Of a stretch of 53,377 nt of DNA, positions 1 through 53,377 are shown piece after piece. A model generated the notes under the pieces. The model searched no databases and had not been told where the DNA came from. It saw only the letters and a program-made list of their open reading frames with translations. Location: positions 1 to 53,377 of the forward strand of contig CALURK010000013.1 of NCBI GenBank assembly GCA_944323165.1, read 5' to 3'. The position numbers and the translations under genes are program-made. Position 1 is the stretch's first letter, and each line of letters begins with the position of its first letter. The DNA is from Candidatus Gastranaerophilales bacterium. Its GTDB lineage: Bacteria; Cyanobacteriota; Vampirovibrionia; Gastranaerophilales; Gastranaerophilaceae.

Positions 1-53
1 TCGCCGATTTTTAATATTATATTACTAATATGTGTCTAATATCTTGACTCGTA

Positions 54-266
54 TTAAAAATTTAAAAATTCAGCTAATGTTAGATTAAAAGCTTTGGCTA
101 TTTTATTTAATTTGGAAAAGGTTAAATCATTTTGAGCAGTTTCAATATTCCCTAAAGTAGAGCGTGCAATTTGGGCTAAATCCGCTAAATCATCTTGAGT
201 GTACTTATGTAATTTCCTTAACTCTTTTATACGATTTGCTAATTTTTGTAATAATACCTTGTCCAT
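54..266 (-). CDS. XRE-family helix-turn-helix repressor
   Basis: Protein of about 70 residues made almost entirely of one Cro/CI-type HTH domain: an N-terminal helix (MDKVLLQKLANRIKELR), then YTQDDLADLAQIARSTLGNIE as turn and recognition helix, then a helix ending AFNLTLAEFLNF. The start is taken at the ATG at 264-266; an upstream extension to 317 would run across the divergent promoter. It is divergent from a HAD phosphatase gene, and the short intergenic gap holds an inverted repeat that could be its operator. It probably autoregulates and controls the neighbour. The target is not known from sequence. Confidence 0.85.
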   Translation of the reverse strand: MDKVLLQKLANRIKELRKLHKYTQDDLADLAQIARSTLGNIETAQNDLTFSKLNKIAKAFNLTLAEFLNF

Positions 267-273
267 AATTAAA

Positions 274-317
274 TTGTCCGCTATAATGACAATATAGACA
301 AACTGTGAGGCGGACAA
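274..317. promoter_or_regulatory. Inverted-repeat operator candidate between XRE regulator and HAD gene
   Basis: TTGTCCGC at 274-281 is mirrored exactly by GCGGACAA at 310-317, with 28 bases between. The interval contains a TATAAT-like stretch and the repeats GACAATATAGAC. The position, just upstream of both divergent starts, suits binding by the adjacent XRE protein. This is inference from the repeat only. Confidence 0.5.
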
Positions 318-325
318 AATGGCTT

Positions 326-661
326 ATGTTCACTAAAAAAATACTTATAGATTTAGACGGCGTACTAAATGAGTACGGGAAAGAGAAATTTAATGAAAAT
401 TATATTCCTGAAATTAAGCTTGGGGCTTATGAATTTTTAGAAACTTTATCTCATAATGCAGAATTATATCTTTTTACATCAAGAAACTTGATGCTTGCAA
501 CTAAATGGCTAATTAATAACAATTTAGATAAATTTTTTAAAGATGTTACTAATGTAAAATTGCCGTCTTATCTTTATATTGATGATAGAACGATTTGTTT
601 CAAGGGGGATTATCACAAAACTCTTGAAGAAATTGAAAACTTCAAAGTTTATTGGAGATAG
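326..661 (+). CDS. Small HAD-superfamily phosphatase
   Basis: About 111 residues. HAD motif I is ILIDLDGVLNEYG (nucleophile and acid/base aspartates), motif II is LFTSR, a lysine lies near VKLPSY, and motif IV is YIDDR. There is no sizeable cap domain, so the substrate may be a small phosphate ester or a polynucleotide end. An ATG at 326 is chosen because the protein then begins directly with the beta-strand before motif I; a GTG at 305 in the same frame is possible. Its 3' end overlaps the tail of the hemL pseudogene on the other strand. It is divergent from, and probably controlled with, the XRE regulator. Confidence 0.7.
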   Translation: MFTKKILIDLDGVLNEYGKEKFNENYIPEIKLGAYEFLETLSHNAELYLFTSRNLMLATKWLINNNLDKFFKDVTNVKLPSYLYIDDRTICFKGDYHKTLEEIENFKVYWR

Positions 662-1404
662 TGTCATATTCCGATATTATATCAGCTGTCTGTTCTATTA
701 TTTTATCAGTATGTGCTACGGAAACAAACATTGATTCAAATTGCGATGGAGCGACATAGATTTTATTTTTCAGCATATAATCAAAATATTTTGCAAATTT
801 ATTTGTATCGCAAGTTGCAACATCATTATAGTTAAAGACAGGTTTTTCTGTAAAAAATACTGACATTAATGAACCTACTCTATGTGTTAGCAAGCCGAGT
901 TGTTTATATGCTTTTTCAAGAATTGAGGTATTTTTATCTATTTGTGAATAAATTTCTGGATTTTCGATTAGAATTTTTAAAGTTTCAATTCCGGCTGTAA
1001 CTGCAATCGGGTTTCCGGATAGAGTTCCTGCTTGATATACGGCTCCAACAGGTGCAACGCAAGACATAATATCTTTTCTGCCGCCATAAACAGCAAGTGG
1101 CATACCGCCACCAACGATTTTTCCAAAAGTTAGTGATTTTTCGTAAAAATTCCAAAAATCCCTGCTTAGGCGGTACAACTCCCATGTTTGCGGCAACTGG
1201 TTCTACTACTATACAGGCTATATCGTCTGCGTATTGTTCCATAATTCTTCTAACAGAGGCTTCATCGTTATAATCTGCGAGAAGAGTGTATTTTGCATAA
1301 TCCTTTGGAATTCCTGCACTGTCGGGAATGGCTTCTGTTAATACTCCAGATCCGGCTTTCATAAGTAGTCCGTCTGAATGCCCGTGGTAGCAGCCTGTGA
1401 ATTT
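642..1404 (-). pseudogene. hemL: Broken hemL (glutamate-1-semialdehyde 2,1-aminomutase)
   Basis: Recognisable HemL pieces: [16 protein letters not shown] then [21 protein letters not shown] and [14 protein letters not shown] in one frame, then [17 protein letters not shown] and [10 protein letters not shown] in another, down to a normal C-terminus. The intact enzyme makes 5-aminolevulinate, the first committed tetrapyrrole precursor, and is about 430 residues long. Here roughly the first 135 residues are missing. A second deletion with a frame change near 1160 removes the segment holding the conserved DEV motif, although the PLP lysine (GKIVGGG) survives. Two independent lesions make an assembly artefact unlikely. 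The upstream edge abuts the truncated sulfite reductase remnant. Confidence 0.88.
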
Positions 1405-1406
1405 AA

Positions 1407-2609
1407 TTATTTAAAAAGTTCTTCTTTATCAACTTCTATTATTTTATGTAATAGTCCGCTGGAGTCTGACAGACCTTGCTGACAAATTGTTGCTCCTACA
1501 CAACTCACAGACTCTTGTAATTCTGTATTGGCATTATCCGGACTTAATATATCTATAACTTTGTTAGCTTCATCTCCTGTTAAGTTAACAATGAACATTT
1601 CTTCTTTTGTAGATAACCGAATTTCAGCACCTTCAATTTCAGAAACAACATTGTATAAATCTTTCAAAACATCAAAAGAGGGGTTCCCTAACGCAGGATG
1701 GTATTTTACAGCATACAACCCTTGTTGTTTTTGCTCTATTATGTTTCTGTTTATCTTAGCAACTGTATTATCGGATTTTTTGTTGTTTTCTGCCAATTTA
1801 ATATCTAATTTTAAATTCTCTGTACTTTTAATTTCAGAAAGTATTCTATTAAATTCTTCTAAGTACTTTTCTTCTCCAATTGTTTTAGGAATGTATCTTG
1901 TTCTGGCTTTTGCCCTGTTTTCATAATTTCCGTATTTCATAAAGATTTGAACCATTGCCATTATGTAATATAAGACATCATTCGGCTCAATATCTTCTGC
2001 TGTTTTAATTCAAAATTCAGGGTTTACCCCTAAACCTCCTGCCGTGTATAAATCAAATTTGCCATTTGGTTTTGCAATAAATCCCTTATCTCTATATGTT
2101 GCGTGAACAATATTTTTAGGAGAGTTTGAAAAACCTACTTTTAACTTTCTTGGTAATTTAACTTGACCTATCAAATTGACCAAAAATTCAGAAACTGCTC
2201 TTGCGTAAGGGAACACATCAAAAATTTCATCCTTTTCTACGCCTGATAAAGGTGAACAAAGTACATTTCTCGGATGATCTCCCCCGCCGCCTATTGTCAC
2301 AATACCTGCATCAAATGCTTCCAACATCAATTGTGGAATTATATCCGGATTTAATTTGTGCAACTGAATTGATTGATTTGTTGTAAAGTGGATTTTTTCT
2401 ATATTATATTTTTCAATGCTATCCAGAATAAATTTTAAATGTTTAATATCTACTTTACCTGCAGGCATTCTTAATCTAAGCATACCTGTTTTATGGTTGC
2501 GCTCAGAGTATGTTCCAAAACCTCCTGATATTGATTTATATTCAGGTATAGTAAGCTCCCCATTATAAAACTTAAAATTATGTATTTTATATAAAATATT
2601 TCTAAAGAT
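1407..2609 (-). pseudogene. Broken nitrite/sulfite reductase (siroheme, ferredoxin-type)
   Basis: Two halves of one gene are separated by an in-frame TGA at 2010-2012. Upstream half: SGGFGTYSERNHKTGMLRLR, GGGGDHPRNVLCSP and TAGGLGVNPEF. Downstream half: GNYENRAKARTRYI and CVGATICQQGL. The family reduces sulfite or nitrite with a coupled siroheme and [4Fe-4S] centre held by C-x5-C and C-x3-C. The first pair is present, but the frame stops at 1407, before the second pair, so the cofactor cannot be bound even if the stop were read through. No good start codon is seen; the frame opens at a stop at 2610. It directly follows larE and may once have been its operon partner. Confidence 0.85.
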
Positions 2610-2616
2610 TTAACTG

Positions 2617-3399
2617 TTATGTTTGATTTATATCCATGCTTCCGCTTCGCAAACCCTCCAAGTCCAGTGTTATATAATCTAAGTTTAATTCTTTCAATTG
2701 CCCAATGATTTCTTCTCTTTTTCGGATAAAATCTTCCAGCTCAAATAATGGAATTTCAATTCTTGCAAGATTATTGTGAATCCTAAATCTGGAGTTTTTA
2801 AATCCATAATCTTTAAGAATTTTTTCTCCCTGTTTTGCCTTATTAATTAAATCTTTGTATAGCATAGTATTATAAGGAAACCTTGTTGCGATACACGGAG
2901 TTGACGGTTTGTCGAAAATTTTAATTCCTGCTTGTTTGGCAAACTCTCTTATTTCCTGCTTTGTGATACCAAATTCGGCAAGAGGTGACGTGATTCCGAG
3001 CTCTTTTAACGCTTTCAACCCCGGACGGAAAACCTTTAAATCGTCAGAATTTGTCCCGTCTATTATGATTCTTTTTTGAGCGAATTCTTTTAATTTAGAG
3101 AAGAAAAGCTTTTTGCAATGATAACACCTGTCTTTGGGATTATTTTTTATAAGTTCATTTTCTAATGGATAATATTCAATAATATTTTGTTTTACTCCAT
3201 AAAACTGGCATAATTTTTTGGCTTCTTCAATCTCTTCATCAGATTGAAAAACTGATTTAAAAGTCACAGCTGTGGTATCAAAGTCTTTACATAAAAAAAG
3301 GAGTACTGTGCTATCTATACCGCCTGAAAAAGCAAGGCATATACCTTGCTTATCCAGTCCCTTTAAGTATTCTTTAAGCTGTAGAAATTTATGCTGCAT
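2617..3399 (-). CDS. larE: LarE-type pyridinium dithiocarboxylate sulfur transferase
   Basis: 260 residues. An N-terminal PP-loop ATPase has the motif AFSGGIDSTVL. Cysteines occur as RCYHCK (C-x2-C, residues about 93-96) and STPCIATRFPY. In the Lar pathway LarE adenylates the dicarboxylated nicotinic acid mononucleotide made by LarB and replaces carboxylate oxygen by sulfur. Enzymes with a single cysteine sacrifice it, whereas those with the C-x2-C plus a third cysteine, as here, hold a [4Fe-4S] cluster and can use inorganic sulfide. The start overlaps the end of the upstream transporter gene by 11 bases. It is the last intact gene of the nine-gene operon. Confidence 0.9.
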   Translation of the reverse strand: MQHKFLQLKEYLKGLDKQGICLAFSGGIDSTVLLFLCKDFDTTAVTFKSVFQSDEEIEEAKKLCQFYGVKQNIIEYYPLENELIKNNPKDRCYHCKKLFFSKLKEFAQKRIIIDGTNSDDLKVFRPGLKALKELGITSPLAEFGITKQEIREFAKQAGIKIFDKPSTPCIATRFPYNTMLYKDLINKAKQGEKILKDYGFKNSRFRIHNNLARIEIPLFELEDFIRKREEIIGQLKELNLDYITLDLEGLRSGSMDINQT

Positions 3400-4300
3400 C
3401 TTTGTTTTGACCTTTTAATGCTATTAATTGACACATTGCATACATTACCCCGAGTATCATTCCAAATCCTATAATATTTGCAGGAATAGTCTGTACGTTA
3501 GCTAAAAATGCAGTCTTGTTTTGTATAGCATTAGAGATTAAATACAATTGACCTTGAACTTGCGGAATGATAGAATTTTGAATATTCAACAATGACCATT
3601 CAAGACCATCCGGATTTTGTGAAGCTAATTGTGAAATTAAGCCAGCAAGTATTAGTCCCAAGCCACCATAAATGTAGCTCATTTTTCTGTAATCAATATT
3701 TTTTGCTGCTATAGTTATAATCGTTGTAAAAATTCCTTCTACTATACCTATAGGAAGGTGTATTGCTTGCATTAAGCCTGTAAATTTAAGTATGGAATCA
3801 AAGGCTATAGAACCTGATAAAGCTCCTTCTATTACTACAGCAATCGAGCCTAATTGAAGTGCCATAATGGATGCAAGCATTATTCCCAAAATGGATTTGT
3901 TAGTTTTTTCAAAAGGTTTATAGAATAGAGGATACGCTACAAAACAAGCTATAGCTCCCATATTGATTATATTGCATCCTAGTGCAATGAGGCTTCCGTC
4001 TGCAAAAAATAAACTTTGTACAATTAAAATACTGCACATTGCAAGAAAAGCTGCGTACGGGCCAAGCAGAATAGCAAGTAGCACTCCTCCTATAATATGT
4101 CCGCTTGAGCCTGTTTGCGGTATCGAAAAGTTTATCATTTGAAGTGCAAATACCAAACTCGTAAGAGTTGCTGTATAAGCTATTTTATTTTTTGAAAAAT
4201 CTTTTTTTGCTTTTTTGTAAGCATAAAAAGCCGTAGCGCCTGCTAAAACTAGCATTGGAATTCCTGTTACAGGACAAATAATACCATTTCCTAAGTGCAT
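3389..4300 (-). CDS. CbiM/NikM-type nickel transporter substrate-binding membrane protein (LarMN-like)
   Basis: 303 residues, seven or more hydrophobic segments. The protein starts MHLGNGIICPVTGIPML, and Met1-His2 of this family forms part of the metal site. SGHIIGGVLLA and the helix around residue 110 are typical of CbiM. The C-terminal third contains PDGLEWS, the signature of the CbiN/NikN part, so M and N functions are fused. The RBS AAGGAG lies 8 bases before ATG. Lying between larC and larE points to nickel for the Lar cofactor. The transmembrane energising partner (Q) and ATPase (O) of this ECF-type system are not in the window. Confidence 0.88.
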   Translation of the reverse strand: MHLGNGIICPVTGIPMLVLAGATAFYAYKKAKKDFSKNKIAYTATLTSLVFALQMINFSIPQTGSSGHIIGGVLLAILLGPYAAFLAMCSILIVQSLFFADGSLIALGCNIINMGAIACFVAYPLFYKPFEKTNKSILGIMLASIMALQLGSIAVVIEGALSGSIAFDSILKFTGLMQAIHLPIGIVEGIFTTIITIAAKNIDYRKMSYIYGGLGLILAGLISQLASQNPDGLEWSLLNIQNSIIPQVQGQLYLISNAIQNKTAFLANVQTIPANIIGFGMILGVMYAMCQLIALKGQNKDAA

Positions 4301-4312
4301 AATCTTCTCCTT

Positions 4313-5056
4313 TTATTTTATTTGCATAACTCTTAATACAGGGTTTTTATAAGGTCTTTTACCTCTTCCGTACCCGACTTTTTTAATTACCATTTTTTCA
4401 GGGAGTTCTTCTCTATTGTATAAGGCTGCAACTATTGCCGCACCGGTTGGAGTTACCATCTCACCAATGTTATCTGAAATTTTTATCGGAATTTCGTATT
4501 TTGAAACTATTTCACAAACAGCCGGTACAGGAACCGACAGAGCCCCATGTTGACATGTAACCGTTCCTTGACCTTCGGTTAGTGCTGAAAAATATACTTT
4601 TTCAGGTTTTAAATTATCAAAAAGTACGGAAAAACTTACAATATCAACTATAGAATCGATTGCTCCAATCTCGTGAAAATGAATTTCTGAAATATCTTTG
4701 TTATGAACTTTACTTTCAGCTTCGGCTACTATTTTGAAAATTGTTTTGGCAAGTTCTTTTGATTTTTCTGTAATATCAGCTTTGTCAATAATTTTATATA
4801 CATCTTCAAGATTTCTATGTGTATGGTGGTGTTCATGCCCTGTGTGGTGTGTATGTTCCTCAGGTAATATAACGTCAAAATCAGTTGTTGAAATCGCATT
4901 CACCATTTGTTTTGTAATTTTATATTGAAACTCGTTATCAAGTTTCATTGACGCAAGAGCTTTGTCCAAAACTTCTTTATCCGCTCCTAAATCAAGCAAT
5001 GCTCCTACAGACATATCACCTGATATACCAGAATTACATTCAAAATAAAGTTCCAT
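4313..5056 (-). CDS. larC: LarC N-terminal (nickel-binding) domain protein, C-terminal domain absent
   Basis: 247 residues. It begins MELYFECNSGISGDMSVGA, the LarC/DUF111 opening. A His-rich stretch (HTHHTGHEHHHTH) near residue 70, then HFHEIGAIDSIVDI and TPTGAA, are also diagnostic. LarC is the CTP-dependent nickel insertase for the pincer cofactor and is normally about 400 residues, sometimes made from larC1 and larC2 by frameshifting. Here the frame ends after NPVLRVMQIK with TAA, followed at once by the RBS and start of the transporter gene; no LarC2 sequence follows in any frame. The start is set at 5056, one base after the larB stop, with GAGAGG upstream. Confidence 0.88.
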   Translation of the reverse strand: MELYFECNSGISGDMSVGALLDLGADKEVLDKALASMKLDNEFQYKITKQMVNAISTTDFDVILPEEHTHHTGHEHHHTHRNLEDVYKIIDKADITEKSKELAKTIFKIVAEAESKVHNKDISEIHFHEIGAIDSIVDIVSFSVLFDNLKPEKVYFSALTEGQGTVTCQHGALSVPVPAVCEIVSKYEIPIKISDNIGEMVTPTGAAIVAALYNREELPEKMVIKKVGYGRGKRPYKNPVLRVMQIK

Positions 5057-5057
5057 A

Positions 5058-5735
5058 TTATTTTTTCCTCTCAATTAATCTGTTTATTTGACCGGCACTG
5101 TAACCTGCATTATATCCGTTATCAATGTTTACGACAGTCATTCCTTCTGCACACGAATTAAGCATCGTAAGTAATGCCGATAACCCATTAAAGCTTGTCC
5201 CGTAACCTACTGATGTTGGAACTGCAATAACAGGTATATCAACCATGCCGGCAAGAACTCCCCCTAAAGCACCTTCCATTCCTGCTACTGCCACAATTGC
5301 ATTCGCTTTTTTTATATCTTCAATTTTGTCAAAAAGTCTGTGTATTCCTGCAATGCCGATGTCATAATATCTTTTCACATTGCTTCCGTAAAATTCTGCA
5401 GTATCAGCTGCTTCTTCAGCTATAGGAATATCCCCGCTTCCACCTGTACAAATCGCTACTTCTCCGATTTTCTCTATCGGATTTTGTATGAGCGTAACCA
5501 CTTTTGAAATTTCATTGTATTTGATAAGTGAATTGAATTCTCTTTTCAAAGCTTCATACTGCTTTGCTGAGCATCTTGTCCCTAGAACATTCGAATGAGC
5601 CTCTTTAAAAGCCTTAAATATTTCAATAAGCTGAGCTTCAGTTTTGCATTCGCAATAAACAGCTTCGGAATATCCTCGTCTTTTAATCCTGTCTATATCT
5701 AATTTTGCGAAATTAAGTTCTATGTATTTATCCAT
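5058..5735 (-). CDS. larB: LarB, nicotinate nucleotide carboxylase/hydrolase
   Basis: 225 residues. The C-terminal half is a PurE-like domain: ICTGGSGDIPIAEEAADTAE, VAVAGMEGALGG, VPTSVGYGTSF and finally LNSCAEGMTVVNIDNGYNAG, which carries the cysteine known to be needed in LarB. It carboxylates nicotinic acid adenine dinucleotide and hydrolyses it to give the pyridinium-3,5-biscarboxylate mononucleotide used by LarE. The start codon lies inside the end of tatC (8-base overlap), so translation of the Tat and Lar parts is coupled. Confidence 0.93.
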   Translation of the reverse strand: MDKYIELNFAKLDIDRIKRRGYSEAVYCECKTEAQLIEIFKAFKEAHSNVLGTRCSAKQYEALKREFNSLIKYNEISKVVTLIQNPIEKIGEVAICTGGSGDIPIAEEAADTAEFYGSNVKRYYDIGIAGIHRLFDKIEDIKKANAIVAVAGMEGALGGVLAGMVDIPVIAVPTSVGYGTSFNGLSALLTMLNSCAEGMTVVNIDNGYNAGYSAGQINRLIERKK

Positions 5736-6459
5736 TTTTCTCTTTCTTAATTTTTATTTTTGAAACCAATAGTCCTAATTCAAAAAGTAAATATGTAGGT
5801 GTGAATAGGAGAACTTGGCTTAAAATATCAGGGGGTGTGAGTATCCCTGCAATAATTAAAATTATTACAATAACATAAGGTCTCATTTTTTCAAATGTCT
5901 TGTATTCAACAAACCCTGATTTAATCAAAGAATAAGTTATTAGTGGTAGTTGAAACATTAAACCAAAGGCAAGTGTGAGCCAGAGTGAAAGATTTAATAC
6001 ATTAGAGATTCCAAGTACAGCCTTAATATTTTGTGTAGCAAAACTTATTCCAAAATTAATGATAAGTGGTAATATTACGAAAATGCAAAAGACTGTTCCT
6101 AAAACAAACAATAAAAATGATGTTAGAACGATTGATTTAATGAATTTTCTCTCATTTTCATAAAGCGCAGGTGCAAAGAATGTCCATACTTGCTTTATTA
6201 TAAAAGGGAAACACAATATTAAATCCAAAACGAATGCGAACTTTATCTGGAGCAGAAAAACTTCTACAGGAGAAAAATAATTAAGTTCGACAGGCTTTCC
6301 TTTTATAAGCAATTTTATAAACAAATCCAAGCCCTTAGGAGCAATGAAAAGCATCGGAATAATGACTACACCCAAGCTTATCAGGCATTTTATAAGCATT
6401 TCTCTAAAGGCTTCAATATGAGAAATTATACTTTCATCTTTATCTTCAATACTGTTCAT
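5728..6459 (-). CDS. tatC: TatC, twin-arginine translocase receptor subunit
   Basis: 243 residues with six predicted membrane helices. Typical features are SHIEAFREMLIKCL at the N-terminus (TatC has a conserved E in this first loop), FFAPALYENERKF with the functionally important loop, and FGLMFQLPLITY. TatC binds RR signal peptides of folded precursors. The start follows two bases after the tatA stop. Both lie in an operon whose first genes include an RR-signal lipoprotein and a protein with an internal RR segment, suggesting a translocase kept mainly for these. Confidence 0.95.
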   Translation of the reverse strand: MNSIEDKDESIISHIEAFREMLIKCLISLGVVIIPMLFIAPKGLDLFIKLLIKGKPVELNYFSPVEVFLLQIKFAFVLDLILCFPFIIKQVWTFFAPALYENERKFIKSIVLTSFLLFVLGTVFCIFVILPLIINFGISFATQNIKAVLGISNVLNLSLWLTLAFGLMFQLPLITYSLIKSGFVEYKTFEKMRPYVIVIILIIAGILTPPDILSQVLLFTPTYLLFELGLLVSKIKIKKEKNG

Positions 6460-6461
6460 TA

Positions 6462-6677
6462 TTAAACGTCTTTTGGCTTGTATTCCTCGGGTTTTTCTTG
6501 TGTTTCTTCTATTGCATTTTTAAGTTCTTCAGTTTCTTTTTGAATAACATTTTTAGCTTTTTTGTATTCATAAGAAGCTCGCCCCAGTGCTCTTGCAATT
6601 TCAGGAATTCTTTTTCCGCCGAATAAAAGTATAATAACAACCAATATAAGTAATATTTCAGTAATTCCAAGTGACAT
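6462..6677 (-). CDS. tatA: TatA/E-family translocase pore subunit
   Basis: 71 residues. One N-terminal membrane helix ([16 protein letters not shown]) is followed by [15 protein letters not shown], the amphipathic helix with the invariant FGxxKxP-like turn, then a charged tail (about 30 residues, many E and K). Only one TatA/B-type gene is present, so this is a TatAC system of the minimal kind. Located between the iron-sulfur protein gene and tatC. Confidence 0.93.
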
Positions 6678-6698
6678 TTTTAGTTGACTCCTTTCAAA

Positions 6699-7979
6699 TT
6701 ATATTAAACTTTGTTTTTTAACAGCAAATATCTCAATAGCGTTGCCTCTGTTTTTACAAACTTGTTTGCAAGCACCGCAGCCAATACATTTAGACGCATT
6801 GATGACAATTTTCCCTTCAGCTCTAATTATAGCACCATAAGGACAAGCATTTATACAAGCTCCGCATTTGCCACACTTCTCTTCTATTATCATTGCCATT
6901 CCTATCCTTGTTTTTTGTTTTTCTTCAAGGCTAAGTCTTTTTATTGCTCCAGTCGGACAAACTTGTCCGCACTTATTACAATTCTTGTCACAGCAACCTT
7001 TAGTGTAGTCAAGATGTACAGTAGGAAAGTCTTTATTTGCTTTTACTATAACCTTGTTAGGGCAATTTTCTACGCAAAGATTACAGTTAAAGCATTTGTT
7101 AGCCAGTCTTTCTTCACTTTCAGCTCCGGGAGGAAGAATTATATCTTTAAATTTTTCAACAATTTTATCTTTTACGACCATCCCAGCTTTAACCATTGCA
7201 CCAAAAACTGCTGCGGCTGTTACTCCTAATAAAATTTCGCGTCTTTTATTGCTGAATTTTATAGCTTCTTTAGGTTCCCTTCCATATTTTATACTATTTT
7301 TAGGACATACTCCTAAACATTTTAAGCACTTGACGCAAATTTCGTTATCGACTGTTTTGTCTTTAGAATTTATACACCCGGAAGGGCATTTGCTTTGGCA
7401 TAAACCGCAAGATACACAAGAATCTTTCTGGATATATATTTTATTTGGAGAAATTTTTGATAATATACCAAGTAGCGTACCTGCTGGACAGATATTTGTG
7501 CAGAAAAATCTGTTTTTGAAAAATGTTAAAAACAGTACAACTACAAGAGCTGAAAGTCCTGTTACAGAAAGTGTAAAAGCTGAACCAAAATATGTATAAG
7601 GTTCAATATATCTTATTAAAAGAGCACTTCCTCCAGCCAGCATTCCCAATGTAATTGCTAATATAAAATACTTTAGCGGATAGTTTTTTGTTGGCTTATT
7701 TGTCCGTTTCCTGAAAAATAAAAGTCCTGCAATTTCTTGGATGATTCCAAACGGGCAAATTGTCGAGCAGTAAAAACGTCCGAAAACTATTGTTAAAATA
7801 GTGATTCCCAAAAGTAATGCCAGAGAAATTATCGAAAAATCAATGAATGTTCTTTCTAGAACAGGAATAAATTGAATATCAAAAATCTTTACTGGATAAA
7901 AAATCCCACAAATTCCCAATATAGCAAGTGTAAGTATTGTAATTGCTATCGCTAATCTTATCTTATAAGCTTTTTTCAT
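6699..7979 (-). CDS. NapH-NapG-like fusion: membrane and multi-[4Fe-4S] electron conduit
   Basis: 426 residues. N-terminal half: four membrane helices (about 8-27, 45-67, 103-123, 135-155) with the NapH/NosR cysteine motifs FYCSTICPFG (71-78) and FFCTNICPAG (159-167), then two [4Fe-4S] sites (cysteines 188-198 and 215-225). A twin-arginine segment with hydrophobic stretch follows (RREILLGVTAAAVFGAMV, from 246), then a NapG-like part with four cysteine clusters (296-306, 329-341, 369-379, 398-408). Such proteins pass electrons from menaquinol to exported enzymes. An RR segment after earlier Sec-type helices recalls the actinobacterial Rieske protein, which needs both Sec and Tat. Start overlaps the stop of the aldo/keto reductase gene. 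Confidence 0.85.
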   Translation of the reverse strand: MKKAYKIRLAIAITILTLAILGICGIFYPVKIFDIQFIPVLERTFIDFSIISLALLLGITILTIVFGRFYCSTICPFGIIQEIAGLLFFRKRTNKPTKNYPLKYFILAITLGMLAGGSALLIRYIEPYTYFGSAFTLSVTGLSALVVVLFLTFFKNRFFCTNICPAGTLLGILSKISPNKIYIQKDSCVSCGLCQSKCPSGCINSKDKTVDNEICVKCLKCLGVCPKNSIKYGREPKEAIKFSNKRREILLGVTAAAVFGAMVKAGMVVKDKIVEKFKDIILPPGAESEERLANKCFNCNLCVENCPNKVIVKANKDFPTVHLDYTKGCCDKNCNKCGQVCPTGAIKRLSLEEKQKTRIGMAMIIEEKCGKCGACINACPYGAIIRAEGKIVINASKCIGCGACKQVCKNRGNAIEIFAVKKQSLI

Positions 7980-9220
7980 TATTTCATACTCTTTTCAACT
8001 TCTTTAACTTTATTGTCAACTTCAGCTAGTAATGTTGGTATATCAAGTGCTTGCGGACAATTTTTGCTGCATAATCCGCATTTTATGCACTTGTCGGCTC
8101 TTGTCGATTCATCAAGCGCGTTATAATTGTATACAAACATAAAGTTTGCATTAGGCGCGGTGTTACCTTTGTACATATTGTAAAGTCCAAAAATCGCCGG
8201 AATATTTATACCTCTTGGGCAAACTTCCATACAATATTTGCAAGCTGTACAGCTTATTGCACCGCCGGATTGTATTATTTGTGCAATTTCATGCGCTACT
8301 TTTTCTTCTTTTTCAGTAAGTTCTCTGTAATTAACAAAAGTATCGACATTTTCTTTAAGCTGTTGAAGATTACTCATACCGCTAAGAATTGTAAATACTC
8401 TTTTACGTCCTGCTGCCCATCTTAAACCAAATGAAGCTTCTGTATCGTTAGGGCATTCTTGTTTTAATTTGTCTTTCGCTTTTTGAGGAAGATTGCAGAG
8501 AACTCCGCCCCTTAGAGGTTCCATAACAATTACAGGAACACCAGCTTCGTCTGCAATTCGGTATAATTCGTCCGCATTTACGACTTCCCAGTCCAGATAA
8601 TTAAGTTGTAATTGGCAGAAATCCCACTTATGCTCTTTAATTACTTCTCTAAGCATTTGAGGATCGCCGTGGAAAGAGAAGCCTACGTGCTTGACTAAAC
8701 CTTCCTTTTTGAGTTTAACAATCTCATCATACATATTGTTATCACGATAATTGCTTAAACTGTTTTTGTTAATATTGTGAACCATGTAATTATCAAAATA
8801 CTTAACTTGACATTTCTTTAGTTGTTCTTCACAAAGTTTTCTAACATCAGATGGAGAATTTACGAGATATGCAGGGCATTTGTCTGCTAAAATAAAGCTT
8901 TCTCTTGGATATTTCTTTAAAATTTCACCGATAGCATTTTCAGATTTCCCGTCCACGTACATATATGCAGTATCAAAGTAATTTGCACCATGCGCAAAGG
9001 CATATTCAACCATTTTGTCTAATTCAACCATGTCGATTTTTCCGTCATGCATAGGAAGTCGCATGCACCCTAGTGCAATTAGCGGTGTGTCAATGTCTGC
9101 AAATTTACGTCTTACTACTTGTCCTTCGGCTTTTTTTATTTCTTTCTTGCCGCAACCAGATAAAAGCGCGGCACCTCCGATTGCAAGTGCTGAATTTATT
9201 ATGAAATCCCGTCTTTTCAT
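7979..9220 (-). CDS. Tat-exported aldo/keto reductase lipoprotein with C-terminal ferredoxin domain
   Basis: 413 residues. The N-terminus MKRRDFIINSALAIGGAALL is a twin-arginine signal ending in the lipobox LLSGC (Cys23). The aldo/keto reductase barrel shows FDTAYMYVDGKSE (Asp, Tyr), a lysine in ADKCP and histidine in YMVHN, the usual tetrad. The C-terminus adds CTACKYCMEVCP and CIKCGLCSKNCP, two cysteine clusters of a ferredoxin-like domain. NAD(P)H is not available outside the cytoplasm, so the electron donor is probably the next gene product (inference). Second gene of the operon. Confidence 0.9.
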   Translation of the reverse strand: MKRRDFIINSALAIGGAALLSGCGKKEIKKAEGQVVRRKFADIDTPLIALGCMRLPMHDGKIDMVELDKMVEYAFAHGANYFDTAYMYVDGKSENAIGEILKKYPRESFILADKCPAYLVNSPSDVRKLCEEQLKKCQVKYFDNYMVHNINKNSLSNYRDNNMYDEIVKLKKEGLVKHVGFSFHGDPQMLREVIKEHKWDFCQLQLNYLDWEVVNADELYRIADEAGVPVIVMEPLRGGVLCNLPQKAKDKLKQECPNDTEASFGLRWAAGRKRVFTILSGMSNLQQLKENVDTFVNYRELTEKEEKVAHEIAQIIQSGGAISCTACKYCMEVCPRGINIPAIFGLYNMYKGNTAPNANFMFVYNYNALDESTRADKCIKCGLCSKNCPQALDIPTLLAEVDNKVKEVEKSMK

Positions 9221-9229
9221 ATTATCCTC

Positions 9230-9700
9230 TTATATGTTTAGGCTACTGATCCAAGTCTTGATATCTTCAATTTTACCAGAATTCTCATAAGAAGTATATC
9301 CTTCCAGAACCCTTGCACCTTGTGATATTTCTTGTATGTCATGATAAGTATTTGACGCTCCTCCGCCACCGTGTGTGCAGAAAGGTACTATAATTTTGTT
9401 ATTCCAATTATGTTCTGATAAATAAGTTCTGACAGGTGACGCCATAGTATACCACCATACAGGAGTCCCTACGAAAATTATATCATACTCGCTTATATCA
9501 CCTAAGTTTACAAGTTCAGGTTTCGTATTATTTTCTTTTTCAATTTTAGCTTGGTTAACGACTTCATTGTAGTTGTTAGAATATTCTTTTTGGGGCGTGA
9601 TTTCAAAAATGTCCGCGCCTGTTATTTCTTTAATTTTTCCCGCTACGGATTTTGTGTTTCCTGAATGAGAATAATAAGCTACTAAAATTTTTTTAGACAT
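9230..9700 (-). CDS. Flavodoxin-like protein
   Basis: 156 residues. The phosphate-binding loop for FMN is YYSHSGNTKSVA near the N-terminus; VGTPVWWYTMASPVRTYL and FCTHGGGG form the other flavin contacts typical of the short flavodoxin-4/WrbA-like group often found beside iron-sulfur aldo/keto reductases. It is first in the operon with RBS GGAGG before the ATG. A soluble cytoplasmic electron carrier or flavin reductase is likely. The substrate side is not visible. Confidence 0.9.
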   Translation of the reverse strand: MSKKILVAYYSHSGNTKSVAGKIKEITGADIFEITPQKEYSNNYNEVVNQAKIEKENNTKPELVNLGDISEYDIIFVGTPVWWYTMASPVRTYLSEHNWNNKIIVPFCTHGGGGASNTYHDIQEISQGARVLEGYTSYENSGKIEDIKTWISSLNI

Positions 9701-9723
9701 AACTGTACCTCCATTTTTTTATT

Positions 9724-9754
9724 ATGATACTACTTGATAGTTACTCTAAGTCAA
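9724..9754 (-). promoter_or_regulatory. Promoter of the flavodoxin/Tat/Lar operon with MerR-type 19-bp spacer
   Basis: Reading the minus strand, TTGACT (9749-9754) and TATCAT (9724-9729) are separated by 19 bases rather than 17. The spacer carries the imperfect inverted repeat ACTTAGAGTAACTATCAAGT (9732-9751). Overlong spacers with this ACTT..AGT..ACT..AAGT pattern are the mark of promoters activated by MerR-family regulators, including those that control aldehyde-responsive reductases. The regulator gene itself is not in the window. Confidence 0.6.
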
Positions 9755-9765
9755 TATATAAAAAA

Positions 9766-9793
9766 ACGACAGAATTAATCTGCCGTTTTTTTT
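9766..9793 (-). terminator. Terminator after trxA
   Basis: Stem ACGGCAGA / TCTGTCGT (one mismatch), loop TTAAT, flanked by runs of A and T on both sides. It terminates trxA on the minus strand and insulates the next promoter. Confidence 0.85.
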
Positions 9794-9809
9794 CATGCAT
9801 ATCAAAAAA

Positions 9810-10127
9810 TTATAAATGTTTTTCAATATTTGTGATTATAGAACCCTTTGGCATAAGTCCAACCATTCTTTCAACTACTTCTCCGTTTTTGAACACAAGT
9901 AAAGTTGGAAGACCGCTTACCTGATATGCTTGAGCAGCCTCTATATTATCATCTGTATCGATTTTTCTGAAATTAACTTTATCTCCAATTTCGGTTTCAA
10001 CTTCCTCTAAAATCGGACCTAATTTCCTGCAAGGTCCGCACCAAGTTGCAAAAAAATCTACAACAGTGGGCTTATCCGCTTTGATAACTTCATTTTCAAA
10101 GTCTGTATAATTAATTTCTTTTACCAT
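9810..10127 (-). CDS. trxA: Thioredoxin
   Basis: 105 residues, the normal family length. Active site FFATWCGPCRKLGP, buried Asp in the preceding PTVVDF, and the cis-proline loop SGLPTL followed by VFKNGEVV. It reduces protein disulfides in the cytoplasm. Monocistronic, between a terminator and a divergent exonuclease gene. Confidence 0.97.
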   Translation of the reverse strand: MVKEINYTDFENEVIKADKPTVVDFFATWCGPCRKLGPILEEVETEIGDKVNFRKIDTDDNIEAAQAYQVSGLPTLLVFKNGEVVERMVGLMPKGSIITNIEKHL

Positions 10128-10234
10128 CTCAAAACTCCTTATCTAAATACTACACTTAATATTACCATATATAAAATATTTATGCTATTATGCTAGTATG
10201 TAAATGAGGGGATGTAATCTGTAAGAGGAAAGTA

Positions 10235-11155
10235 ATGCCAAGAAAAAAAGTAGTTGAAATAGTTTTAGATACTGAAACAACGGGATTAGATTATACAAGA
10301 GAAAGAATTATAGAATTCGCAGGTGTTCGTTTAGAGAACGGTAAAGTAAAAGATGAATTTCAAACTTTAATTAACCCGCATCAACATATTAGAAAATCAA
10401 GTATAGCAATTCATGGTATTACTCAAGACATGGTTGAAGATGCCCCGTCTGAAGAAGAAGCCCTTCCTAAAATTTTAGAGTTTATTGGTGATTACCCTAT
10501 AGTTGCTCATAATGCAATTTTTGATTATTCATTCCTGAATGAAGCTAAAATGAGAGTTTATGGTGAGAAACTGGAAAATCCAAGGATTGATACTCAAGTA
10601 ATGTTTAAAGAAATTGCTCCTGATTTAGAATCTCACGGGTTGGAAGCTTTAACAAAGAGGTTTAATGTAGAATTAAATAATCATCACCGTGCAATGGCAG
10701 ATGCTATGGGGTTAGCTCTTGCGTATCCGAAATTGAAAAAACTTTATTTACAACGCCTTGATTGGCAAAGAAAACAGTTGGATAATGTTGATTATTTATT
10801 TGATAGGTATTTGAGAATTCAACAAAGTATAGCAACGATGCAGGCTGAGTTGCAAGATTTAAAATCCATTTTTAAACTCCATTTTGAACTCGGTGGAGAG
10901 CCTTTGGTTGCAGAAACTGGCGAGATGATGGTTTATCAGTCTAAACAATCATTTGGGTATGATTTAGCTGATATCAAGGATGTCTTAGAAAATGTGGGTG
11001 CTCTGGAAAAAGCCGTTAAGGTTAATAATGGGTTTATTGATAGGCTGTGTAACGGTTTAAGCCTATCAGAAGAATATAAAGAAATTATCCGTGATGCACG
11101 TCAAGAGATTTCAGAAACTAGAAATATTCAAGTGATAAAGCCATGCAAGCAATAA
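10235..11155 (+). CDS. DnaQ-like 3'-5' exonuclease (DEDDh)
   Basis: 306 residues. Exo I VLDTETTGLDY, Exo II VAHNAIFDYSFL, and Exo III NHHRAMADAMG (DEDDh histidine) give the complete two-metal active site. Pol III epsilon and many free exonucleases share this domain. The C-terminal 120 residues (from about 185) are helical, with no helicase or UvrC part and no recognised epsilon tail, so a role in replication proofreading is possible but unproven. RBS AGAGGA precedes the ATG. It overlaps the next gene by 13 bases. Confidence 0.85.
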   Translation: MPRKKVVEIVLDTETTGLDYTRERIIEFAGVRLENGKVKDEFQTLINPHQHIRKSSIAIHGITQDMVEDAPSEEEALPKILEFIGDYPIVAHNAIFDYSFLNEAKMRVYGEKLENPRIDTQVMFKEIAPDLESHGLEALTKRFNVELNNHHRAMADAMGLALAYPKLKKLYLQRLDWQRKQLDNVDYLFDRYLRIQQSIATMQAELQDLKSIFKLHFELGGEPLVAETGEMMVYQSKQSFGYDLADIKDVLENVGALEKAVKVNNGFIDRLCNGLSLSEEYKEIIRDARQEISETRNIQVIKPCKQ

Positions 11156-12510
11156 TTCCTAATGTATTAGAAGTTAAGATAGAAAAGCTCTCTAATATGG
11201 GGCTCGGAATTGCTAAAGTCGAAGGCTTTGTTATTTTTGTTGAAAATTCTTGTCCCGGGGATTTGTTAAGGGTCGAAATTTATAAGAAAAATAAAAATTT
11301 CGCGTTTGCTCATATTGTGGAAATTTTGAAGGCTTCGCCTTACAGAGTAGAGCCATTTTGTCCTATGCAGAAAATATGCGGTTCATGCCAGTTACAATTT
11401 ATTGATTATAATTATCAACTTGTCTTAAAAAAAGAAATTGTAAAAGATGCAATGCGCTCTATTGCGGGAGAAGAGTTTGAAGTAAGAGATGTAATTCCGA
11501 GCCCTGAAAACAAAAATTATAGGCACAAAATCCAATATCCTGTATCACAAACGAAGAATTCTAAACGACTTCTTGCAGGGTATTATAAAAAGGGAAGTCA
11601 TGATATTTTAAACATTAAATATTGCCCAATCCAGCCTTCAATATGTGATAATATAATAGATTTTATAAGAGAAGAAGGGCAAAAACTTGGTGTAAGCGGA
11701 TATGAGGAGAAAAATGCAAAAGGTCTTTTAAGGCATGTGGTTATGCGCTCATCTTGCTATTCCGGAAAAGTCCTTGTCGTATTAGTTATAAATGATAATA
11801 AAATCACTGATAGTATTAAAAAATTAGGAAATCTTGTGTATGACAAATTTGATGAAGTGTCTGGGGTTCTTGTTAATTTCAATACAAGAAAAACTAATCT
11901 TATTTTAGGTGATAAAGTTGAGTCTATTTGCGGGGATGACTATATCGAAGAGAAGCTTTGCGATAAGATTTTTAAGGTTGGGGCAAAGACTTTTTTCCAA
12001 GTAAATCCAAAAAGTGCGAATAATATTTTTGAATACGTAAAAAAATATGTTGAAGATAATTTTAATTCTCCCATCGTTTTGGACGCTTATGCCGGAATAA
12101 CAGCGTTTGGAATTTGCCTTTCTGATGTAGCTAAAAAAATAGTTAGTGTAGAAGAGGTTAAGGAATCCGTGGATCTTGCAAATCAAATTGTCGCAGAAAA
12201 TAATATTGATAATATTGATTTATGTAATATGGATGCAGGCAAGTGTTTTGAAAATTTTTTAAAGCTTGGTGGTAAGACGTTTGATGTTACAATATTGGAT
12301 CCTCCAAGAAAAGGGTGTTCTGTTGAAAGTCTTGAATATGCTTTAAAACTTACAAAAAGTAAAATAATATATATATCTTGTAATCCTGCAACGCTTGCAA
12401 GAGATTTAAAATATTTAACCTCAAAAGGCGCAAAAGTGGATTTTATTCAGCCTTTTGATATGTTTCCGCACACATATCATGTTGAAAATGTCGCTCTAGT
12501 AAGTTTATAA
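11143..12510 (+). CDS. 23S rRNA (uracil-C5)-methyltransferase, RlmD/TrmA family
   Basis: 455 residues. N-terminal TRAM-like domain, then a [4Fe-4S] site formed by CPMQKICGSC and a later YCPIQ. The SAM-binding core shows VLDAYAGITAFGI, and the catalytic motifs are ILDPPRKGC and YISCNPATLARDL, where the cysteine attacks uracil C6. Family members methylate U1939 or U747 of 23S rRNA or U54 of tRNA; which applies here cannot be told. Its last 68 bases overlap the end of the convergent lipM-like gene. Confidence 0.9.
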   Translation: MQAIIPNVLEVKIEKLSNMGLGIAKVEGFVIFVENSCPGDLLRVEIYKKNKNFAFAHIVEILKASPYRVEPFCPMQKICGSCQLQFIDYNYQLVLKKEIVKDAMRSIAGEEFEVRDVIPSPENKNYRHKIQYPVSQTKNSKRLLAGYYKKGSHDILNIKYCPIQPSICDNIIDFIREEGQKLGVSGYEEKNAKGLLRHVVMRSSCYSGKVLVVLVINDNKITDSIKKLGNLVYDKFDEVSGVLVNFNTRKTNLILGDKVESICGDDYIEEKLCDKIFKVGAKTFFQVNPKSANNIFEYVKKYVEDNFNSPIVLDAYAGITAFGICLSDVAKKIVSVEEVKESVDLANQIVAENNIDNIDLCNMDAGKCFENFLKLGGKTFDVTILDPPRKGCSVESLEYALKLTKSKIIYISCNPATLARDLKYLTSKGAKVDFIQPFDMFPHTYHVENVALVSL

Positions 12511-13111
12511 AATGTTTTTTTGTAATATCAGGTAAAATTTCTTTAACACATGTGATCCCTTTTACTTCTTCCTGAAAAAGCTGTTCAAGGAAAACTTTGT
12601 CGTAATCAAACAATATTGAACCATGTTGTAGTATGTATCCTTGTTTTCTGCATTGGGCAGAACCTATTATTTTCTTTCCTTGGTAACATACATCCGCTCC
12701 AGTAGAAATTAGCATACAATAATCAAAGTGGGTTGATACTTTTTTATTCTCACCAAAATCCAAATTAATTCCCAATGTTTTGAAAAAATCTATTAAAATT
12801 CCTGAAATGTATTTATATGATTCGGTTACGCTTTCTCCGTCAGGGATTGAACTTGTAGGACAAGTATAGCTATAGGTTATTTCATTATCATGAAGAAGAG
12901 CTCTTCCTCCTGTTAATCTTCTTACAATATCAATATTTTGAGTGGGGAAATTTAGTTTTTGGTTTCTTCCAAGAGATATACATCTTGGTTTCCAACCGTA
13001 AAGTCTAACAACAGGCTCTGTAGATTTATCTTTTATACACTTTTCGAGAATATCATTGTCGATTTGCATATTCTCTTTTCCCGTGTGTTCAGAATATTTT
13101 ATTAATTTCAT
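12443..13111 (-). CDS. Octanoyltransferase/lipoate-protein ligase family (LipM-like)
   Basis: 222 residues. RRLTGGRALLHDNEITYS is the family signature. IIGSAQCRKQGYILQHGSIL includes the conserved lysine/Ser-Ala-Gln loop. A cysteine in FDYCMLISTGADVCYQGKK falls 16 residues before the conserved lysine, as does the acyl-thioester cysteine of LipM. This favours transfer of octanoyl from acyl carrier protein to GcvH or E2 over ATP-dependent ligation. It overlaps the upstream dgt gene by four bases (ATGA). Confidence 0.8.
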   Translation of the reverse strand: MKLIKYSEHTGKENMQIDNDILEKCIKDKSTEPVVRLYGWKPRCISLGRNQKLNFPTQNIDIVRRLTGGRALLHDNEITYSYTCPTSSIPDGESVTESYKYISGILIDFFKTLGINLDFGENKKVSTHFDYCMLISTGADVCYQGKKIIGSAQCRKQGYILQHGSILFDYDKVFLEQLFQEEVKGITCVKEILPDITKKHFINLLERHFQHDMCAETYQKAE

Positions 13112-14139
13112 TCTCTATCACGAGCTTTCTTAAGAAGAGCATCATCATTTGTTCTGTCAGCAAGCGGCATTGGGATAAACAAATCCTTATATCTTCTTAT
13201 TGCATATTGATCTGTCATTCCGGAAATATAATCGGTTACTATTTGAGGAATTTCTTCTTGATTGTAATATGGCTGTAACATCTCTGTATAATATTCATAA
13301 AGAGATTTTATAATATTTTTTGCCTTAACTTCCTCTGCTTTTGCAATAGGATCCAAATAAACATTATCAAACATCCAAGTCCTGAGTTTTGTTACGTAAA
13401 ACCACCCTTCATCCGACATTTTTACCTTAGGTTTATCAATAGAATTTGTAATAACATCTGTAATCATTTTCCCAAGTCTTGCGGATTGGTCAGAAGAGTA
13501 GTATTTTGTACAATCTTCAGGTAAGTCGCTTTCGGAAATTATGCCGGCTCTTATGGAATCTTCAATATCGTGATTAATATATGCAATTTTATCAGCGTAT
13601 TGAACAATTTGAGCTTCAGGTGTTTTGGGTTTATATCCCCAGGTATGGGTAAGAATACCATCTACCGTTTCTTTGCAAAGGTTCATATCTTCTAACACTT
13701 CAACAACTCTTACACTTTGCAAATTATGATGAAAACCTTGTGGTAAAAGTTCATCTAAAGTTCCTTCCCCGCAATGTCCGAATGCAGTGTGTCCCAAATC
13801 GTGTCCGAGAGCTATTGCTTCTACTAAATCTTCATTAAGTCGAAGTGCTCTTGCCATTGTTCTTCCTATTTGGGCTACCTCAAGTGTGTGCGTAAGGCGG
13901 GTTCTGAAATGGTCATTATACGGAGATAAAAATACCTGAGTTTTGTGTTTTAATCTTCTAAATGATTTTGAATGAAGTATTTTATCCCTATCCCTTTGAA
14001 ATTCGGTCCTTATTTCAAATTGCTCTATTCTTTTACGCTTTCTGCCTTTTGAATTTTTGCACTTTGTAGCGTAAGGACTTAATATCTCAAGTTCTCTTTC
14101 CTCAAGTTCTTCTTTAACCGTCTTAAATTTTGTATCCAT
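13108..14139 (-). CDS. dgt: dGTPase-like HD-domain triphosphohydrolase
   Basis: 343 residues. The HD metal site is formed by TRLTHTLEVAQIGRT, then AIALGHDLGHTAFGHCGE with the histidine-aspartate pair, and a later YADKIAYINHDIEDS. Such enzymes cleave dGTP (or other dNTPs) to nucleoside and tripolyphosphate. The N-terminus with FEIRTEFQRDRDKILHSKSF matches the Dgt type 2 subgroup. Translationally coupled with the octanoyltransferase gene. Confidence 0.92.
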   Translation of the reverse strand: MDTKFKTVKEELEERELEILSPYATKCKNSKGRKRKRIEQFEIRTEFQRDRDKILHSKSFRRLKHKTQVFLSPYNDHFRTRLTHTLEVAQIGRTMARALRLNEDLVEAIALGHDLGHTAFGHCGEGTLDELLPQGFHHNLQSVRVVEVLEDMNLCKETVDGILTHTWGYKPKTPEAQIVQYADKIAYINHDIEDSIRAGIISESDLPEDCTKYYSSDQSARLGKMITDVITNSIDKPKVKMSDEGWFYVTKLRTWMFDNVYLDPIAKAEEVKAKNIIKSLYEYYTEMLQPYYNQEEIPQIVTDYISGMTDQYAIRRYKDLFIPMPLADRTNDDALLKKARDRE

Positions 14140-14238
14140 AACTTATATTATACCTAAAATACTGATTTTTGGCTATTAATATAATTGATATTTTAGTAGA
14201 AATATAGTATTATTATTTTATTGGAGATGAGAGGTTTA

Positions 14239-14958
14239 ATGGATACTTTTTTTAACGCAGAATACATAATTCGTTTATTTTTCGCGCTTGTTCTCGGATT
14301 TGCATTAGGTCTGGAGAGAGAACTTACAAACAAGTATGCGGGGTTGAGGACTCATATTCTTGTGTGTCTAGGGGCATGTGTTTTTACTTTGCTTTCAATA
14401 TATGCATTCCCAACATTTGCGACGGGTGATAATGTAGTGATTCAGAATGCTACAGGTATAAGAGATACTTCCCGTGTTGCAGCACAGATAGTTACAGGTA
14501 TTGGTTTTATTGGCGCAGGAACTGTATTAAGAAACGGACCTATGGTTTTTGGCTTAACAACTGCTGCTACGCTTTGGATTGCTGCAAGTATTGGAATGGC
14601 TTGTGGTTCTGGAATGTTTGATGTTGCTGTTATTGCTACTGTCTTAAGTGTTGCGGTTCTTACCTTAATTAGAATTTTTGAGAGGCAATTTCTACCTGCA
14701 AGCGGCAAGCAGGTGAGAAGGTGTAAACTCACGGTCTATTTAAATGCGTGTGATATTGATTTGATTTATGAATTTTTAAACAAAAATGTAAAAAATGTTA
14801 TGGATTTTTCCACAAAAAAATTAATTGAAAATCCTGATAAAGTCAGGGTGACGTCTACGTTTGATTTCGGAAACAAAAAAATTATGAGTGATTTTTATAA
14901 AAAACTCAATCATGTTACACAATTTGATTCTATTTCGTTACAGGAAATAAATGATTAA
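14239..14958 (+). CDS. MgtC/SapB-family membrane protein
   Basis: About 239 residues. The membrane part has GFALGLERELTNKYAGLRTH, the hallmark MgtC motif, and TGIGFIGAGTVLRNG, followed by a soluble ACT-like C-terminal domain (from about residue 155). MgtC proteins adapt cells to low magnesium, in some species by acting on ATP synthase. The start is at 14239, with AGAGG upstream; a TTG at 14221 has no room for an RBS. Overlaps the next gene by eight bases. Confidence 0.88.
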   Translation: MDTFFNAEYIIRLFFALVLGFALGLERELTNKYAGLRTHILVCLGACVFTLLSIYAFPTFATGDNVVIQNATGIRDTSRVAAQIVTGIGFIGAGTVLRNGPMVFGLTTAATLWIAASIGMACGSGMFDVAVIATVLSVAVLTLIRIFERQFLPASGKQVRRCKLTVYLNACDIDLIYEFLNKNVKNVMDFSTKKLIENPDKVRVTSTFDFGNKKIMSDFYKKLNHVTQFDSISLQEIND

Positions 14959-16288
14959 AGAAAAAAGTAAAAAAGCTAGATTTGGAAATGAAATGTCTTT
15001 AGATAAAATTATACTTTCGTATCTAAGGACGATTGGGATTTCTTTTCTTATAGCTTTTCTTTTTACGCTGTTATTATCATTTCATGCCAGAAATGAAATG
15101 ATAAAAAATTTATACACAAATGTAAAAGAGCAACAAAAGTTTGATGAACAACTTGCAAGACAACTTGTTGTTCAGTCCGATTTTGCAAAAGATTTAAGAC
15201 AGAAACGTTATTCTGTATGTATGCAGGTTGGTATGTTATATGAGGCTGCAAAGGATTATAAAAATGCTCAGTATGCTTATGAAATAGCATTGGATAAGGC
15301 TCGACCGGAAGTTTATGCTCCTTATTACAGACTCGCAAAAGTTTTAATTGCGCAAGAAAAATTTAAAGAAGCTCAGGATATTATTAAATCGGCTAGAGAT
15401 ATTAACAATAAGCATCTGGTAAAATTTAAAACCAGATCTTATATAGAAATGGGGGATAAATATTATTCGATTGGTAAATTCTTGAGTGCTGCTAAAAGTT
15501 ATGAAAAGTCAAAATATTATTATGATAAGTTTAAAAATAGAGATGAAATTGTTGAGAAGGCTATAGCGGAGAGAATTGTTAATTCTTATGTGCAAACTGC
15601 TGATATAATGGTTAAAAATGGCTCTAATTCTGATGCGGTAAGATTTTTGGCTAAAGCTGAAAAATTAGCTCCGAAGGATTTTTTAATAAGGTATAAGTTA
15701 GCAATAATTTATTCGGATCTTGATGCAGAAAAGTCGGTCAAATATTTTGAGAGATTAATGGAGGAGTGTCCTCAAGAGATTGATTATGGAGTATATGCCA
15801 AAGCTCTTATGAAAGCTGCAAATATTGCAGATTGGCAAGGTAACAATATTCAAGCTAAATATTACCGCTATAAAATACATTCGCTTGATCTCTTTGTGAA
15901 TAATAAAGTCATTTATAAGAATGATGTTGAAATTTATTTAGATAGTTTTACTGTCAGAAAAATGTGGTTAAAATATCATTTAAGAGGCATGTACAGAATA
16001 AAAAATGTTTCACACACTGACATAACAAATTTATCAGCTGAATTTGTATTAAAACGAAAAGATAATGGAAAAATCTTGGAGTCAGTTAACACAAAAGTTG
16101 TGACAAAAAATAATCCATTATATTCTAATGGCGGTGTTACAGAAGCGATTATGGTGAATTTAGGTAAAAATATCTTTACAAAGAGAGAATTGGATCAGTA
16201 TATAATAGAAATCTATTTATATAAAGACGAAAAGTACAAAACTCTTATAACAACTATGAATGTACCTAAAAAATCTATAAATGGTTAG
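14951..16288 (+). CDS. Membrane-anchored TPR protein
   Basis: 445 residues. One membrane helix near the N-terminus (IGISFLIAFLFTLLLSF, residues about 27-44) is followed by five or six TPR-type helical pairs (for example YEAAKDYKNAQYAYEIALDKA) up to about residue 300, then a beta-rich tail. The orientation suggests an extracytoplasmic scaffold. No enzymatic motif seen. Probably cotranscribed with the mgtC-like gene. Confidence 0.75.
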   Translation: MIKEKSKKARFGNEMSLDKIILSYLRTIGISFLIAFLFTLLLSFHARNEMIKNLYTNVKEQQKFDEQLARQLVVQSDFAKDLRQKRYSVCMQVGMLYEAAKDYKNAQYAYEIALDKARPEVYAPYYRLAKVLIAQEKFKEAQDIIKSARDINNKHLVKFKTRSYIEMGDKYYSIGKFLSAAKSYEKSKYYYDKFKNRDEIVEKAIAERIVNSYVQTADIMVKNGSNSDAVRFLAKAEKLAPKDFLIRYKLAIIYSDLDAEKSVKYFERLMEECPQEIDYGVYAKALMKAANIADWQGNNIQAKYYRYKIHSLDLFVNNKVIYKNDVEIYLDSFTVRKMWLKYHLRGMYRIKNVSHTDITNLSAEFVLKRKDNGKILESVNTKVVTKNNPLYSNGGVTEAIMVNLGKNIFTKRELDQYIIEIYLYKDEKYKTLITTMNVPKKSING

Positions 16289-16289
16289 T

Positions 16290-17066
16290 CTATTTTAGAA
16301 TTGGAGCGGAATATAACAGAGTTTTTGTGTATTCCTCTTTTGGGTGTCTGAAAATAGTTTCTGTATAATTTTCTTCGATTAATTTTCCAAAATACATTAT
16401 TCCGACTCTGTCAGCAAGATATCTTATTACATTAAGATCGTGTGATATAAATAAAATTGTTAAATTTTTCATTGTCTTTAATTCTTTTAAAAGATTAATT
16501 ATTTGTGCTTGAATACTGGCGTCTAGTGCACTAACCGGCTCATCTGCTATAATAAGTTTGGGGTTAAGTACGAGTGCTCGTGCAATTGCAATACGCTGTC
16601 TTTGACCTCCTGAAAATTCGTGTGGGTAAAGTTCAAGTACGCGTTCACTCAGTCCTACTTCTTCCAGTATGTTTTTTATTATAGATTTTTTTCTATTATT
16701 AGAATATTTTGTATTAATATCAAGCGGCTCTTTTAAAATATCTCCGATTTTCATTTTTGGATTAAGACTTGAATACGGGTTTTGGAATATCATTTGAACT
16801 TCTTTGGGGTAAATTTTTCGTTTTTCATTGGTTTGTAGATATATATCTTCCCCACAAAAAAGAATTTCGCCTGATTTTGGTTTAACAAGTTTAGTTATTG
16901 CTTTTGCTATTGTAGATTTTCCGCATCCTGATTCTCCTGCAAGAGCATAAATTTCTCCATCTCTAATTGAAAATGAAACATTATTGACCGCTAATACTGA
17001 CTCGTCTTTTTTATTTAAACTTTTGTATTCAACTGTAAGATTTTTTGTTTCTAATAAATTGCCCAC
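16290..17066 (-). CDS. OppF/DppF-type ABC transporter ATPase
   Basis: 258 residues. Walker A is GESGCGKST, the Q-loop QMIFQNPYSSLNP, the signature EFSGGQRQRIAIARAL and Walker B LIIADEPVSALD. The pattern QNPYSSLNP and the length match the peptide/nickel (Opp/Dpp/Nik) importer group. No permease or binding protein lies next to it, so its partner is elsewhere. The GTG at 17066 is the only start that keeps the beta-strand before Walker A intact, although no good RBS is visible. It converges on the TPR gene with one base between. Confidence 0.88.
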   Translation of the reverse strand: MGNLLETKNLTVEYKSLNKKDESVLAVNNVSFSIRDGEIYALAGESGCGKSTIAKAITKLVKPKSGEILFCGEDIYLQTNEKRKIYPKEVQMIFQNPYSSLNPKMKIGDILKEPLDINTKYSNNRKKSIIKNILEEVGLSERVLELYPHEFSGGQRQRIAIARALVLNPKLIIADEPVSALDASIQAQIINLLKELKTMKNLTILFISHDLNVIRYLADRVGIMYFGKLIEENYTETIFRHPKEEYTKTLLYSAPILK

Positions 17067-17127
17067 GTATATATATTATCATAATTTTTTTTATGATAGT
17101 ATTGTCTGAGAGGATAAGGAGTTTTGA

Positions 17128-18153
17128 ATGTTTGATATTTTTGTAAAAAAGTATATTACTGTAAAAAATGTTATATTTTTTGTAATAGCAATATTATTTT
17201 TGGTATTTATCACAAAAATAAAAGATACAGCAATTTTATTTTTCGCATCATACGTAATAGCCTGCTCTTTAAATCCAATTGTGGATAAATTAACAAAGAA
17301 AATGAGTCGTTCACTGGCTTCTACTCTGGTTTTAGGCGGGGTTCTTGTGATTTCTTTTATTTTCTTATTACCGCTTTTAGTTGTGGCAGGAGAACAAATT
17401 AAATCCTTTTTGATACTCTTACCTGAGCACATTACTGCAGTAAAAACATTTTTACTTCAAACTCCTTTTCTAGATAAATCAATGATAGCTCAGATAGATG
17501 TCGGTGAACTTCTATCGACTGCGTCAGGCTTTACTACAAATTTTGTAAATAATTCAATTAACTTTAGTGTAAGCTTTGCTTCGGGTATTGTATATTTTCT
17601 TGCTGCTTGTATTATTGTATATTATTTTATGGTGGACAAGTCTACCGTAAAAAAAGCCTATTGCAGTTTATTCCCTAGCCAGATGAAAGAAAGGGCAGAG
17701 GAAATTCTTGATACAATTTCTCAAAAAATCGGTGGATATGTGGCAGCCTTGATTGTTACTATTTTATGTGTAGGTTTGATTATGACAGTAGGTTTGATGC
17801 TTTTAGGCGTAGATTATGCTCTTCTTCTAGGGGTTTTGAATGCTGTTTTGGATATAATACCTGTAGTTGGACCTGGAGTAGCTTTGGTTGTAACTCTTTT
17901 AGTTGCATATAAAATGGGCCCGCTTACGCTTGTTTTAATTTTGGTACTGTTTACTTTCGCGCAGTGGGCAGAAAACAATCTTGTAAGACCTTATATCTTT
18001 GGTAAATTCTTAGACTTACATCCTCTGATAATTTACTTTTTCTTGTTTGTAACAGCACAATATTTAGGCGTAATTGGTGTTATCTTTGCTCCTGCTATTG
18101 CTGCTACAGTCTGTGTTTTAATTGAAGAACTTTATATAAAGAATGTAAACTAG
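17128..18153 (+). CDS. AI-2E/PerM-family transporter
   Basis: 341 residues, seven to eight membrane helices. The family pattern is seen in SRSLASTLVLGGVL, in the long loop from about residue 90 to 140, and in LLGVLNAVLDIIPVVGPGVA followed by ENNLVRPYIFGKFLDLHPLI. Members include TqsA and UPF0118 proteins; some export small molecules and others act as Na+/H+ antiporters, so the substrate is open. RBS AAGGAG is well placed. The next gene starts directly at its stop. Confidence 0.88.
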   Translation: MFDIFVKKYITVKNVIFFVIAILFLVFITKIKDTAILFFASYVIACSLNPIVDKLTKKMSRSLASTLVLGGVLVISFIFLLPLLVVAGEQIKSFLILLPEHITAVKTFLLQTPFLDKSMIAQIDVGELLSTASGFTTNFVNNSINFSVSFASGIVYFLAACIIVYYFMVDKSTVKKAYCSLFPSQMKERAEEILDTISQKIGGYVAALIVTILCVGLIMTVGLMLLGVDYALLLGVLNAVLDIIPVVGPGVALVVTLLVAYKMGPLTLVLILVLFTFAQWAENNLVRPYIFGKFLDLHPLIIYFFLFVTAQYLGVIGVIFAPAIAATVCVLIEELYIKNVN

Positions 18154-19641
18154 ATGGAAAAGTATTTATATAAATCTGTAAACGGTAATTATCCTTTAAT
18201 TATGGCATATCCTGCCTGTGAAGAATTTGCATTATCATCTTTGGGATACTTATGGCTATACAAAATCGCTGATACAATGGACGGTATAAATGCTGTTAGG
18301 TGTTCTACTGATAATGTCGATAATATAAAAAATATCGGAAGTATAGCTTTTTCAATGTCTTTTGACTTTGATTTTATGGGTGTGTTCGAAATTTTAGAAA
18401 AACTAAATATACCTTTATATGTAAACGAAAGAGATGAAAATGCTCCTCTGGTTTTTGCTGGAGGTCCTGTTATTACAACTAATCCAATACCTTATGAAGA
18501 ATTTTTTGATTTCATGCTTATAGGTGACGGGGAGGAAAGTTTTAAAAAAATCCTTAAAATTTTAAAATCATATAATAAAAAAGAAGCTTTAGAATTAATA
18601 AAAAGTGTCGAAGGCGTTTATGTTCCGGAAAATAAGGCTGCAAAGTCTACAGTTGAGCTAACAGATGTTATTTATACACCAATTTTGAGTGACAAAGGGT
18701 ATTTTAAGAATACTTTTATAATAGAAGTGGCACGAGGGTGTATGAACAGGTGCGCTTTTTGTACTGCTTCTTACACAAATTTACCGTTTAGGTGCAATAA
18801 TTATGACAAAATAATAGACGCGATAGATTTAGGCTTAAAATATACAAATAAAATCGCGTTATTGGGAGCTCAGATAAGTGCACATCCTGAGTTTGAAAAG
18901 ATAATGGAATATATAGAACAAAAAATTGATAATGGTGCAAATATAGAATTAGGAATATCATCTTTGAGAACGGATTCTGTGACTCCTAAAATGGTTCAAA
19001 CTCTTGTAAAAGGCGGTCAAAAACATTCAACGATAGCGATAGAAGCTGCAAGTGAAAGATTGCGTAAATTTATCAATAAAAATCTTAAAGAGGAACAAAT
19101 TTTAAATGCAGTAAAAATTTCAAGAGAAAACGGCTTGAAAGGATTAAAAATTTATTCAATGATTGGTATTCCGACAGAAACGCAAGAGGATATAGATGAA
19201 TTTTTAAGATTGGGTAAAAAAATTAAGGATGAAAATAAAGGGTTTAATATTGAATTTTCATTTTCTTCTTTTGTCCCAAAACCTCATACACCTTTGCAGT
19301 GGGCAAAAAGAGAGGATACAAAATCTTTAGAGAAAAAGCAAAAATATCTTGAAAAAGAGTTCGCAAAGCTTGGTATCTCATCAAAATTTTCAAGTATTAA
19401 GTGGGATTTTTGGCAAACTGTCCTTTCAAGAGGCGGAAGAGCGTTGGCTCCTTTTTTGGTGGAGGTATACAGAAATGGCGGTAAAATAGGAGCTTATAAG
19501 GCTGCTCAGAAAAACTTAAATATTGGTATAAAGAATGAATTTATGCTTGATGATGTTTTACCATGGGATAATATCGAAATTTATCCCGGAAAAGATTTAT
19601 TAAAAAATGAATACAAGAGATTGTGTAAAAAAAATCAATAA
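18154..19641 (+). CDS. Radical SAM protein with B12-binding-like N-terminal domain
   Basis: 495 residues. The radical SAM cluster motif is RGCMNRCAFCTAS (CxxxCxxC) near residue 196. The N-terminal 170 residues (YPACEEFALSSLGYLWLYK..., FAGGPVITTNPIPYEEFFD, IGDGEESF) resemble the Rossmann region found in YgiQ and methylthiotransferase-like enzymes. KIYSMIGIPTETQEDI is the usual barrel end. The family (TIGR03960-like) is widespread but its reaction is not known. Start codon touches the stop of the transporter gene. Confidence 0.85.
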   Translation: MEKYLYKSVNGNYPLIMAYPACEEFALSSLGYLWLYKIADTMDGINAVRCSTDNVDNIKNIGSIAFSMSFDFDFMGVFEILEKLNIPLYVNERDENAPLVFAGGPVITTNPIPYEEFFDFMLIGDGEESFKKILKILKSYNKKEALELIKSVEGVYVPENKAAKSTVELTDVIYTPILSDKGYFKNTFIIEVARGCMNRCAFCTASYTNLPFRCNNYDKIIDAIDLGLKYTNKIALLGAQISAHPEFEKIMEYIEQKIDNGANIELGISSLRTDSVTPKMVQTLVKGGQKHSTIAIEAASERLRKFINKNLKEEQILNAVKISRENGLKGLKIYSMIGIPTETQEDIDEFLRLGKKIKDENKGFNIEFSFSSFVPKPHTPLQWAKREDTKSLEKKQKYLEKEFAKLGISSKFSSIKWDFWQTVLSRGGRALAPFLVEVYRNGGKIGAYKAAQKNLNIGIKNEFMLDDVLPWDNIEIYPGKDLLKNEYKRLCKKNQ

Positions 19642-19673
19642 AAAAGCAGATATCTATAATATCTGCTTTTTAT
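19642..19673. terminator. Bidirectional terminator between radical SAM gene and speD
   Basis: Stem GCAGATAT / ATATCTGC, loop CTATA, with A-rich left flank and T-rich right flank, so it can work for both convergent genes. Confidence 0.85.
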
Positions 19674-19691
19674 TTTTCTAATATTTTACAT

Positions 19692-20150
19692 CTAACCTTG
19701 GAATTGTTCAGCAATTTCAAAAGGTTGTTCTGCTAATTTAAGAGTTTCTCTGTCAATAATACCTCTTTTAAGTTCTGTAAAAGAAGCTTTTTTAGAGTTA
19801 AATTTTTTCTTCAAGAATTCATATGCAACTTTAGGATCACATTTAGTACCGCAAGTGAACAAATCAACGGCCGCATACCCTAATTCCGGCCACGTATGGA
19901 TAGCAAGGTGGCTTTCTGAAATAATAACTACACCGCTAACGCCATACGGATTAAACATATGAAAGCACTTTTGAACGATTGTTGCACCGCACTCAAGAGC
20001 CGCGTCTATCATGTACTTTTCTACTTTGTCATTACTATTTAAAATGTTTGGATCACATTCAAAAAATTCTGCAAGGACGTGCTGTCCCAAGTTTACTCTG
20101 TCCAAGTTCTGCTTTTCAAGCTCGTCGAGTGATGATGATACAATTGTCAA
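19692..20150 (-). CDS. speD: S-adenosylmethionine decarboxylase proenzyme
   Basis: 152 residues. The autocleavage site is IISESHLAIHTWPE; the serine after SE becomes the pyruvoyl group. VDLFTCG carries the active-site cysteine. It makes decarboxylated SAM for spermidine synthesis. The start is a TTG at 20148-20150 placed 8 bases after a perfect AGGAGG; an ATG six bases upstream is out of frame and stops after two codons. The C-terminal part after residue 115 (KKASFTELKRGII) is as in the bacterial SpeH type. Confidence 0.95.
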   Translation of the reverse strand: MTIVSSSLDELEKQNLDRVNLGQHVLAEFFECDPNILNSNDKVEKYMIDAALECGATIVQKCFHMFNPYGVSGVVIISESHLAIHTWPELGYAAVDLFTCGTKCDPKVAYEFLKKKFNSKKASFTELKRGIIDRETLKLAEQPFEIAEQFQG

Positions 20151-20456
20151 TTCATGTGCCTCCTTTACTACCAGTGTGTTACTACACCAATCAATTTTTA
20201 CTAACTTCTATATATTACTATAAAAAACAAAAAATTTGTATATTTTACACTTTTTATTTTTTTTATTAAGAATTTGTTACAATTATACCATAATTTTACT
20301 GGAAAATATAGCCAAAATTAACGTAATTACTTGCTTTTGATAATACAACTATAATCTTAATATGGATATTAAGATTATGTAAGGAAATCCGGTTTTTGTA
20401 AAAAATTAGGATATAATAAAATTGCAAAGGATAAAGTAAATATGAAGGAGAAAAAA
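20151..20456. other. Intergenic region between speD and the HEAT-like gene
   Basis: AT-rich divergent promoter region with no ORF. On the minus side it holds the speD leader, including GTGTAGTAACAC, which can form a small hairpin. On the plus side it contains a perfect 26-base-arm palindrome (20351-20378) and a TATAAT box (20412-20417). No RNA gene is seen. Confidence 0.6.
20351..20378. promoter_or_regulatory. Perfect 13-bp inverted repeat, operator candidate
   Basis: ATAATCTTAATAT (20351-20363) and its exact complement ATATTAAGATTAT (20366-20378) flank a central GG. With only two bases between the arms it is more like a dimer-binding site than an RNA hairpin. It lies about 35 bases before the TATAAT box of the downstream gene, a typical activator position. 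Confidence 0.5.
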
Positions 20457-20738
20457 ATGCAATCAGTAGAAGAAATTCTAGGAAAATTGGAAACAGCAGA
20501 TAATACAACTAAAAATAAAATTGAAAATATATTAGTAGATCAAGGTAAAGCTGTAGTTCCAGAACTAGTTCACCAGCTTCAAGTAGTAAGAGGAGTTAAA
20601 AGAGGTGTTGTAGCTATGACACTTATTAGAATTGGTGAAGCTTCTGTTGAGTATTTGAAAAAAGCTGCAAATAATAATAAAGACTTTGAATGGGTTGCTA
20701 AGTATCTTATTTCTGAAATTAAGGGCGTAGCTGCTTAA
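20457..20738 (+). CDS. Small HEAT-repeat-like protein
   Basis: 93 residues, all-helical by appearance. The core VPELVHQLQVVRGVKRGVVAMTLIRIGEASVEYLKKA has the spacing of two HEAT-type helical hairpins. The start at 20457 follows AAGGAG with 6 bases; the upstream in-frame ATG at 20442 would consume the RBS. It touches rnhA directly, so the two are cotranscribed. Function unknown. Confidence 0.75.
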   Translation: MQSVEEILGKLETADNTTKNKIENILVDQGKAVVPELVHQLQVVRGVKRGVVAMTLIRIGEASVEYLKKAANNNKDFEWVAKYLISEIKGVAA

Positions 20739-21212
20739 GTGGAAGATAAGATTAAAGTAGATATTTATACAGATGGTGCTTGTAGCGGGAATCCGGGTCC
20801 AGGAGGCTACGGCACCATTTTAGTGCATGTGGATGCGAACGGACAAAAGCATGAAAAAGAACTATCTAAAGGATATAAATGTGTTACTAATAATCAGATG
20901 GAGTTAATGGCTGTAATAGTCGGTTTAGAAGCATTGAAAAAGCCTTGCAGTGTAACTCTTTATTCGGATAGTAAATATGTGGTTGATGCGTTTAATAACC
21001 ATTGGATTGATAATTGGGTAAAAAAAGGATGGAAAACTGCAGGGAAATCTCCCGTTAAAAATGTTGATTTGTGGAAAAGGCTTCTTGAAGCAAAAAAAAG
21101 TCATGAAGTGCAGTTTATTTGGGTCAAAGGGCATGCCGGACATGAATATAATGAGCGGTGTGATTCATTAGCTGTAAAAGCTTATAATAACGATAATTTA
21201 GCCGAATTGTAA
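20739..21212 (+). CDS. rnhA: Ribonuclease HI
   Basis: 157 residues. Catalytic residues are all present: Asp in [16 protein letters not shown], Glu in NNQMELMAV, Asp in [12 protein letters not shown], and His/Asp in [17 protein letters not shown]. It also has the basic handle region ([16 protein letters not shown]) of E. coli-type enzymes. Starts with GTG immediately after the stop of the upstream gene. Confidence 0.96.
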
Positions 21213-21239
21213 ACAAATGTTACAAAAATAATAATGTTT

Positions 21240-21270
21240 GAAATTGTATCTCTTTTAAATACTTTATATA
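21240..21270 (+). promoter_or_regulatory. Shared promoter-like motif, copy A
   Basis: GAAATT (21240-21245), 14 bases, TACTTTATATA (21260-21270), followed by TATGTAAG. It lies 30 bases before the 21301 gene. ACAAAAATAATAAT lies just upstream, also seen in copies C and D. See the finding on the five-site motif. Confidence 0.6.
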
Positions 21271-21300
21271 TATGTAAGATTTAAAAGATGGTGATATAAG

Positions 21301-21732
21301 ATGGCAATCGCAAATTTACATGAAACATTATTAAGCTATAAGTTGAGAAGAAATCAGTTAAATCTTGAAATTACTGAGTATCAAGCTCAAAAAACATTAG
21401 CTTCATATTCTCAAGGCGATGTTCAATCTCTTCAAAATTCTGAGACAAGAACAATCAGAGAATATTATAAAGAAATGTTTGATGAAGATGCCAGCTTACA
21501 AGAATTATATACTGATTATACAGAAATTCCAGACTTTGAAGAAGAGATGGATAGATTGACTGCAAAATATCAAGAACAATTTGATCAGTTAACAGCTTGG
21601 GAAACAGCTATAGATGCACAGATAACAACCGCAAGTGCTGAATTGGAAGAAGTAAACGCGTATATGGAGTCAATCAAATCAATGCTTTCAAGCAATATTC
21701 AAGAAGACTTTAATTACGGGTTAAACGGGTAA
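21301..21732 (+). CDS. Lineage-specific coiled-coil protein
   Basis: 143 residues, no signal peptide or membrane segment, no cysteine. Two coiled-coil-like stretches are seen: LLSYKLRRNQLNLEITEYQAQK at the start and DFEEEMDRLTAKYQEQFDQL to the end. A short acidic, Tyr-rich section (ELYTDYTEIPDFEEE) separates them. I do not recognise the family. The shared motif at 21240-21270 and an N-terminus without classical signal suggest a cytoplasmic or non-classically exported structural protein. Converges on the NhaC-like gene. Confidence 0.75.
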   Translation: MAIANLHETLLSYKLRRNQLNLEITEYQAQKTLASYSQGDVQSLQNSETRTIREYYKEMFDEDASLQELYTDYTEIPDFEEEMDRLTAKYQEQFDQLTAWETAIDAQITTASAELEEVNAYMESIKSMLSSNIQEDFNYGLNG

Positions 21733-23052
21733 TTAATTAAATAGCCATATTCCGATAAGTGCAAATATAATTAAAGCTATATTGTAGTGAAGAAAAGTCG
21801 GAATACAGGTATCATAAATGTGGTTATGTTGACCATCAGCATTAAGACCTGATGTTGGACCTAAAGTTGTATCAGAAGCCGGAGAACCAGCATCACCCAA
21901 TGCGGCAGCTGCAGCAAGAAGAACCACTATTTGTTGAACATTAAAACCTTGTTTCAAGCATATTGGGACGAATAGTACTGCAAGTATCGGTATCGTTCCA
22001 AAAGACGTTCCTATACCGATTGTAATAAACAAACCTATAATAAGTATTATAAATGACGTTATATAAATGTTATTAGGAATGATAGGTAAAATAGTATTAA
22101 CCAGGTTTTCTATTGAACCAGTTTCTTTAAGAACATCTGCAAATCCTGCTGCAACAAGCATTACAAAAGCTATATATCCCATTAAGTAAATACCTTCATT
22201 CATCATGTGATCCATTTTATCTTGAGGAATTACTTTGAATGAGAAAATAATACCCAATCCCATTAAGGCTCCAAGCGGTAAGGATTTAGTGATAAGTTGA
22301 ACAACAAAAGTTACAATAGCTGCGAGAATTACAATCCAATGTTTAGGAAGAAACTTTGAATTAATCTCTGTCGGTTGCTGCATTATACTCTTATCTTCAT
22401 AAATTCTAGGTTTTCTGTACGTAATAAAAACCGATATTAAAAGTCCTGCAAGCATACCAAAACCAAGTATTAAAGTTGATTTCCAAACGTCAGCTCTGGC
22501 TATATTTACTCCATTTTGTACCATGTTATCAGCTATTAAGTTTTGAAATATTAAGCCAAAACCAGCTGGAATTACTATATATGGCATTTTAAGGCCGAAT
22601 GTGAGAACACATGCTACTGCGCGTCTATCGATTTTAAGCTTATTCATAATCCCCAAAAGCGGAGGTATGATAATCGGAATAAACGCTATATGGATTGGTA
22701 TTATATTTTGAGAAGCCATAGCTATTAAAGTTAATATCCCCAAAAGAAGCATTTTATTCTCTTTAACAACTTTAGATATTTTTTTAGAAATTACATCTGT
22801 AAAACCAGAATGAGCCATTGTCGCCGCAAAAGCTCCTAATAAAATATAGCTTAAAGCTGTTTCAGAATTTCCACCCATTCCGGAGATAAATGTATTCATA
22901 ATGTGCGTACTGTCTAAGCCTGCAACATAGCCCGCAACCAGCGTTGAAATAATTATTGCCAAAAGCACATTAATTTTTTTTATACATAAAACGCACAATA
23001 ATATTATTGAAATGAAAGCCGGGTTAGTGCAAAGATTAATAATAGTTGTCAT
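21733..23052 (-). CDS. NhaC-like Na+/H+ antiporter family protein
   Basis: 439 residues with about eleven membrane helices. Motifs include AMASQNIIPIHIAFIPIIIPPLL, FGLKMPYIVIPAGFG, and GIGTSFGTIPILAVLFVPICLK and ALGDAGSPASDTTLGPTSGLNADGQHNH near the C-terminus, the pattern of the YuiF/HisP-like branch in the ion transporter superfamily. The transported substrate may be Na+/H+ or an amino acid such as histidine. It is preceded by the 23055 gene at two bases. Confidence 0.8.
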   Translation of the reverse strand: MTTIINLCTNPAFISIILLCVLCIKKINVLLAIIISTLVAGYVAGLDSTHIMNTFISGMGGNSETALSYILLGAFAATMAHSGFTDVISKKISKVVKENKMLLLGILTLIAMASQNIIPIHIAFIPIIIPPLLGIMNKLKIDRRAVACVLTFGLKMPYIVIPAGFGLIFQNLIADNMVQNGVNIARADVWKSTLILGFGMLAGLLISVFITYRKPRIYEDKSIMQQPTEINSKFLPKHWIVILAAIVTFVVQLITKSLPLGALMGLGIIFSFKVIPQDKMDHMMNEGIYLMGYIAFVMLVAAGFADVLKETGSIENLVNTILPIIPNNIYITSFIILIIGLFITIGIGTSFGTIPILAVLFVPICLKQGFNVQQIVVLLAAAAALGDAGSPASDTTLGPTSGLNADGQHNHIYDTCIPTFLHYNIALIIFALIGIWLFN

Positions 23053-23054
23053 AC

Positions 23055-23357
23055 CTATCTTGTTTCAGCTTCTTGAAGCAAATTGATAATTTCTAATGCT
23101 ACTTCTTTTTGTACATCATTTGGAAGGCATTTTAGATATTCAAAAGATTCTGCTATTTTTTGGTCTGTGTCATACCAGCGTCTTAGAACGTAAGAGAATG
23201 CGTCCGTTAAGATATTATCAGCTAAATCTATTCCATTTTCTTTAGAAATTTTTACAATTAAATCAGCACAATCATATTGAGTCATTATATTAGCATTTCT
23301 CATTAAGCTTACTGCCAAACTAACTGTAGGATCAATATCATACCAACGCTTATGCAT
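23055..23357 (-). CDS. Unknown small helical protein
   Basis: 100 residues. The sequence RWYDIDPTVSLAVSLM near the start recurs as RWYDTDQKIAESFEYL near residue 60, so it is an internal duplication of a WYD-D-hydrophobic helix unit. No known family recognised. RBS AAAGGTG is 4 bases before the ATG. Operon position between the DUF167 and antiporter genes gives no clear role. Confidence 0.75.
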   Translation of the reverse strand: MHKRWYDIDPTVSLAVSLMRNANIMTQYDCADLIVKISKENGIDLADNILTDAFSYVLRRWYDTDQKIAESFEYLKCLPNDVQKEVALEIINLLQEAETR

Positions 23358-23399
23358 AAAACACCTTTTCCTCTTTTATTCTATACTATATTTTTTCAA

Positions 23400-23675
23400 T
23401 TATTTTGTCAAATATGAATTTATCAAATCAATTTTCGTCTTATCTTGGGTAGAAAAAGATATTAACTTTTCTTTGGAAGTTTCTCCTTTTATAATTTCAA
23501 TGCTTGTTTTGGGAATTTTAAACTCTTTAGAAAGTAATTTCACCAAAGCTTTATTGGCTTTATTTTCGATAGGTAGAGCAGTAACTCTAACTTTTATAAA
23601 CCCATCTTCTTTTATAATTTCATCCTTCGAAGCGTTGGGAATAATTTTTACCTTAATTACAATATTCTCTGTCAT
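23400..23675 (-). CDS. DUF167 (YggU-like) family protein
   Basis: 91 residues. IKVKIIPNASKDEIIK, the RVTALPIENKANKAL box and the ending IEIIKGETSKEKLISF cover the whole family domain. The biochemical role of the family is not settled. Start overlaps the methylase stop by four bases (ATGA). Confidence 0.9.
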   Translation of the reverse strand: MTENIVIKVKIIPNASKDEIIKEDGFIKVRVTALPIENKANKALVKLLSKEFKIPKTSIEIIKGETSKEKLISFSTQDKTKIDLINSYLTK

Positions 23676-24547
23676 ACCTTTTGGAAAACCATAACATATT
23701 CGTGTTTAAAAATATAGAAACCACCGGCTAAAGCTCTATATCTCCATAGATTAGCAGTTTTACCTTTAGCTCTTTCATTTCCCTGAATATCTTTTATGAT
23801 AATAGCTTTTGTAATAAATCCAAGCTTGTTCATCCTTGCCATACATTCAAAACCAAGCGGAATATGCTGAGAATGTGCATATTTATCTCCAATAATAAGA
23901 CAAGCAAATCTCCCTTTTTCTAATAGGTCATACCCATTTTTTGCAACTTTTTCAAATAAATCATAAAACTCTTCAGTTGTAGCACAATTAGACAAATCTT
24001 CCTTTTTATCGGAAAATTTAATAATATCATCATAAGGCGGATGAAGCATTAAAAGTTGTGCCTGCTTTCTTCCCATAATATCAAGTCTTGCCTGAATCTT
24101 TTCTTTAGCAATTTCGCTGGCAGAATCTGCGCAAATGATATTAACGTCAGTAACTAATTGTTTAGGAGTGAATTTTTCAGAAACAGATTCTGCTAATTCC
24201 TCTTTTAATTCGACACCGATGCATCTTCTATTCATATTAATGGCTTCTATTCCTGAAGTCCCTGAACCGAAGAACAAGTCTAAAACAATATCATTCTTTT
24301 TTGTGTACCTTTCGTAAATTTGTTGAGCAATCTGTGGAATATAGTTTCCGTGATATTCGTTCGAATGTCCGCCTTCTTTTGCTCGTTGCGGGAATTCCCA
24401 TAATGTATCTGTTTTTATATGGTCATATTCTTGCCATTTTTTTAGATTAATATCACTATAGGCAGTTGTCTTAACTGCATTATTGTCAACGACTTTTAAA
24501 TTACTTTTTTTAGAACTTTTTTGTTCCTTTAAATTTGTTCTTGCCAT
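23672..24547 (-). CDS. Orphan N4/N6 DNA methyltransferase
   Basis: About 291 residues. SAM-binding motif I is LDLFFGSGTSGIEA. The catalytic motif is LLMLHPPYDDI, with His where most enzymes have Asp, Asn or Ser before PPY. The order (target part before motif I, FxGxG after) suits the beta/gamma group of solitary methylases. No restriction endonuclease is adjacent, so it may be regulatory or phage-protective. Start at 24547, with GGGGAGAGG directly upstream. Confidence 0.8.
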   Translation of the reverse strand: MARTNLKEQKSSKKSNLKVVDNNAVKTTAYSDINLKKWQEYDHIKTDTLWEFPQRAKEGGHSNEYHGNYIPQIAQQIYERYTKKNDIVLDLFFGSGTSGIEAINMNRRCIGVELKEELAESVSEKFTPKQLVTDVNIICADSASEIAKEKIQARLDIMGRKQAQLLMLHPPYDDIIKFSDKKEDLSNCATTEEFYDLFEKVAKNGYDLLEKGRFACLIIGDKYAHSQHIPLGFECMARMNKLGFITKAIIIKDIQGNERAKGKTANLWRYRALAGGFYIFKHEYVMVFQKV

Positions 24548-24622
24548 ACCTCTCCCCATTCAATACATATAGTTTAAAGTATTATTAGAACTTTGTAATC
24601 AAATAAATAGAGGATTTATAAA

Positions 24623-24650
24623 AGAACCATCCCTAATAAGGGATGGTTCT
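24623..24650 (-). terminator. Terminator after the cysteine-rich protein gene
   Basis: Perfect 11-bp stem AGAACCATCCC / GGGATGGTTCT, loop TAATAA, followed by TTTT on the minus strand. Confidence 0.85.
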
Positions 24651-24656
24651 AAATGC

Positions 24657-25007
24657 TTATTTGCTCATCTGTTGTAATTTGTCACAAGCATCACATGGTT
24701 GTTGAGGTTGTGGCATTGATTTTGCACAAGGATTGCATGGTGCTACTTTTTGACAAGGGTCGCAAGGCTTTTGTTTTGCGCAAGGATCACAAGGTGCTGC
24801 AGCTCCTGTAGGGCACGGTTGTGAAATCTTTTCGCAAGGATCGCATTTTTGCTTTTGGCATTCGCAATCACTTTTTTTCTTTTCGCACTTAGGACAATGT
24901 CCCCAGTATGCAGGATTTAGACTTGACCAACAAAATGCTTGTGCACTTTGAGTTCCTACAACTGAAATAAAGCCTAATAATGCTAATACTGATAATGTTT
25001 TTTTCAT
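24657..25007 (-). CDS. Secreted cysteine-rich protein with PCDPC repeats
   Basis: 116 residues. A clear Sec signal peptide (MKKTLSVLALLGFISVVGTQ, AxA site at SAQA) leaves a mature part of about 92 residues with 19 or so cysteines, most as CxxC in the repeats PCDPC, PCNPC and DPCEK. The remaining sequence is Pro, Lys and Gln-rich. This may bind metals or form disulfide-crosslinked envelope material; no family recognised. It has its own terminator and RBS GGAG. Confidence 0.8.
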   Translation of the reverse strand: MKKTLSVLALLGFISVVGTQSAQAFCWSSLNPAYWGHCPKCEKKKSDCECQKQKCDPCEKISQPCPTGAAAPCDPCAKQKPCDPCQKVAPCNPCAKSMPQPQQPCDACDKLQQMSK

Positions 25008-25118
25008 CTCTTACTCCTTTTCCTAAACGAATAAACTGTATCTTTAGTACATATTTATTGTATGAAAAGAGTAATTTTTTACCATAACCCGTGTGATTAT
25101 TTATTTTTAGACAGGTGG

Positions 25119-26144
25119 CTAATTCTTTGCTCTGTCAACCAGCTTATTATCGTTATTCCAGCTAAATGATGAGCGGATTTTGCTTCCGATAGTTTCAATC
25201 AAGTGACCTTTTGAATCGGCTCTTAGTTTTGCAAAATTCTTTCCGCCTGATTTCATTTCATCCATAAATTCTCTTGCATACTTTCCGCTTTGAATATCTG
25301 CTAATATCTTTTTCATCTCGGCCTTCACATAAGAGTTAATTAATTTACCCCCTCTTGTTAAATCGCCATACTCAGCGTTATTTGAAATAGAATAATGCAT
25401 ATCTTCAATGCCGCCTTGGTAGATTAAATCGACAATAAGTTTTAATTCATGACAAACTTCAAAATATGCCATGTATGGAGAATAACCGGCTTCAACAAGA
25501 GTTTCGAAAGCAGTTTTTATTAATGCAGAACATCCGCCGCATAAGACAGCTTGTTCGCCGAATAAATCGGTTTCTGTTTCTTCTTTAAATGTTGTTTCAA
25601 TTATTCCAGCTCTTCCTGAGCCTATTGCTGATGCGTATGAGAGAGCAACTTCTTTAGAATCTCCGCTATAATCTTTGTATACAGCTATTAAAGAAGGAAC
25701 TCCCCTTCCTGCCTTGTATTCACTCCTTACAGTATGTCCAGGGGCTTTAGGTGCAACCATGATTACATTAACATTCTCTGGTGGAGTGATGAAACCATAA
25801 TGGATGTTAAATCCATGTGAGAACATTAAAGTTTGTCCTGCTCTCAAATTCGGCTCTATTTCTTCCTTGTAAACATTTGCTTGAACTTCGTCAGGTATTA
25901 ATATTTGAATTATATCTGCTTGTTTTGCAGCTTCTGCTATTGGCATTGTAGTAAGACCATAATCTCTTGCTTTAATATCAGAAGCCCCTCCTTGTCTTAG
26001 TCCCATAATAACATGGCAGCCCGAATCTTTTAGGTTAAGTCCCTGTCCGTAACCTTGAGAGCCAAATCCTATTACCGCAATCTTTTTTGTCTTTATTAAG
26101 TCTTTATCAATATCTTTATCTAAATATATTTTTAGATCTTCCAT
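25119..26144 (-). CDS. ilvC: Ketol-acid reductoisomerase
   Basis: 341 residues, class I length. NAD(P)-binding loop VIGFGSQGYGQGLNLKDSG, then PDEVQANVYKEEIEPNL, MVAPKAPGHTVRSEY, and the metal site in ETETDLFGEQAVLCGG and the helix with YFEVCHELKLIVDL. It converts acetolactate to dihydroxyvalerate in valine, isoleucine and leucine synthesis. The start at 26144 has AAGGAGG at ideal distance; an upstream in-frame ATG at 26225 would overlap gyrA. No other ilv genes are nearby. Confidence 0.95.
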   Translation of the reverse strand: MEDLKIYLDKDIDKDLIKTKKIAVIGFGSQGYGQGLNLKDSGCHVIMGLRQGGASDIKARDYGLTTMPIAEAAKQADIIQILIPDEVQANVYKEEIEPNLRAGQTLMFSHGFNIHYGFITPPENVNVIMVAPKAPGHTVRSEYKAGRGVPSLIAVYKDYSGDSKEVALSYASAIGSGRAGIIETTFKEETETDLFGEQAVLCGGCSALIKTAFETLVEAGYSPYMAYFEVCHELKLIVDLIYQGGIEDMHYSISNNAEYGDLTRGGKLINSYVKAEMKKILADIQSGKYAREFMDEMKSGGKNFAKLRADSKGHLIETIGSKIRSSFSWNNDNKLVDRAKN

Positions 26145-26167
26145 AAAATCCTCCTTTTCATGTCTTA

Positions 26168-26194
26168 GCGGTCGGATGTAAAAAATCCGACCGC
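26168..26194. other. Intercistronic stem-loop between gyrA and ilvC
   Basis: A 10-bp GC-rich stem, GCGGTCGGAT / ATCCGACCGC, loop GTAAAAA. No T-run follows on the minus strand, so it may be an attenuating or stabilising hairpin instead of a complete terminator. Confidence 0.7.
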
Positions 26195-26214
26195 CAATAT
26201 ATTCTTTTATTTTA

Positions 26215-28764
26215 TTATTCTTCAACGTTTGTTATTGTCGTTTGTTCTCCAGTTGTCATTTCTGACAAAGAACATCCGCCTGCGGGAACTGAATCGGTGT
26301 CGTCTTTATCTGTATTAACTATTTTATTTACCGAAACGACAGTATCATTATCTACCAGATTTTGTGCTCTAACTCCTGTTGCAGGTCTGCCTTGACAAGA
26401 TATATCTCCGGCTTTTATTCTCGTTACAATACCATTAGCTGTAACAAGCATAATCTCATCACTCTCTTCAACTATTGTTAAAGCTACAAGTCTGGACATA
26501 TTTGATTTGAACTTAGTTGCAATTAATCCTATACCGCCTCTGTTTTGAGTTCTGAATTCTGAAAGTTTAGTTCTCTTGCCAAAACCGTCGGATGTAACAA
26601 CAAGTAAATCCGCATCATAATTTCTAGGTACAATATCACAACCAATTATTGTATCAGCGGATCTTAGTTTCATAGATGTAACACCTCTTGCGCTTCTACC
26701 TAATGGTCTTAAATCTTCAATAGGGAATCTAATCGCCATACCGCAAGATGTACCTATGATTATTTCATCATTAGCCTTGGCTAGTTTTACCCAATTTAAC
26801 TTATCGCCTTCTTCAAGAGAAATTGCAATAATACCGCTTCTTCTTATACTTGCAAAATTATCAAGCTCAATTCTCTTTATAAAGCCCTTTTGAGTTAACA
26901 TAATTAAATTCAAATCATGAGAGAAGTTACTTACTGGCACAACTGCCGTAATTGTTTCTCCCTGTTCTATCGGAAGAACGTTAACTATCGGAAGTCCTTT
27001 TGATTGTCTGCCGCCTTCTGGGAAGTCATAGACGTTCAAGCTGTAAACTATACCTTTAGATGAGAAGAACAATACTTTATCATGCATCATTGCAGTAAAG
27101 AAGTGTTGAATATCATCATCATCTTTCGTTTTCATTCCTGCTTTACCACGTGTTGCACGGTTTTGACGTTCAAATGTATCAAGTGCTATTCGCTTTAAAT
27201 ATCCTTGATGAGTTATAAATACTGCCATTGGAGTATTTGGAGTTAAATCCTCAATTGTAACTTCGCCTTGTTCAGGAACAATCTGAGTCTTTCTATCATC
27301 TCCGTATTTTTCTCTATCTTCAAGGAGTTCTCCCTTAATTATATCCAAGACTTTTTGTCTGTCTGCAAGAATTTCTTCGTATTCTGTAATCTTTTTAAGA
27401 AGTTCGTCATACTCATTCTTGATCTTATCTTGTTCTAATCCTGTTAACCTTCTCAATTGCATTTCTAAGATAGCATTAGCCTGATCAACATCAAGTCCGA
27501 ATCTGCTCATCAAACCAACTCTGGCATCATCTGTAGTTTTAGATTTTTTGATAAGTTCAATAACTTCATCCAATGAACCTAAAGCAATTAGTAAACCCGC
27601 TAAAATATGAGCTCTAATCTTAGCTTTCTTTAAGAAATAAATTGTTCTTCTTGTAACAATTTCAACTCTGTGTTCAACAAATTCGTTTAAAACTTCGTAT
27701 AGGTTAAGTAATCTTGGTTGTTTTCCGCATAAAGTAACCATATTTACGCCGAAAGTTGTTGCAAGTTGAGTATATTTAAACAAGTTATTTTTAACAACCT
27801 CAGGTTTTGCGTCGCGCTTAAGTTCGATTACAATACGCATACCTTCTCTGTCTGATTCATCTCTAATATCAGAAATCCCGTTAATTTTTTGTTCTTTTAC
27901 TAAATCAGCTATTTTTTGTATAAGCATTGATTTATTTACTTGGTAAGGAATTTCGGTAACAATAATTGCTGTTCTTGTTTGTCTGCCTGCTCCACCAGGA
28001 ATTTCTTCAATTGTAGCAACTGCTGACATCTTGATAGAGCCACGACCTGTTTCATAAGCTTGCTTGATATCATTTAAACCAACTATTGTTGCTGCTGTCG
28101 GGAAGTCAGGACCTTTAATATATTCCATAAGTCCTGCTACGGTAATTTGCGGGTTATCAATCAAGGCGATAGTCCCGTCAACCACTTCTCTTAAGTTGTG
28201 AGGAGGTATATTAGTTGCCATACCAACTGCGATACCAGAAGAACCATTTAATAGAAGCATAGGAAGTCTTACAGGTAAAACAGAAGGCTCTTCTAATGAA
28301 CCGTCAAAGTTTGGCTCAAAATCAACCGTTTCACAATCAATGTCAGCAAGCATAGATGTCGTAATCTTGTGCATTCTGGCTTCTGTATAACGCATTGCAG
28401 CAGCTCCGTCACCGTCAACAGATCCGAAGTTTCCGTGCCCGTCTACTACTAGATATCTTGTGTTGAAGTCTTGGGCTAAACGAACCAATGCTTCATAAAC
28501 AGAGCTATCTCCGTGCGGGTGGTATTTACCTAAAACTTCACCAACTATACGTGCACATTTCTTAAAAGGTTTATCTGGTGTCATGCCTAACTCGTTCATT
28601 GCGTATAAAATACGTCTGTGAACAGGCTTTAAACCATCTCTTACATCCGGAAGCGCTCTACCTACGATTACACTCATTGCGTAATCTATATAGCACTTTT
28701 TCATCTCTTCTCTTATATTAACCGGTACTATTTTACCGTCTGAAAACATATTCTGTTGAGCCAA
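26215..28764 (-). CDS. gyrA: DNA gyrase subunit A
   Basis: 849 residues. The start region [26 protein letters not shown], the quinolone-region [17 protein letters not shown] and the active tyrosine in [11 protein letters not shown] identify it. A GyrA-box variant occurs at RGKAGMK, followed by the C-terminal beta-pinwheel with repeated (GV)xx(I)xxxD units. Residues at quinolone positions 83 and 87 are Ser and Glu, the wild-type pattern in many Gram-positive enzymes. gyrB is not in the window. Confidence 0.97.
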
Positions 28765-28936
28765 AATCCTTCTCCTCTATCCCTCTATATTTATATTCTA
28801 GCACAAAAAACATTGGTGTAAAGCAACTCTACTATTATTACATAGCACTTGTATTTATTGTTTATATATTATTTAACTCTAGTGTTTATACAGTTTTAAG
28901 CTTTGTAAAAAAAATTAAAATTTTTGTTTTAAAAAG

Positions 28937-28967
28937 GCAATTTCTAAAAACGAAAATACTTTATATA
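28937..28967 (+). promoter_or_regulatory. Shared promoter-like motif, copy B
   Basis: GCAATT (28937-28942), 14 bases, TACTTTATATA (28957-28967), then AGTGTAAGG. Together with the preceding AAAAAGG it matches copy C at more than 35 of about 45 positions. Same spacing as the other four copies. Confidence 0.6.
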
Positions 28968-28974
28968 AGTGTAA

Positions 28975-29127
28975 GGGATAAATAAAGTAAGTAAAAAATA
29001 AATAATCAAACGGAGTGAATGATAAATAAGTCTAAAGCTCCAAAGAAAAGTTTCTTTTTATACTCTCTCTTAATATCCTCGTGTTTATTTAATGTTTGCC
29101 ATCAAAATCTTGGCAAACTTTTTTTTT
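28975..29127 (+). ncRNA. Candidate small RNA (or short peptide transcript)
   Basis: Delimited by motif B and by a strong terminator, giving about 150 nt. A GGAG three bases before an ATG at 29019 could start a peptide beginning MINKSKAPKKSFFLYSLLIS, a signal-peptide-like sequence, but the spacing is poor and the frame runs through the terminator hairpin. An RNA function is therefore as likely. The 5' end is estimated, not mapped. Confidence 0.4.
29094..29127 (+). terminator. Rho-independent terminator of the short transcript
   Basis: Perfect 8-bp stem GTTTGCCA / TGGCAAAC, 9-base loop, followed by nine T residues at 29119-29127. Confidence 0.9.
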
Positions 29128-29199
29128 GTAATTGTATAATGCAAAGAAATGTGAGTTCCTCAAGTATAAGCCACCAGAGATATTTATATCTCTTTATTC

Positions 29200-30378
29200 C
29201 TACCACCAATATGGGAAGCGGTAATAGCGAGGATAATATATATTGTAACGTGACCATTGAATTTGGTTCTGCTCTTCTAAAAGCATGTTCTGTTTTACAA
29301 GCTCTCTTATTTGAGCTTCTCTTTGTGCTGCTTCAATTCTTCTTGCATTTTCTGTGACTAAAGCTGTATCTAATCTCTCTTGAGTTTCGTTTAAATCTTT
29401 AAAGCAAGCTGCCAAATTTGAACCGGTGTATCTTCCAATACAGTCATTTGCGGTTTCAAAAAATTCGTTTTGCCTCTTGTCCCAGTATTCAAAATCATCA
29501 GCGAGCAATTTTTTATCCCTTTCTCGAATTTTAAACCAATCAGGTTTTTTGCAATAAGTTGTTATTTTTTTATAAGCATTATCAATTTTTGCCTGCTCAA
29601 TTGGTGCTATAAGTTTGTTTATGTTGTTAATCATTCCAAGAAGTTCTTGCGAGTAATATATTTGTTTTGCTCTGTAAAAATATCTGAGTTTCTCATTGTT
29701 ATTGGAAGTTGATGTTGCAACTTTTAAGTAATTTTGAGGATTCCCGGGATCAAGTTCTACTAAGTTTTTTGCTGTTGTGTAAGCTTTTTGAGGATTTTTA
29801 GTTACTGTATATACAACATAGAGTAATTCTTGAGCTGGGAAAAATCCTGCTTCATTCTTTTTTATTACTGAAGCGTATTTTTCAGCGGTTTTCAAATCTT
29901 GCATATAATAATAGTTTTGTGCAATCTGAAATCGTGCCATTGAATTTGTGTTTATATACGGAAAAAGGTATTTATTAGAATTTACATAATCTCCGTTAAG
30001 TGAATACAATATACCAACCCTGTACTCTTTGGAGGATCTTGGAAATAAATTATTCTTATCAAGCTCAAGGAGCTTTTTTGAATATTCTAAGGCTTTAGGG
30101 TACTCTTTTTTATCCGTATAAACGTTAATAAATCTTGCTACATTTGGGATGTAATCCGGCACGAGATTTTCAGCCTTTTCATATTTGCCTTGTTTTATGT
30201 ATTTTTCATTTTTTTGAATTTTTTTGTATTCTTTTTTTAAGTCTTTACTTAATTCTCCATTATAAGGGCGGAATTTGACATCAAGATTTGTTTCAAATTC
30301 ATAGTAATTCCTATAATCTGCTTGAGAGCATGTTATAGTAGATAAGAAAATAAAAAATATTAGTATAATCTTTTTCAT
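29200..30378 (-). CDS. Secreted TPR-repeat protein
   Basis: 392 residues. N-terminal signal peptide MKKIILIFFIFLSTITCSQA, possibly a lipoprotein signal (TCS). Several TPR units are seen between residues 50 and 230 (KGKYEKAENLV, YPKALEYSKKLLELDKNN, NPQKAYTTAKNLVELDPGN). A coiled-coil region lies near residues 330-375, and an aromatic tail rich in Tyr, Arg and Trp ends the protein (YPRYYRFPYWW). A periplasmic scaffold role is likely; last gene of its operon, overlapping the response regulator gene by one base. Confidence 0.75.
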   Translation of the reverse strand: MKKIILIFFIFLSTITCSQADYRNYYEFETNLDVKFRPYNGELSKDLKKEYKKIQKNEKYIKQGKYEKAENLVPDYIPNVARFINVYTDKKEYPKALEYSKKLLELDKNNLFPRSSKEYRVGILYSLNGDYVNSNKYLFPYINTNSMARFQIAQNYYYMQDLKTAEKYASVIKKNEAGFFPAQELLYVVYTVTKNPQKAYTTAKNLVELDPGNPQNYLKVATSTSNNNEKLRYFYRAKQIYYSQELLGMINNINKLIAPIEQAKIDNAYKKITTYCKKPDWFKIRERDKKLLADDFEYWDKRQNEFFETANDCIGRYTGSNLAACFKDLNETQERLDTALVTENARRIEAAQREAQIRELVKQNMLLEEQNQIQWSRYNIYYPRYYRFPYWW

Positions 30379-30758
30379 TATTTTAGAAGAATTTCTTTAT
30401 ACGCTGAAAGACACTTTAATGCAGTAGATTTTGGTATACATTCTACTCCAAAAGTTTCTGCAATTTGTCTTGCGTTATATGATGCTGATATTATTATGAC
30501 CTTCGTATTAGTATAACGACTAAAAGATTGAATTTGTTCAATTAACCATTCTCCCGCAAATTTTGGCGAAAAATCTTCTTCCATTTGCATATCTGTTATT
30601 ATTACGTCAAAAGGTTTTTGTGTAAGCAAGATATCATAAGCATCTTTGGCACAATCTGCAGTTGTAATCTCAACATTTCCATCAAAAATTTCATTTACAA
30701 CATTAGAATTGAAATCCCGCCAGCCTTTCATATCATCAACTATCAAAACTTGTTTCAT
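30378..30758 (-). CDS. Single-domain response regulator
   Basis: 126 residues, only a receiver domain. Acidic pair in LIVDDMKGW, phospho-acceptor Asp in DVIITDMQM, Ser/Thr switch in VIIISASY, and Lys in CIPKSTA. No output domain, as in CheY or Spo0F. The histidine kinase at 32114 in the same run of genes is the probable partner (inference). Start overlaps aroH by four bases. Confidence 0.9.
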   Translation of the reverse strand: MKQVLIVDDMKGWRDFNSNVVNEIFDGNVEITTADCAKDAYDILLTQKPFDVIITDMQMEEDFSPKFAGEWLIEQIQSFSRYTNTKVIIISASYNARQIAETFGVECIPKSTALKCLSAYKEILLK

Positions 30759-31105
30759 TTTCTTAAATTTTCCGCTCCGTCTAGATATACGAATTCAGGT
30801 ACAAAACCTTCTCCACAATTAATCACAATCATAACCCTAAGGCACATTGAAAGACTATTTGGAACGTCTAATTCGTGAAAACACATCATAGGAACTTCTT
30901 TCCATTTTAAGTTTACGCGCGCGTATTTTGCAGGAAAATCTGCATTCAAATCTTTTGTCAAAGTGAATATAACGTGAGAGATAGAATCAACTTCAAGTTT
31001 ATTCCTTTTCATTATTTCTGTAAGTAATTTTATAGTAGCTGCTCCTATTGCCTCCGGAGAATTTTCCTCTACTGTTATTGCTCCTCTTATACCTTTTGAA
31101 ATCAT
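30755..31105 (-). CDS. aroH: Chorismate mutase, AroH class
   Basis: 116 residues, the size of the trimeric monofunctional enzyme. GIRGAITVEENSPEAIGAAT at the N-terminus provides the active-site arginine and glutamate-like positions; ADFPAKYAR and MMCFHELDVPNSLSMCLRVMI carry the conserved arginine and aromatic positions of the B. subtilis type. It converts chorismate to prephenate for Phe and Tyr. It overlaps genes on both sides by four bases and ends in TGA. Confidence 0.9.
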   Translation of the reverse strand: MISKGIRGAITVEENSPEAIGAATIKLLTEIMKRNKLEVDSISHVIFTLTKDLNADFPAKYARVNLKWKEVPMMCFHELDVPNSLSMCLRVMIVINCGEGFVPEFVYLDGAENLRK

Positions 31106-31656
31106 TGTTTTACCTCACTTAAATAAAATAATGCTGCAAGAGTTGAAGCCGTAAGGGCTATGCCATTCTCCTCCTGCTCTTGTAACCAATTATAAACATT
31201 TTTTCTGTCAACAAGCATTCTATCTACTATTACTCCGCCATCATTTACAGGCTTTGATACAATATTGTAATCATTAATGTAAGCTATAGCAATAGTGACT
31301 ACTTCAGAAACACATCCCGGTGAACTTGCCGTTTTTCTAGTTTTAATTTCTATTTTATCGGCCTTAAGCCCGGCTTCCTCAAGAAGCTCTGAAGCTATTG
31401 CTTCTTCTACACTCTCTCCTATTCTTTCATCACCAACAAGACCTGCAGGAAGTGCTATTGAATATTTTGAAATTCCTTCTGCTTGAAGAGGTGGTCTTTC
31501 TTCTTTTAGAAATAATATTTTTTCATTATTAATAAGAGGTAGTATAACAACCACATCCTTTGCATTTGGTCTGTGTGCATAAACCCAATCTTTACCGTTT
31601 TTTGATTTTGTGCTCTTTAGCTGTAAGTATTTTGTATCATATAAAATTGTGTTCAA
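31102..31656 (-). CDS. Nudix hydrolase (ADP-ribose pyrophosphatase-like)
   Basis: 184 residues. The Nudix box is GDERIGESVEEAIASELLEEAGL, matching G-x5-E-x7-xE-L-x-EE-x-G-L except that the consensus arginine is Ser. ALPAGLVGDE upstream is typical for ADP-ribose and nucleotide-sugar hydrolases. The metal-binding glutamates remain, so activity is probable. Confidence 0.88.
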   Translation of the reverse strand: MNTILYDTKYLQLKSTKSKNGKDWVYAHRPNAKDVVVILPLINNEKILFLKEERPPLQAEGISKYSIALPAGLVGDERIGESVEEAIASELLEEAGLKADKIEIKTRKTASSPGCVSEVVTIAIAYINDYNIVSKPVNDGGVIVDRMLVDRKNVYNWLQEQEENGIALTASTLAALFYLSEVKQ

Positions 31657-31678
31657 TTTATAACCTCTTTAATTAGCT

Positions 31679-32083
31679 TTATTTTGTAATTCCTTTTTTA
31701 AAAAACTTTATAACTTTTTGAAATATATTTATTTTTGCAGGATCTGCTTTATCATCTAATGCTATTCTGCCGAGAAGTTTTCCTATAGCCTTTTCAGATG
31801 ATTCAAATATCTTTTCTGACAATTTTTCTTGTGATGTATCTTTAGGTAAGATTACACAATCGAAGCCAAAATAACATTTGTTATTAAGCTTTTTAAACGC
31901 AGTTGTTGTGTATAAATTACTTGATGGAAAGTATTTACTGTCTTTTGATTTATTGGTGCTTAGGGTATCAATATTAGCAGTATTTGCGAGTTTGTCCAGC
32001 TCTTTTTCATTATTAAGTTTTCCTATGAGCTCTTTACTGCATTTCCATCCGCCAAAAGATACATTACTAATTCTCATATTCAT
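31679..32083 (-). CDS. Unknown protein starting with an SFGG-type motif
   Basis: 134 residues, soluble, Lys/Ser/Asn-rich. It begins MNMRISNVSFGGWKCSKELI; I have the impression that N-termini ending in SFG are frequent among unknown proteins of this lineage, but cannot verify this here. The rest has no recognisable domain; the C-terminus is basic (KVIKFFKKGITK). RBS AGAGGAG lies 12 bases upstream. It lies between the kinase and Nudix genes. Confidence 0.65.
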   Translation of the reverse strand: MNMRISNVSFGGWKCSKELIGKLNNEKELDKLANTANIDTLSTNKSKDSKYFPSSNLYTTTAFKKLNNKCYFGFDCVILPKDTSQEKLSEKIFESSEKAIGKLLGRIALDDKADPAKINIFQKVIKFFKKGITK

Positions 32084-32113
32084 TTTATTATTTACTCCTC
32101 TAGATTTTCTGTT

Positions 32114-33460
32114 TTATTCTCCGTAATGAAGATTCATATTCATTACAGCAGGAAGCTTTATTGTAAATTCCGTGCATTTACCTTCTTCGCTCTCTACTGT
32201 TAATTCGCCACCGTGAGATTTGGCTATCTGCTGGGCAAGATATAAGCCTAATCCGGTGCCTATTTTTCTAAACTTTTTGGCTGCTGAATAGTATCTGTTA
32301 AATATCTTATCAATGTCTTCTTTTGATACTCCTGCTCCGTAATCTTTTACTTTTATGACTATAAATTTCGGAATTTCTCCTATTCTGATCTCAATAGGCG
32401 AATTCGGTTCTCCATAAGAAATCGCATTTTGTATAAGATTTTTTATTACTCTTTTTAGCTGAATTTTATCAGCATATACTCTTATATCTCTTTCTGTTAA
32501 AAATTTTAGGTCATTTTTTGTTTTTGTCGCAATAGGTTCCATTTCTTCTATAATTTCTTCAATAAAACCCTTAAGCAAAATATTTTCTTTGTACAACTTT
32601 ATATTTCCATCTCTCACTTTGTATGTTTCGAGAACTGTTTGCACAAGATCAAGGAGTTCTTTATTTGATGTTTGCATGTTTTTTAAAGCAAGCTCTTGTT
32701 TGGGAGTAATCTTACCGAAATTATTATTTAGGAATAGCTCAAGCATATTTTTTTCGGCTATTATTGGTACTTTTAAATCATGTGTTAGTGTTGCTACAAA
32801 GTCTTCTTTTAAAGTTTCCAATTCTCTTTGGTTCGTAATGTTTTGTATTATCATTATGAAGCGTTTCTTTTTATCTTCTAATTTTAACTCCATTGTACTT
32901 GCTATAAAATTCTTAGATTTGTTGGCATTTATTACTATGTCATTTTCTTTCAAATCTTCAATATGACATCTTGGCGGTAAATTTATATAGTCATCAAGAG
33001 ATTCGCCAAGAAGCTTTCTGCCATCTACATCAAACCATTCACTTATTTTAGTTGTTGCTCTTAGAATCCTATGATTTTCATCTAAAATTATTAAGCCGTC
33101 TGATAAGGAATTTATTACAGCCTCCAGTAATTTATTTTGACGGTAAAGTTCTGTCTGAGATTCTATAACCATTTTTTCTCTGTCAGAAAGTGTTTCTATC
33201 ATTCGGTTAATACTTTCTGCTAATGGTTCCGTATTAGGCAAATCCATTTTTTCAATTTTTTTTGTTAAATCGCCATATCTTACAGAATTTACTGTTTTGG
33301 TGATAACACCTAAATAGTCGTTTACTCTTGTCCAATTTTTACCGGCTTTTCTTGCAAATACAAAAAGTGCTATCAAAGTAATTAATACTAAGATATTTAA
33401 AATATGTATGAAAAAAGTTCCACTATCCCCTAAAATATGGTCTAAAACTTCCAAAAGCAT
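32114..33460 (-). CDS. Membrane PAS-domain sensor histidine kinase
   Basis: 448 residues. One membrane helix near the N-terminus (FFIHILNILVLITLIALFVF), a HAMP-like region (about 60-100), a PAS domain (INSLSDGLIILDENHRILRAT), the phospho-acceptor H-box FVATLTHDLKVP, and ATPase boxes N (LKRVIKNLIQNAISYG), G1 (VKDYGAGVS), F and G2 (GTGLGLYLAQQIAKSHGG). With almost no extracytoplasmic loop, the signal is likely sensed in the membrane or through PAS. The likely partner is the receiver protein at 30378. Confidence 0.92.
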   Translation of the reverse strand: MLLEVLDHILGDSGTFFIHILNILVLITLIALFVFARKAGKNWTRVNDYLGVITKTVNSVRYGDLTKKIEKMDLPNTEPLAESINRMIETLSDREKMVIESQTELYRQNKLLEAVINSLSDGLIILDENHRILRATTKISEWFDVDGRKLLGESLDDYINLPPRCHIEDLKENDIVINANKSKNFIASTMELKLEDKKKRFIMIIQNITNQRELETLKEDFVATLTHDLKVPIIAEKNMLELFLNNNFGKITPKQELALKNMQTSNKELLDLVQTVLETYKVRDGNIKLYKENILLKGFIEEIIEEMEPIATKTKNDLKFLTERDIRVYADKIQLKRVIKNLIQNAISYGEPNSPIEIRIGEIPKFIVIKVKDYGAGVSKEDIDKIFNRYYSAAKKFRKIGTGLGLYLAQQIAKSHGGELTVESEEGKCTEFTIKLPAVMNMNLHYGE

Positions 33461-33522
33461 GCTTACTTGTCCTATTTTATTTTTTTATGGTACAATTATA
33501 ACAGAAAATAAGGTTTATTTAA

Positions 33523-34314
33523 ATGAGAAAGATTTTGGGTACTATATTGGGAGTATATTTGGGACTTGTTGCGCAAGTGTGTTATGCTGCTGATAAGTTT
33601 GATGTTCTTCCTGATTTGCCTGAGCCGCTGGCTAACGCAGCCCAAGCATCTTCTGTTTCAACAGTAGATACTGCAAATCACATTACTGCTCAATCAGCGG
33701 TTGCTGAACCAAATTTACTTTCTATGTTTTTGTCGCTAATATTCGTTATACTTTTGATTTATGCAACGGGTATTTTGTATACAAAACTTAATAAATTTGG
33801 CTTGAAAACAATGAAAAGACAGATTGGAGAAAGTTCTGCTTCCCATGTATCTGTTATTTCTACTACACCTTTAGGTGCAAACAAGACTCTTCATGTGGTT
33901 GAACTTGACGGAAAGCGTATGCTTATAGGTGCTTCTGCAAATTCTATTCATTTAATAAAAGATTTAGGTTCTTGCCAGGGAGAGGATATTGAAGAAGGTG
34001 AATTTTCTAAAATAGAAATTCCAAATATTCGTATACCAAGAATTGAAATACCTAAAATAGAAATTCCAGGTTTCACAAAAGTTATTTCGAAGGTAAAGGC
34101 TGAGCAGGAGCCTGCGCCAGAAGATGTGAAAGAAAATAATGATGAAAATGAAGGATTCGAAATCTCTGAAATTTATGAAGAGGAAAATCCTGATGGCATA
34201 ATAGATAAACTTTTTCATACAAATCCTACAAATGCAGAAGAAGAAAAAGAGGAGCAAGATATTCAACATAAAGTTGATCCTGACGAGTTCGCTTTGTATA
34301 AAAAATATTTATAA
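33523..34314 (+). CDS. fliO: FliO-like flagellar export protein
   Basis: 263 residues. Signal peptide (GVYLGLVAQVCYAADKF), a membrane helix (MFLSLIFVILLIYATGILY), then the FliO domain VISTTPLGANKTLHVVELDGKRMLIGA. FliO assists assembly of the FliP core of the flagellar type III exporter. The tail is unusual: five-residue repeats (IEIP NIRIP RIEIP KIEIP) followed by a long acidic region. The neighbouring fliP, fliQ and fliR genes are not present. Confidence 0.75.
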   Translation: MRKILGTILGVYLGLVAQVCYAADKFDVLPDLPEPLANAAQASSVSTVDTANHITAQSAVAEPNLLSMFLSLIFVILLIYATGILYTKLNKFGLKTMKRQIGESSASHVSVISTTPLGANKTLHVVELDGKRMLIGASANSIHLIKDLGSCQGEDIEEGEFSKIEIPNIRIPRIEIPKIEIPGFTKVISKVKAEQEPAPEDVKENNDENEGFEISEIYEEENPDGIIDKLFHTNPTNAEEEKEEQDIQHKVDPDEFALYKKYL

Positions 34315-34332
34315 TAGTTGTGTGGTGTCTTA

Positions 34333-35205
34333 ATGGAAAGAAAGTGTGTAAAAATTGGTAGCAAAACTGTAGGGGATGGATTTCCTTGCTTTATTATTGC
34401 TGAAATTGGTATCAACCATAATGGTTCTGTAGATTTAGCAAAAAAAATGATTGATATTGCAGTAACAACAGGGTGTGATGCAGTTAAGTTCCAAAAGCGT
34501 ACTGTGGATGTTGTTTATTCTAAAGAAGAATTAGCCAAAGAAAGATCAAGTGTTTTTGGGAAAACTAATGGCGATTTGAAACGAGGTCTGGAGTTTGGAG
34601 AGGAAGAGTATAGAGAAATTGATACATATTGCCGTCAGCATCGTATAATGTGGTTCGCTTCTTGCTGGGATGAACAGTCTGTAGATTTTATGGAAAAATT
34701 TGATGTTCCGTGTTATAAAATTGCTTCGGCATCCTTAACTGATGATAATTTGCTGAAGTATACAAAATCTAAAGGTAAACCTATTCTGCTTTCTACTGGC
34801 ATGAGTACAATGGAGCAGATAAAGCATGCTGTATCTATTTTGGGTGAAGATGATTTGATAATTTATCACTGTACTTCGACATATCCATCGAATGCAGAAG
34901 AAACAAATTTAAGAGTTATTGAAACATTTAGAAAAGAGTTTTCTTGTCCAATAGGGTATTCAGGTCATGAACGCGGAGTGACTCCTTCAGTATTAGCGGT
35001 TGCATTAGGAGCAAATTCTGTTGAAAGGCATATAACGACAGATAGAACAAATTGGGGCTCTGATCAGGCAGCAAGTTTAGAAATGGCTGGACTTTATCAC
35101 TTAGTAAGGGATATAAGGCAGACGCCTTTGCTTTTAGGTGATGGAATAAAAGTAGTATATAAAAGGGAATTACCTATAATAGATAAGCTGAGAAGAGTAA
35201 AATAA
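34333..35205 (+). CDS. NeuB-family sialic/nonulosonic acid synthase without SAF domain
   Basis: 290 residues. The TIM-barrel part is complete: FIIAEIGINHNGSVDLAKKMID, AVKFQKRT, KIASASLTDD, LSTGMST, YHCTSTYPS, IGYSGHERG and ERHITTDRTNWGSD. Enzymes of this family condense phosphoenolpyruvate with an aminosugar, giving sialic, legionaminic or pseudaminic acids. The usual C-terminal antifreeze-like (SAF) domain that closes the active site is missing; the chain ends GDGIKVVYKRELPIIDKLRRVK-like. Immediately followed by a phosphatase gene of the matching pathway. Confidence 0.85.
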   Translation: MERKCVKIGSKTVGDGFPCFIIAEIGINHNGSVDLAKKMIDIAVTTGCDAVKFQKRTVDVVYSKEELAKERSSVFGKTNGDLKRGLEFGEEEYREIDTYCRQHRIMWFASCWDEQSVDFMEKFDVPCYKIASASLTDDNLLKYTKSKGKPILLSTGMSTMEQIKHAVSILGEDDLIIYHCTSTYPSNAEETNLRVIETFRKEFSCPIGYSGHERGVTPSVLAVALGANSVERHITTDRTNWGSDQAASLEMAGLYHLVRDIRQTPLLLGDGIKVVYKRELPIIDKLRRVK

Positions 35206-35206
35206 T

Positions 35207-35689
35207 ATGACTATAATGCTCCCGAATACAATTAAATTTATAATTACTGATTTTGATGGAATTGTGACAGACAATTGTGTCTATATTGATTCCAAAGGTG
35301 ATATGGCTCGTCGGCTTAATTTTAAAGATGTTATGGCTTTTTCTATTCTCAGGAAAAAGGGCTATAGGATGGGGATTATTTCTGGTGAGAAAAATTCTGC
35401 AATAGAGATTATTTCAAAAAAGTTTAATGTAGAAGAAGTTCATCAGGGGATTCGCATAAAGATTGATGTTCTAAAGTCAATAGTTGAAAGATATGGACTA
35501 AGTGAAGATGAATTTGTTTATATAGGTGATGATATTAATGATTATGATTCACTTTGTTATGCAAAATACGCAATAACTGTTCCTAATGCTGTAGAAAAAA
35601 TTAAAAATATAGAAGGTATTCAGATTACAGATGCAAGAGGTGGCGAGGGCGCTTTTAGAGAAATTGTTGATGTAATAGCTGGTGTCTAA
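35207..35689 (+). CDS. KdsC-like HAD phosphatase
   Basis: 160 residues, cap-less HAD IIIC subclass. Motif I is IITDFDGIVTDN, motif II IISGEKNSA, Lys in HQGIRIKIDVLK, and motif IV GDDINDYDSL. Family members dephosphorylate KDO-8-phosphate or sialic acid-9-phosphate. Next to a NeuB-type gene it probably removes the phosphate of a nonulosonic acid 9-phosphate (inference). Confidence 0.85.
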   Translation: MTIMLPNTIKFIITDFDGIVTDNCVYIDSKGDMARRLNFKDVMAFSILRKKGYRMGIISGEKNSAIEIISKKFNVEEVHQGIRIKIDVLKSIVERYGLSEDEFVYIGDDINDYDSLCYAKYAITVPNAVEKIKNIEGIQITDARGGEGAFREIVDVIAGV

Positions 35690-35761
35690 ATGAATTTGCT
35701 TTAAGACTCTGTTTTTATGTCTGTAGTATAATATGCTAGAGAGTATTAAGGAAATTTGAAG

Positions 35762-37753
35762 ATGCAGAATTTGTATGAACTATCCGAAATAGCAGATAAG
35801 AGGTTTTCTCACGGGGAAGATATCCCGCAAAATATCATAGATGGCGTAAGACGCATAGTGTCAGATGGTGGATATATAGGTATGGCACAGATTAACCCCA
35901 TTGCTGGTAATATTGAATATAACGCAAAAAAAATAGCAAAATATATTAAATATGCTTCTAGAATAGGATTGGACTGTGTTGTTTTCCCAGAATTGGCACT
36001 TATGGGATATCCGATAGAAGATACAATTGACAGGCATCCTATAATTGTTGATGAAAACATTAAATGGTTAAAAGGTCTTGCAAAAATTACAGTAGGCACA
36101 ACCGCTCTTGTTGGTTTTGTGGAACCACGAAAGAAAGATGCAGAGGGTAAAAAATATTTTAATTCAGTAGCAATCTTAAGGGACGGGAAAATACAAGGAA
36201 TTGTAAGAAAATCTCTCCTTCCAAATTATTCGGAGTTCAATGACTACAGGTATATAGAACCTTCTCCTGTGGTTGGTGTACAGCCGGCTGAAACTTTAGG
36301 TTGTTTTGATAAAGACAGTATCCAAAATGTTCCAAAAATATATGAAAAATATGGGATTTCGATATGCGAGGATTGTTGGAATAACAAAGAGTTTTTTGAG
36401 AAGCATTTATATGAAAAGGATCCTATTGAGGAGCTTGCACAAGAAAATCCTGAAATTTTTATAAATTGTTCAGCTTCTCCTACAAGAGCTAAAAAAGAAC
36501 AATTAAAGCATAATATGCTTTCATTTGTTGCAAATAAATATAAAACACCTATTGTATATGTAAATCAAGTCGGCGCAATTGATAATAGCTCTTTTGACGG
36601 TTCAAGCAGAGTTTTCGGCTCAAATGGAGAACTTATCGCGAGAGCTAAATCTTTTGAAGAGCAGTTTTTGATAGTTAATCCTAAAAAGGGAATAGGTAAA
36701 ATTTATCCACTGACTAAAGGGCTGGATAAGTCATTAACTGAACAAAAAGTATTTACTCTTGAGTATGAATCCGATTTAGAGAGAACATATAAAACTATAA
36801 TTCAAGGAATAAGAGATTATTTTAAAAAGTGTGGTTTTAAAAGAGCTGTATTGGGACTCTCGGGTGGTTTAGATTCAACTGTTTGTGCAGTACTTATGGC
36901 AGATGCTATCGGTAAAGAAAATGTTTTTGGAATATCAATGCCATCTCATATTACGAGTAAAGAAAGTAAGTCTGATGCTGAAAAGCTTGCTCACAATCTG
37001 GGAATAAACTTTACAGAAGCCTCAATAAGACCTATGATTGATACAACTACTGAGTGTTTGAATGATTTGTTTAAAACGGTGGAAACAAAGTGGGACGGAC
37101 GTTATAAAACGTCATTTACACCTGATAATATTCAAGCAAGATCAAGAGCTATGTTTCTTTGGGGAATAAGTAACGAGTTTTCTTCTTGTATTCCTATTGC
37201 AACATCTGATAAGTCAGAACTTTATATGGGATATGCTACCATAAACGGTGATATGTCAGGAGGTTTTGCGCCGATAGCAGATGTTCCAAAGACAAAATTA
37301 TTTGCGTTTGCAAGATGGCTGAATGCCAACAGAGAACAAAAAGATGCTATTCCTGAGGCAATAATTCTTAAAAAACCGGGAGCAGAACTTGCTATTGATC
37401 CTAAAACAGGTAAGCCACTGATAGCTGAAGATGCACTTATGCCTTACGAATTTCTTGATGAAATTATCTGGCGTGTGGAAAATAAAAACGAAGGATATCA
37501 GGATTTGTTGCAGACAAAATTTGTATATGAAACCCATAATGAAGTTTCAATTGAGCAAAAGACTGAGTGGATTGACAAATTTTTCAGGAGAATGTCTACT
37601 GCTCTTTATAAATGGTCAATACTGCCGCCTTCTGTAATTGTCGAATCACGTTCTATAAATAAATACGATTACAGGCAGCCAATTACATCTGCAAGAATTA
37701 ATTATAAAGGTGTAAGCGAAGAAACTGTCGAATCTGTTTTAGAAGTGTCTTAA
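35762..37753 (+). CDS. nadE: Glutamine-dependent NAD+ synthetase
   Basis: 663 residues. The N-terminal nitrilase-type glutaminase shows FPELALMGYP (Glu), RKSLLPNYSEFND (Lys) and SICEDCWNN (catalytic Cys). The C-terminal synthetase has the PP-loop LGLSGGLDSTVCAVL and TSDKSELYMGYATINGDMSGG. It amidates nicotinic acid adenine dinucleotide. The start at 35762 follows AAGGAAATTTGAAG. It meets the convergent TPR gene without a gap. Confidence 0.95.
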   Translation: MQNLYELSEIADKRFSHGEDIPQNIIDGVRRIVSDGGYIGMAQINPIAGNIEYNAKKIAKYIKYASRIGLDCVVFPELALMGYPIEDTIDRHPIIVDENIKWLKGLAKITVGTTALVGFVEPRKKDAEGKKYFNSVAILRDGKIQGIVRKSLLPNYSEFNDYRYIEPSPVVGVQPAETLGCFDKDSIQNVPKIYEKYGISICEDCWNNKEFFEKHLYEKDPIEELAQENPEIFINCSASPTRAKKEQLKHNMLSFVANKYKTPIVYVNQVGAIDNSSFDGSSRVFGSNGELIARAKSFEEQFLIVNPKKGIGKIYPLTKGLDKSLTEQKVFTLEYESDLERTYKTIIQGIRDYFKKCGFKRAVLGLSGGLDSTVCAVLMADAIGKENVFGISMPSHITSKESKSDAEKLAHNLGINFTEASIRPMIDTTTECLNDLFKTVETKWDGRYKTSFTPDNIQARSRAMFLWGISNEFSSCIPIATSDKSELYMGYATINGDMSGGFAPIADVPKTKLFAFARWLNANREQKDAIPEAIILKKPGAELAIDPKTGKPLIAEDALMPYEFLDEIIWRVENKNEGYQDLLQTKFVYETHNEVSIEQKTEWIDKFFRRMSTALYKWSILPPSVIVESRSINKYDYRQPITSARINYKGVSEETVESVLEVS

Positions 37754-38794
37754 TTATTTATAACTGTACATATTTGCACCAGAATGAATATGCTTAATTT
37801 GTCGCTTCATATCTTCGGCTTTGTCGTTTAAGTTTTCTTTTTGGTATATTTCCATCGCAATTTTGTAATTTTTTTCTGCATCTTTCATATAATCTGGATT
37901 GTCGTATCCTGACATTAACTGTAAAGTTTGTGCCAGAAGCACATAGCCTTCAGGTTTGTTTGGATTAATTTCTACAGCCTTTTCAAAACACTCTTTTGAA
38001 TCAATAATATGTCCTTCTATATGATTTTTATACCCTTCCAGTATTTTCATAGGGTATGCAAATAAATTTTGTTTATCAAAAATTCTAAGCTCTAATAAGA
38101 AACAAATTTCCATTATGTCTTTATCTTGATACATATCTGTAAATCTAAAGTGAGATATAAAATATTTGGGAAAAACAGAGTCAAGTTGTTTAATAATTTC
38201 ATCTTTTCTGTCATGTTTTCCTGCGAGTTCGTAAATGCCTGCTTCTTTCAATAGTTTAATAGGATTATCCTTATCTATCATATCTACCAGTTGCAGAAGT
38301 TTCAGACCCTTTGCTAATTCATCAGCTGATAATGAAATTGCTACTTCTTGGAAGATAAATTGAATTGTTTTATATTTATTAAAGTCAAATAAGCTTAAAA
38401 TGAAGTTTTTGGCAACTTCTTCTTGTGAAGAAAATACGTAGGATAAAAATTTAATTCTTTTAATACTGAAATTATCGGGATCCCAACCTAGAATCTTGTT
38501 TGCATCAAGTATCGCTTCATAATAATTAGACATTTCAAAATTGAGATTTAATCTCTCATAATACGCTTCTTCTTTTTTTGCACAATGAGTTATAATATAT
38601 GTGAAATCTGAATATGCATCTTCATACATTAGCAGTTTATGACAAAGTTTTCCCCTTTTTAAGAATGTTTCAGAGAGCTTAAATTCTTCTTTTATCAGAA
38701 AATTGAGTTTATCTAAAGCTATTTCATATTCTTTTTCAGAAATATCTTTATCAATAGATTTTAGTAAAATTAAGTGCTTGATATTGTCTAACAT
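37754..38794 (-). CDS. Cytoplasmic TPR-repeat protein
   Basis: 346 residues without signal peptide. TPR-like units include EYEIALDKLNFLIKEEFKLSETF, MYEDAYSDFTYII, YYEAILDANKILGWDPDN and DSKECFEKAVEINPNKPEGY. The middle (about 130-240) is less regular. Partner unknown. It lies downstream of dnaA on the same strand, with a 100-base gap that has no obvious terminator. Confidence 0.75.
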   Translation of the reverse strand: MLDNIKHLILLKSIDKDISEKEYEIALDKLNFLIKEEFKLSETFLKRGKLCHKLLMYEDAYSDFTYIITHCAKKEEAYYERLNLNFEMSNYYEAILDANKILGWDPDNFSIKRIKFLSYVFSSQEEVAKNFILSLFDFNKYKTIQFIFQEVAISLSADELAKGLKLLQLVDMIDKDNPIKLLKEAGIYELAGKHDRKDEIIKQLDSVFPKYFISHFRFTDMYQDKDIMEICFLLELRIFDKQNLFAYPMKILEGYKNHIEGHIIDSKECFEKAVEINPNKPEGYVLLAQTLQLMSGYDNPDYMKDAEKNYKIAMEIYQKENLNDKAEDMKRQIKHIHSGANMYSYK

Positions 38795-38895
38795 AATATT
38801 TGTTATCCTTCATCTAAGATTAAAGATTCTTTTCTTAAACCCCTTACACTTATTATTTATCATAAAATTTTTATGAAAACGAGTATCCCGTTGGG

Positions 38896-40281
38896 CTATA
38901 AAACTTTCAACGCTTGTCTGATTTCTCTTATAGCATTTGTAATTTCTTTATTTGTATCTTTTTCTTTTTTTATCTTTTCATACGCAAACATAATTGTAGT
39001 ATGTTTTTTGTTAAAATATTTCGATATATTTACGAAGCTTTGATTAGTTATTTCTCTGCATAAATAAATAGCTAAATGTCTTGCAAAAGAAACCTTTTGA
39101 CCTCTTGCTGTTCCTCTAATATCGTCTATATCAATATCGAAATAGCTCGCTGTAACCCTAGCAATTTGGTCGAAAGTTATTTCATCATTGTTATCATCAC
39201 ATTTAAGAACTTCTTTGGCAAGTTTAAGTGTGAGTGGTTGTTCTGTAATTTCTGCATAAGCACAAACCTTTGTAAAAGCTCCTTCAAGCTCTCTTACGTT
39301 GTTTACAAAGTTCTTGGCAATGTACATTAAAGCTTCTTCATCATATTTTAAATCATTATTGTCAGCAAGTTTTTTTATAATCTCAAATCTTGTTTCAATA
39401 TCAGGAGGTGTTAATTCTAACATCAGCCCCATTTCAAATCTTGAACACAAAGCTGCTGTGAGTGTCGGGATATCCTTCGGCACTCTGTCTGACGTTATAA
39501 CAATTTGTTTACCCTTGTTATATAGATTATCAAAAGTATATTGTAAATTTTCCATAGATTTAATCTTTGATTCTATAAATTGGATATCATCGATTAAAAT
39601 AACATCAATATTAGTGTATTTACGATTAAATTTTGACATGTTTTCTATGTTATTATTTGTTTTCCTGCTGTTTGAAATATAGTCGTTAACATAGTCCTCG
39701 GTTTTTGTATACTTAACTTTAAGCTTAGGGTTATTGAAAATAATGTAATGTCCGATAGCTTGCATTAAGTGAGTTTTACCCAGCCCGGAATTACCGTATA
39801 TAAACAAAGGGTTGTATTTAGTTGCGGGATTTTTTGCAACGGCCATAGCTGCAGAGTATGCAAATTTATTACTGTCACCCACTACAAAATTCTCAAATTT
39901 ATATTTTAAATTCAAATTAGCAGCGGACTGCATGTTCGATAAATTTTCTAGAGCTTGTTCTTTAAGAGATCTGTCATTAATTTTTTTATTAAGTTTTTCA
40001 GATTCTTTTTTTAAAGTTTTTGCTGCATTTTCATCATAAATTATTACTATTCTGGCATTTTTATCTCCTGAAATTTGCTGTAAAACTTCAGTCATGATAC
40101 TGTAGTAATTTTTTCTAAGGATATCCCTTCCCATCATTTGACCTGTGACGACAGTCAAAACACCTTTATCATAACCGGAAATTTCAAGTGGGTACACCCA
40201 AGGATGAGCGTTTTCAGGCAAAGTTGCTAATAACTCTTCTTTTATTTGCTCCCAAAAACGTTTTAATTCAATATTTTCCAT
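38896..40281 (-). CDS. dnaA: Chromosomal replication initiator DnaA
   Basis: 461 residues from the ATG at 40281. AAA+ motifs: Walker A YGNSGLGKTHLM, Walker B VILIDDIQFI, sensor 1 QIVITSD, arginine finger in ALCSRFEMG. Domain I begins FWEQIKEELLATLPENA. Domain IV ends with NKKHTTIMFAYEKIKK, where most bacteria have GGRDHTTV. The loop is one residue shorter and the DNA-contacting aspartate is Lys. No cluster of TTATCCACA boxes is seen nearby. Confidence 0.95.
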   Translation of the reverse strand: MENIELKRFWEQIKEELLATLPENAHPWVYPLEISGYDKGVLTVVTGQMMGRDILRKNYYSIMTEVLQQISGDKNARIVIIYDENAAKTLKKESEKLNKKINDRSLKEQALENLSNMQSAANLNLKYKFENFVVGDSNKFAYSAAMAVAKNPATKYNPLFIYGNSGLGKTHLMQAIGHYIIFNNPKLKVKYTKTEDYVNDYISNSRKTNNNIENMSKFNRKYTNIDVILIDDIQFIESKIKSMENLQYTFDNLYNKGKQIVITSDRVPKDIPTLTAALCSRFEMGLMLELTPPDIETRFEIIKKLADNNDLKYDEEALMYIAKNFVNNVRELEGAFTKVCAYAEITEQPLTLKLAKEVLKCDDNNDEITFDQIARVTASYFDIDIDDIRGTARGQKVSFARHLAIYLCREITNQSFVNISKYFNKKHTTIMFAYEKIKKEKDTNKEITNAIREIRQALKVL

Positions 40282-40337
40282 GCAACTCTTGATTTGTGAT
40301 ATTTTGTAAGCCGAAGGCTGATTTGACAATAAAAAAA

Positions 40338-40407
40338 GGCGACACCCAGATTCGAACTGGGGATAAAAGCTTTGCAGGCTTCTGCCTTACCACTTGGCCA
40401 TGTCGCC
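40338..40407 (-). tRNA. tRNA-Cys (GCA)
   Basis: Cloverleaf on the minus strand: acceptor GGCGACA / TGTCGCC, D arm GCCAAGTGGTAAGGC, anticodon loop CTGCAAA with GCA, T arm CCCAGTTCGAATCTGGG. CCA is not encoded. It lies just upstream of dnaA on the same strand, so readthrough into dnaA is possible. Confidence 0.96.
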
Positions 40408-40470
40408 GTAGTTTTAATATTAAAATAAACATATCATATTTTCAAGTAGAAATTTTTATTTCACTAAAAT

Positions 40471-40501
40471 AAAACAGTCTGTCTACAAGACAGACTGTTT
40501 T
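40471..40501 (-). terminator. Terminator after rpsU
   Basis: Perfect 13-bp stem AAAACAGTCTGTC / GACAGACTGTTTT, loop TTGTA, with a T-rich run on the minus strand just beyond. Confidence 0.9.
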
Positions 40502-40504
40502 ATT

Positions 40505-40678
40505 TTATACTTTACGCTTACGAGCAGCTTCTGATTTGCGTTTGCGTTTTACGCTTGGCTTTTCGTATCTTTCACGTTTTTTTACTTCTGATAAAATACC
40601 AGCTTTTTGAATTTTCTTCTTAAATCTTCTTAAAGCGCTTTCGATACTTTCGTTTTCGCCAACTTTAACTTCTGCCAT
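40505..40678 (-). CDS. rpsU: Ribosomal protein S21
   Basis: 57 residues on the minus strand: [20 protein letters not shown], then [20 protein letters not shown] and a basic tail ([13 protein letters not shown]). This is the complete S21, short and strongly basic, part of the 30S platform near the anti-Shine-Dalgarno. RBS AGGTGG lies 10 bases before ATG. Confidence 0.97.
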
Positions 40679-40839
40679 TTATATTTTCACCACCTTTATA
40701 GCAACTTTGTGTAACAAAATTTATGATATAACAACCATAACTCTTTTTCAAGAGGGTAAATATTTACAGGGCTTGTCTTTATATTGACAGGTTCTAATCT
40801 TGATGTTAAACTGTGGTGACAAGATTGGAATTATGAATT

Positions 40840-41013
40840 ATGGAACTATCTAGCGAAGAAGCTGTAACAAAGTTATTATCGTCGAATGAGATTTTGCATG
40901 ATAGTAAAGAAAAAATGGTTATTACAAATCCATTTGAATCATTGGGGGATTTTCTCAAAAATGTAAGACCTGAGCCATCTCCTTATGAAGGTAAATATGT
41001 ATTTATAAAATAA
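40840..41013 (+). CDS. Unknown 57-residue protein
   Basis: Open frame MELSSEEAVTKLLSSNEILH... ending PSPYEGKYVFIK, bounded by a terminator right after the stop. Codon use is like the neighbours and the amphipathic N-terminal helix looks protein-like. The RBS is weak (GGAA, 12 bases upstream). AATCTTG / CAAGATT upstream form a 7-bp inverted repeat with 17 bases between. No family recognised. Confidence 0.5.
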   Translation: MELSSEEAVTKLLSSNEILHDSKEKMVITNPFESLGDFLKNVRPEPSPYEGKYVFIK

Positions 41014-41036
41014 AAGTTCCCACTCGGGGAACTTTT
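41012..41036. terminator. Bidirectional terminator
   Basis: Stem AAAAGTTCCC / GGGAACTTTT, loop ACTCG, with A and T runs on both sides. It serves the small plus-strand gene and the minus-strand glycine-rich gene. Confidence 0.88.
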
Positions 41037-41039
41037 ATT

Positions 41040-42095
41040 TTAGTGTGTATCTGGTATATTATAACCTGTATGGAATGAATACTGCATTAAGTAGTGTCCA
41101 TCGCTGCCCTTTTGGAGTATATATTCTTGACCTCTAGGAGAAGTGTAAACATACTCTCCATAACTATTTGGCTGACCGTTATTTGTTATTGTGTATGTAA
41201 CGCTTGTTCCGCTAGAAGTAGTAACTGTAATTGATGAAGGAGCTTTTCCTGTTTCTTGTGTAATTTTTACACCATCGGTTGAATTCTTAGGAACTATATC
41301 TTTTGGTTTTCCATCATCATTAGAGCCTTCGTCGTGAACTTTTATAAATTCTTCAGGTTTTATTGTTGTTTTACCGTCGTAGTTTGTAAACCCGTTTGTG
41401 TAAGTTCTTGTTGAGTCAGTGTTATTTGAGTTACCTTCACTTACAGGTTTTGTATTTTCATCTGCCTTAGGAGCACCATTTTTGCCGAAGTCATCACTAT
41501 CTAAATCGCCCCAGCCACGTTTTTCAGCTTCTGTTTTTAGTATATCAAGCCAATTTTGGTAATCTGAAGGATCCGTCGCTTTGTGATGTTTTTCTGTCTT
41601 GCTATCTGTTTGTGATTGTTTTATTTTATCATATAATGCTTTTAAATCTGCTGGTTTTGTGTCTTTATTTTTTATTAAATCGTTAACATTTTTACCGTAA
41701 TCAACAAGTTTTTGTCTATCTGGATCATTACATTCAGAAGAACTTTCAGTTTTATCTTTTTCTTTTGTCTTCTTATTGCTGTTGTCGGAATCGCCTATTC
41801 GGATTCCACCGCCACCGCCACCCCAGAAATTACCCCAGGATGGTAAGCCATAGTTCATCATAGGTAAGCCTATTCCATAGCCGTTATAATTCATGCCACC
41901 GCCCAATAGACCGCCAAACAAGCCGCCTAAGACATTGCCAACGCCATAGCCGACACCACTCCAAAATCCGCCGTGACCGCCACATTTTATATTATAGGTG
42001 GTGTTAAATATACTGCCATAGTTATTACCACCTCCAAATCTAGAGTGGAACATTTCGTAATGTTTAAATGCGCTGTGACAATTAATTCTGGTCAT
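41040..42095 (-). CDS. Glycine-rich lineage-specific protein
   Basis: 351 residues from the ATG at 42095 (RBS AGAGG, AAGAG). Three regions: Gly/Asn/Tyr-rich residues 20-110 (GGGNNYGS, GLFGGLLGGGMNYNGYG, GGGGGGIRIGDSD), a charged helical middle (about 115-215), and a Ser/Thr/Gly/Asn-rich beta-like tail (SSITVTTSSGTSVTYTITN, YGEYVYTSPRGQEY). No signal peptide. It resembles a surface or matrix protein, but the family is unknown. Driven by motif copy D and divergent from the sigma-28-type promoter. Confidence 0.7.
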   Translation of the reverse strand: MTRINCHSAFKHYEMFHSRFGGGNNYGSIFNTTYNIKCGGHGGFWSGVGYGVGNVLGGLFGGLLGGGMNYNGYGIGLPMMNYGLPSWGNFWGGGGGGIRIGDSDNSNKKTKEKDKTESSSECNDPDRQKLVDYGKNVNDLIKNKDTKPADLKALYDKIKQSQTDSKTEKHHKATDPSDYQNWLDILKTEAEKRGWGDLDSDDFGKNGAPKADENTKPVSEGNSNNTDSTRTYTNGFTNYDGKTTIKPEEFIKVHDEGSNDDGKPKDIVPKNSTDGVKITQETGKAPSSITVTTSSGTSVTYTITNNGQPNSYGEYVYTSPRGQEYILQKGSDGHYLMQYSFHTGYNIPDTH

Positions 42096-42129
42096 ACTCT
42101 TTACCTCTTGGTTTCTTACATCTGTTATA

Positions 42130-42160
42130 TATATAAAGTATCTACTGAGTATAGAATTGC
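42130..42160 (-). promoter_or_regulatory. Shared promoter-like motif, copy D
   Basis: On the minus strand GCAATT (42155-42160), 14 bases, TACTTTATATA (42130-42140), then TATAACAGATGTAAG. It stands 35 bases before the ATG of the glycine-rich gene. ACAAAATAA precedes it by the same distance as in copy A. Confidence 0.6.
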
Positions 42161-42233
42161 ACAATCTGTTTATTTTGTTACAAAACTTTACATTTCAATA
42201 TGTAAACATTTGTAAAGATATATGTAAAAAGTC

Positions 42234-42260
42234 TAAAGTTTTTGAAATAAATGCCGATAT
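42234..42260 (+). promoter_or_regulatory. Sigma-28 (FliA/SigD-type) promoter
   Basis: TAAAGTTT (42234-42241), 11 bases, GCCGATAT (42253-42260). This is the textbook consensus TAAAGTTT-N11-GCCGATAA with one mismatch at the end. It lies 50 bases before the 42310 start and is the only such site noticed in the window. Confidence 0.8.
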
Positions 42261-42309
42261 ATATATTACAAAAGGGAAAAGAAAAGCTCGGGAAAAGGAG
42301 CAAGGAATT

Positions 42310-42717
42310 ATGGGATTAAATGTATCTGCATCATTAGCGTATAATTTGGAAAATAGGGATATTTTAAGGAATAATGCTAAAAATATTCTAAGTAGAGGTG
42401 GTGCTTCGACTGAAGCTACTCAAAAGATTATTGAAAAAACTCTTTTCAATAATGATTCTCAAATAAGAGAGGCTTATATAAATCCTCAAATGAATGTTTT
42501 GAAGGCATCAACTCAGATTACTTTAAATGAATCTTTAAAAGAAACTTTAAAGTATTTGAGAGAACACGCAAATAAAAAAGAAAATAAAAAACCTGTATTA
42601 GGTGAACTTTGGAATATCTTTGAAACTAATAACAGTGCTTCAGAACAAAATCCTTATAGAGGCGAATTGTATGATTTTGTAATAGATAAGAATGTAAAGA
42701 ATATTTTTGCCGCATAA
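42310..42717 (+). CDS. Unknown protein under a sigma-28 promoter
   Basis: 135 residues from the ATG at 42310, with AAAAGGAG 9 bases upstream; the longer frame to 42157 would run through the promoter and is rejected. The sequence MGLNVSASLAYNLENRDILR... is soluble, helical, Asn- and Lys-rich, without cysteines or a signal peptide. Sigma-28 normally serves late flagellar and chemotaxis genes, so a motility-connected role is likely; I recognise no family. Confidence 0.75.
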   Translation: MGLNVSASLAYNLENRDILRNNAKNILSRGGASTEATQKIIEKTLFNNDSQIREAYINPQMNVLKASTQITLNESLKETLKYLREHANKKENKKPVLGELWNIFETNNSASEQNPYRGELYDFVIDKNVKNIFAA

Positions 42718-42741
42718 ACATATATAAATAATCTCCTCAAA

Positions 42742-42769
42742 GGCTGTATTTGAGAAATCAAATACAGCC
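42742..42769. terminator. Bidirectional terminator with GAAA loop
   Basis: Perfect 12-bp stem GGCTGTATTTGA / TCAAATACAGCC with a GAAA tetraloop, followed by CACCTCGTTTTTT on the plus strand. Confidence 0.85.
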
Positions 42770-42779
42770 ACCTCGTTTT

Positions 42780-43229
42780 TTATAACATAACTTTTACTAT
42801 AACTTTTTTAACATTCAATTTATTATCAGGATTTAGTGCAGGCTGATGTGCATCTTGCGGGAAAAATACTAAAAATTTACCTTCCTCAAGTATTTCATAA
42901 AAATCTGAATCATTATTCTTTAAAAATTCGATATCTTTGTCTTCATCATATTCTTCAATTGTACTGCAATTGGTATAGTCAGTAATCCCGACTTTTTCTC
43001 GACCTCTTATCATATACTGAATATCAATATATTTTCTGTGTCCTTCGTATGGAGCTGTATCCTTTGTATCATAGCTTTGAACATTTGCGAATATGTTTTC
43101 ATCTTCAATTTCATATTTCCCGTCCGGTAAAGTTTTTAAATCATTATTTTTAATCCACTCAAAACCCTTTTTTAAATTCTCAGAAATGCCGTAATAAGTT
43201 TGTGCATTTTCTAATTTATCTTTAATCAT
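42780..43229 (-). CDS. YhcH/YjgK/YiaL-family protein
   Basis: 149 residues. The cupin-like family pattern is complete: YEGHRKYIDIQYMIRGREKVG, the acidic region YDEDKDIEFL, and FLVFFPQDAHQPAL with its metal-binding His. E. coli YhcH (NanQ) is an anomerase for sialic acids, and other members handle other sugars. RBS AGGAGG is well placed. The NeuB-like gene elsewhere in this window makes a sugar-acid role credible. Confidence 0.85.
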   Translation of the reverse strand: MIKDKLENAQTYYGISENLKKGFEWIKNNDLKTLPDGKYEIEDENIFANVQSYDTKDTAPYEGHRKYIDIQYMIRGREKVGITDYTNCSTIEEYDEDKDIEFLKNNDSDFYEILEEGKFLVFFPQDAHQPALNPDNKLNVKKVIVKVML

Positions 43230-43293
43230 GAAGCCTCCTTTTTTAATTAAAATTATTTATCTTAACAAATCTTAACAAAATAATAAAAAAAAG

Positions 43294-43324
43294 GCAATTT
43301 ATAAAAACAGAAATACTTTATATA
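43294..43324 (+). promoter_or_regulatory. Shared promoter-like motif, copy C
   Basis: GCAATT (43294-43299), 14 bases, TACTTTATATA (43314-43324), then ATTGTAAGG. Preceded by AACAAAATAATAA as in copies A and D. Closest relative is copy B, including the AAAAAGG before GCAATT. Confidence 0.6.
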
Positions 43325-43387
43325 ATTGTAAGGTTAAAAGGTTAGTTTTAATATTACGCAGGTTAGTAAAAGTTAGGTAGGTACACT

Positions 43388-43903
43388 ATGTTAATGTCAT
43401 TCTGGGAAGTCCAGAGATTAACACGCGAAATAAATTATTTAGAGAAGCAGGCGATAGAAACCCGCAACAGACTTTCGCAGTATCAGAAGTATGCGAGTGC
43501 TCTCGGTGGTTCAAGTGTTATGACAATGAACAATATCGCAGGTTTATCACCAGAGCTTTTACCAAGAGCGTCAATGTTTGCGCAGTTTTCTAACCAAGCA
43601 AGTTCTATGAGTGCTATGCAAAATCTTCAAACAATGAAGATGACTGGTATGGTTCCTTGGCTCGGCAATCCTTTAGCGCAGTATCAAATAGAGATGAGTG
43701 CTTTTGCTAAGTTTAAAGAAGAGTCTATGAAGGCTTTAAAACAACAAGAAATACAGATTTTAAATGAAAAAGAAAAGGAAATACAGTTAGAAATGAATGA
43801 AATAGAACAGAGAATCAAGATGAAACGTGCAATGCTTGAATCTGTTAAACAATTAGCCGCTGAGGATGCTAGAAACAGTGCTCCTAAGTTTGGGCTAGGA
43901 TAA
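43388..43903 (+). CDS. Lineage-specific coiled-coil protein
   Basis: 171 residues. It starts MLMSFWEVQRLTREINYLEK; an N-terminal coiled coil (residues about 8-38) and a long C-terminal one (QEIQILNEKEKEIQLEMNEI..., about 115-155) flank a Met-, Ser- and Ala-rich middle (SMSAMQNLQTMKMTGMVPW). No cysteine or classical signal. The composition (polar, low Cys, helical ends) recalls type III/flagellar export substrates, but that is only a resemblance. Driven by motif copy C. RBS AGGTAGG is 6 bases upstream. Confidence 0.75.
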   Translation: MLMSFWEVQRLTREINYLEKQAIETRNRLSQYQKYASALGGSSVMTMNNIAGLSPELLPRASMFAQFSNQASSMSAMQNLQTMKMTGMVPWLGNPLAQYQIEMSAFAKFKEESMKALKQQEIQILNEKEKEIQLEMNEIEQRIKMKRAMLESVKQLAAEDARNSAPKFGLG

Positions 43904-43986
43904 ATAATTACGAACTAAACTCTAGAAACTAGAATGTGTGTAGAGAATAGTGAAGTGTAGACCTATTAACTTAATAAATTCCCCTC

Positions 43987-44013
43987 GCCTCTTTCCCAAA
44001 AGGGGCTTTTTAT
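43987..44013 (+). terminator. Terminator of the coiled-coil gene
   Basis: Stem GCCTCTTT / AAAGGGGC (one G-T pair), loop CCCA, then TTTTTATTT. Confidence 0.75.
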
Positions 44014-44024
44014 TTGGGAATTTT

Positions 44025-44702
44025 TTAGTAAACAGGAATATCAATAGGGTTAAGCAGTTTTACACTAAGTACATCGCCCTGATTGATGTATACATCTTGA
44101 CCTTTTCTAAACATATCGGCAACGCTATCTCCAATCCAGTAGCCTACGCCACCAATAAAACCGCCGATTGCACAGATTGGAGCTGTGAGATATTGAATTC
44201 CTGGTGCAGATTCTCCGGCTTTCATTCCGTAATTAGTTGCATTTTTGGTTATTTCAACTCCGCGTTCGTAATTCTTTTGTAAAGCTTCGCCGTATCCTAA
44301 ATTTTTGTATAAAGAACCATCATAATAAATGTTATCAAATTGGCATACCGCCATATCAAGAGGAATTTGGCGTCCATTAGGAGTAACAACGTGGTCAAAA
44401 TCTAAGTATAATTTAGCGCCTCTTGAAAATCTTTTTGCCGTATTAACTTTATTTATACTCCCTCTAACAACTGTTCCTGTTGGCAGAATTATATTTGTAT
44501 CAGTTGAGAGTTCGTTTTTTAAAGTTGCGACAAATGAATCTCCTTCGCTACCCGAAAACGTGCTTATAGGTTGAAGAAACTCTAATTGAAACACTGTTCC
44601 TGCAGGTATTCTTTTTGTTCTTGCATCAGCCTTAAAAGTTCCTGCAAATGCACTAAAGGACGTCAAGCACAAAGCCAGCATTAATATTATTAATTTCTTC
44701 AT
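44025..44702 (-). CDS. Secreted protein with IPAGT/GDxF motifs
   Basis: 225 residues. Signal peptide MKKLIILMLALCLTSFSAFA. The mature part shows RIPAGTVFQLEFLQPISTFSGSEGDSF and LPTGTVVRGSINKV, VTPNGRQIPLD, a beta-rich pattern of envelope proteins found as unknowns in several phyla. A glycine-rich hydrophobic segment (ICAIGGFIGGVGYWIGD) near residue 185 may insert in a membrane. The start is at 44702, 6 bases after GGAGGAG. Confidence 0.75.
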   Translation of the reverse strand: MKKLIILMLALCLTSFSAFAGTFKADARTKRIPAGTVFQLEFLQPISTFSGSEGDSFVATLKNELSTDTNIILPTGTVVRGSINKVNTAKRFSRGAKLYLDFDHVVTPNGRQIPLDMAVCQFDNIYYDGSLYKNLGYGEALQKNYERGVEITKNATNYGMKAGESAPGIQYLTAPICAIGGFIGGVGYWIGDSVADMFRKGQDVYINQGDVLSVKLLNPIDIPVY

Positions 44703-44744
44703 AAACTCTCCTCCGATTTCAGAATATTGTACCATGTCGAAAAG

Positions 44745-45854
44745 TTAATTGCAATTAATATTAATATCTTCTTGCTTATTAGAAAAATGTTTTATCATTT
44801 GAGATGCTGCAATAGCGGTAAATGGAACACAAATTACAATTGCGATACTTCCGATTAATGCTGATGCTGTTTCTGTGACAACTTGGTTCAGGTTAATAAA
44901 TTTTTGCAAGTCAATATTTTCAGCAAGTAAAATTAAAGGAAGTGAACCCCCTAAATATACTAGTATTAAGGTATTCGCCATTGTCCCAATAATATCTTTT
45001 CCGACATTCATTCCTGATATGAAAAGTTCTTTAACTGTTTTGTCCAAATCTATTTGATAAATTTCATTAATCGTACTCGCAATAGACATTGCAACATCCA
45101 TAACGGCTCCAAGAGTAGCAATAATCATTGTCGAGATCGTAATACTTATAAAATCAAGTTCAGGGTGCGCTGTGTATAAAAACATAGAATTTTCTTCTGC
45201 AAACCCTGTAAGATGAGCTGTAATAATAGTAAGGTATGACAAACCGCCCGCGAAAATAAGGCTCAGTATTGCTCCGATTACAGCAGAAGTACTTTTGGCA
45301 TTAAAACCTCCGACTAAGTACATTGTTGCAGCTGTAGAAACTATACAGATAATAATTGTTGCAAAAACAGGGTTAAGCCCGAATAAGATTAAAGGAGAAA
45401 GCACATGTGTAATTAGCAATACAGTTAATCCAATTGAAAAAAGGCTGAATAACCCTTTTTTTCGCCCTATATAAAGAAGTAGTGCGCAAAATACAAAAGA
45501 GAGCCATCCTAGTGTTCCAGCTCTTTTTATATCTTCTATGGAAAATTCAACGCCGTTTCCGTTATCCTCAGCGTGAAGTATTACTTTTGTATTTTTCTTT
45601 AATTTAATATCGTAATAAGGATTTCCGGTAAGCATATTGTCTAATTCTACCGTTTGACCTTTAAATTCACCACTTAGAATTTTAACCTGAATAGTTTGTT
45701 TTGTTTGTGTAACTCCATCATCCAAATCAATATATTCAACATTTTCTACCACACCTGTTTGAGAAGGTAGAATTTTACCTTCATCGGCATTGGCTGAAAT
45801 ACAAAACATAGTAAAAATTGATAATATTATTAATAAAAATTTTTTCATAAGCAT
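44745..45854 (-). CDS. YibE/F-family membrane protein
   Basis: 369 residues. Signal-like N-terminus (FLLIILSIFTMFCISANA), a soluble OB-like domain (about 30-110), then seven or eight membrane helices with the family motifs GLNPVFATIIICIVS, ATLGAVMDVAMSIAS and ELFISGMNVGKDIIGTMANTLILVYLGGSLPL. The function of the family is not established; metal or phosphate export has been suggested for some. It starts at TAATG with the ruvB stop, so is coupled to it. Confidence 0.88.
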   Translation of the reverse strand: MLMKKFLLIILSIFTMFCISANADEGKILPSQTGVVENVEYIDLDDGVTQTKQTIQVKILSGEFKGQTVELDNMLTGNPYYDIKLKKNTKVILHAEDNGNGVEFSIEDIKRAGTLGWLSFVFCALLLYIGRKKGLFSLFSIGLTVLLITHVLSPLILFGLNPVFATIIICIVSTAATMYLVGGFNAKSTSAVIGAILSLIFAGGLSYLTIITAHLTGFAEENSMFLYTAHPELDFISITISTMIIATLGAVMDVAMSIASTINEIYQIDLDKTVKELFISGMNVGKDIIGTMANTLILVYLGGSLPLILLAENIDLQKFINLNQVVTETASALIGSIAIVICVPFTAIAASQMIKHFSNKQEDININCN

Positions 45855-46924
45855 TAATCTTCTGTATCAAATAATCTTGTTTGCAGGGATGGAATGTTTT
45901 TCCCTAAATGTCTGTAACCCTCCGGTGAAACTTTTCTTCCTCTTGGAGTTCTCTGAAGCAAACCAGCTTGAAGAAGATAAGGTTCGCAAACATCTTCTAT
46001 TGTTCTTACATCTTCACTTAAAGCAGCTGCAATTGTTTCAACTCCGACAGGTCCACCGTCATATTTTTCTATAATTAAATTAAGAAGCGCTCTATCTGTG
46101 TTATCAAGTCCAAATTCATCTATTTTAAGTATATCCAAAGATTCATTTGCAACTTCTGAATTAATCTTTCCATCATATTTTACTATTGCAAAATCAGAAA
46201 CTCTTTTAACAAGTCTGTTTGCAATTCTTGGAGTACCTCTGGAACGCTTTGCTATAGCCTTTGCACCTTCTTCCGTAATATCTATTTCAAGAATTTTTGC
46301 TGTCCTTTGTACAACCTGAGCAAGTTCATCTATTGTATAAAATTCCAATCTATGAATCATTCCAAATCTATCTCTTAAAGGACTTGAAAGTTCTCCGGCT
46401 TTTGTAGTAGCTCCTATAAGAGTAAATTTTGGCAAAGGTATTCTTAACGTTTTTGCAGTTTGCGTTTTGCCTGTTGTCATATCAAGGGTAAAATCTTCCA
46501 TTGCCGGATATAAAATTTCTTCTGCAACTTTATTAAGGCGATGAATTTCATCAATAAACAAAATCTCGCCACCTTTTAAAGACATTAAAATACCTATGAT
46601 ATCTCTTGGTCTTTCAAGAGCTGGAGCTGATGTTATTTTAATTTCTACTCCCATTTGTGAGGCAATAACCCCTGCAATTGTCGTTTTACCAAGTCCTGGA
46701 GGCCCGTAAAATAACATGTGATCTAATGGCTTGTTACGTTTTTTAGCCGCTTCCAGAATGATTTTCAAAGTTTCTTTTAAAGAAGTTTGTCCAATGTAAC
46801 TATCAAAATCTTTTGGACGGATACTGCTCTCAAAAGTATTATCGTATTCTATGGTTTCTGATTTAACTATAGGATTTTTTTTAATCCTTTTTTCTAACCC
46901 TTCATCGTCTGATATTATTGCCAT
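45854..46924 (-). CDS. ruvB: Holliday junction helicase RuvB
   Basis: 356 residues. LRPKDFDSYIGQ-like opening (IRPKDFDSYIGQTSLKETL), Walker A LFYGPPGLGKTTIA, Walker B ILFIDEIHRL, sensor TLIGATTKAGELSSPLRDRFG, and the C-terminal winged helix (PRGRKVSPEGYRHLG). Branch migration motor of RuvAB. ruvA and ruvC are not adjacent. Confidence 0.97.
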   Translation of the reverse strand: MAIISDDEGLEKRIKKNPIVKSETIEYDNTFESSIRPKDFDSYIGQTSLKETLKIILEAAKKRNKPLDHMLFYGPPGLGKTTIAGVIASQMGVEIKITSAPALERPRDIIGILMSLKGGEILFIDEIHRLNKVAEEILYPAMEDFTLDMTTGKTQTAKTLRIPLPKFTLIGATTKAGELSSPLRDRFGMIHRLEFYTIDELAQVVQRTAKILEIDITEEGAKAIAKRSRGTPRIANRLVKRVSDFAIVKYDGKINSEVANESLDILKIDEFGLDNTDRALLNLIIEKYDGGPVGVETIAAALSEDVRTIEDVCEPYLLQAGLLQRTPRGRKVSPEGYRHLGKNIPSLQTRLFDTED

Positions 46925-46965
46925 ATATTAATACTAGCATAAAAGAGCGTTTTTGAAAAAATATA

Positions 46966-47976
46966 TTAGCAAACTCTGTTTGTGTTAACACCTTTAAGCG
47001 AATCTCTAATAAGATTAAAAGTTTCAGTAAGAATATAATCGACAGCTTCCTTGGTATTATACGCAATATGAGGAGTTATTATAACATTTTTCATCTCAAA
47101 TAATTTTTGTGTAATAAGAGCTGTTTCAACACAATAAGGTTCAGACTCACTTATTATATCCGTAATTTCTCCTTTATATGTGCTTAGAAACTCACATTCC
47201 AGAACATCTAGCGCAGCTCCGCTTAATTTCTCTTTTGCTAAATTATCATAAAGAGCTTTTATGTCTATAAGTTCACCTCTTGAAGTATTGACTATATATG
47301 CGCCATTTTTCATTTTATTAAATTCATCATAGGATAACATGTGATAATTTTCTTCAGTATAAGGAATATGAAGACTTATAATATCAGATTTGGAAAGTAA
47401 TTCATCCAAACTTACAAAATCACAATTTCCTTTAAGCTCCGGATTTTTCATGTAAGAGTGTATCAGAACTTTCATTCCAAAAAATCTTGCAATTTTAGCA
47501 ACAGCTGTTCCTATAGATCCGCACCCTATGATTCCTAATGTGTAAGAGCTTAGAACTCTACCTTCATAAATTTTGTGATTAATTGTATGGCTTTTCATAT
47601 CATAATATGCGGGTAATAGATTTCTTATAAGTGCAAGTATTAGCGTCGTAGTGTATTCAGCAACAGAATACTTTCCGTACTGCTCTATATTAAAAACTGC
47701 GATATTATGCTTTGTGCAGTAATCAACGTCAATATGATCATACGCACTTGAACGAGTTGTTACTATTCTAAGATTTTTGAATTTATTAAGAACATTTTCT
47801 TTAACGCTTGATGATGTAAAAACACTTATAATGTCAGTATCTTCAAGAATATTATCGTCTAAAACAGTATCAGCATTTAGAGGCTCTTTTATGAACTTTA
47901 TTTCAAAATCTTTTAAATCATTCTTGTCGAAAAAATCTCTTTCAGAATCCCTAAAATCAAACATTAACATCTTCAT
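46966..47976 (-). CDS. D-2-hydroxyacid dehydrogenase (D-lactate dehydrogenase-like)
   Basis: 336 residues. NAD-binding GIIGCGSIGTAVAKIA, catalytic Arg in NTSRGELID, Glu in LDVLECEF and His in ITPHIAYNT. Together with FNIEQYGKYSVAEYT this resembles the NAD-dependent D-lactate dehydrogenase branch. The Lar genes of this window serve nickel-dependent 2-hydroxyacid racemases, so D-lactate or a related acid could be a shared metabolite (inference). RBS GGAG is 10 bases upstream, in one arm of a possible hairpin (47984-48012). Confidence 0.85.
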   Translation of the reverse strand: MKMLMFDFRDSERDFFDKNDLKDFEIKFIKEPLNADTVLDDNILEDTDIISVFTSSSVKENVLNKFKNLRIVTTRSSAYDHIDVDYCTKHNIAVFNIEQYGKYSVAEYTTTLILALIRNLLPAYYDMKSHTINHKIYEGRVLSSYTLGIIGCGSIGTAVAKIARFFGMKVLIHSYMKNPELKGNCDFVSLDELLSKSDIISLHIPYTEENYHMLSYDEFNKMKNGAYIVNTSRGELIDIKALYDNLAKEKLSGAALDVLECEFLSTYKGEITDIISESEPYCVETALITQKLFEMKNVIITPHIAYNTKEAVDYILTETFNLIRDSLKGVNTNRVC

Positions 47977-48054
47977 CTTTTACAGTCTCCTTTTAGAAAC
48001 AAGTATGAGACTAAACGACAAAAATAAAATTCTTCACACGGGTAATTTTAATGG

Positions 48055-48567
48055 TTATGCTTGTGACATTTTACCGGCAAGAGCTTGAAGGTTTGTATAG
48101 TCTTGTATATTATAAGCTTCATCTACGGCAAGCCTGCCATAGAAGATACTATCAGAAGTTGCTCTTCTTTTTTGAGCTCCAGCACTAGTCATTTGGCTTT
48201 GATATTCTTTAGCTTCTTTAAGTTGCGTTCCTCTAAGTTCAGAAATTTTTAACCCTTGAGTAACTTCATTATATTTTTTAGAAGCTTCTTTGTAGGTACC
48301 GATAGCTGTACTGTAAGCGCAGCTTGCTTTTTGCTGTAATGCTAACCAATGCTCTTTCCACTTAGCATGGAAACTTTTTCGTTCCTCAAAACTTTTATCT
48401 AAATTTTCCCAATGATTATTCATTCCAAACAAATCATTAGGATCAACTTTAACACGTTTGCCGTCGATTTCAACGTACCAAGTACCGTCACCACTTTTGT
48501 TCGCCGGCATGTATTGTCCGTTTACCCAAACTTTTGGTTGTTGTGCTTTTCTAGATACTTGTACCAC
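48055..48567 (-). CDS. Lineage-specific WVNG-containing protein
   Basis: 170 residues with a GTG start at 48567, 9 bases after AAGGAG. The N-terminus (KVWVNGQYMPANKSGDGTWYVEIDG) looks like a small beta domain; the rest is helical with coiled-coil character (SFEERKSFHAKWKEHWLALQ, AIGTYKEASKKYNEVTQ). No classical signal. The family is unknown. Motif copy E sits directly in front, placing the RBS close to the transcript 5' end. Confidence 0.7.
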   Translation of the reverse strand: MVQVSRKAQQPKVWVNGQYMPANKSGDGTWYVEIDGKRVKVDPNDLFGMNNHWENLDKSFEERKSFHAKWKEHWLALQQKASCAYSTAIGTYKEASKKYNEVTQGLKISELRGTQLKEAKEYQSQMTSAGAQKRRATSDSIFYGRLAVDEAYNIQDYTNLQALAGKMSQA

Positions 48568-48585
48568 GTGTTTATACTCCTTATA

Positions 48586-48616
48586 TATATAAAGTTTATA
48601 TAGCTAAAAAAATTGC
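48586..48616 (-). promoter_or_regulatory. Shared promoter-like motif, copy E
   Basis: On the minus strand GCAATT (48611-48616), 14 bases, AACTTTATATA (48586-48596), then TATAAGGAG. As in copies B and C, AAAAAAGG precedes GCAATT. One mismatch in the second element. Confidence 0.6.
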
Positions 48617-48689
48617 CTTTTTTGTAAACAAATATAAACTTTATTAAAGATTTGTAAAAAAATGAAAAGAAAGAGTTTACTTTTGTTAT

Positions 48690-49251
48690 ATAGTGTAGCA
48701 ATAATGTTATTGTAAGAAGTATATATCACAAATCTATTAAGTAAAGAACAAGTATTTCAGGATGAGTATTTTGTCAAGGATGTAAACAGAGGATTTGTGT
48801 ACAGACAAAATAAAATACTAAGGAGAGTGTAAGCTCCCATCCGAAAGAGAGTTCAAAAAAATACATGGAATGTATGTTTTGAATAAGTGTTTTAAGACAA
48901 AGGATGTCTGTAAGCTTATGAAAAATGTGTAGTCAATCGTTTTATTTATGAACAAGGGTAATCAATCTTAGGTAGATTGTGATAAAGGGTACATATCAAA
49001 AAAAGAAAGAGAGAATTTTCTGAAAAAATAGCCTAAAAACTAGGCTTAATCAAGGCTGTCTTGTGTGAAAAGAACAGTCATAGGGAAAACTGCGCCTTAA
49101 ATAAGCGCAGTAGTCCAACTATCGCAAAAACAAATAGAGTAACATAGATTGCTGCACAAGGAATGTGCAGTATGGGGCAGATTGCGCTTTTTAGCTCATC
49201 TGTTCCACAAAAAGTACGTATCGAAGAGAAAGAGAGAAAGGAGATCAAACT
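48690..49251 (+). promoter_or_regulatory. Long structured leader of the first flagellin gene
   Basis: About 550 bases without a gene, on the same strand as the flagellin. Clear hairpins: ATACAT/ATGTAT (48861-48875), CAATCT/AGATTG (48963-48979), AGCCTA/TAGGCT (49030-49046), ACTGCGC/GCGCAGT (49089-49111), CTGCACA/TGTGCAG (49152-49170). No T-runs follow, so these are not terminators. The end carries AAAGGAGATCAAA, identical to the RBS region of the second flagellin gene. No ORF of coding appearance. The 5' end is not defined. Confidence 0.6.
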
Positions 49252-50304
49252 ATGGCACTCACAATCAACACAAACATTTCGTCAATCATTGCACAAAGAA
49301 GTTTAAACAGTGCGACGACAAATTTGAACACATCTTTAGAAAGGATGTCAACTGGGTACAAGATTAACCATGCAAAGGATAATGCTGCCGGTTATTCAAT
49401 TTCAGAACAGTGGCAGACTCAGATTAGTTCACTGGATGTTGCATCAGACAACGCTGCAATCGGTTCTGACCTGTTAACAACTGCAGAACAAAGCTACAGC
49501 TTATTGTCTGATCACCTGCAGCGTATCAGAGATCTGACAGAGCAGGCTGCAAACGGTACTTACGCTTCTGCATCTCTCAAAGCTATTCAGGCTGAAATTT
49601 ATGCCAGACTTGATGAAGTTAATCGTGTTGCCGCAAACTCAGAATTTAACGGCATTAAATTAATGTCATATATTGAAGACGGAGTTCCCGAAGGTGTTGG
49701 TATGACTCAAAATGGTATCAATATTCAGGTCGGTTTGTATTCTGATGCTAACAGTGTTATAAATCTTGATGTAGATTTATTCAGAAGTGCAACTATAAGC
49801 GGTTTGTTCTCTTTAACCCAGAGTACACAAATCGTAAACAGAGACGAATTTGGCGATCCGGATCCTGTAACTCATACATTACAGGAAGTTCTGGATGGTG
49901 CCGGTGATGTAACTATTACCGATTTAAATACAGAAGAACAACTGAGACTTTTTGCGGCTGCATGCAGCGGGTTATACTATGAGGGAAATGGCGAATATCA
50001 TTTATTATCCGATGAAGGGCTGGATTACGGTGCTTCTGCTATGCTAGGATTTATTGATAATGCTATTGATGTAATCTCTGACAGGGTGACAAGAATCGGT
50101 GCTGCTCAAAACAGAATTGATTCTGCAATATCAGCACTTGATGTACAGTCACAAAACCTCGTATCATCGCTGTCTACTCTGAGAGATACAGATGTTGCAG
50201 AAGAATCTTCAAACTACATTCAGGCACAGATTTTGCAGCAAGCATCTGCAACCCTTTTAGCAACCGCAAACCAAACACCAAGTATTGCATTGAACTTAGT
50301 ATAG
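49252..50304 (+). CDS. fliC: Flagellin (first copy)
   Basis: 350 residues. N-terminal D0/D1: ALTINTNISSIIAQRSLNSA, ERMSTGYKINHAKDNAAGYS, LQRIRDLTEQAANGTY. C-terminal D1/D0: RIGAAQNRIDSAISALDVQS, then TDVAEESSNYIQAQILQQAS and the end NQTPSIALNLV. The variable centre is short (about 150-270). The TLR5-type site in D1 (LQRIRDL) is preserved. Codons are more GC-rich than the neighbours, consistent with high expression. It polymerises into the filament after export. Confidence 0.95.
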   Translation: MALTINTNISSIIAQRSLNSATTNLNTSLERMSTGYKINHAKDNAAGYSISEQWQTQISSLDVASDNAAIGSDLLTTAEQSYSLLSDHLQRIRDLTEQAANGTYASASLKAIQAEIYARLDEVNRVAANSEFNGIKLMSYIEDGVPEGVGMTQNGINIQVGLYSDANSVINLDVDLFRSATISGLFSLTQSTQIVNRDEFGDPDPVTHTLQEVLDGAGDVTITDLNTEEQLRLFAAACSGLYYEGNGEYHLLSDEGLDYGASAMLGFIDNAIDVISDRVTRIGAAQNRIDSAISALDVQSQNLVSSLSTLRDTDVAEESSNYIQAQILQQASATLLATANQTPSIALNLV

Positions 50305-50410
50305 TAATACCTATGTAGTACTATTTCTAGAAATGCAGTTAGAGAGAGGTATATATGGTTGACGAAAAAAATTATCTTGCCTAGTGTGTTGATTAGGGAT
50401 TAATATAAGA

Positions 50411-50440
50411 GGGAAAGCTTACAAAAGTTTTCCCTTTTTA
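50411..50440 (+). terminator. Terminator of the first flagellin gene
   Basis: Stem GGGAAAGCTT / AAGTTTTCCC (one G-T pair), loop ACAA, then TTTTTACTTTTT. Confidence 0.88.
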
Positions 50441-50472
50441 CTTTTTATTACCGAAGAAACTAATTTACCCTT

Positions 50473-51303
50473 GTGCAGGTTTATGATAATATTCAAGACA
50501 TGGACGATATAAAGTTGCTTGTTGAAAGTGAACTTGAAAAAATAAATAAAGAGCTTTCAGAAATTGATTTTGAACAAAAAAATATAAGTACGGCTATAAA
50601 AGATCTTCTTTGTTCCAATTCTAAACGGATTAGATCAATTGTTATATTGTTATATATAAAGGCAAACTTAATTCAAACTGTTTCCAAGGCAACAATAAGT
50701 GTTCTAGCAGCAGGAGAAATTATACATAATGCTTCTCTTTTGCATGATGATGTTTTAGACTGTGCAAAGTATAGAAGAGGAAAACTTGCTTTTTGTGAAG
50801 AATTCTCTCCTCATTTATCTATATTGACAGGAGATTATTTATTATCGATTGCAATTGAGAAGTTGTTGAATGTCAATAATAGTGAAATTTCAGCAATTTT
50901 TTTGAATTGCACACGAAAGATGTGTTCGGCAGAGATTAAACAATTTTTTATGAGGGGAAAAAATCCGATTTTGTCTGAATATATAGAAGTTTGCGCCGGA
51001 AAAACAGCCTCTTTATTTGATGCAATTTTTGAAAGTATAGCAATAATCGAAGGGTTGGACAGAAATTTGTTGAAGAATTTTGCGTATGATTTTGGTATAT
51101 TTTTTCAATTAAAAAATGATTTAATAGAAACGTCTGTTCAGTCTGACAAAGAAAATAAAATATATACTCCAAAAGATTTTTTAGGTATTGAAAAAACTAA
51201 TGATTTAATAGATAATTATTTGGAGAGGATAAGAAGGGATATCGGTAATTTACCTGAAAATATTTATAAACAAGGGCTAGAGGATTTGTTAAAAAGCTTA
51301 TGA
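50473..51303 (+). CDS. Polyprenyl synthetase-family protein with degenerate second Asp motif
   Basis: 276 residues, shorter than the usual 300-320. The first aspartate-rich motif is intact (NASLLHDDVLDCAKYRRG) and KRIR supplies pyrophosphate binding. The second motif, normally FQxxDDxxD, is FFQLKNDLIETS, so two of three acidic positions are changed. It would elongate isoprenoid chains (quinone side chain or undecaprenyl type) or act as a regulatory subunit. GTG start at 50473; an ATG at 50500 is possible. Overlaps lepB (ATGA). Confidence 0.8.
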   Translation: MQVYDNIQDMDDIKLLVESELEKINKELSEIDFEQKNISTAIKDLLCSNSKRIRSIVILLYIKANLIQTVSKATISVLAAGEIIHNASLLHDDVLDCAKYRRGKLAFCEEFSPHLSILTGDYLLSIAIEKLLNVNNSEISAIFLNCTRKMCSAEIKQFFMRGKNPILSEYIEVCAGKTASLFDAIFESIAIIEGLDRNLLKNFAYDFGIFFQLKNDLIETSVQSDKENKIYTPKDFLGIEKTNDLIDNYLERIRRDIGNLPENIYKQGLEDLLKSL

Positions 51304-51938
51304 TAGATAAAAAGAAGTTAAAAGCGAATTTAAAAGAAACTATAGATACAGTTGTCTTTGTAATAATAGCTGTAATTTTGATAAGATTTTTTGTTGCAGA
51401 ATTAAGATGGATTCCGTCAGGTTCTATGAAACCTACATTGGTAGAAGGAGATAGGATAGTTGTAGAAAAAATAACTAAGTTTCCGAACCTAATTAAAAAT
51501 CATAGTTTTGAGAATACTCCAAAACGTGGTGACGTGATGATTTTTTATCCACCGTTTGTAAAACTAAAGACAACACCTTGGGCAGTATTTAGTAGATTAA
51601 CAGGTTTCTTCTGTAAAGATGTTGCTTATATAAAGAGAGTTGTAGGCTTACCCGGTGAAAAATTAGAGATAAAACAGTTGGATAACGGTGCTTATAAGGT
51701 TTACATAAATGACGAACCACTTGAAGAAGAATACATAATGAGTGAATATGATTTTCATAAATGTAAATCAGATATGTTTTGCGGACCTCTAATAATTCCT
51801 GAAGGTCAATATTTTATGATGGGTGATAATAGAGGAAATTCTATGGATAGCCGTTTTTGGGGCACATTGCCAAAAGAACGGTTTATAGGGCGTGCTGTAT
51901 TTCTTTTCTGGCCACTTACGCACATAAAGTCACTATAA
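51300..51938 (+). CDS. lepB: Signal peptidase I
   Basis: 212 residues. One N-terminal membrane helix (TVVFVIIAVILIRFFVAE), Ser nucleophile in IPSGSMKPTLVEGDR, Lys base in AYIKRVVGLPGEKL, and the family boxes GDVMIFYPP and GDNRGNSMDSRFWG. It removes Sec signal peptides at the outer face of the membrane. Coupled to the prenyl synthase gene. Confidence 0.96.
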   Translation: MIDKKKLKANLKETIDTVVFVIIAVILIRFFVAELRWIPSGSMKPTLVEGDRIVVEKITKFPNLIKNHSFENTPKRGDVMIFYPPFVKLKTTPWAVFSRLTGFFCKDVAYIKRVVGLPGEKLEIKQLDNGAYKVYINDEPLEEEYIMSEYDFHKCKSDMFCGPLIIPEGQYFMMGDNRGNSMDSRFWGTLPKERFIGRAVFLFWPLTHIKSL

Positions 51939-52040
51939 ATTTATATACTTAAGTTGTAGAAATTTCTAACTTATTGAGAATTTATTTTTATTAGAAATCC
52001 TTTTAATATGATAATGTGAAGGAATAAAATCCTCAGAACA

Positions 52041-52072
52041 GCTATCACAATTGGTATAGCCATTTATTTGGC
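52041..52072 (+). promoter_or_regulatory. Leader hairpins before the second flagellin gene
   Basis: GCTAT / ATAGC (52041-52060) and GCCA / TGGC (52059-52072) can form small alternative hairpins in the leader. About 110 bases of leader lie between a TATGATAAT-type box (near 52008) and the ATG. The final AAAAGGAGATCAAA is shared with the first flagellin leader. Confidence 0.4.
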
Positions 52073-52125
52073 GTATCTGTTGTTGTGTTCATGGAAGAAG
52101 TAAATAAGAAAAGGAGATCAAAAGA

Positions 52126-53244
52126 ATGGCTTCAATCACTATTAACACAAACCTTGCCTCTCTGACAGCCCAACGGAACCTGTCAGCGGCAACCAGCAGT
52201 ATGAATACTGCAATGGAAAGATTATCAACCGGTTTTAAAATTAATTCAGGTGCTGATGATGCAGCCGGTTCAGCGGTATCAACCTTAATGGAAGCACAAA
52301 TTTCCGGTTATGATGTAGCGCAGTCAAATACAACAATGGGTTTATCATTGTTAGATACAGCCGAAGGTGTTCTTGATATTGTAGGAGACTACCTTCAACG
52401 TATCAGAGACTTGACCGAACAGGCCGCTAACGGTACCTATGGTACTTCTTCAATGCAGGCAATCAGAACGGAAGTTCAACAAAGAATGCTTGAAATTAAC
52501 CGTCTGTGTCAGGTTATTGATTTTAATGGTATACAATTACTGGATGGTACATCTTCTGCATACGTAAATGGGACAGGTGTTAACTTGCAGGTAAGTAATA
52601 ATTCCGGTATTGCTAATATTATAAATTTAGATAGTTCATTATTTGCTTCTGCAACCTGTACAGCTTTATTTATTGCAAATGAAGCCGGTAGAACTACAGA
52701 AAACTGGTTCTTGAGAGGTCAAAGCGACCCGACTAATGGCGGTGCTCAAGCGGCAACTGGGGTTGATATAAATTATGAAACTCCTGCTCTTTTAGCAAGA
52801 ATTACAGGACAATCAGTAGAACTAAGTAACGGAAAAACTTATGATTATTCAAAATTAGGATATACTGCAATTAAAGATACAATATACGATATTAATAATG
52901 ATGGTACCGGAGAAAATAGTGTTTCAAGTATAACTGCAATATGTGATGCTGTTTATACCGATGACTCTACTGCCCGTGAATTTTTACAATTTATCGATGA
53001 AGCAATTGAAAACGTTTCAGACAGAAGAACATTAATTGGTGCTTATATGAACAGAGTAGAGTCAGCTGTTGATGCTATCGACGTACAAAAGGAAAATATT
53101 GTTGCAGCAAATTCTGCAATTAAGGATGCGGATGTTGCTACTGAATCTTCAAACTTTATTAAATACCAGATTCTTCAGCAATCTACAGCAACACTTCTTT
53201 CAACTGCAAACCAAACTCCAAGTATTGCGTTGAACTTAATATAA
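52126..53244 (+). CDS. Flagellin (second copy)
   Basis: 372 residues. SITINTNLASLTAQRNLSAA, ERLSTGFKINSGADDAAGSA, then LQRIRDLTEQAANGTYGTSS at the D1 helix; C-terminal D1/D0 ends NQTPSIALNLI. The middle (about 150-290) has no similarity to that of the first copy. Its ends are conserved between the two, as expected for filament subunits that copolymerise or are alternatives. A separate promoter and terminator. Confidence 0.95.
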   Translation: MASITINTNLASLTAQRNLSAATSSMNTAMERLSTGFKINSGADDAAGSAVSTLMEAQISGYDVAQSNTTMGLSLLDTAEGVLDIVGDYLQRIRDLTEQAANGTYGTSSMQAIRTEVQQRMLEINRLCQVIDFNGIQLLDGTSSAYVNGTGVNLQVSNNSGIANIINLDSSLFASATCTALFIANEAGRTTENWFLRGQSDPTNGGAQAATGVDINYETPALLARITGQSVELSNGKTYDYSKLGYTAIKDTIYDINNDGTGENSVSSITAICDAVYTDDSTAREFLQFIDEAIENVSDRRTLIGAYMNRVESAVDAIDVQKENIVAANSAIKDADVATESSNFIKYQILQQSTATLLSTANQTPSIALNLI

Positions 53245-53265
53245 TGAATTTCTTAAATAGTGATG

Positions 53266-53289
53266 AAGCCCCCGCATCTGCGGGGGCTT
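53266..53289 (+). terminator. Terminator of the second flagellin gene
   Basis: GC-rich 10-bp stem AAGCCCCCGC / GCGGGGGCTT, short ATCT loop, followed by TGTTTT. A second hairpin, GCTTGAGT / ACTCAAGC, lies at 53309-53328, before A/G-rich repeats to the window end. Confidence 0.9.
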
Positions 53290-53377
53290 TGTTTTATCCC
53301 AATAAAAAGCTTGAGTAAAAACTCAAGCGGAAAAAGGGAAAAGGGATTAAAAAGGGAAAAATAGAAAAACTTAGAAT

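Follow-up and report, generated by a model that had tools for sequence, protein, structure and literature searches.

A LarC reduced to its N-terminal domain in a Gastranaerophilales operon with a putative exported reductase

The window, a 53,377-nucleotide stretch of DNA from a Candidatus Gastranaerophilales bacterium, encodes a LarC protein that consists of the N-terminal domain only (LarC-N) and stands in an operon with larB, larE, and a predicted Tat-exported aldo-keto reductase (AKR). The reading that we prefer, to which we assign a probability of about 0.5, is that this minimal LarC makes, independently of CTP, a pincer-type cofactor for a client other than LarA, most likely the exported reductase. 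In this mechanism, LarC-N alone would be a folded protein working with LarB, LarE, and the CbiMN importer, and its single domain would insert or hold nickel. The product would be a nickel-pincer-type (pyridinium dithiocarboxylate) mononucleotide made without a CTP-dependent cytidinylylation step. The reductase would bind this cofactor in the cytoplasm, would be exported folded via TatAC, and would be fed electrons by a NapH-like polyferredoxin. These functions are read from the order of the genes, their co-occurrence, and their joint loss, and we infer both the CTP independence of the short LarC and nickel as the metal of the cofactor. According to the available text of PMC11796402, about 15% of the genomes surveyed contain larBCE while lacking larA, the protein that uses the cofactor being unknown, and the occurrence of larBCE without larA in cyanobacteria is an open question. 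The operon described here is like cyanobacterial larBCE in having the cofactor genes without LarA, but differs in that it gives a candidate client. An operon tying larBCE to one enzyme makes that candidate concrete and testable, and the repeated loss of the CTP domain by LarC questions the need for cytidinylylation in nickel insertion.

The gene order in the window is flavodoxin, AKR-ferredoxin with a Tat signal, NapH-like polyferredoxin, tatA, tatC, larB, larC-N, cbiMN, and larE. The features, from the lowest coordinate upward, are as follows:
2617..3399, minus strand: larE (NCBIfam LarE, 258 bits, cut-off 150), with SGGxDS and with CxxC plus a third Cys, the [4Fe-4S] LarE pattern
3389..4300, minus strand: cbiMN-like nickel/cobalt importer component, CbiM plus PDGLE (Pfam CbiM 7.6e-48, PDGLE 2.3e-9)
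4301..4312, minus strand: gap of 12 bases between larC and cbiMN, with a Shine-Dalgarno-like AAGGAG; the larC stop is TAA and the cbiM-like ATG is at 4300
4313..5056, minus strand: larC-N, N-terminal domain only, 247 aa from the ATG, with a His-rich loop at about residues 68-80
5058..5735, minus strand: larB, 225 aa (NCBIfam LarB, 278 bits, cut-off 175), its stop one base before the larC ATG
5728..6459, minus strand: tatC (Pfam TatC 9e-53)
6462..6677, minus strand: tatA (Pfam TatA_B_E 6.8e-16)
6699..7979, minus strand: NapH-like membrane polyferredoxin (several Fer4 families and Fer4_5)
7979..9220, minus strand: AKR with C-terminal 2x[4Fe-4S] and a twin-arginine (lipoprotein-like) signal, the proposed client (Pfam Aldo_ket_red 9e-42, Fer4 families)
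9230..9700, minus strand: flavodoxin, upstream of the reductase (Pfam Flavodoxin_4 2.7e-29)

The short protein is a LarC by N-terminal homology (PF01969/TIGR00299), since it matches the NCBIfam LarC1 model at 192 bits (cut-off 90) and positions 1-233 of the 375 in the Pfam PF01969 (Ni_insertion) model (E 2.7e-81, 274 bits against a cut-off of 22.1), and LarB and LarE are encoded in the same genome as partners. The original prediction that the frame stops after 247 residues, leaving LarC with its N-terminal domain only, and that the next gene starts 12 bases later agrees with this match and with the window sequence. An AlphaFold model of the 247 residues, built from a 38-row alignment, has a pLDDT of 91.6 and a pTM of 0.90, the His-rich loop (residues 68-77) being less confident, and its last strand is complete and closes the fold. 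A Foldseek search of this model against the PDB gave a best E of 0.14, with 12bi absent among the 50 matches listed.

The C-terminal domain was looked for with an HMM built from 48 full-length LarCs, in a genome of 1.93 Mb on 33 contigs that is 99.8% complete. None of the six reading frames of the window matches the HMM, in agreement with the earlier statement that no C-terminal domain can be made by frameshifting; with cbiMN starting so soon after the stop, a frameshift rescue was rejected. The only PF01969 match in the whole genome is the larC-N of the window, and the genome-wide search for a stand-alone LarC C-domain found none, so that a separate larC2 was likewise rejected and the CTP-binding part of LarC is missing both in cis and in trans. 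The proposal that the domain is encoded elsewhere is thus not supported for this genome, which contains neither the full-length larC nor the separate larC2 that would have spoken against the original prediction. As a positive control, the same search detected a stand-alone C-domain in another genome (G116, 1.8e-53). Six of the 43 genomes searched contain the domain, one of them as a stand-alone protein; the 19 short-larC genomes, 6 further Gastranaerophilales, and 12 genomes from other groups with an N-only LarC gave no match. The missing region corresponds to the domain whose separate structure is 6bwo and which is also present in 12bi; we take it to bind CTP. The uncharacterised 186-aa protein of PDB 3c19 (MK0293) is matched by the C-domain profile alone (1.2e-12), so stand-alone C-domains exist. 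LarA, which the suggested genome search also covered, is absent as well: PF09861 has 0 matches in this genome and none over the cut-off in 97 genomes (own plus relatives), so that a LarA encoded elsewhere was rejected and the set lacks the racemase of a lactate racemase (lar) system.

The LarCs of Moorella thermoacetica, Synechocystis, and Lactiplantibacillus plantarum have the N-terminal domain and the LarB/LarE partners in common with the window LarC, which differs from them in having no C-terminal domain and in standing in a genome without LarA. L. plantarum makes LarC1 and LarC2 by frameshifting; compared with that pair, the window larC is without a C-part in any frame or elsewhere, and no larC2 is present. 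In two loci with a split larC (L141, L147), the N-part stops close to where larC-N stops. According to the accessible part of PMC11796402, LarC uses CTP to cytidinylylate P2TMN, and hydrolysis follows nickel insertion. This need of the full protein for CTP speaks for a rather unlikely alternative in which the N-domain only holds nickel or P2TMN and an unrelated protein gives the CTP-binding function in trans, as does one genome (G112) in which fragments of the C-domain lie apart from an N-only frame. Against it, no such CTP partner is conserved in the operon and the C-domain searches were negative, although a non-homologous partner would escape them.

The short form is conserved. Among the 97 genomes, 26 have LarC; within the genus and families f6 and f7, all 19 genomes that carry larC have the N-only form, each with a LarB over the cut-off, and the remaining seven, which belong to other families within the order and class, have the full length. 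The dN/dS of the window larC against its relatives is 0.06-0.22 in eight of nine pairs, the ninth being saturated, and is 0.095 against the nearest relative (G002). The short larC is under purifying selection, and an assembly error at larC was rejected because the relatives share the same end point in all 19 genomes. It is very improbable that larC and its pathway are decaying remnants. Some relatives do carry frameshifted cluster members (L076, L090, L125), and sir and hemL are broken nearby in the window, but dN/dS is far below 1, larC has an identical end point across many species, and larB, larC, cbiMN, and larE are all intact in the source genome. The earlier suggestion of decay is contradicted by these results, and of the three explanations that had been offered, only the one in which the protein works alone survives. 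The broken hemL-like and sulfite/nitrite reductase-like genes lie at 642-2600 and abut near 1410; a relative (L036) has an intact reductase of 445 aa at that site, and the region reflects either a deletion or a misassembly.

In a quick tree of 103 LarC N-domains, made without bootstrap and with two rows (L125, L043) dropped for length, the short LarCs of Candidatus Gastranaerophilales form one clade (SH-aLRT 99). It is surrounded by LarCs from Clostridia and from other, mostly intestinal, bacteria, and the full-length LarCs from its own class stand elsewhere in the tree. This placement suggests a horizontal gain of the short larC. Lachnospiraceae, Kiritimatiellae, a Bacilli MAG, and an Eggerthellaceae MAG likewise have N-only LarCs, interspersed with full-length ones, and nearly all of these short proteins end just past the same final strand; the state changes seven times on the tree, with at least two changes forced by starred branches. 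LarC is found in 187 of the 292 phylum genomes sampled, and among the matches listed nearly all LarCs outside the family of the source organism are full length. A Kiritimatiellae genome with an N-only LarC (G104) holds a distant LarA-like frame (46.9 bits), so the absence of LarA alongside N-only LarC is not a rule. In the open-licence literature searched, neither a half-length LarC nor a larC-reductase operon was reported.

The link between larC and the reductase is carried by their retention and loss in relatives. Loci were counted by mechanical longest-ORF picking, in which genes can be missed: larB was missed in L116 and larC in L117, L118, L123, and L138, these four LarCs being recovered by HMMs. 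Among 36 distinct Gastranaerophilales loci, several of them on short contigs and with four duplicates dropped (L073, L075, L078, L089), AKR, napH, tatC, and larB all stand beside the short larC in 24. Across the 58 genomes of the genus, larC and AKR are both present in 13, larC alone in 3, AKR alone in 3, and neither in 39, an agreement in 52 genomes (p 8e-8, Fisher, ignoring relatedness); the corresponding counts for larC and tatC are 13/3/0/42 (p 1.8e-10, Fisher, ignoring relatedness), tatC over the cut-off occurring only alongside larC (13/13). The halves of the operon are also retained where they are not adjacent, about 45 kb apart in one genome (G036) and on other contigs in three (G015, G021, G031). 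In the three larC-less genomes with an AKR (G011, G027, G048), larB, larC, and tat are gone from the locus, and the AKR is broken and lies beside fragments of napH, cbiMN, or larE. The AKR was not found in three of the 19 short-larC genomes (G004, G007, G029), which are 89-94% complete.

The MKRR[DE]F signal of the reductase and the tatA and tatC of the operon mark it as a predicted Tat substrate, which should be exported folded. Eight Cys of the clusters and the residues D83, Y88, K114, and H148, which we take to be the AKR catalytic tetrad motif, are invariant in 20 aligned sequences. NAD(P)H is not available outside the cytoplasm, so an exported reductase needs a tightly bound hydride cofactor, which would be either NADP or the Lar product. 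The operon points to the second without proving it, and makes the reductase the most likely client. As a tentative extension, the exported AKR-ferredoxin may represent a new class of pincer-nucleotide enzyme, in which LarB, LarE, and a half-LarC working without CTP would supply a hydride-transfer cofactor. Fixed in the protein before Tat export, this cofactor would support extracytoplasmic reduction without NAD(P)H, with electrons arriving one at a time via the iron-sulfur clusters. It is also possible, though doubtful, that the AKR is an ordinary Tat-exported enzyme with tight NADP(H), that the Lar cofactor serves a protein elsewhere, and that the operon reflects co-regulation. The invariant tetrad is compatible with the use of bound NADP(H), and, going by the title of Halbig 1999 as cited in PMC6708511, a Tat-exported NADP-holding enzyme exists. 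This enzyme, glucose-fructose oxidoreductase, is like the logic proposed here in that the cofactor is bound before Tat export, but belongs to another family than AKR, and the pincer cofactor here is only proposed. Weighing against co-regulation alone, larC and the reductase are kept together and have decayed together, even where the halves are unlinked, and the same partners occur in Alphaproteobacteria in a different order.

The alphaproteobacterial operons, in two gut MAGs (L113 and L129, the latter labelled 'uncultured proteobacterium'), have the order napH-tatA-tatC-AKR-larB-larC-larE, unlike that of the window, and a further locus (L116) carries most of the napH/tat/AKR/lar set. LarC in these operons is full length, at 401-414 aa, and LarA was not found in the genomes of the carriers. 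The link between the reductase and the Lar genes is thus independent of the truncation, and the reductase by itself does not explain the loss of the C-domain. A related AKR without a Tat signal lies directly before a full larC in Terrisporobacter (L124), and a Clostridia MAG (L133) has one near larC; chance alone would produce a small number of such neighbours. In the other N-only genomes (Lachnospiraceae, Bacilli, Kiritimatiellae), larC does not have the exported reductase beside it, and another client must therefore exist there.

DUF362 proteins look like candidate pincer-cofactor clients. A profile alignment of DUF362 with LarA (E 1.3e-5, 80.8%) sets the His and Lys of a DUF362 motif (19 of 23 rows) opposite the His and Lys of LarA, which we take to be H174 and the cofactor-tethering K184. 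DUF362 is placed in the Pfam clan of LarA in the portion of PMC11770544 available. It is present in 6 of 7 full-LarC genomes, 3 of 19 short-LarC genomes, and 2 of 71 LarC-less genomes, and in the phylum sample 93 of the 95 DUF362 genomes outside the family of the source organism have LarC (hand count). DUF362 adjoins an N-only larC in one locus (L126) and may be an alternative client in the short-larC genomes G021, G063, and G068. Weak Lar_N matches in N-only Lachnospiraceae were rejected as LarA, being DUF362-ferredoxin proteins. DUF362 (PF04015) proteins were seen in L126 (7266-8192), L133 (6149-7042), L163-L168, and L171-L184, with weak Lar_N matches, several of them over the cut-off.

LarB and LarE are intact by their family models, and the CxxC plus third Cys pattern is that of the iron-sulfur type of LarE in the available text of PMC9283937, so that P2TMN is probably produced by this pair. 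Some relatives lack the importer in the cluster, and L083 and L086 have an EamA permease in its place; nickel is therefore unproven as the metal. An unlikely alternative is a pincer nucleotide with another metal or none, LarC-N binding and delivering P2TMN; the domain that is linked to CTP-driven insertion of nickel is absent and cbiMN is not universal in the cluster, but 26 columns are invariant across short and full LarCs (38 aligned) and the nickel/cobalt importer is retained in 28 of 36 loci.

Other variation was seen around the operon. A permease of 288-294 aa takes the place of cbiMN after larC in L083, L086, L087, L091, and L125, the copies of the first two being the EamA proteins, and in L084 larE directly follows larC. 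A similar protein of 324-365 aa precedes larB in L028, L032, L083, L084, and L091; a Pfam search of the L083 copy matched no family. In L079, L082, L085, L090, and L113, the flavodoxin encoded next to the exported reductase carries a hydrophobic segment at its N-terminus, which suggests that it is extracytoplasmic.
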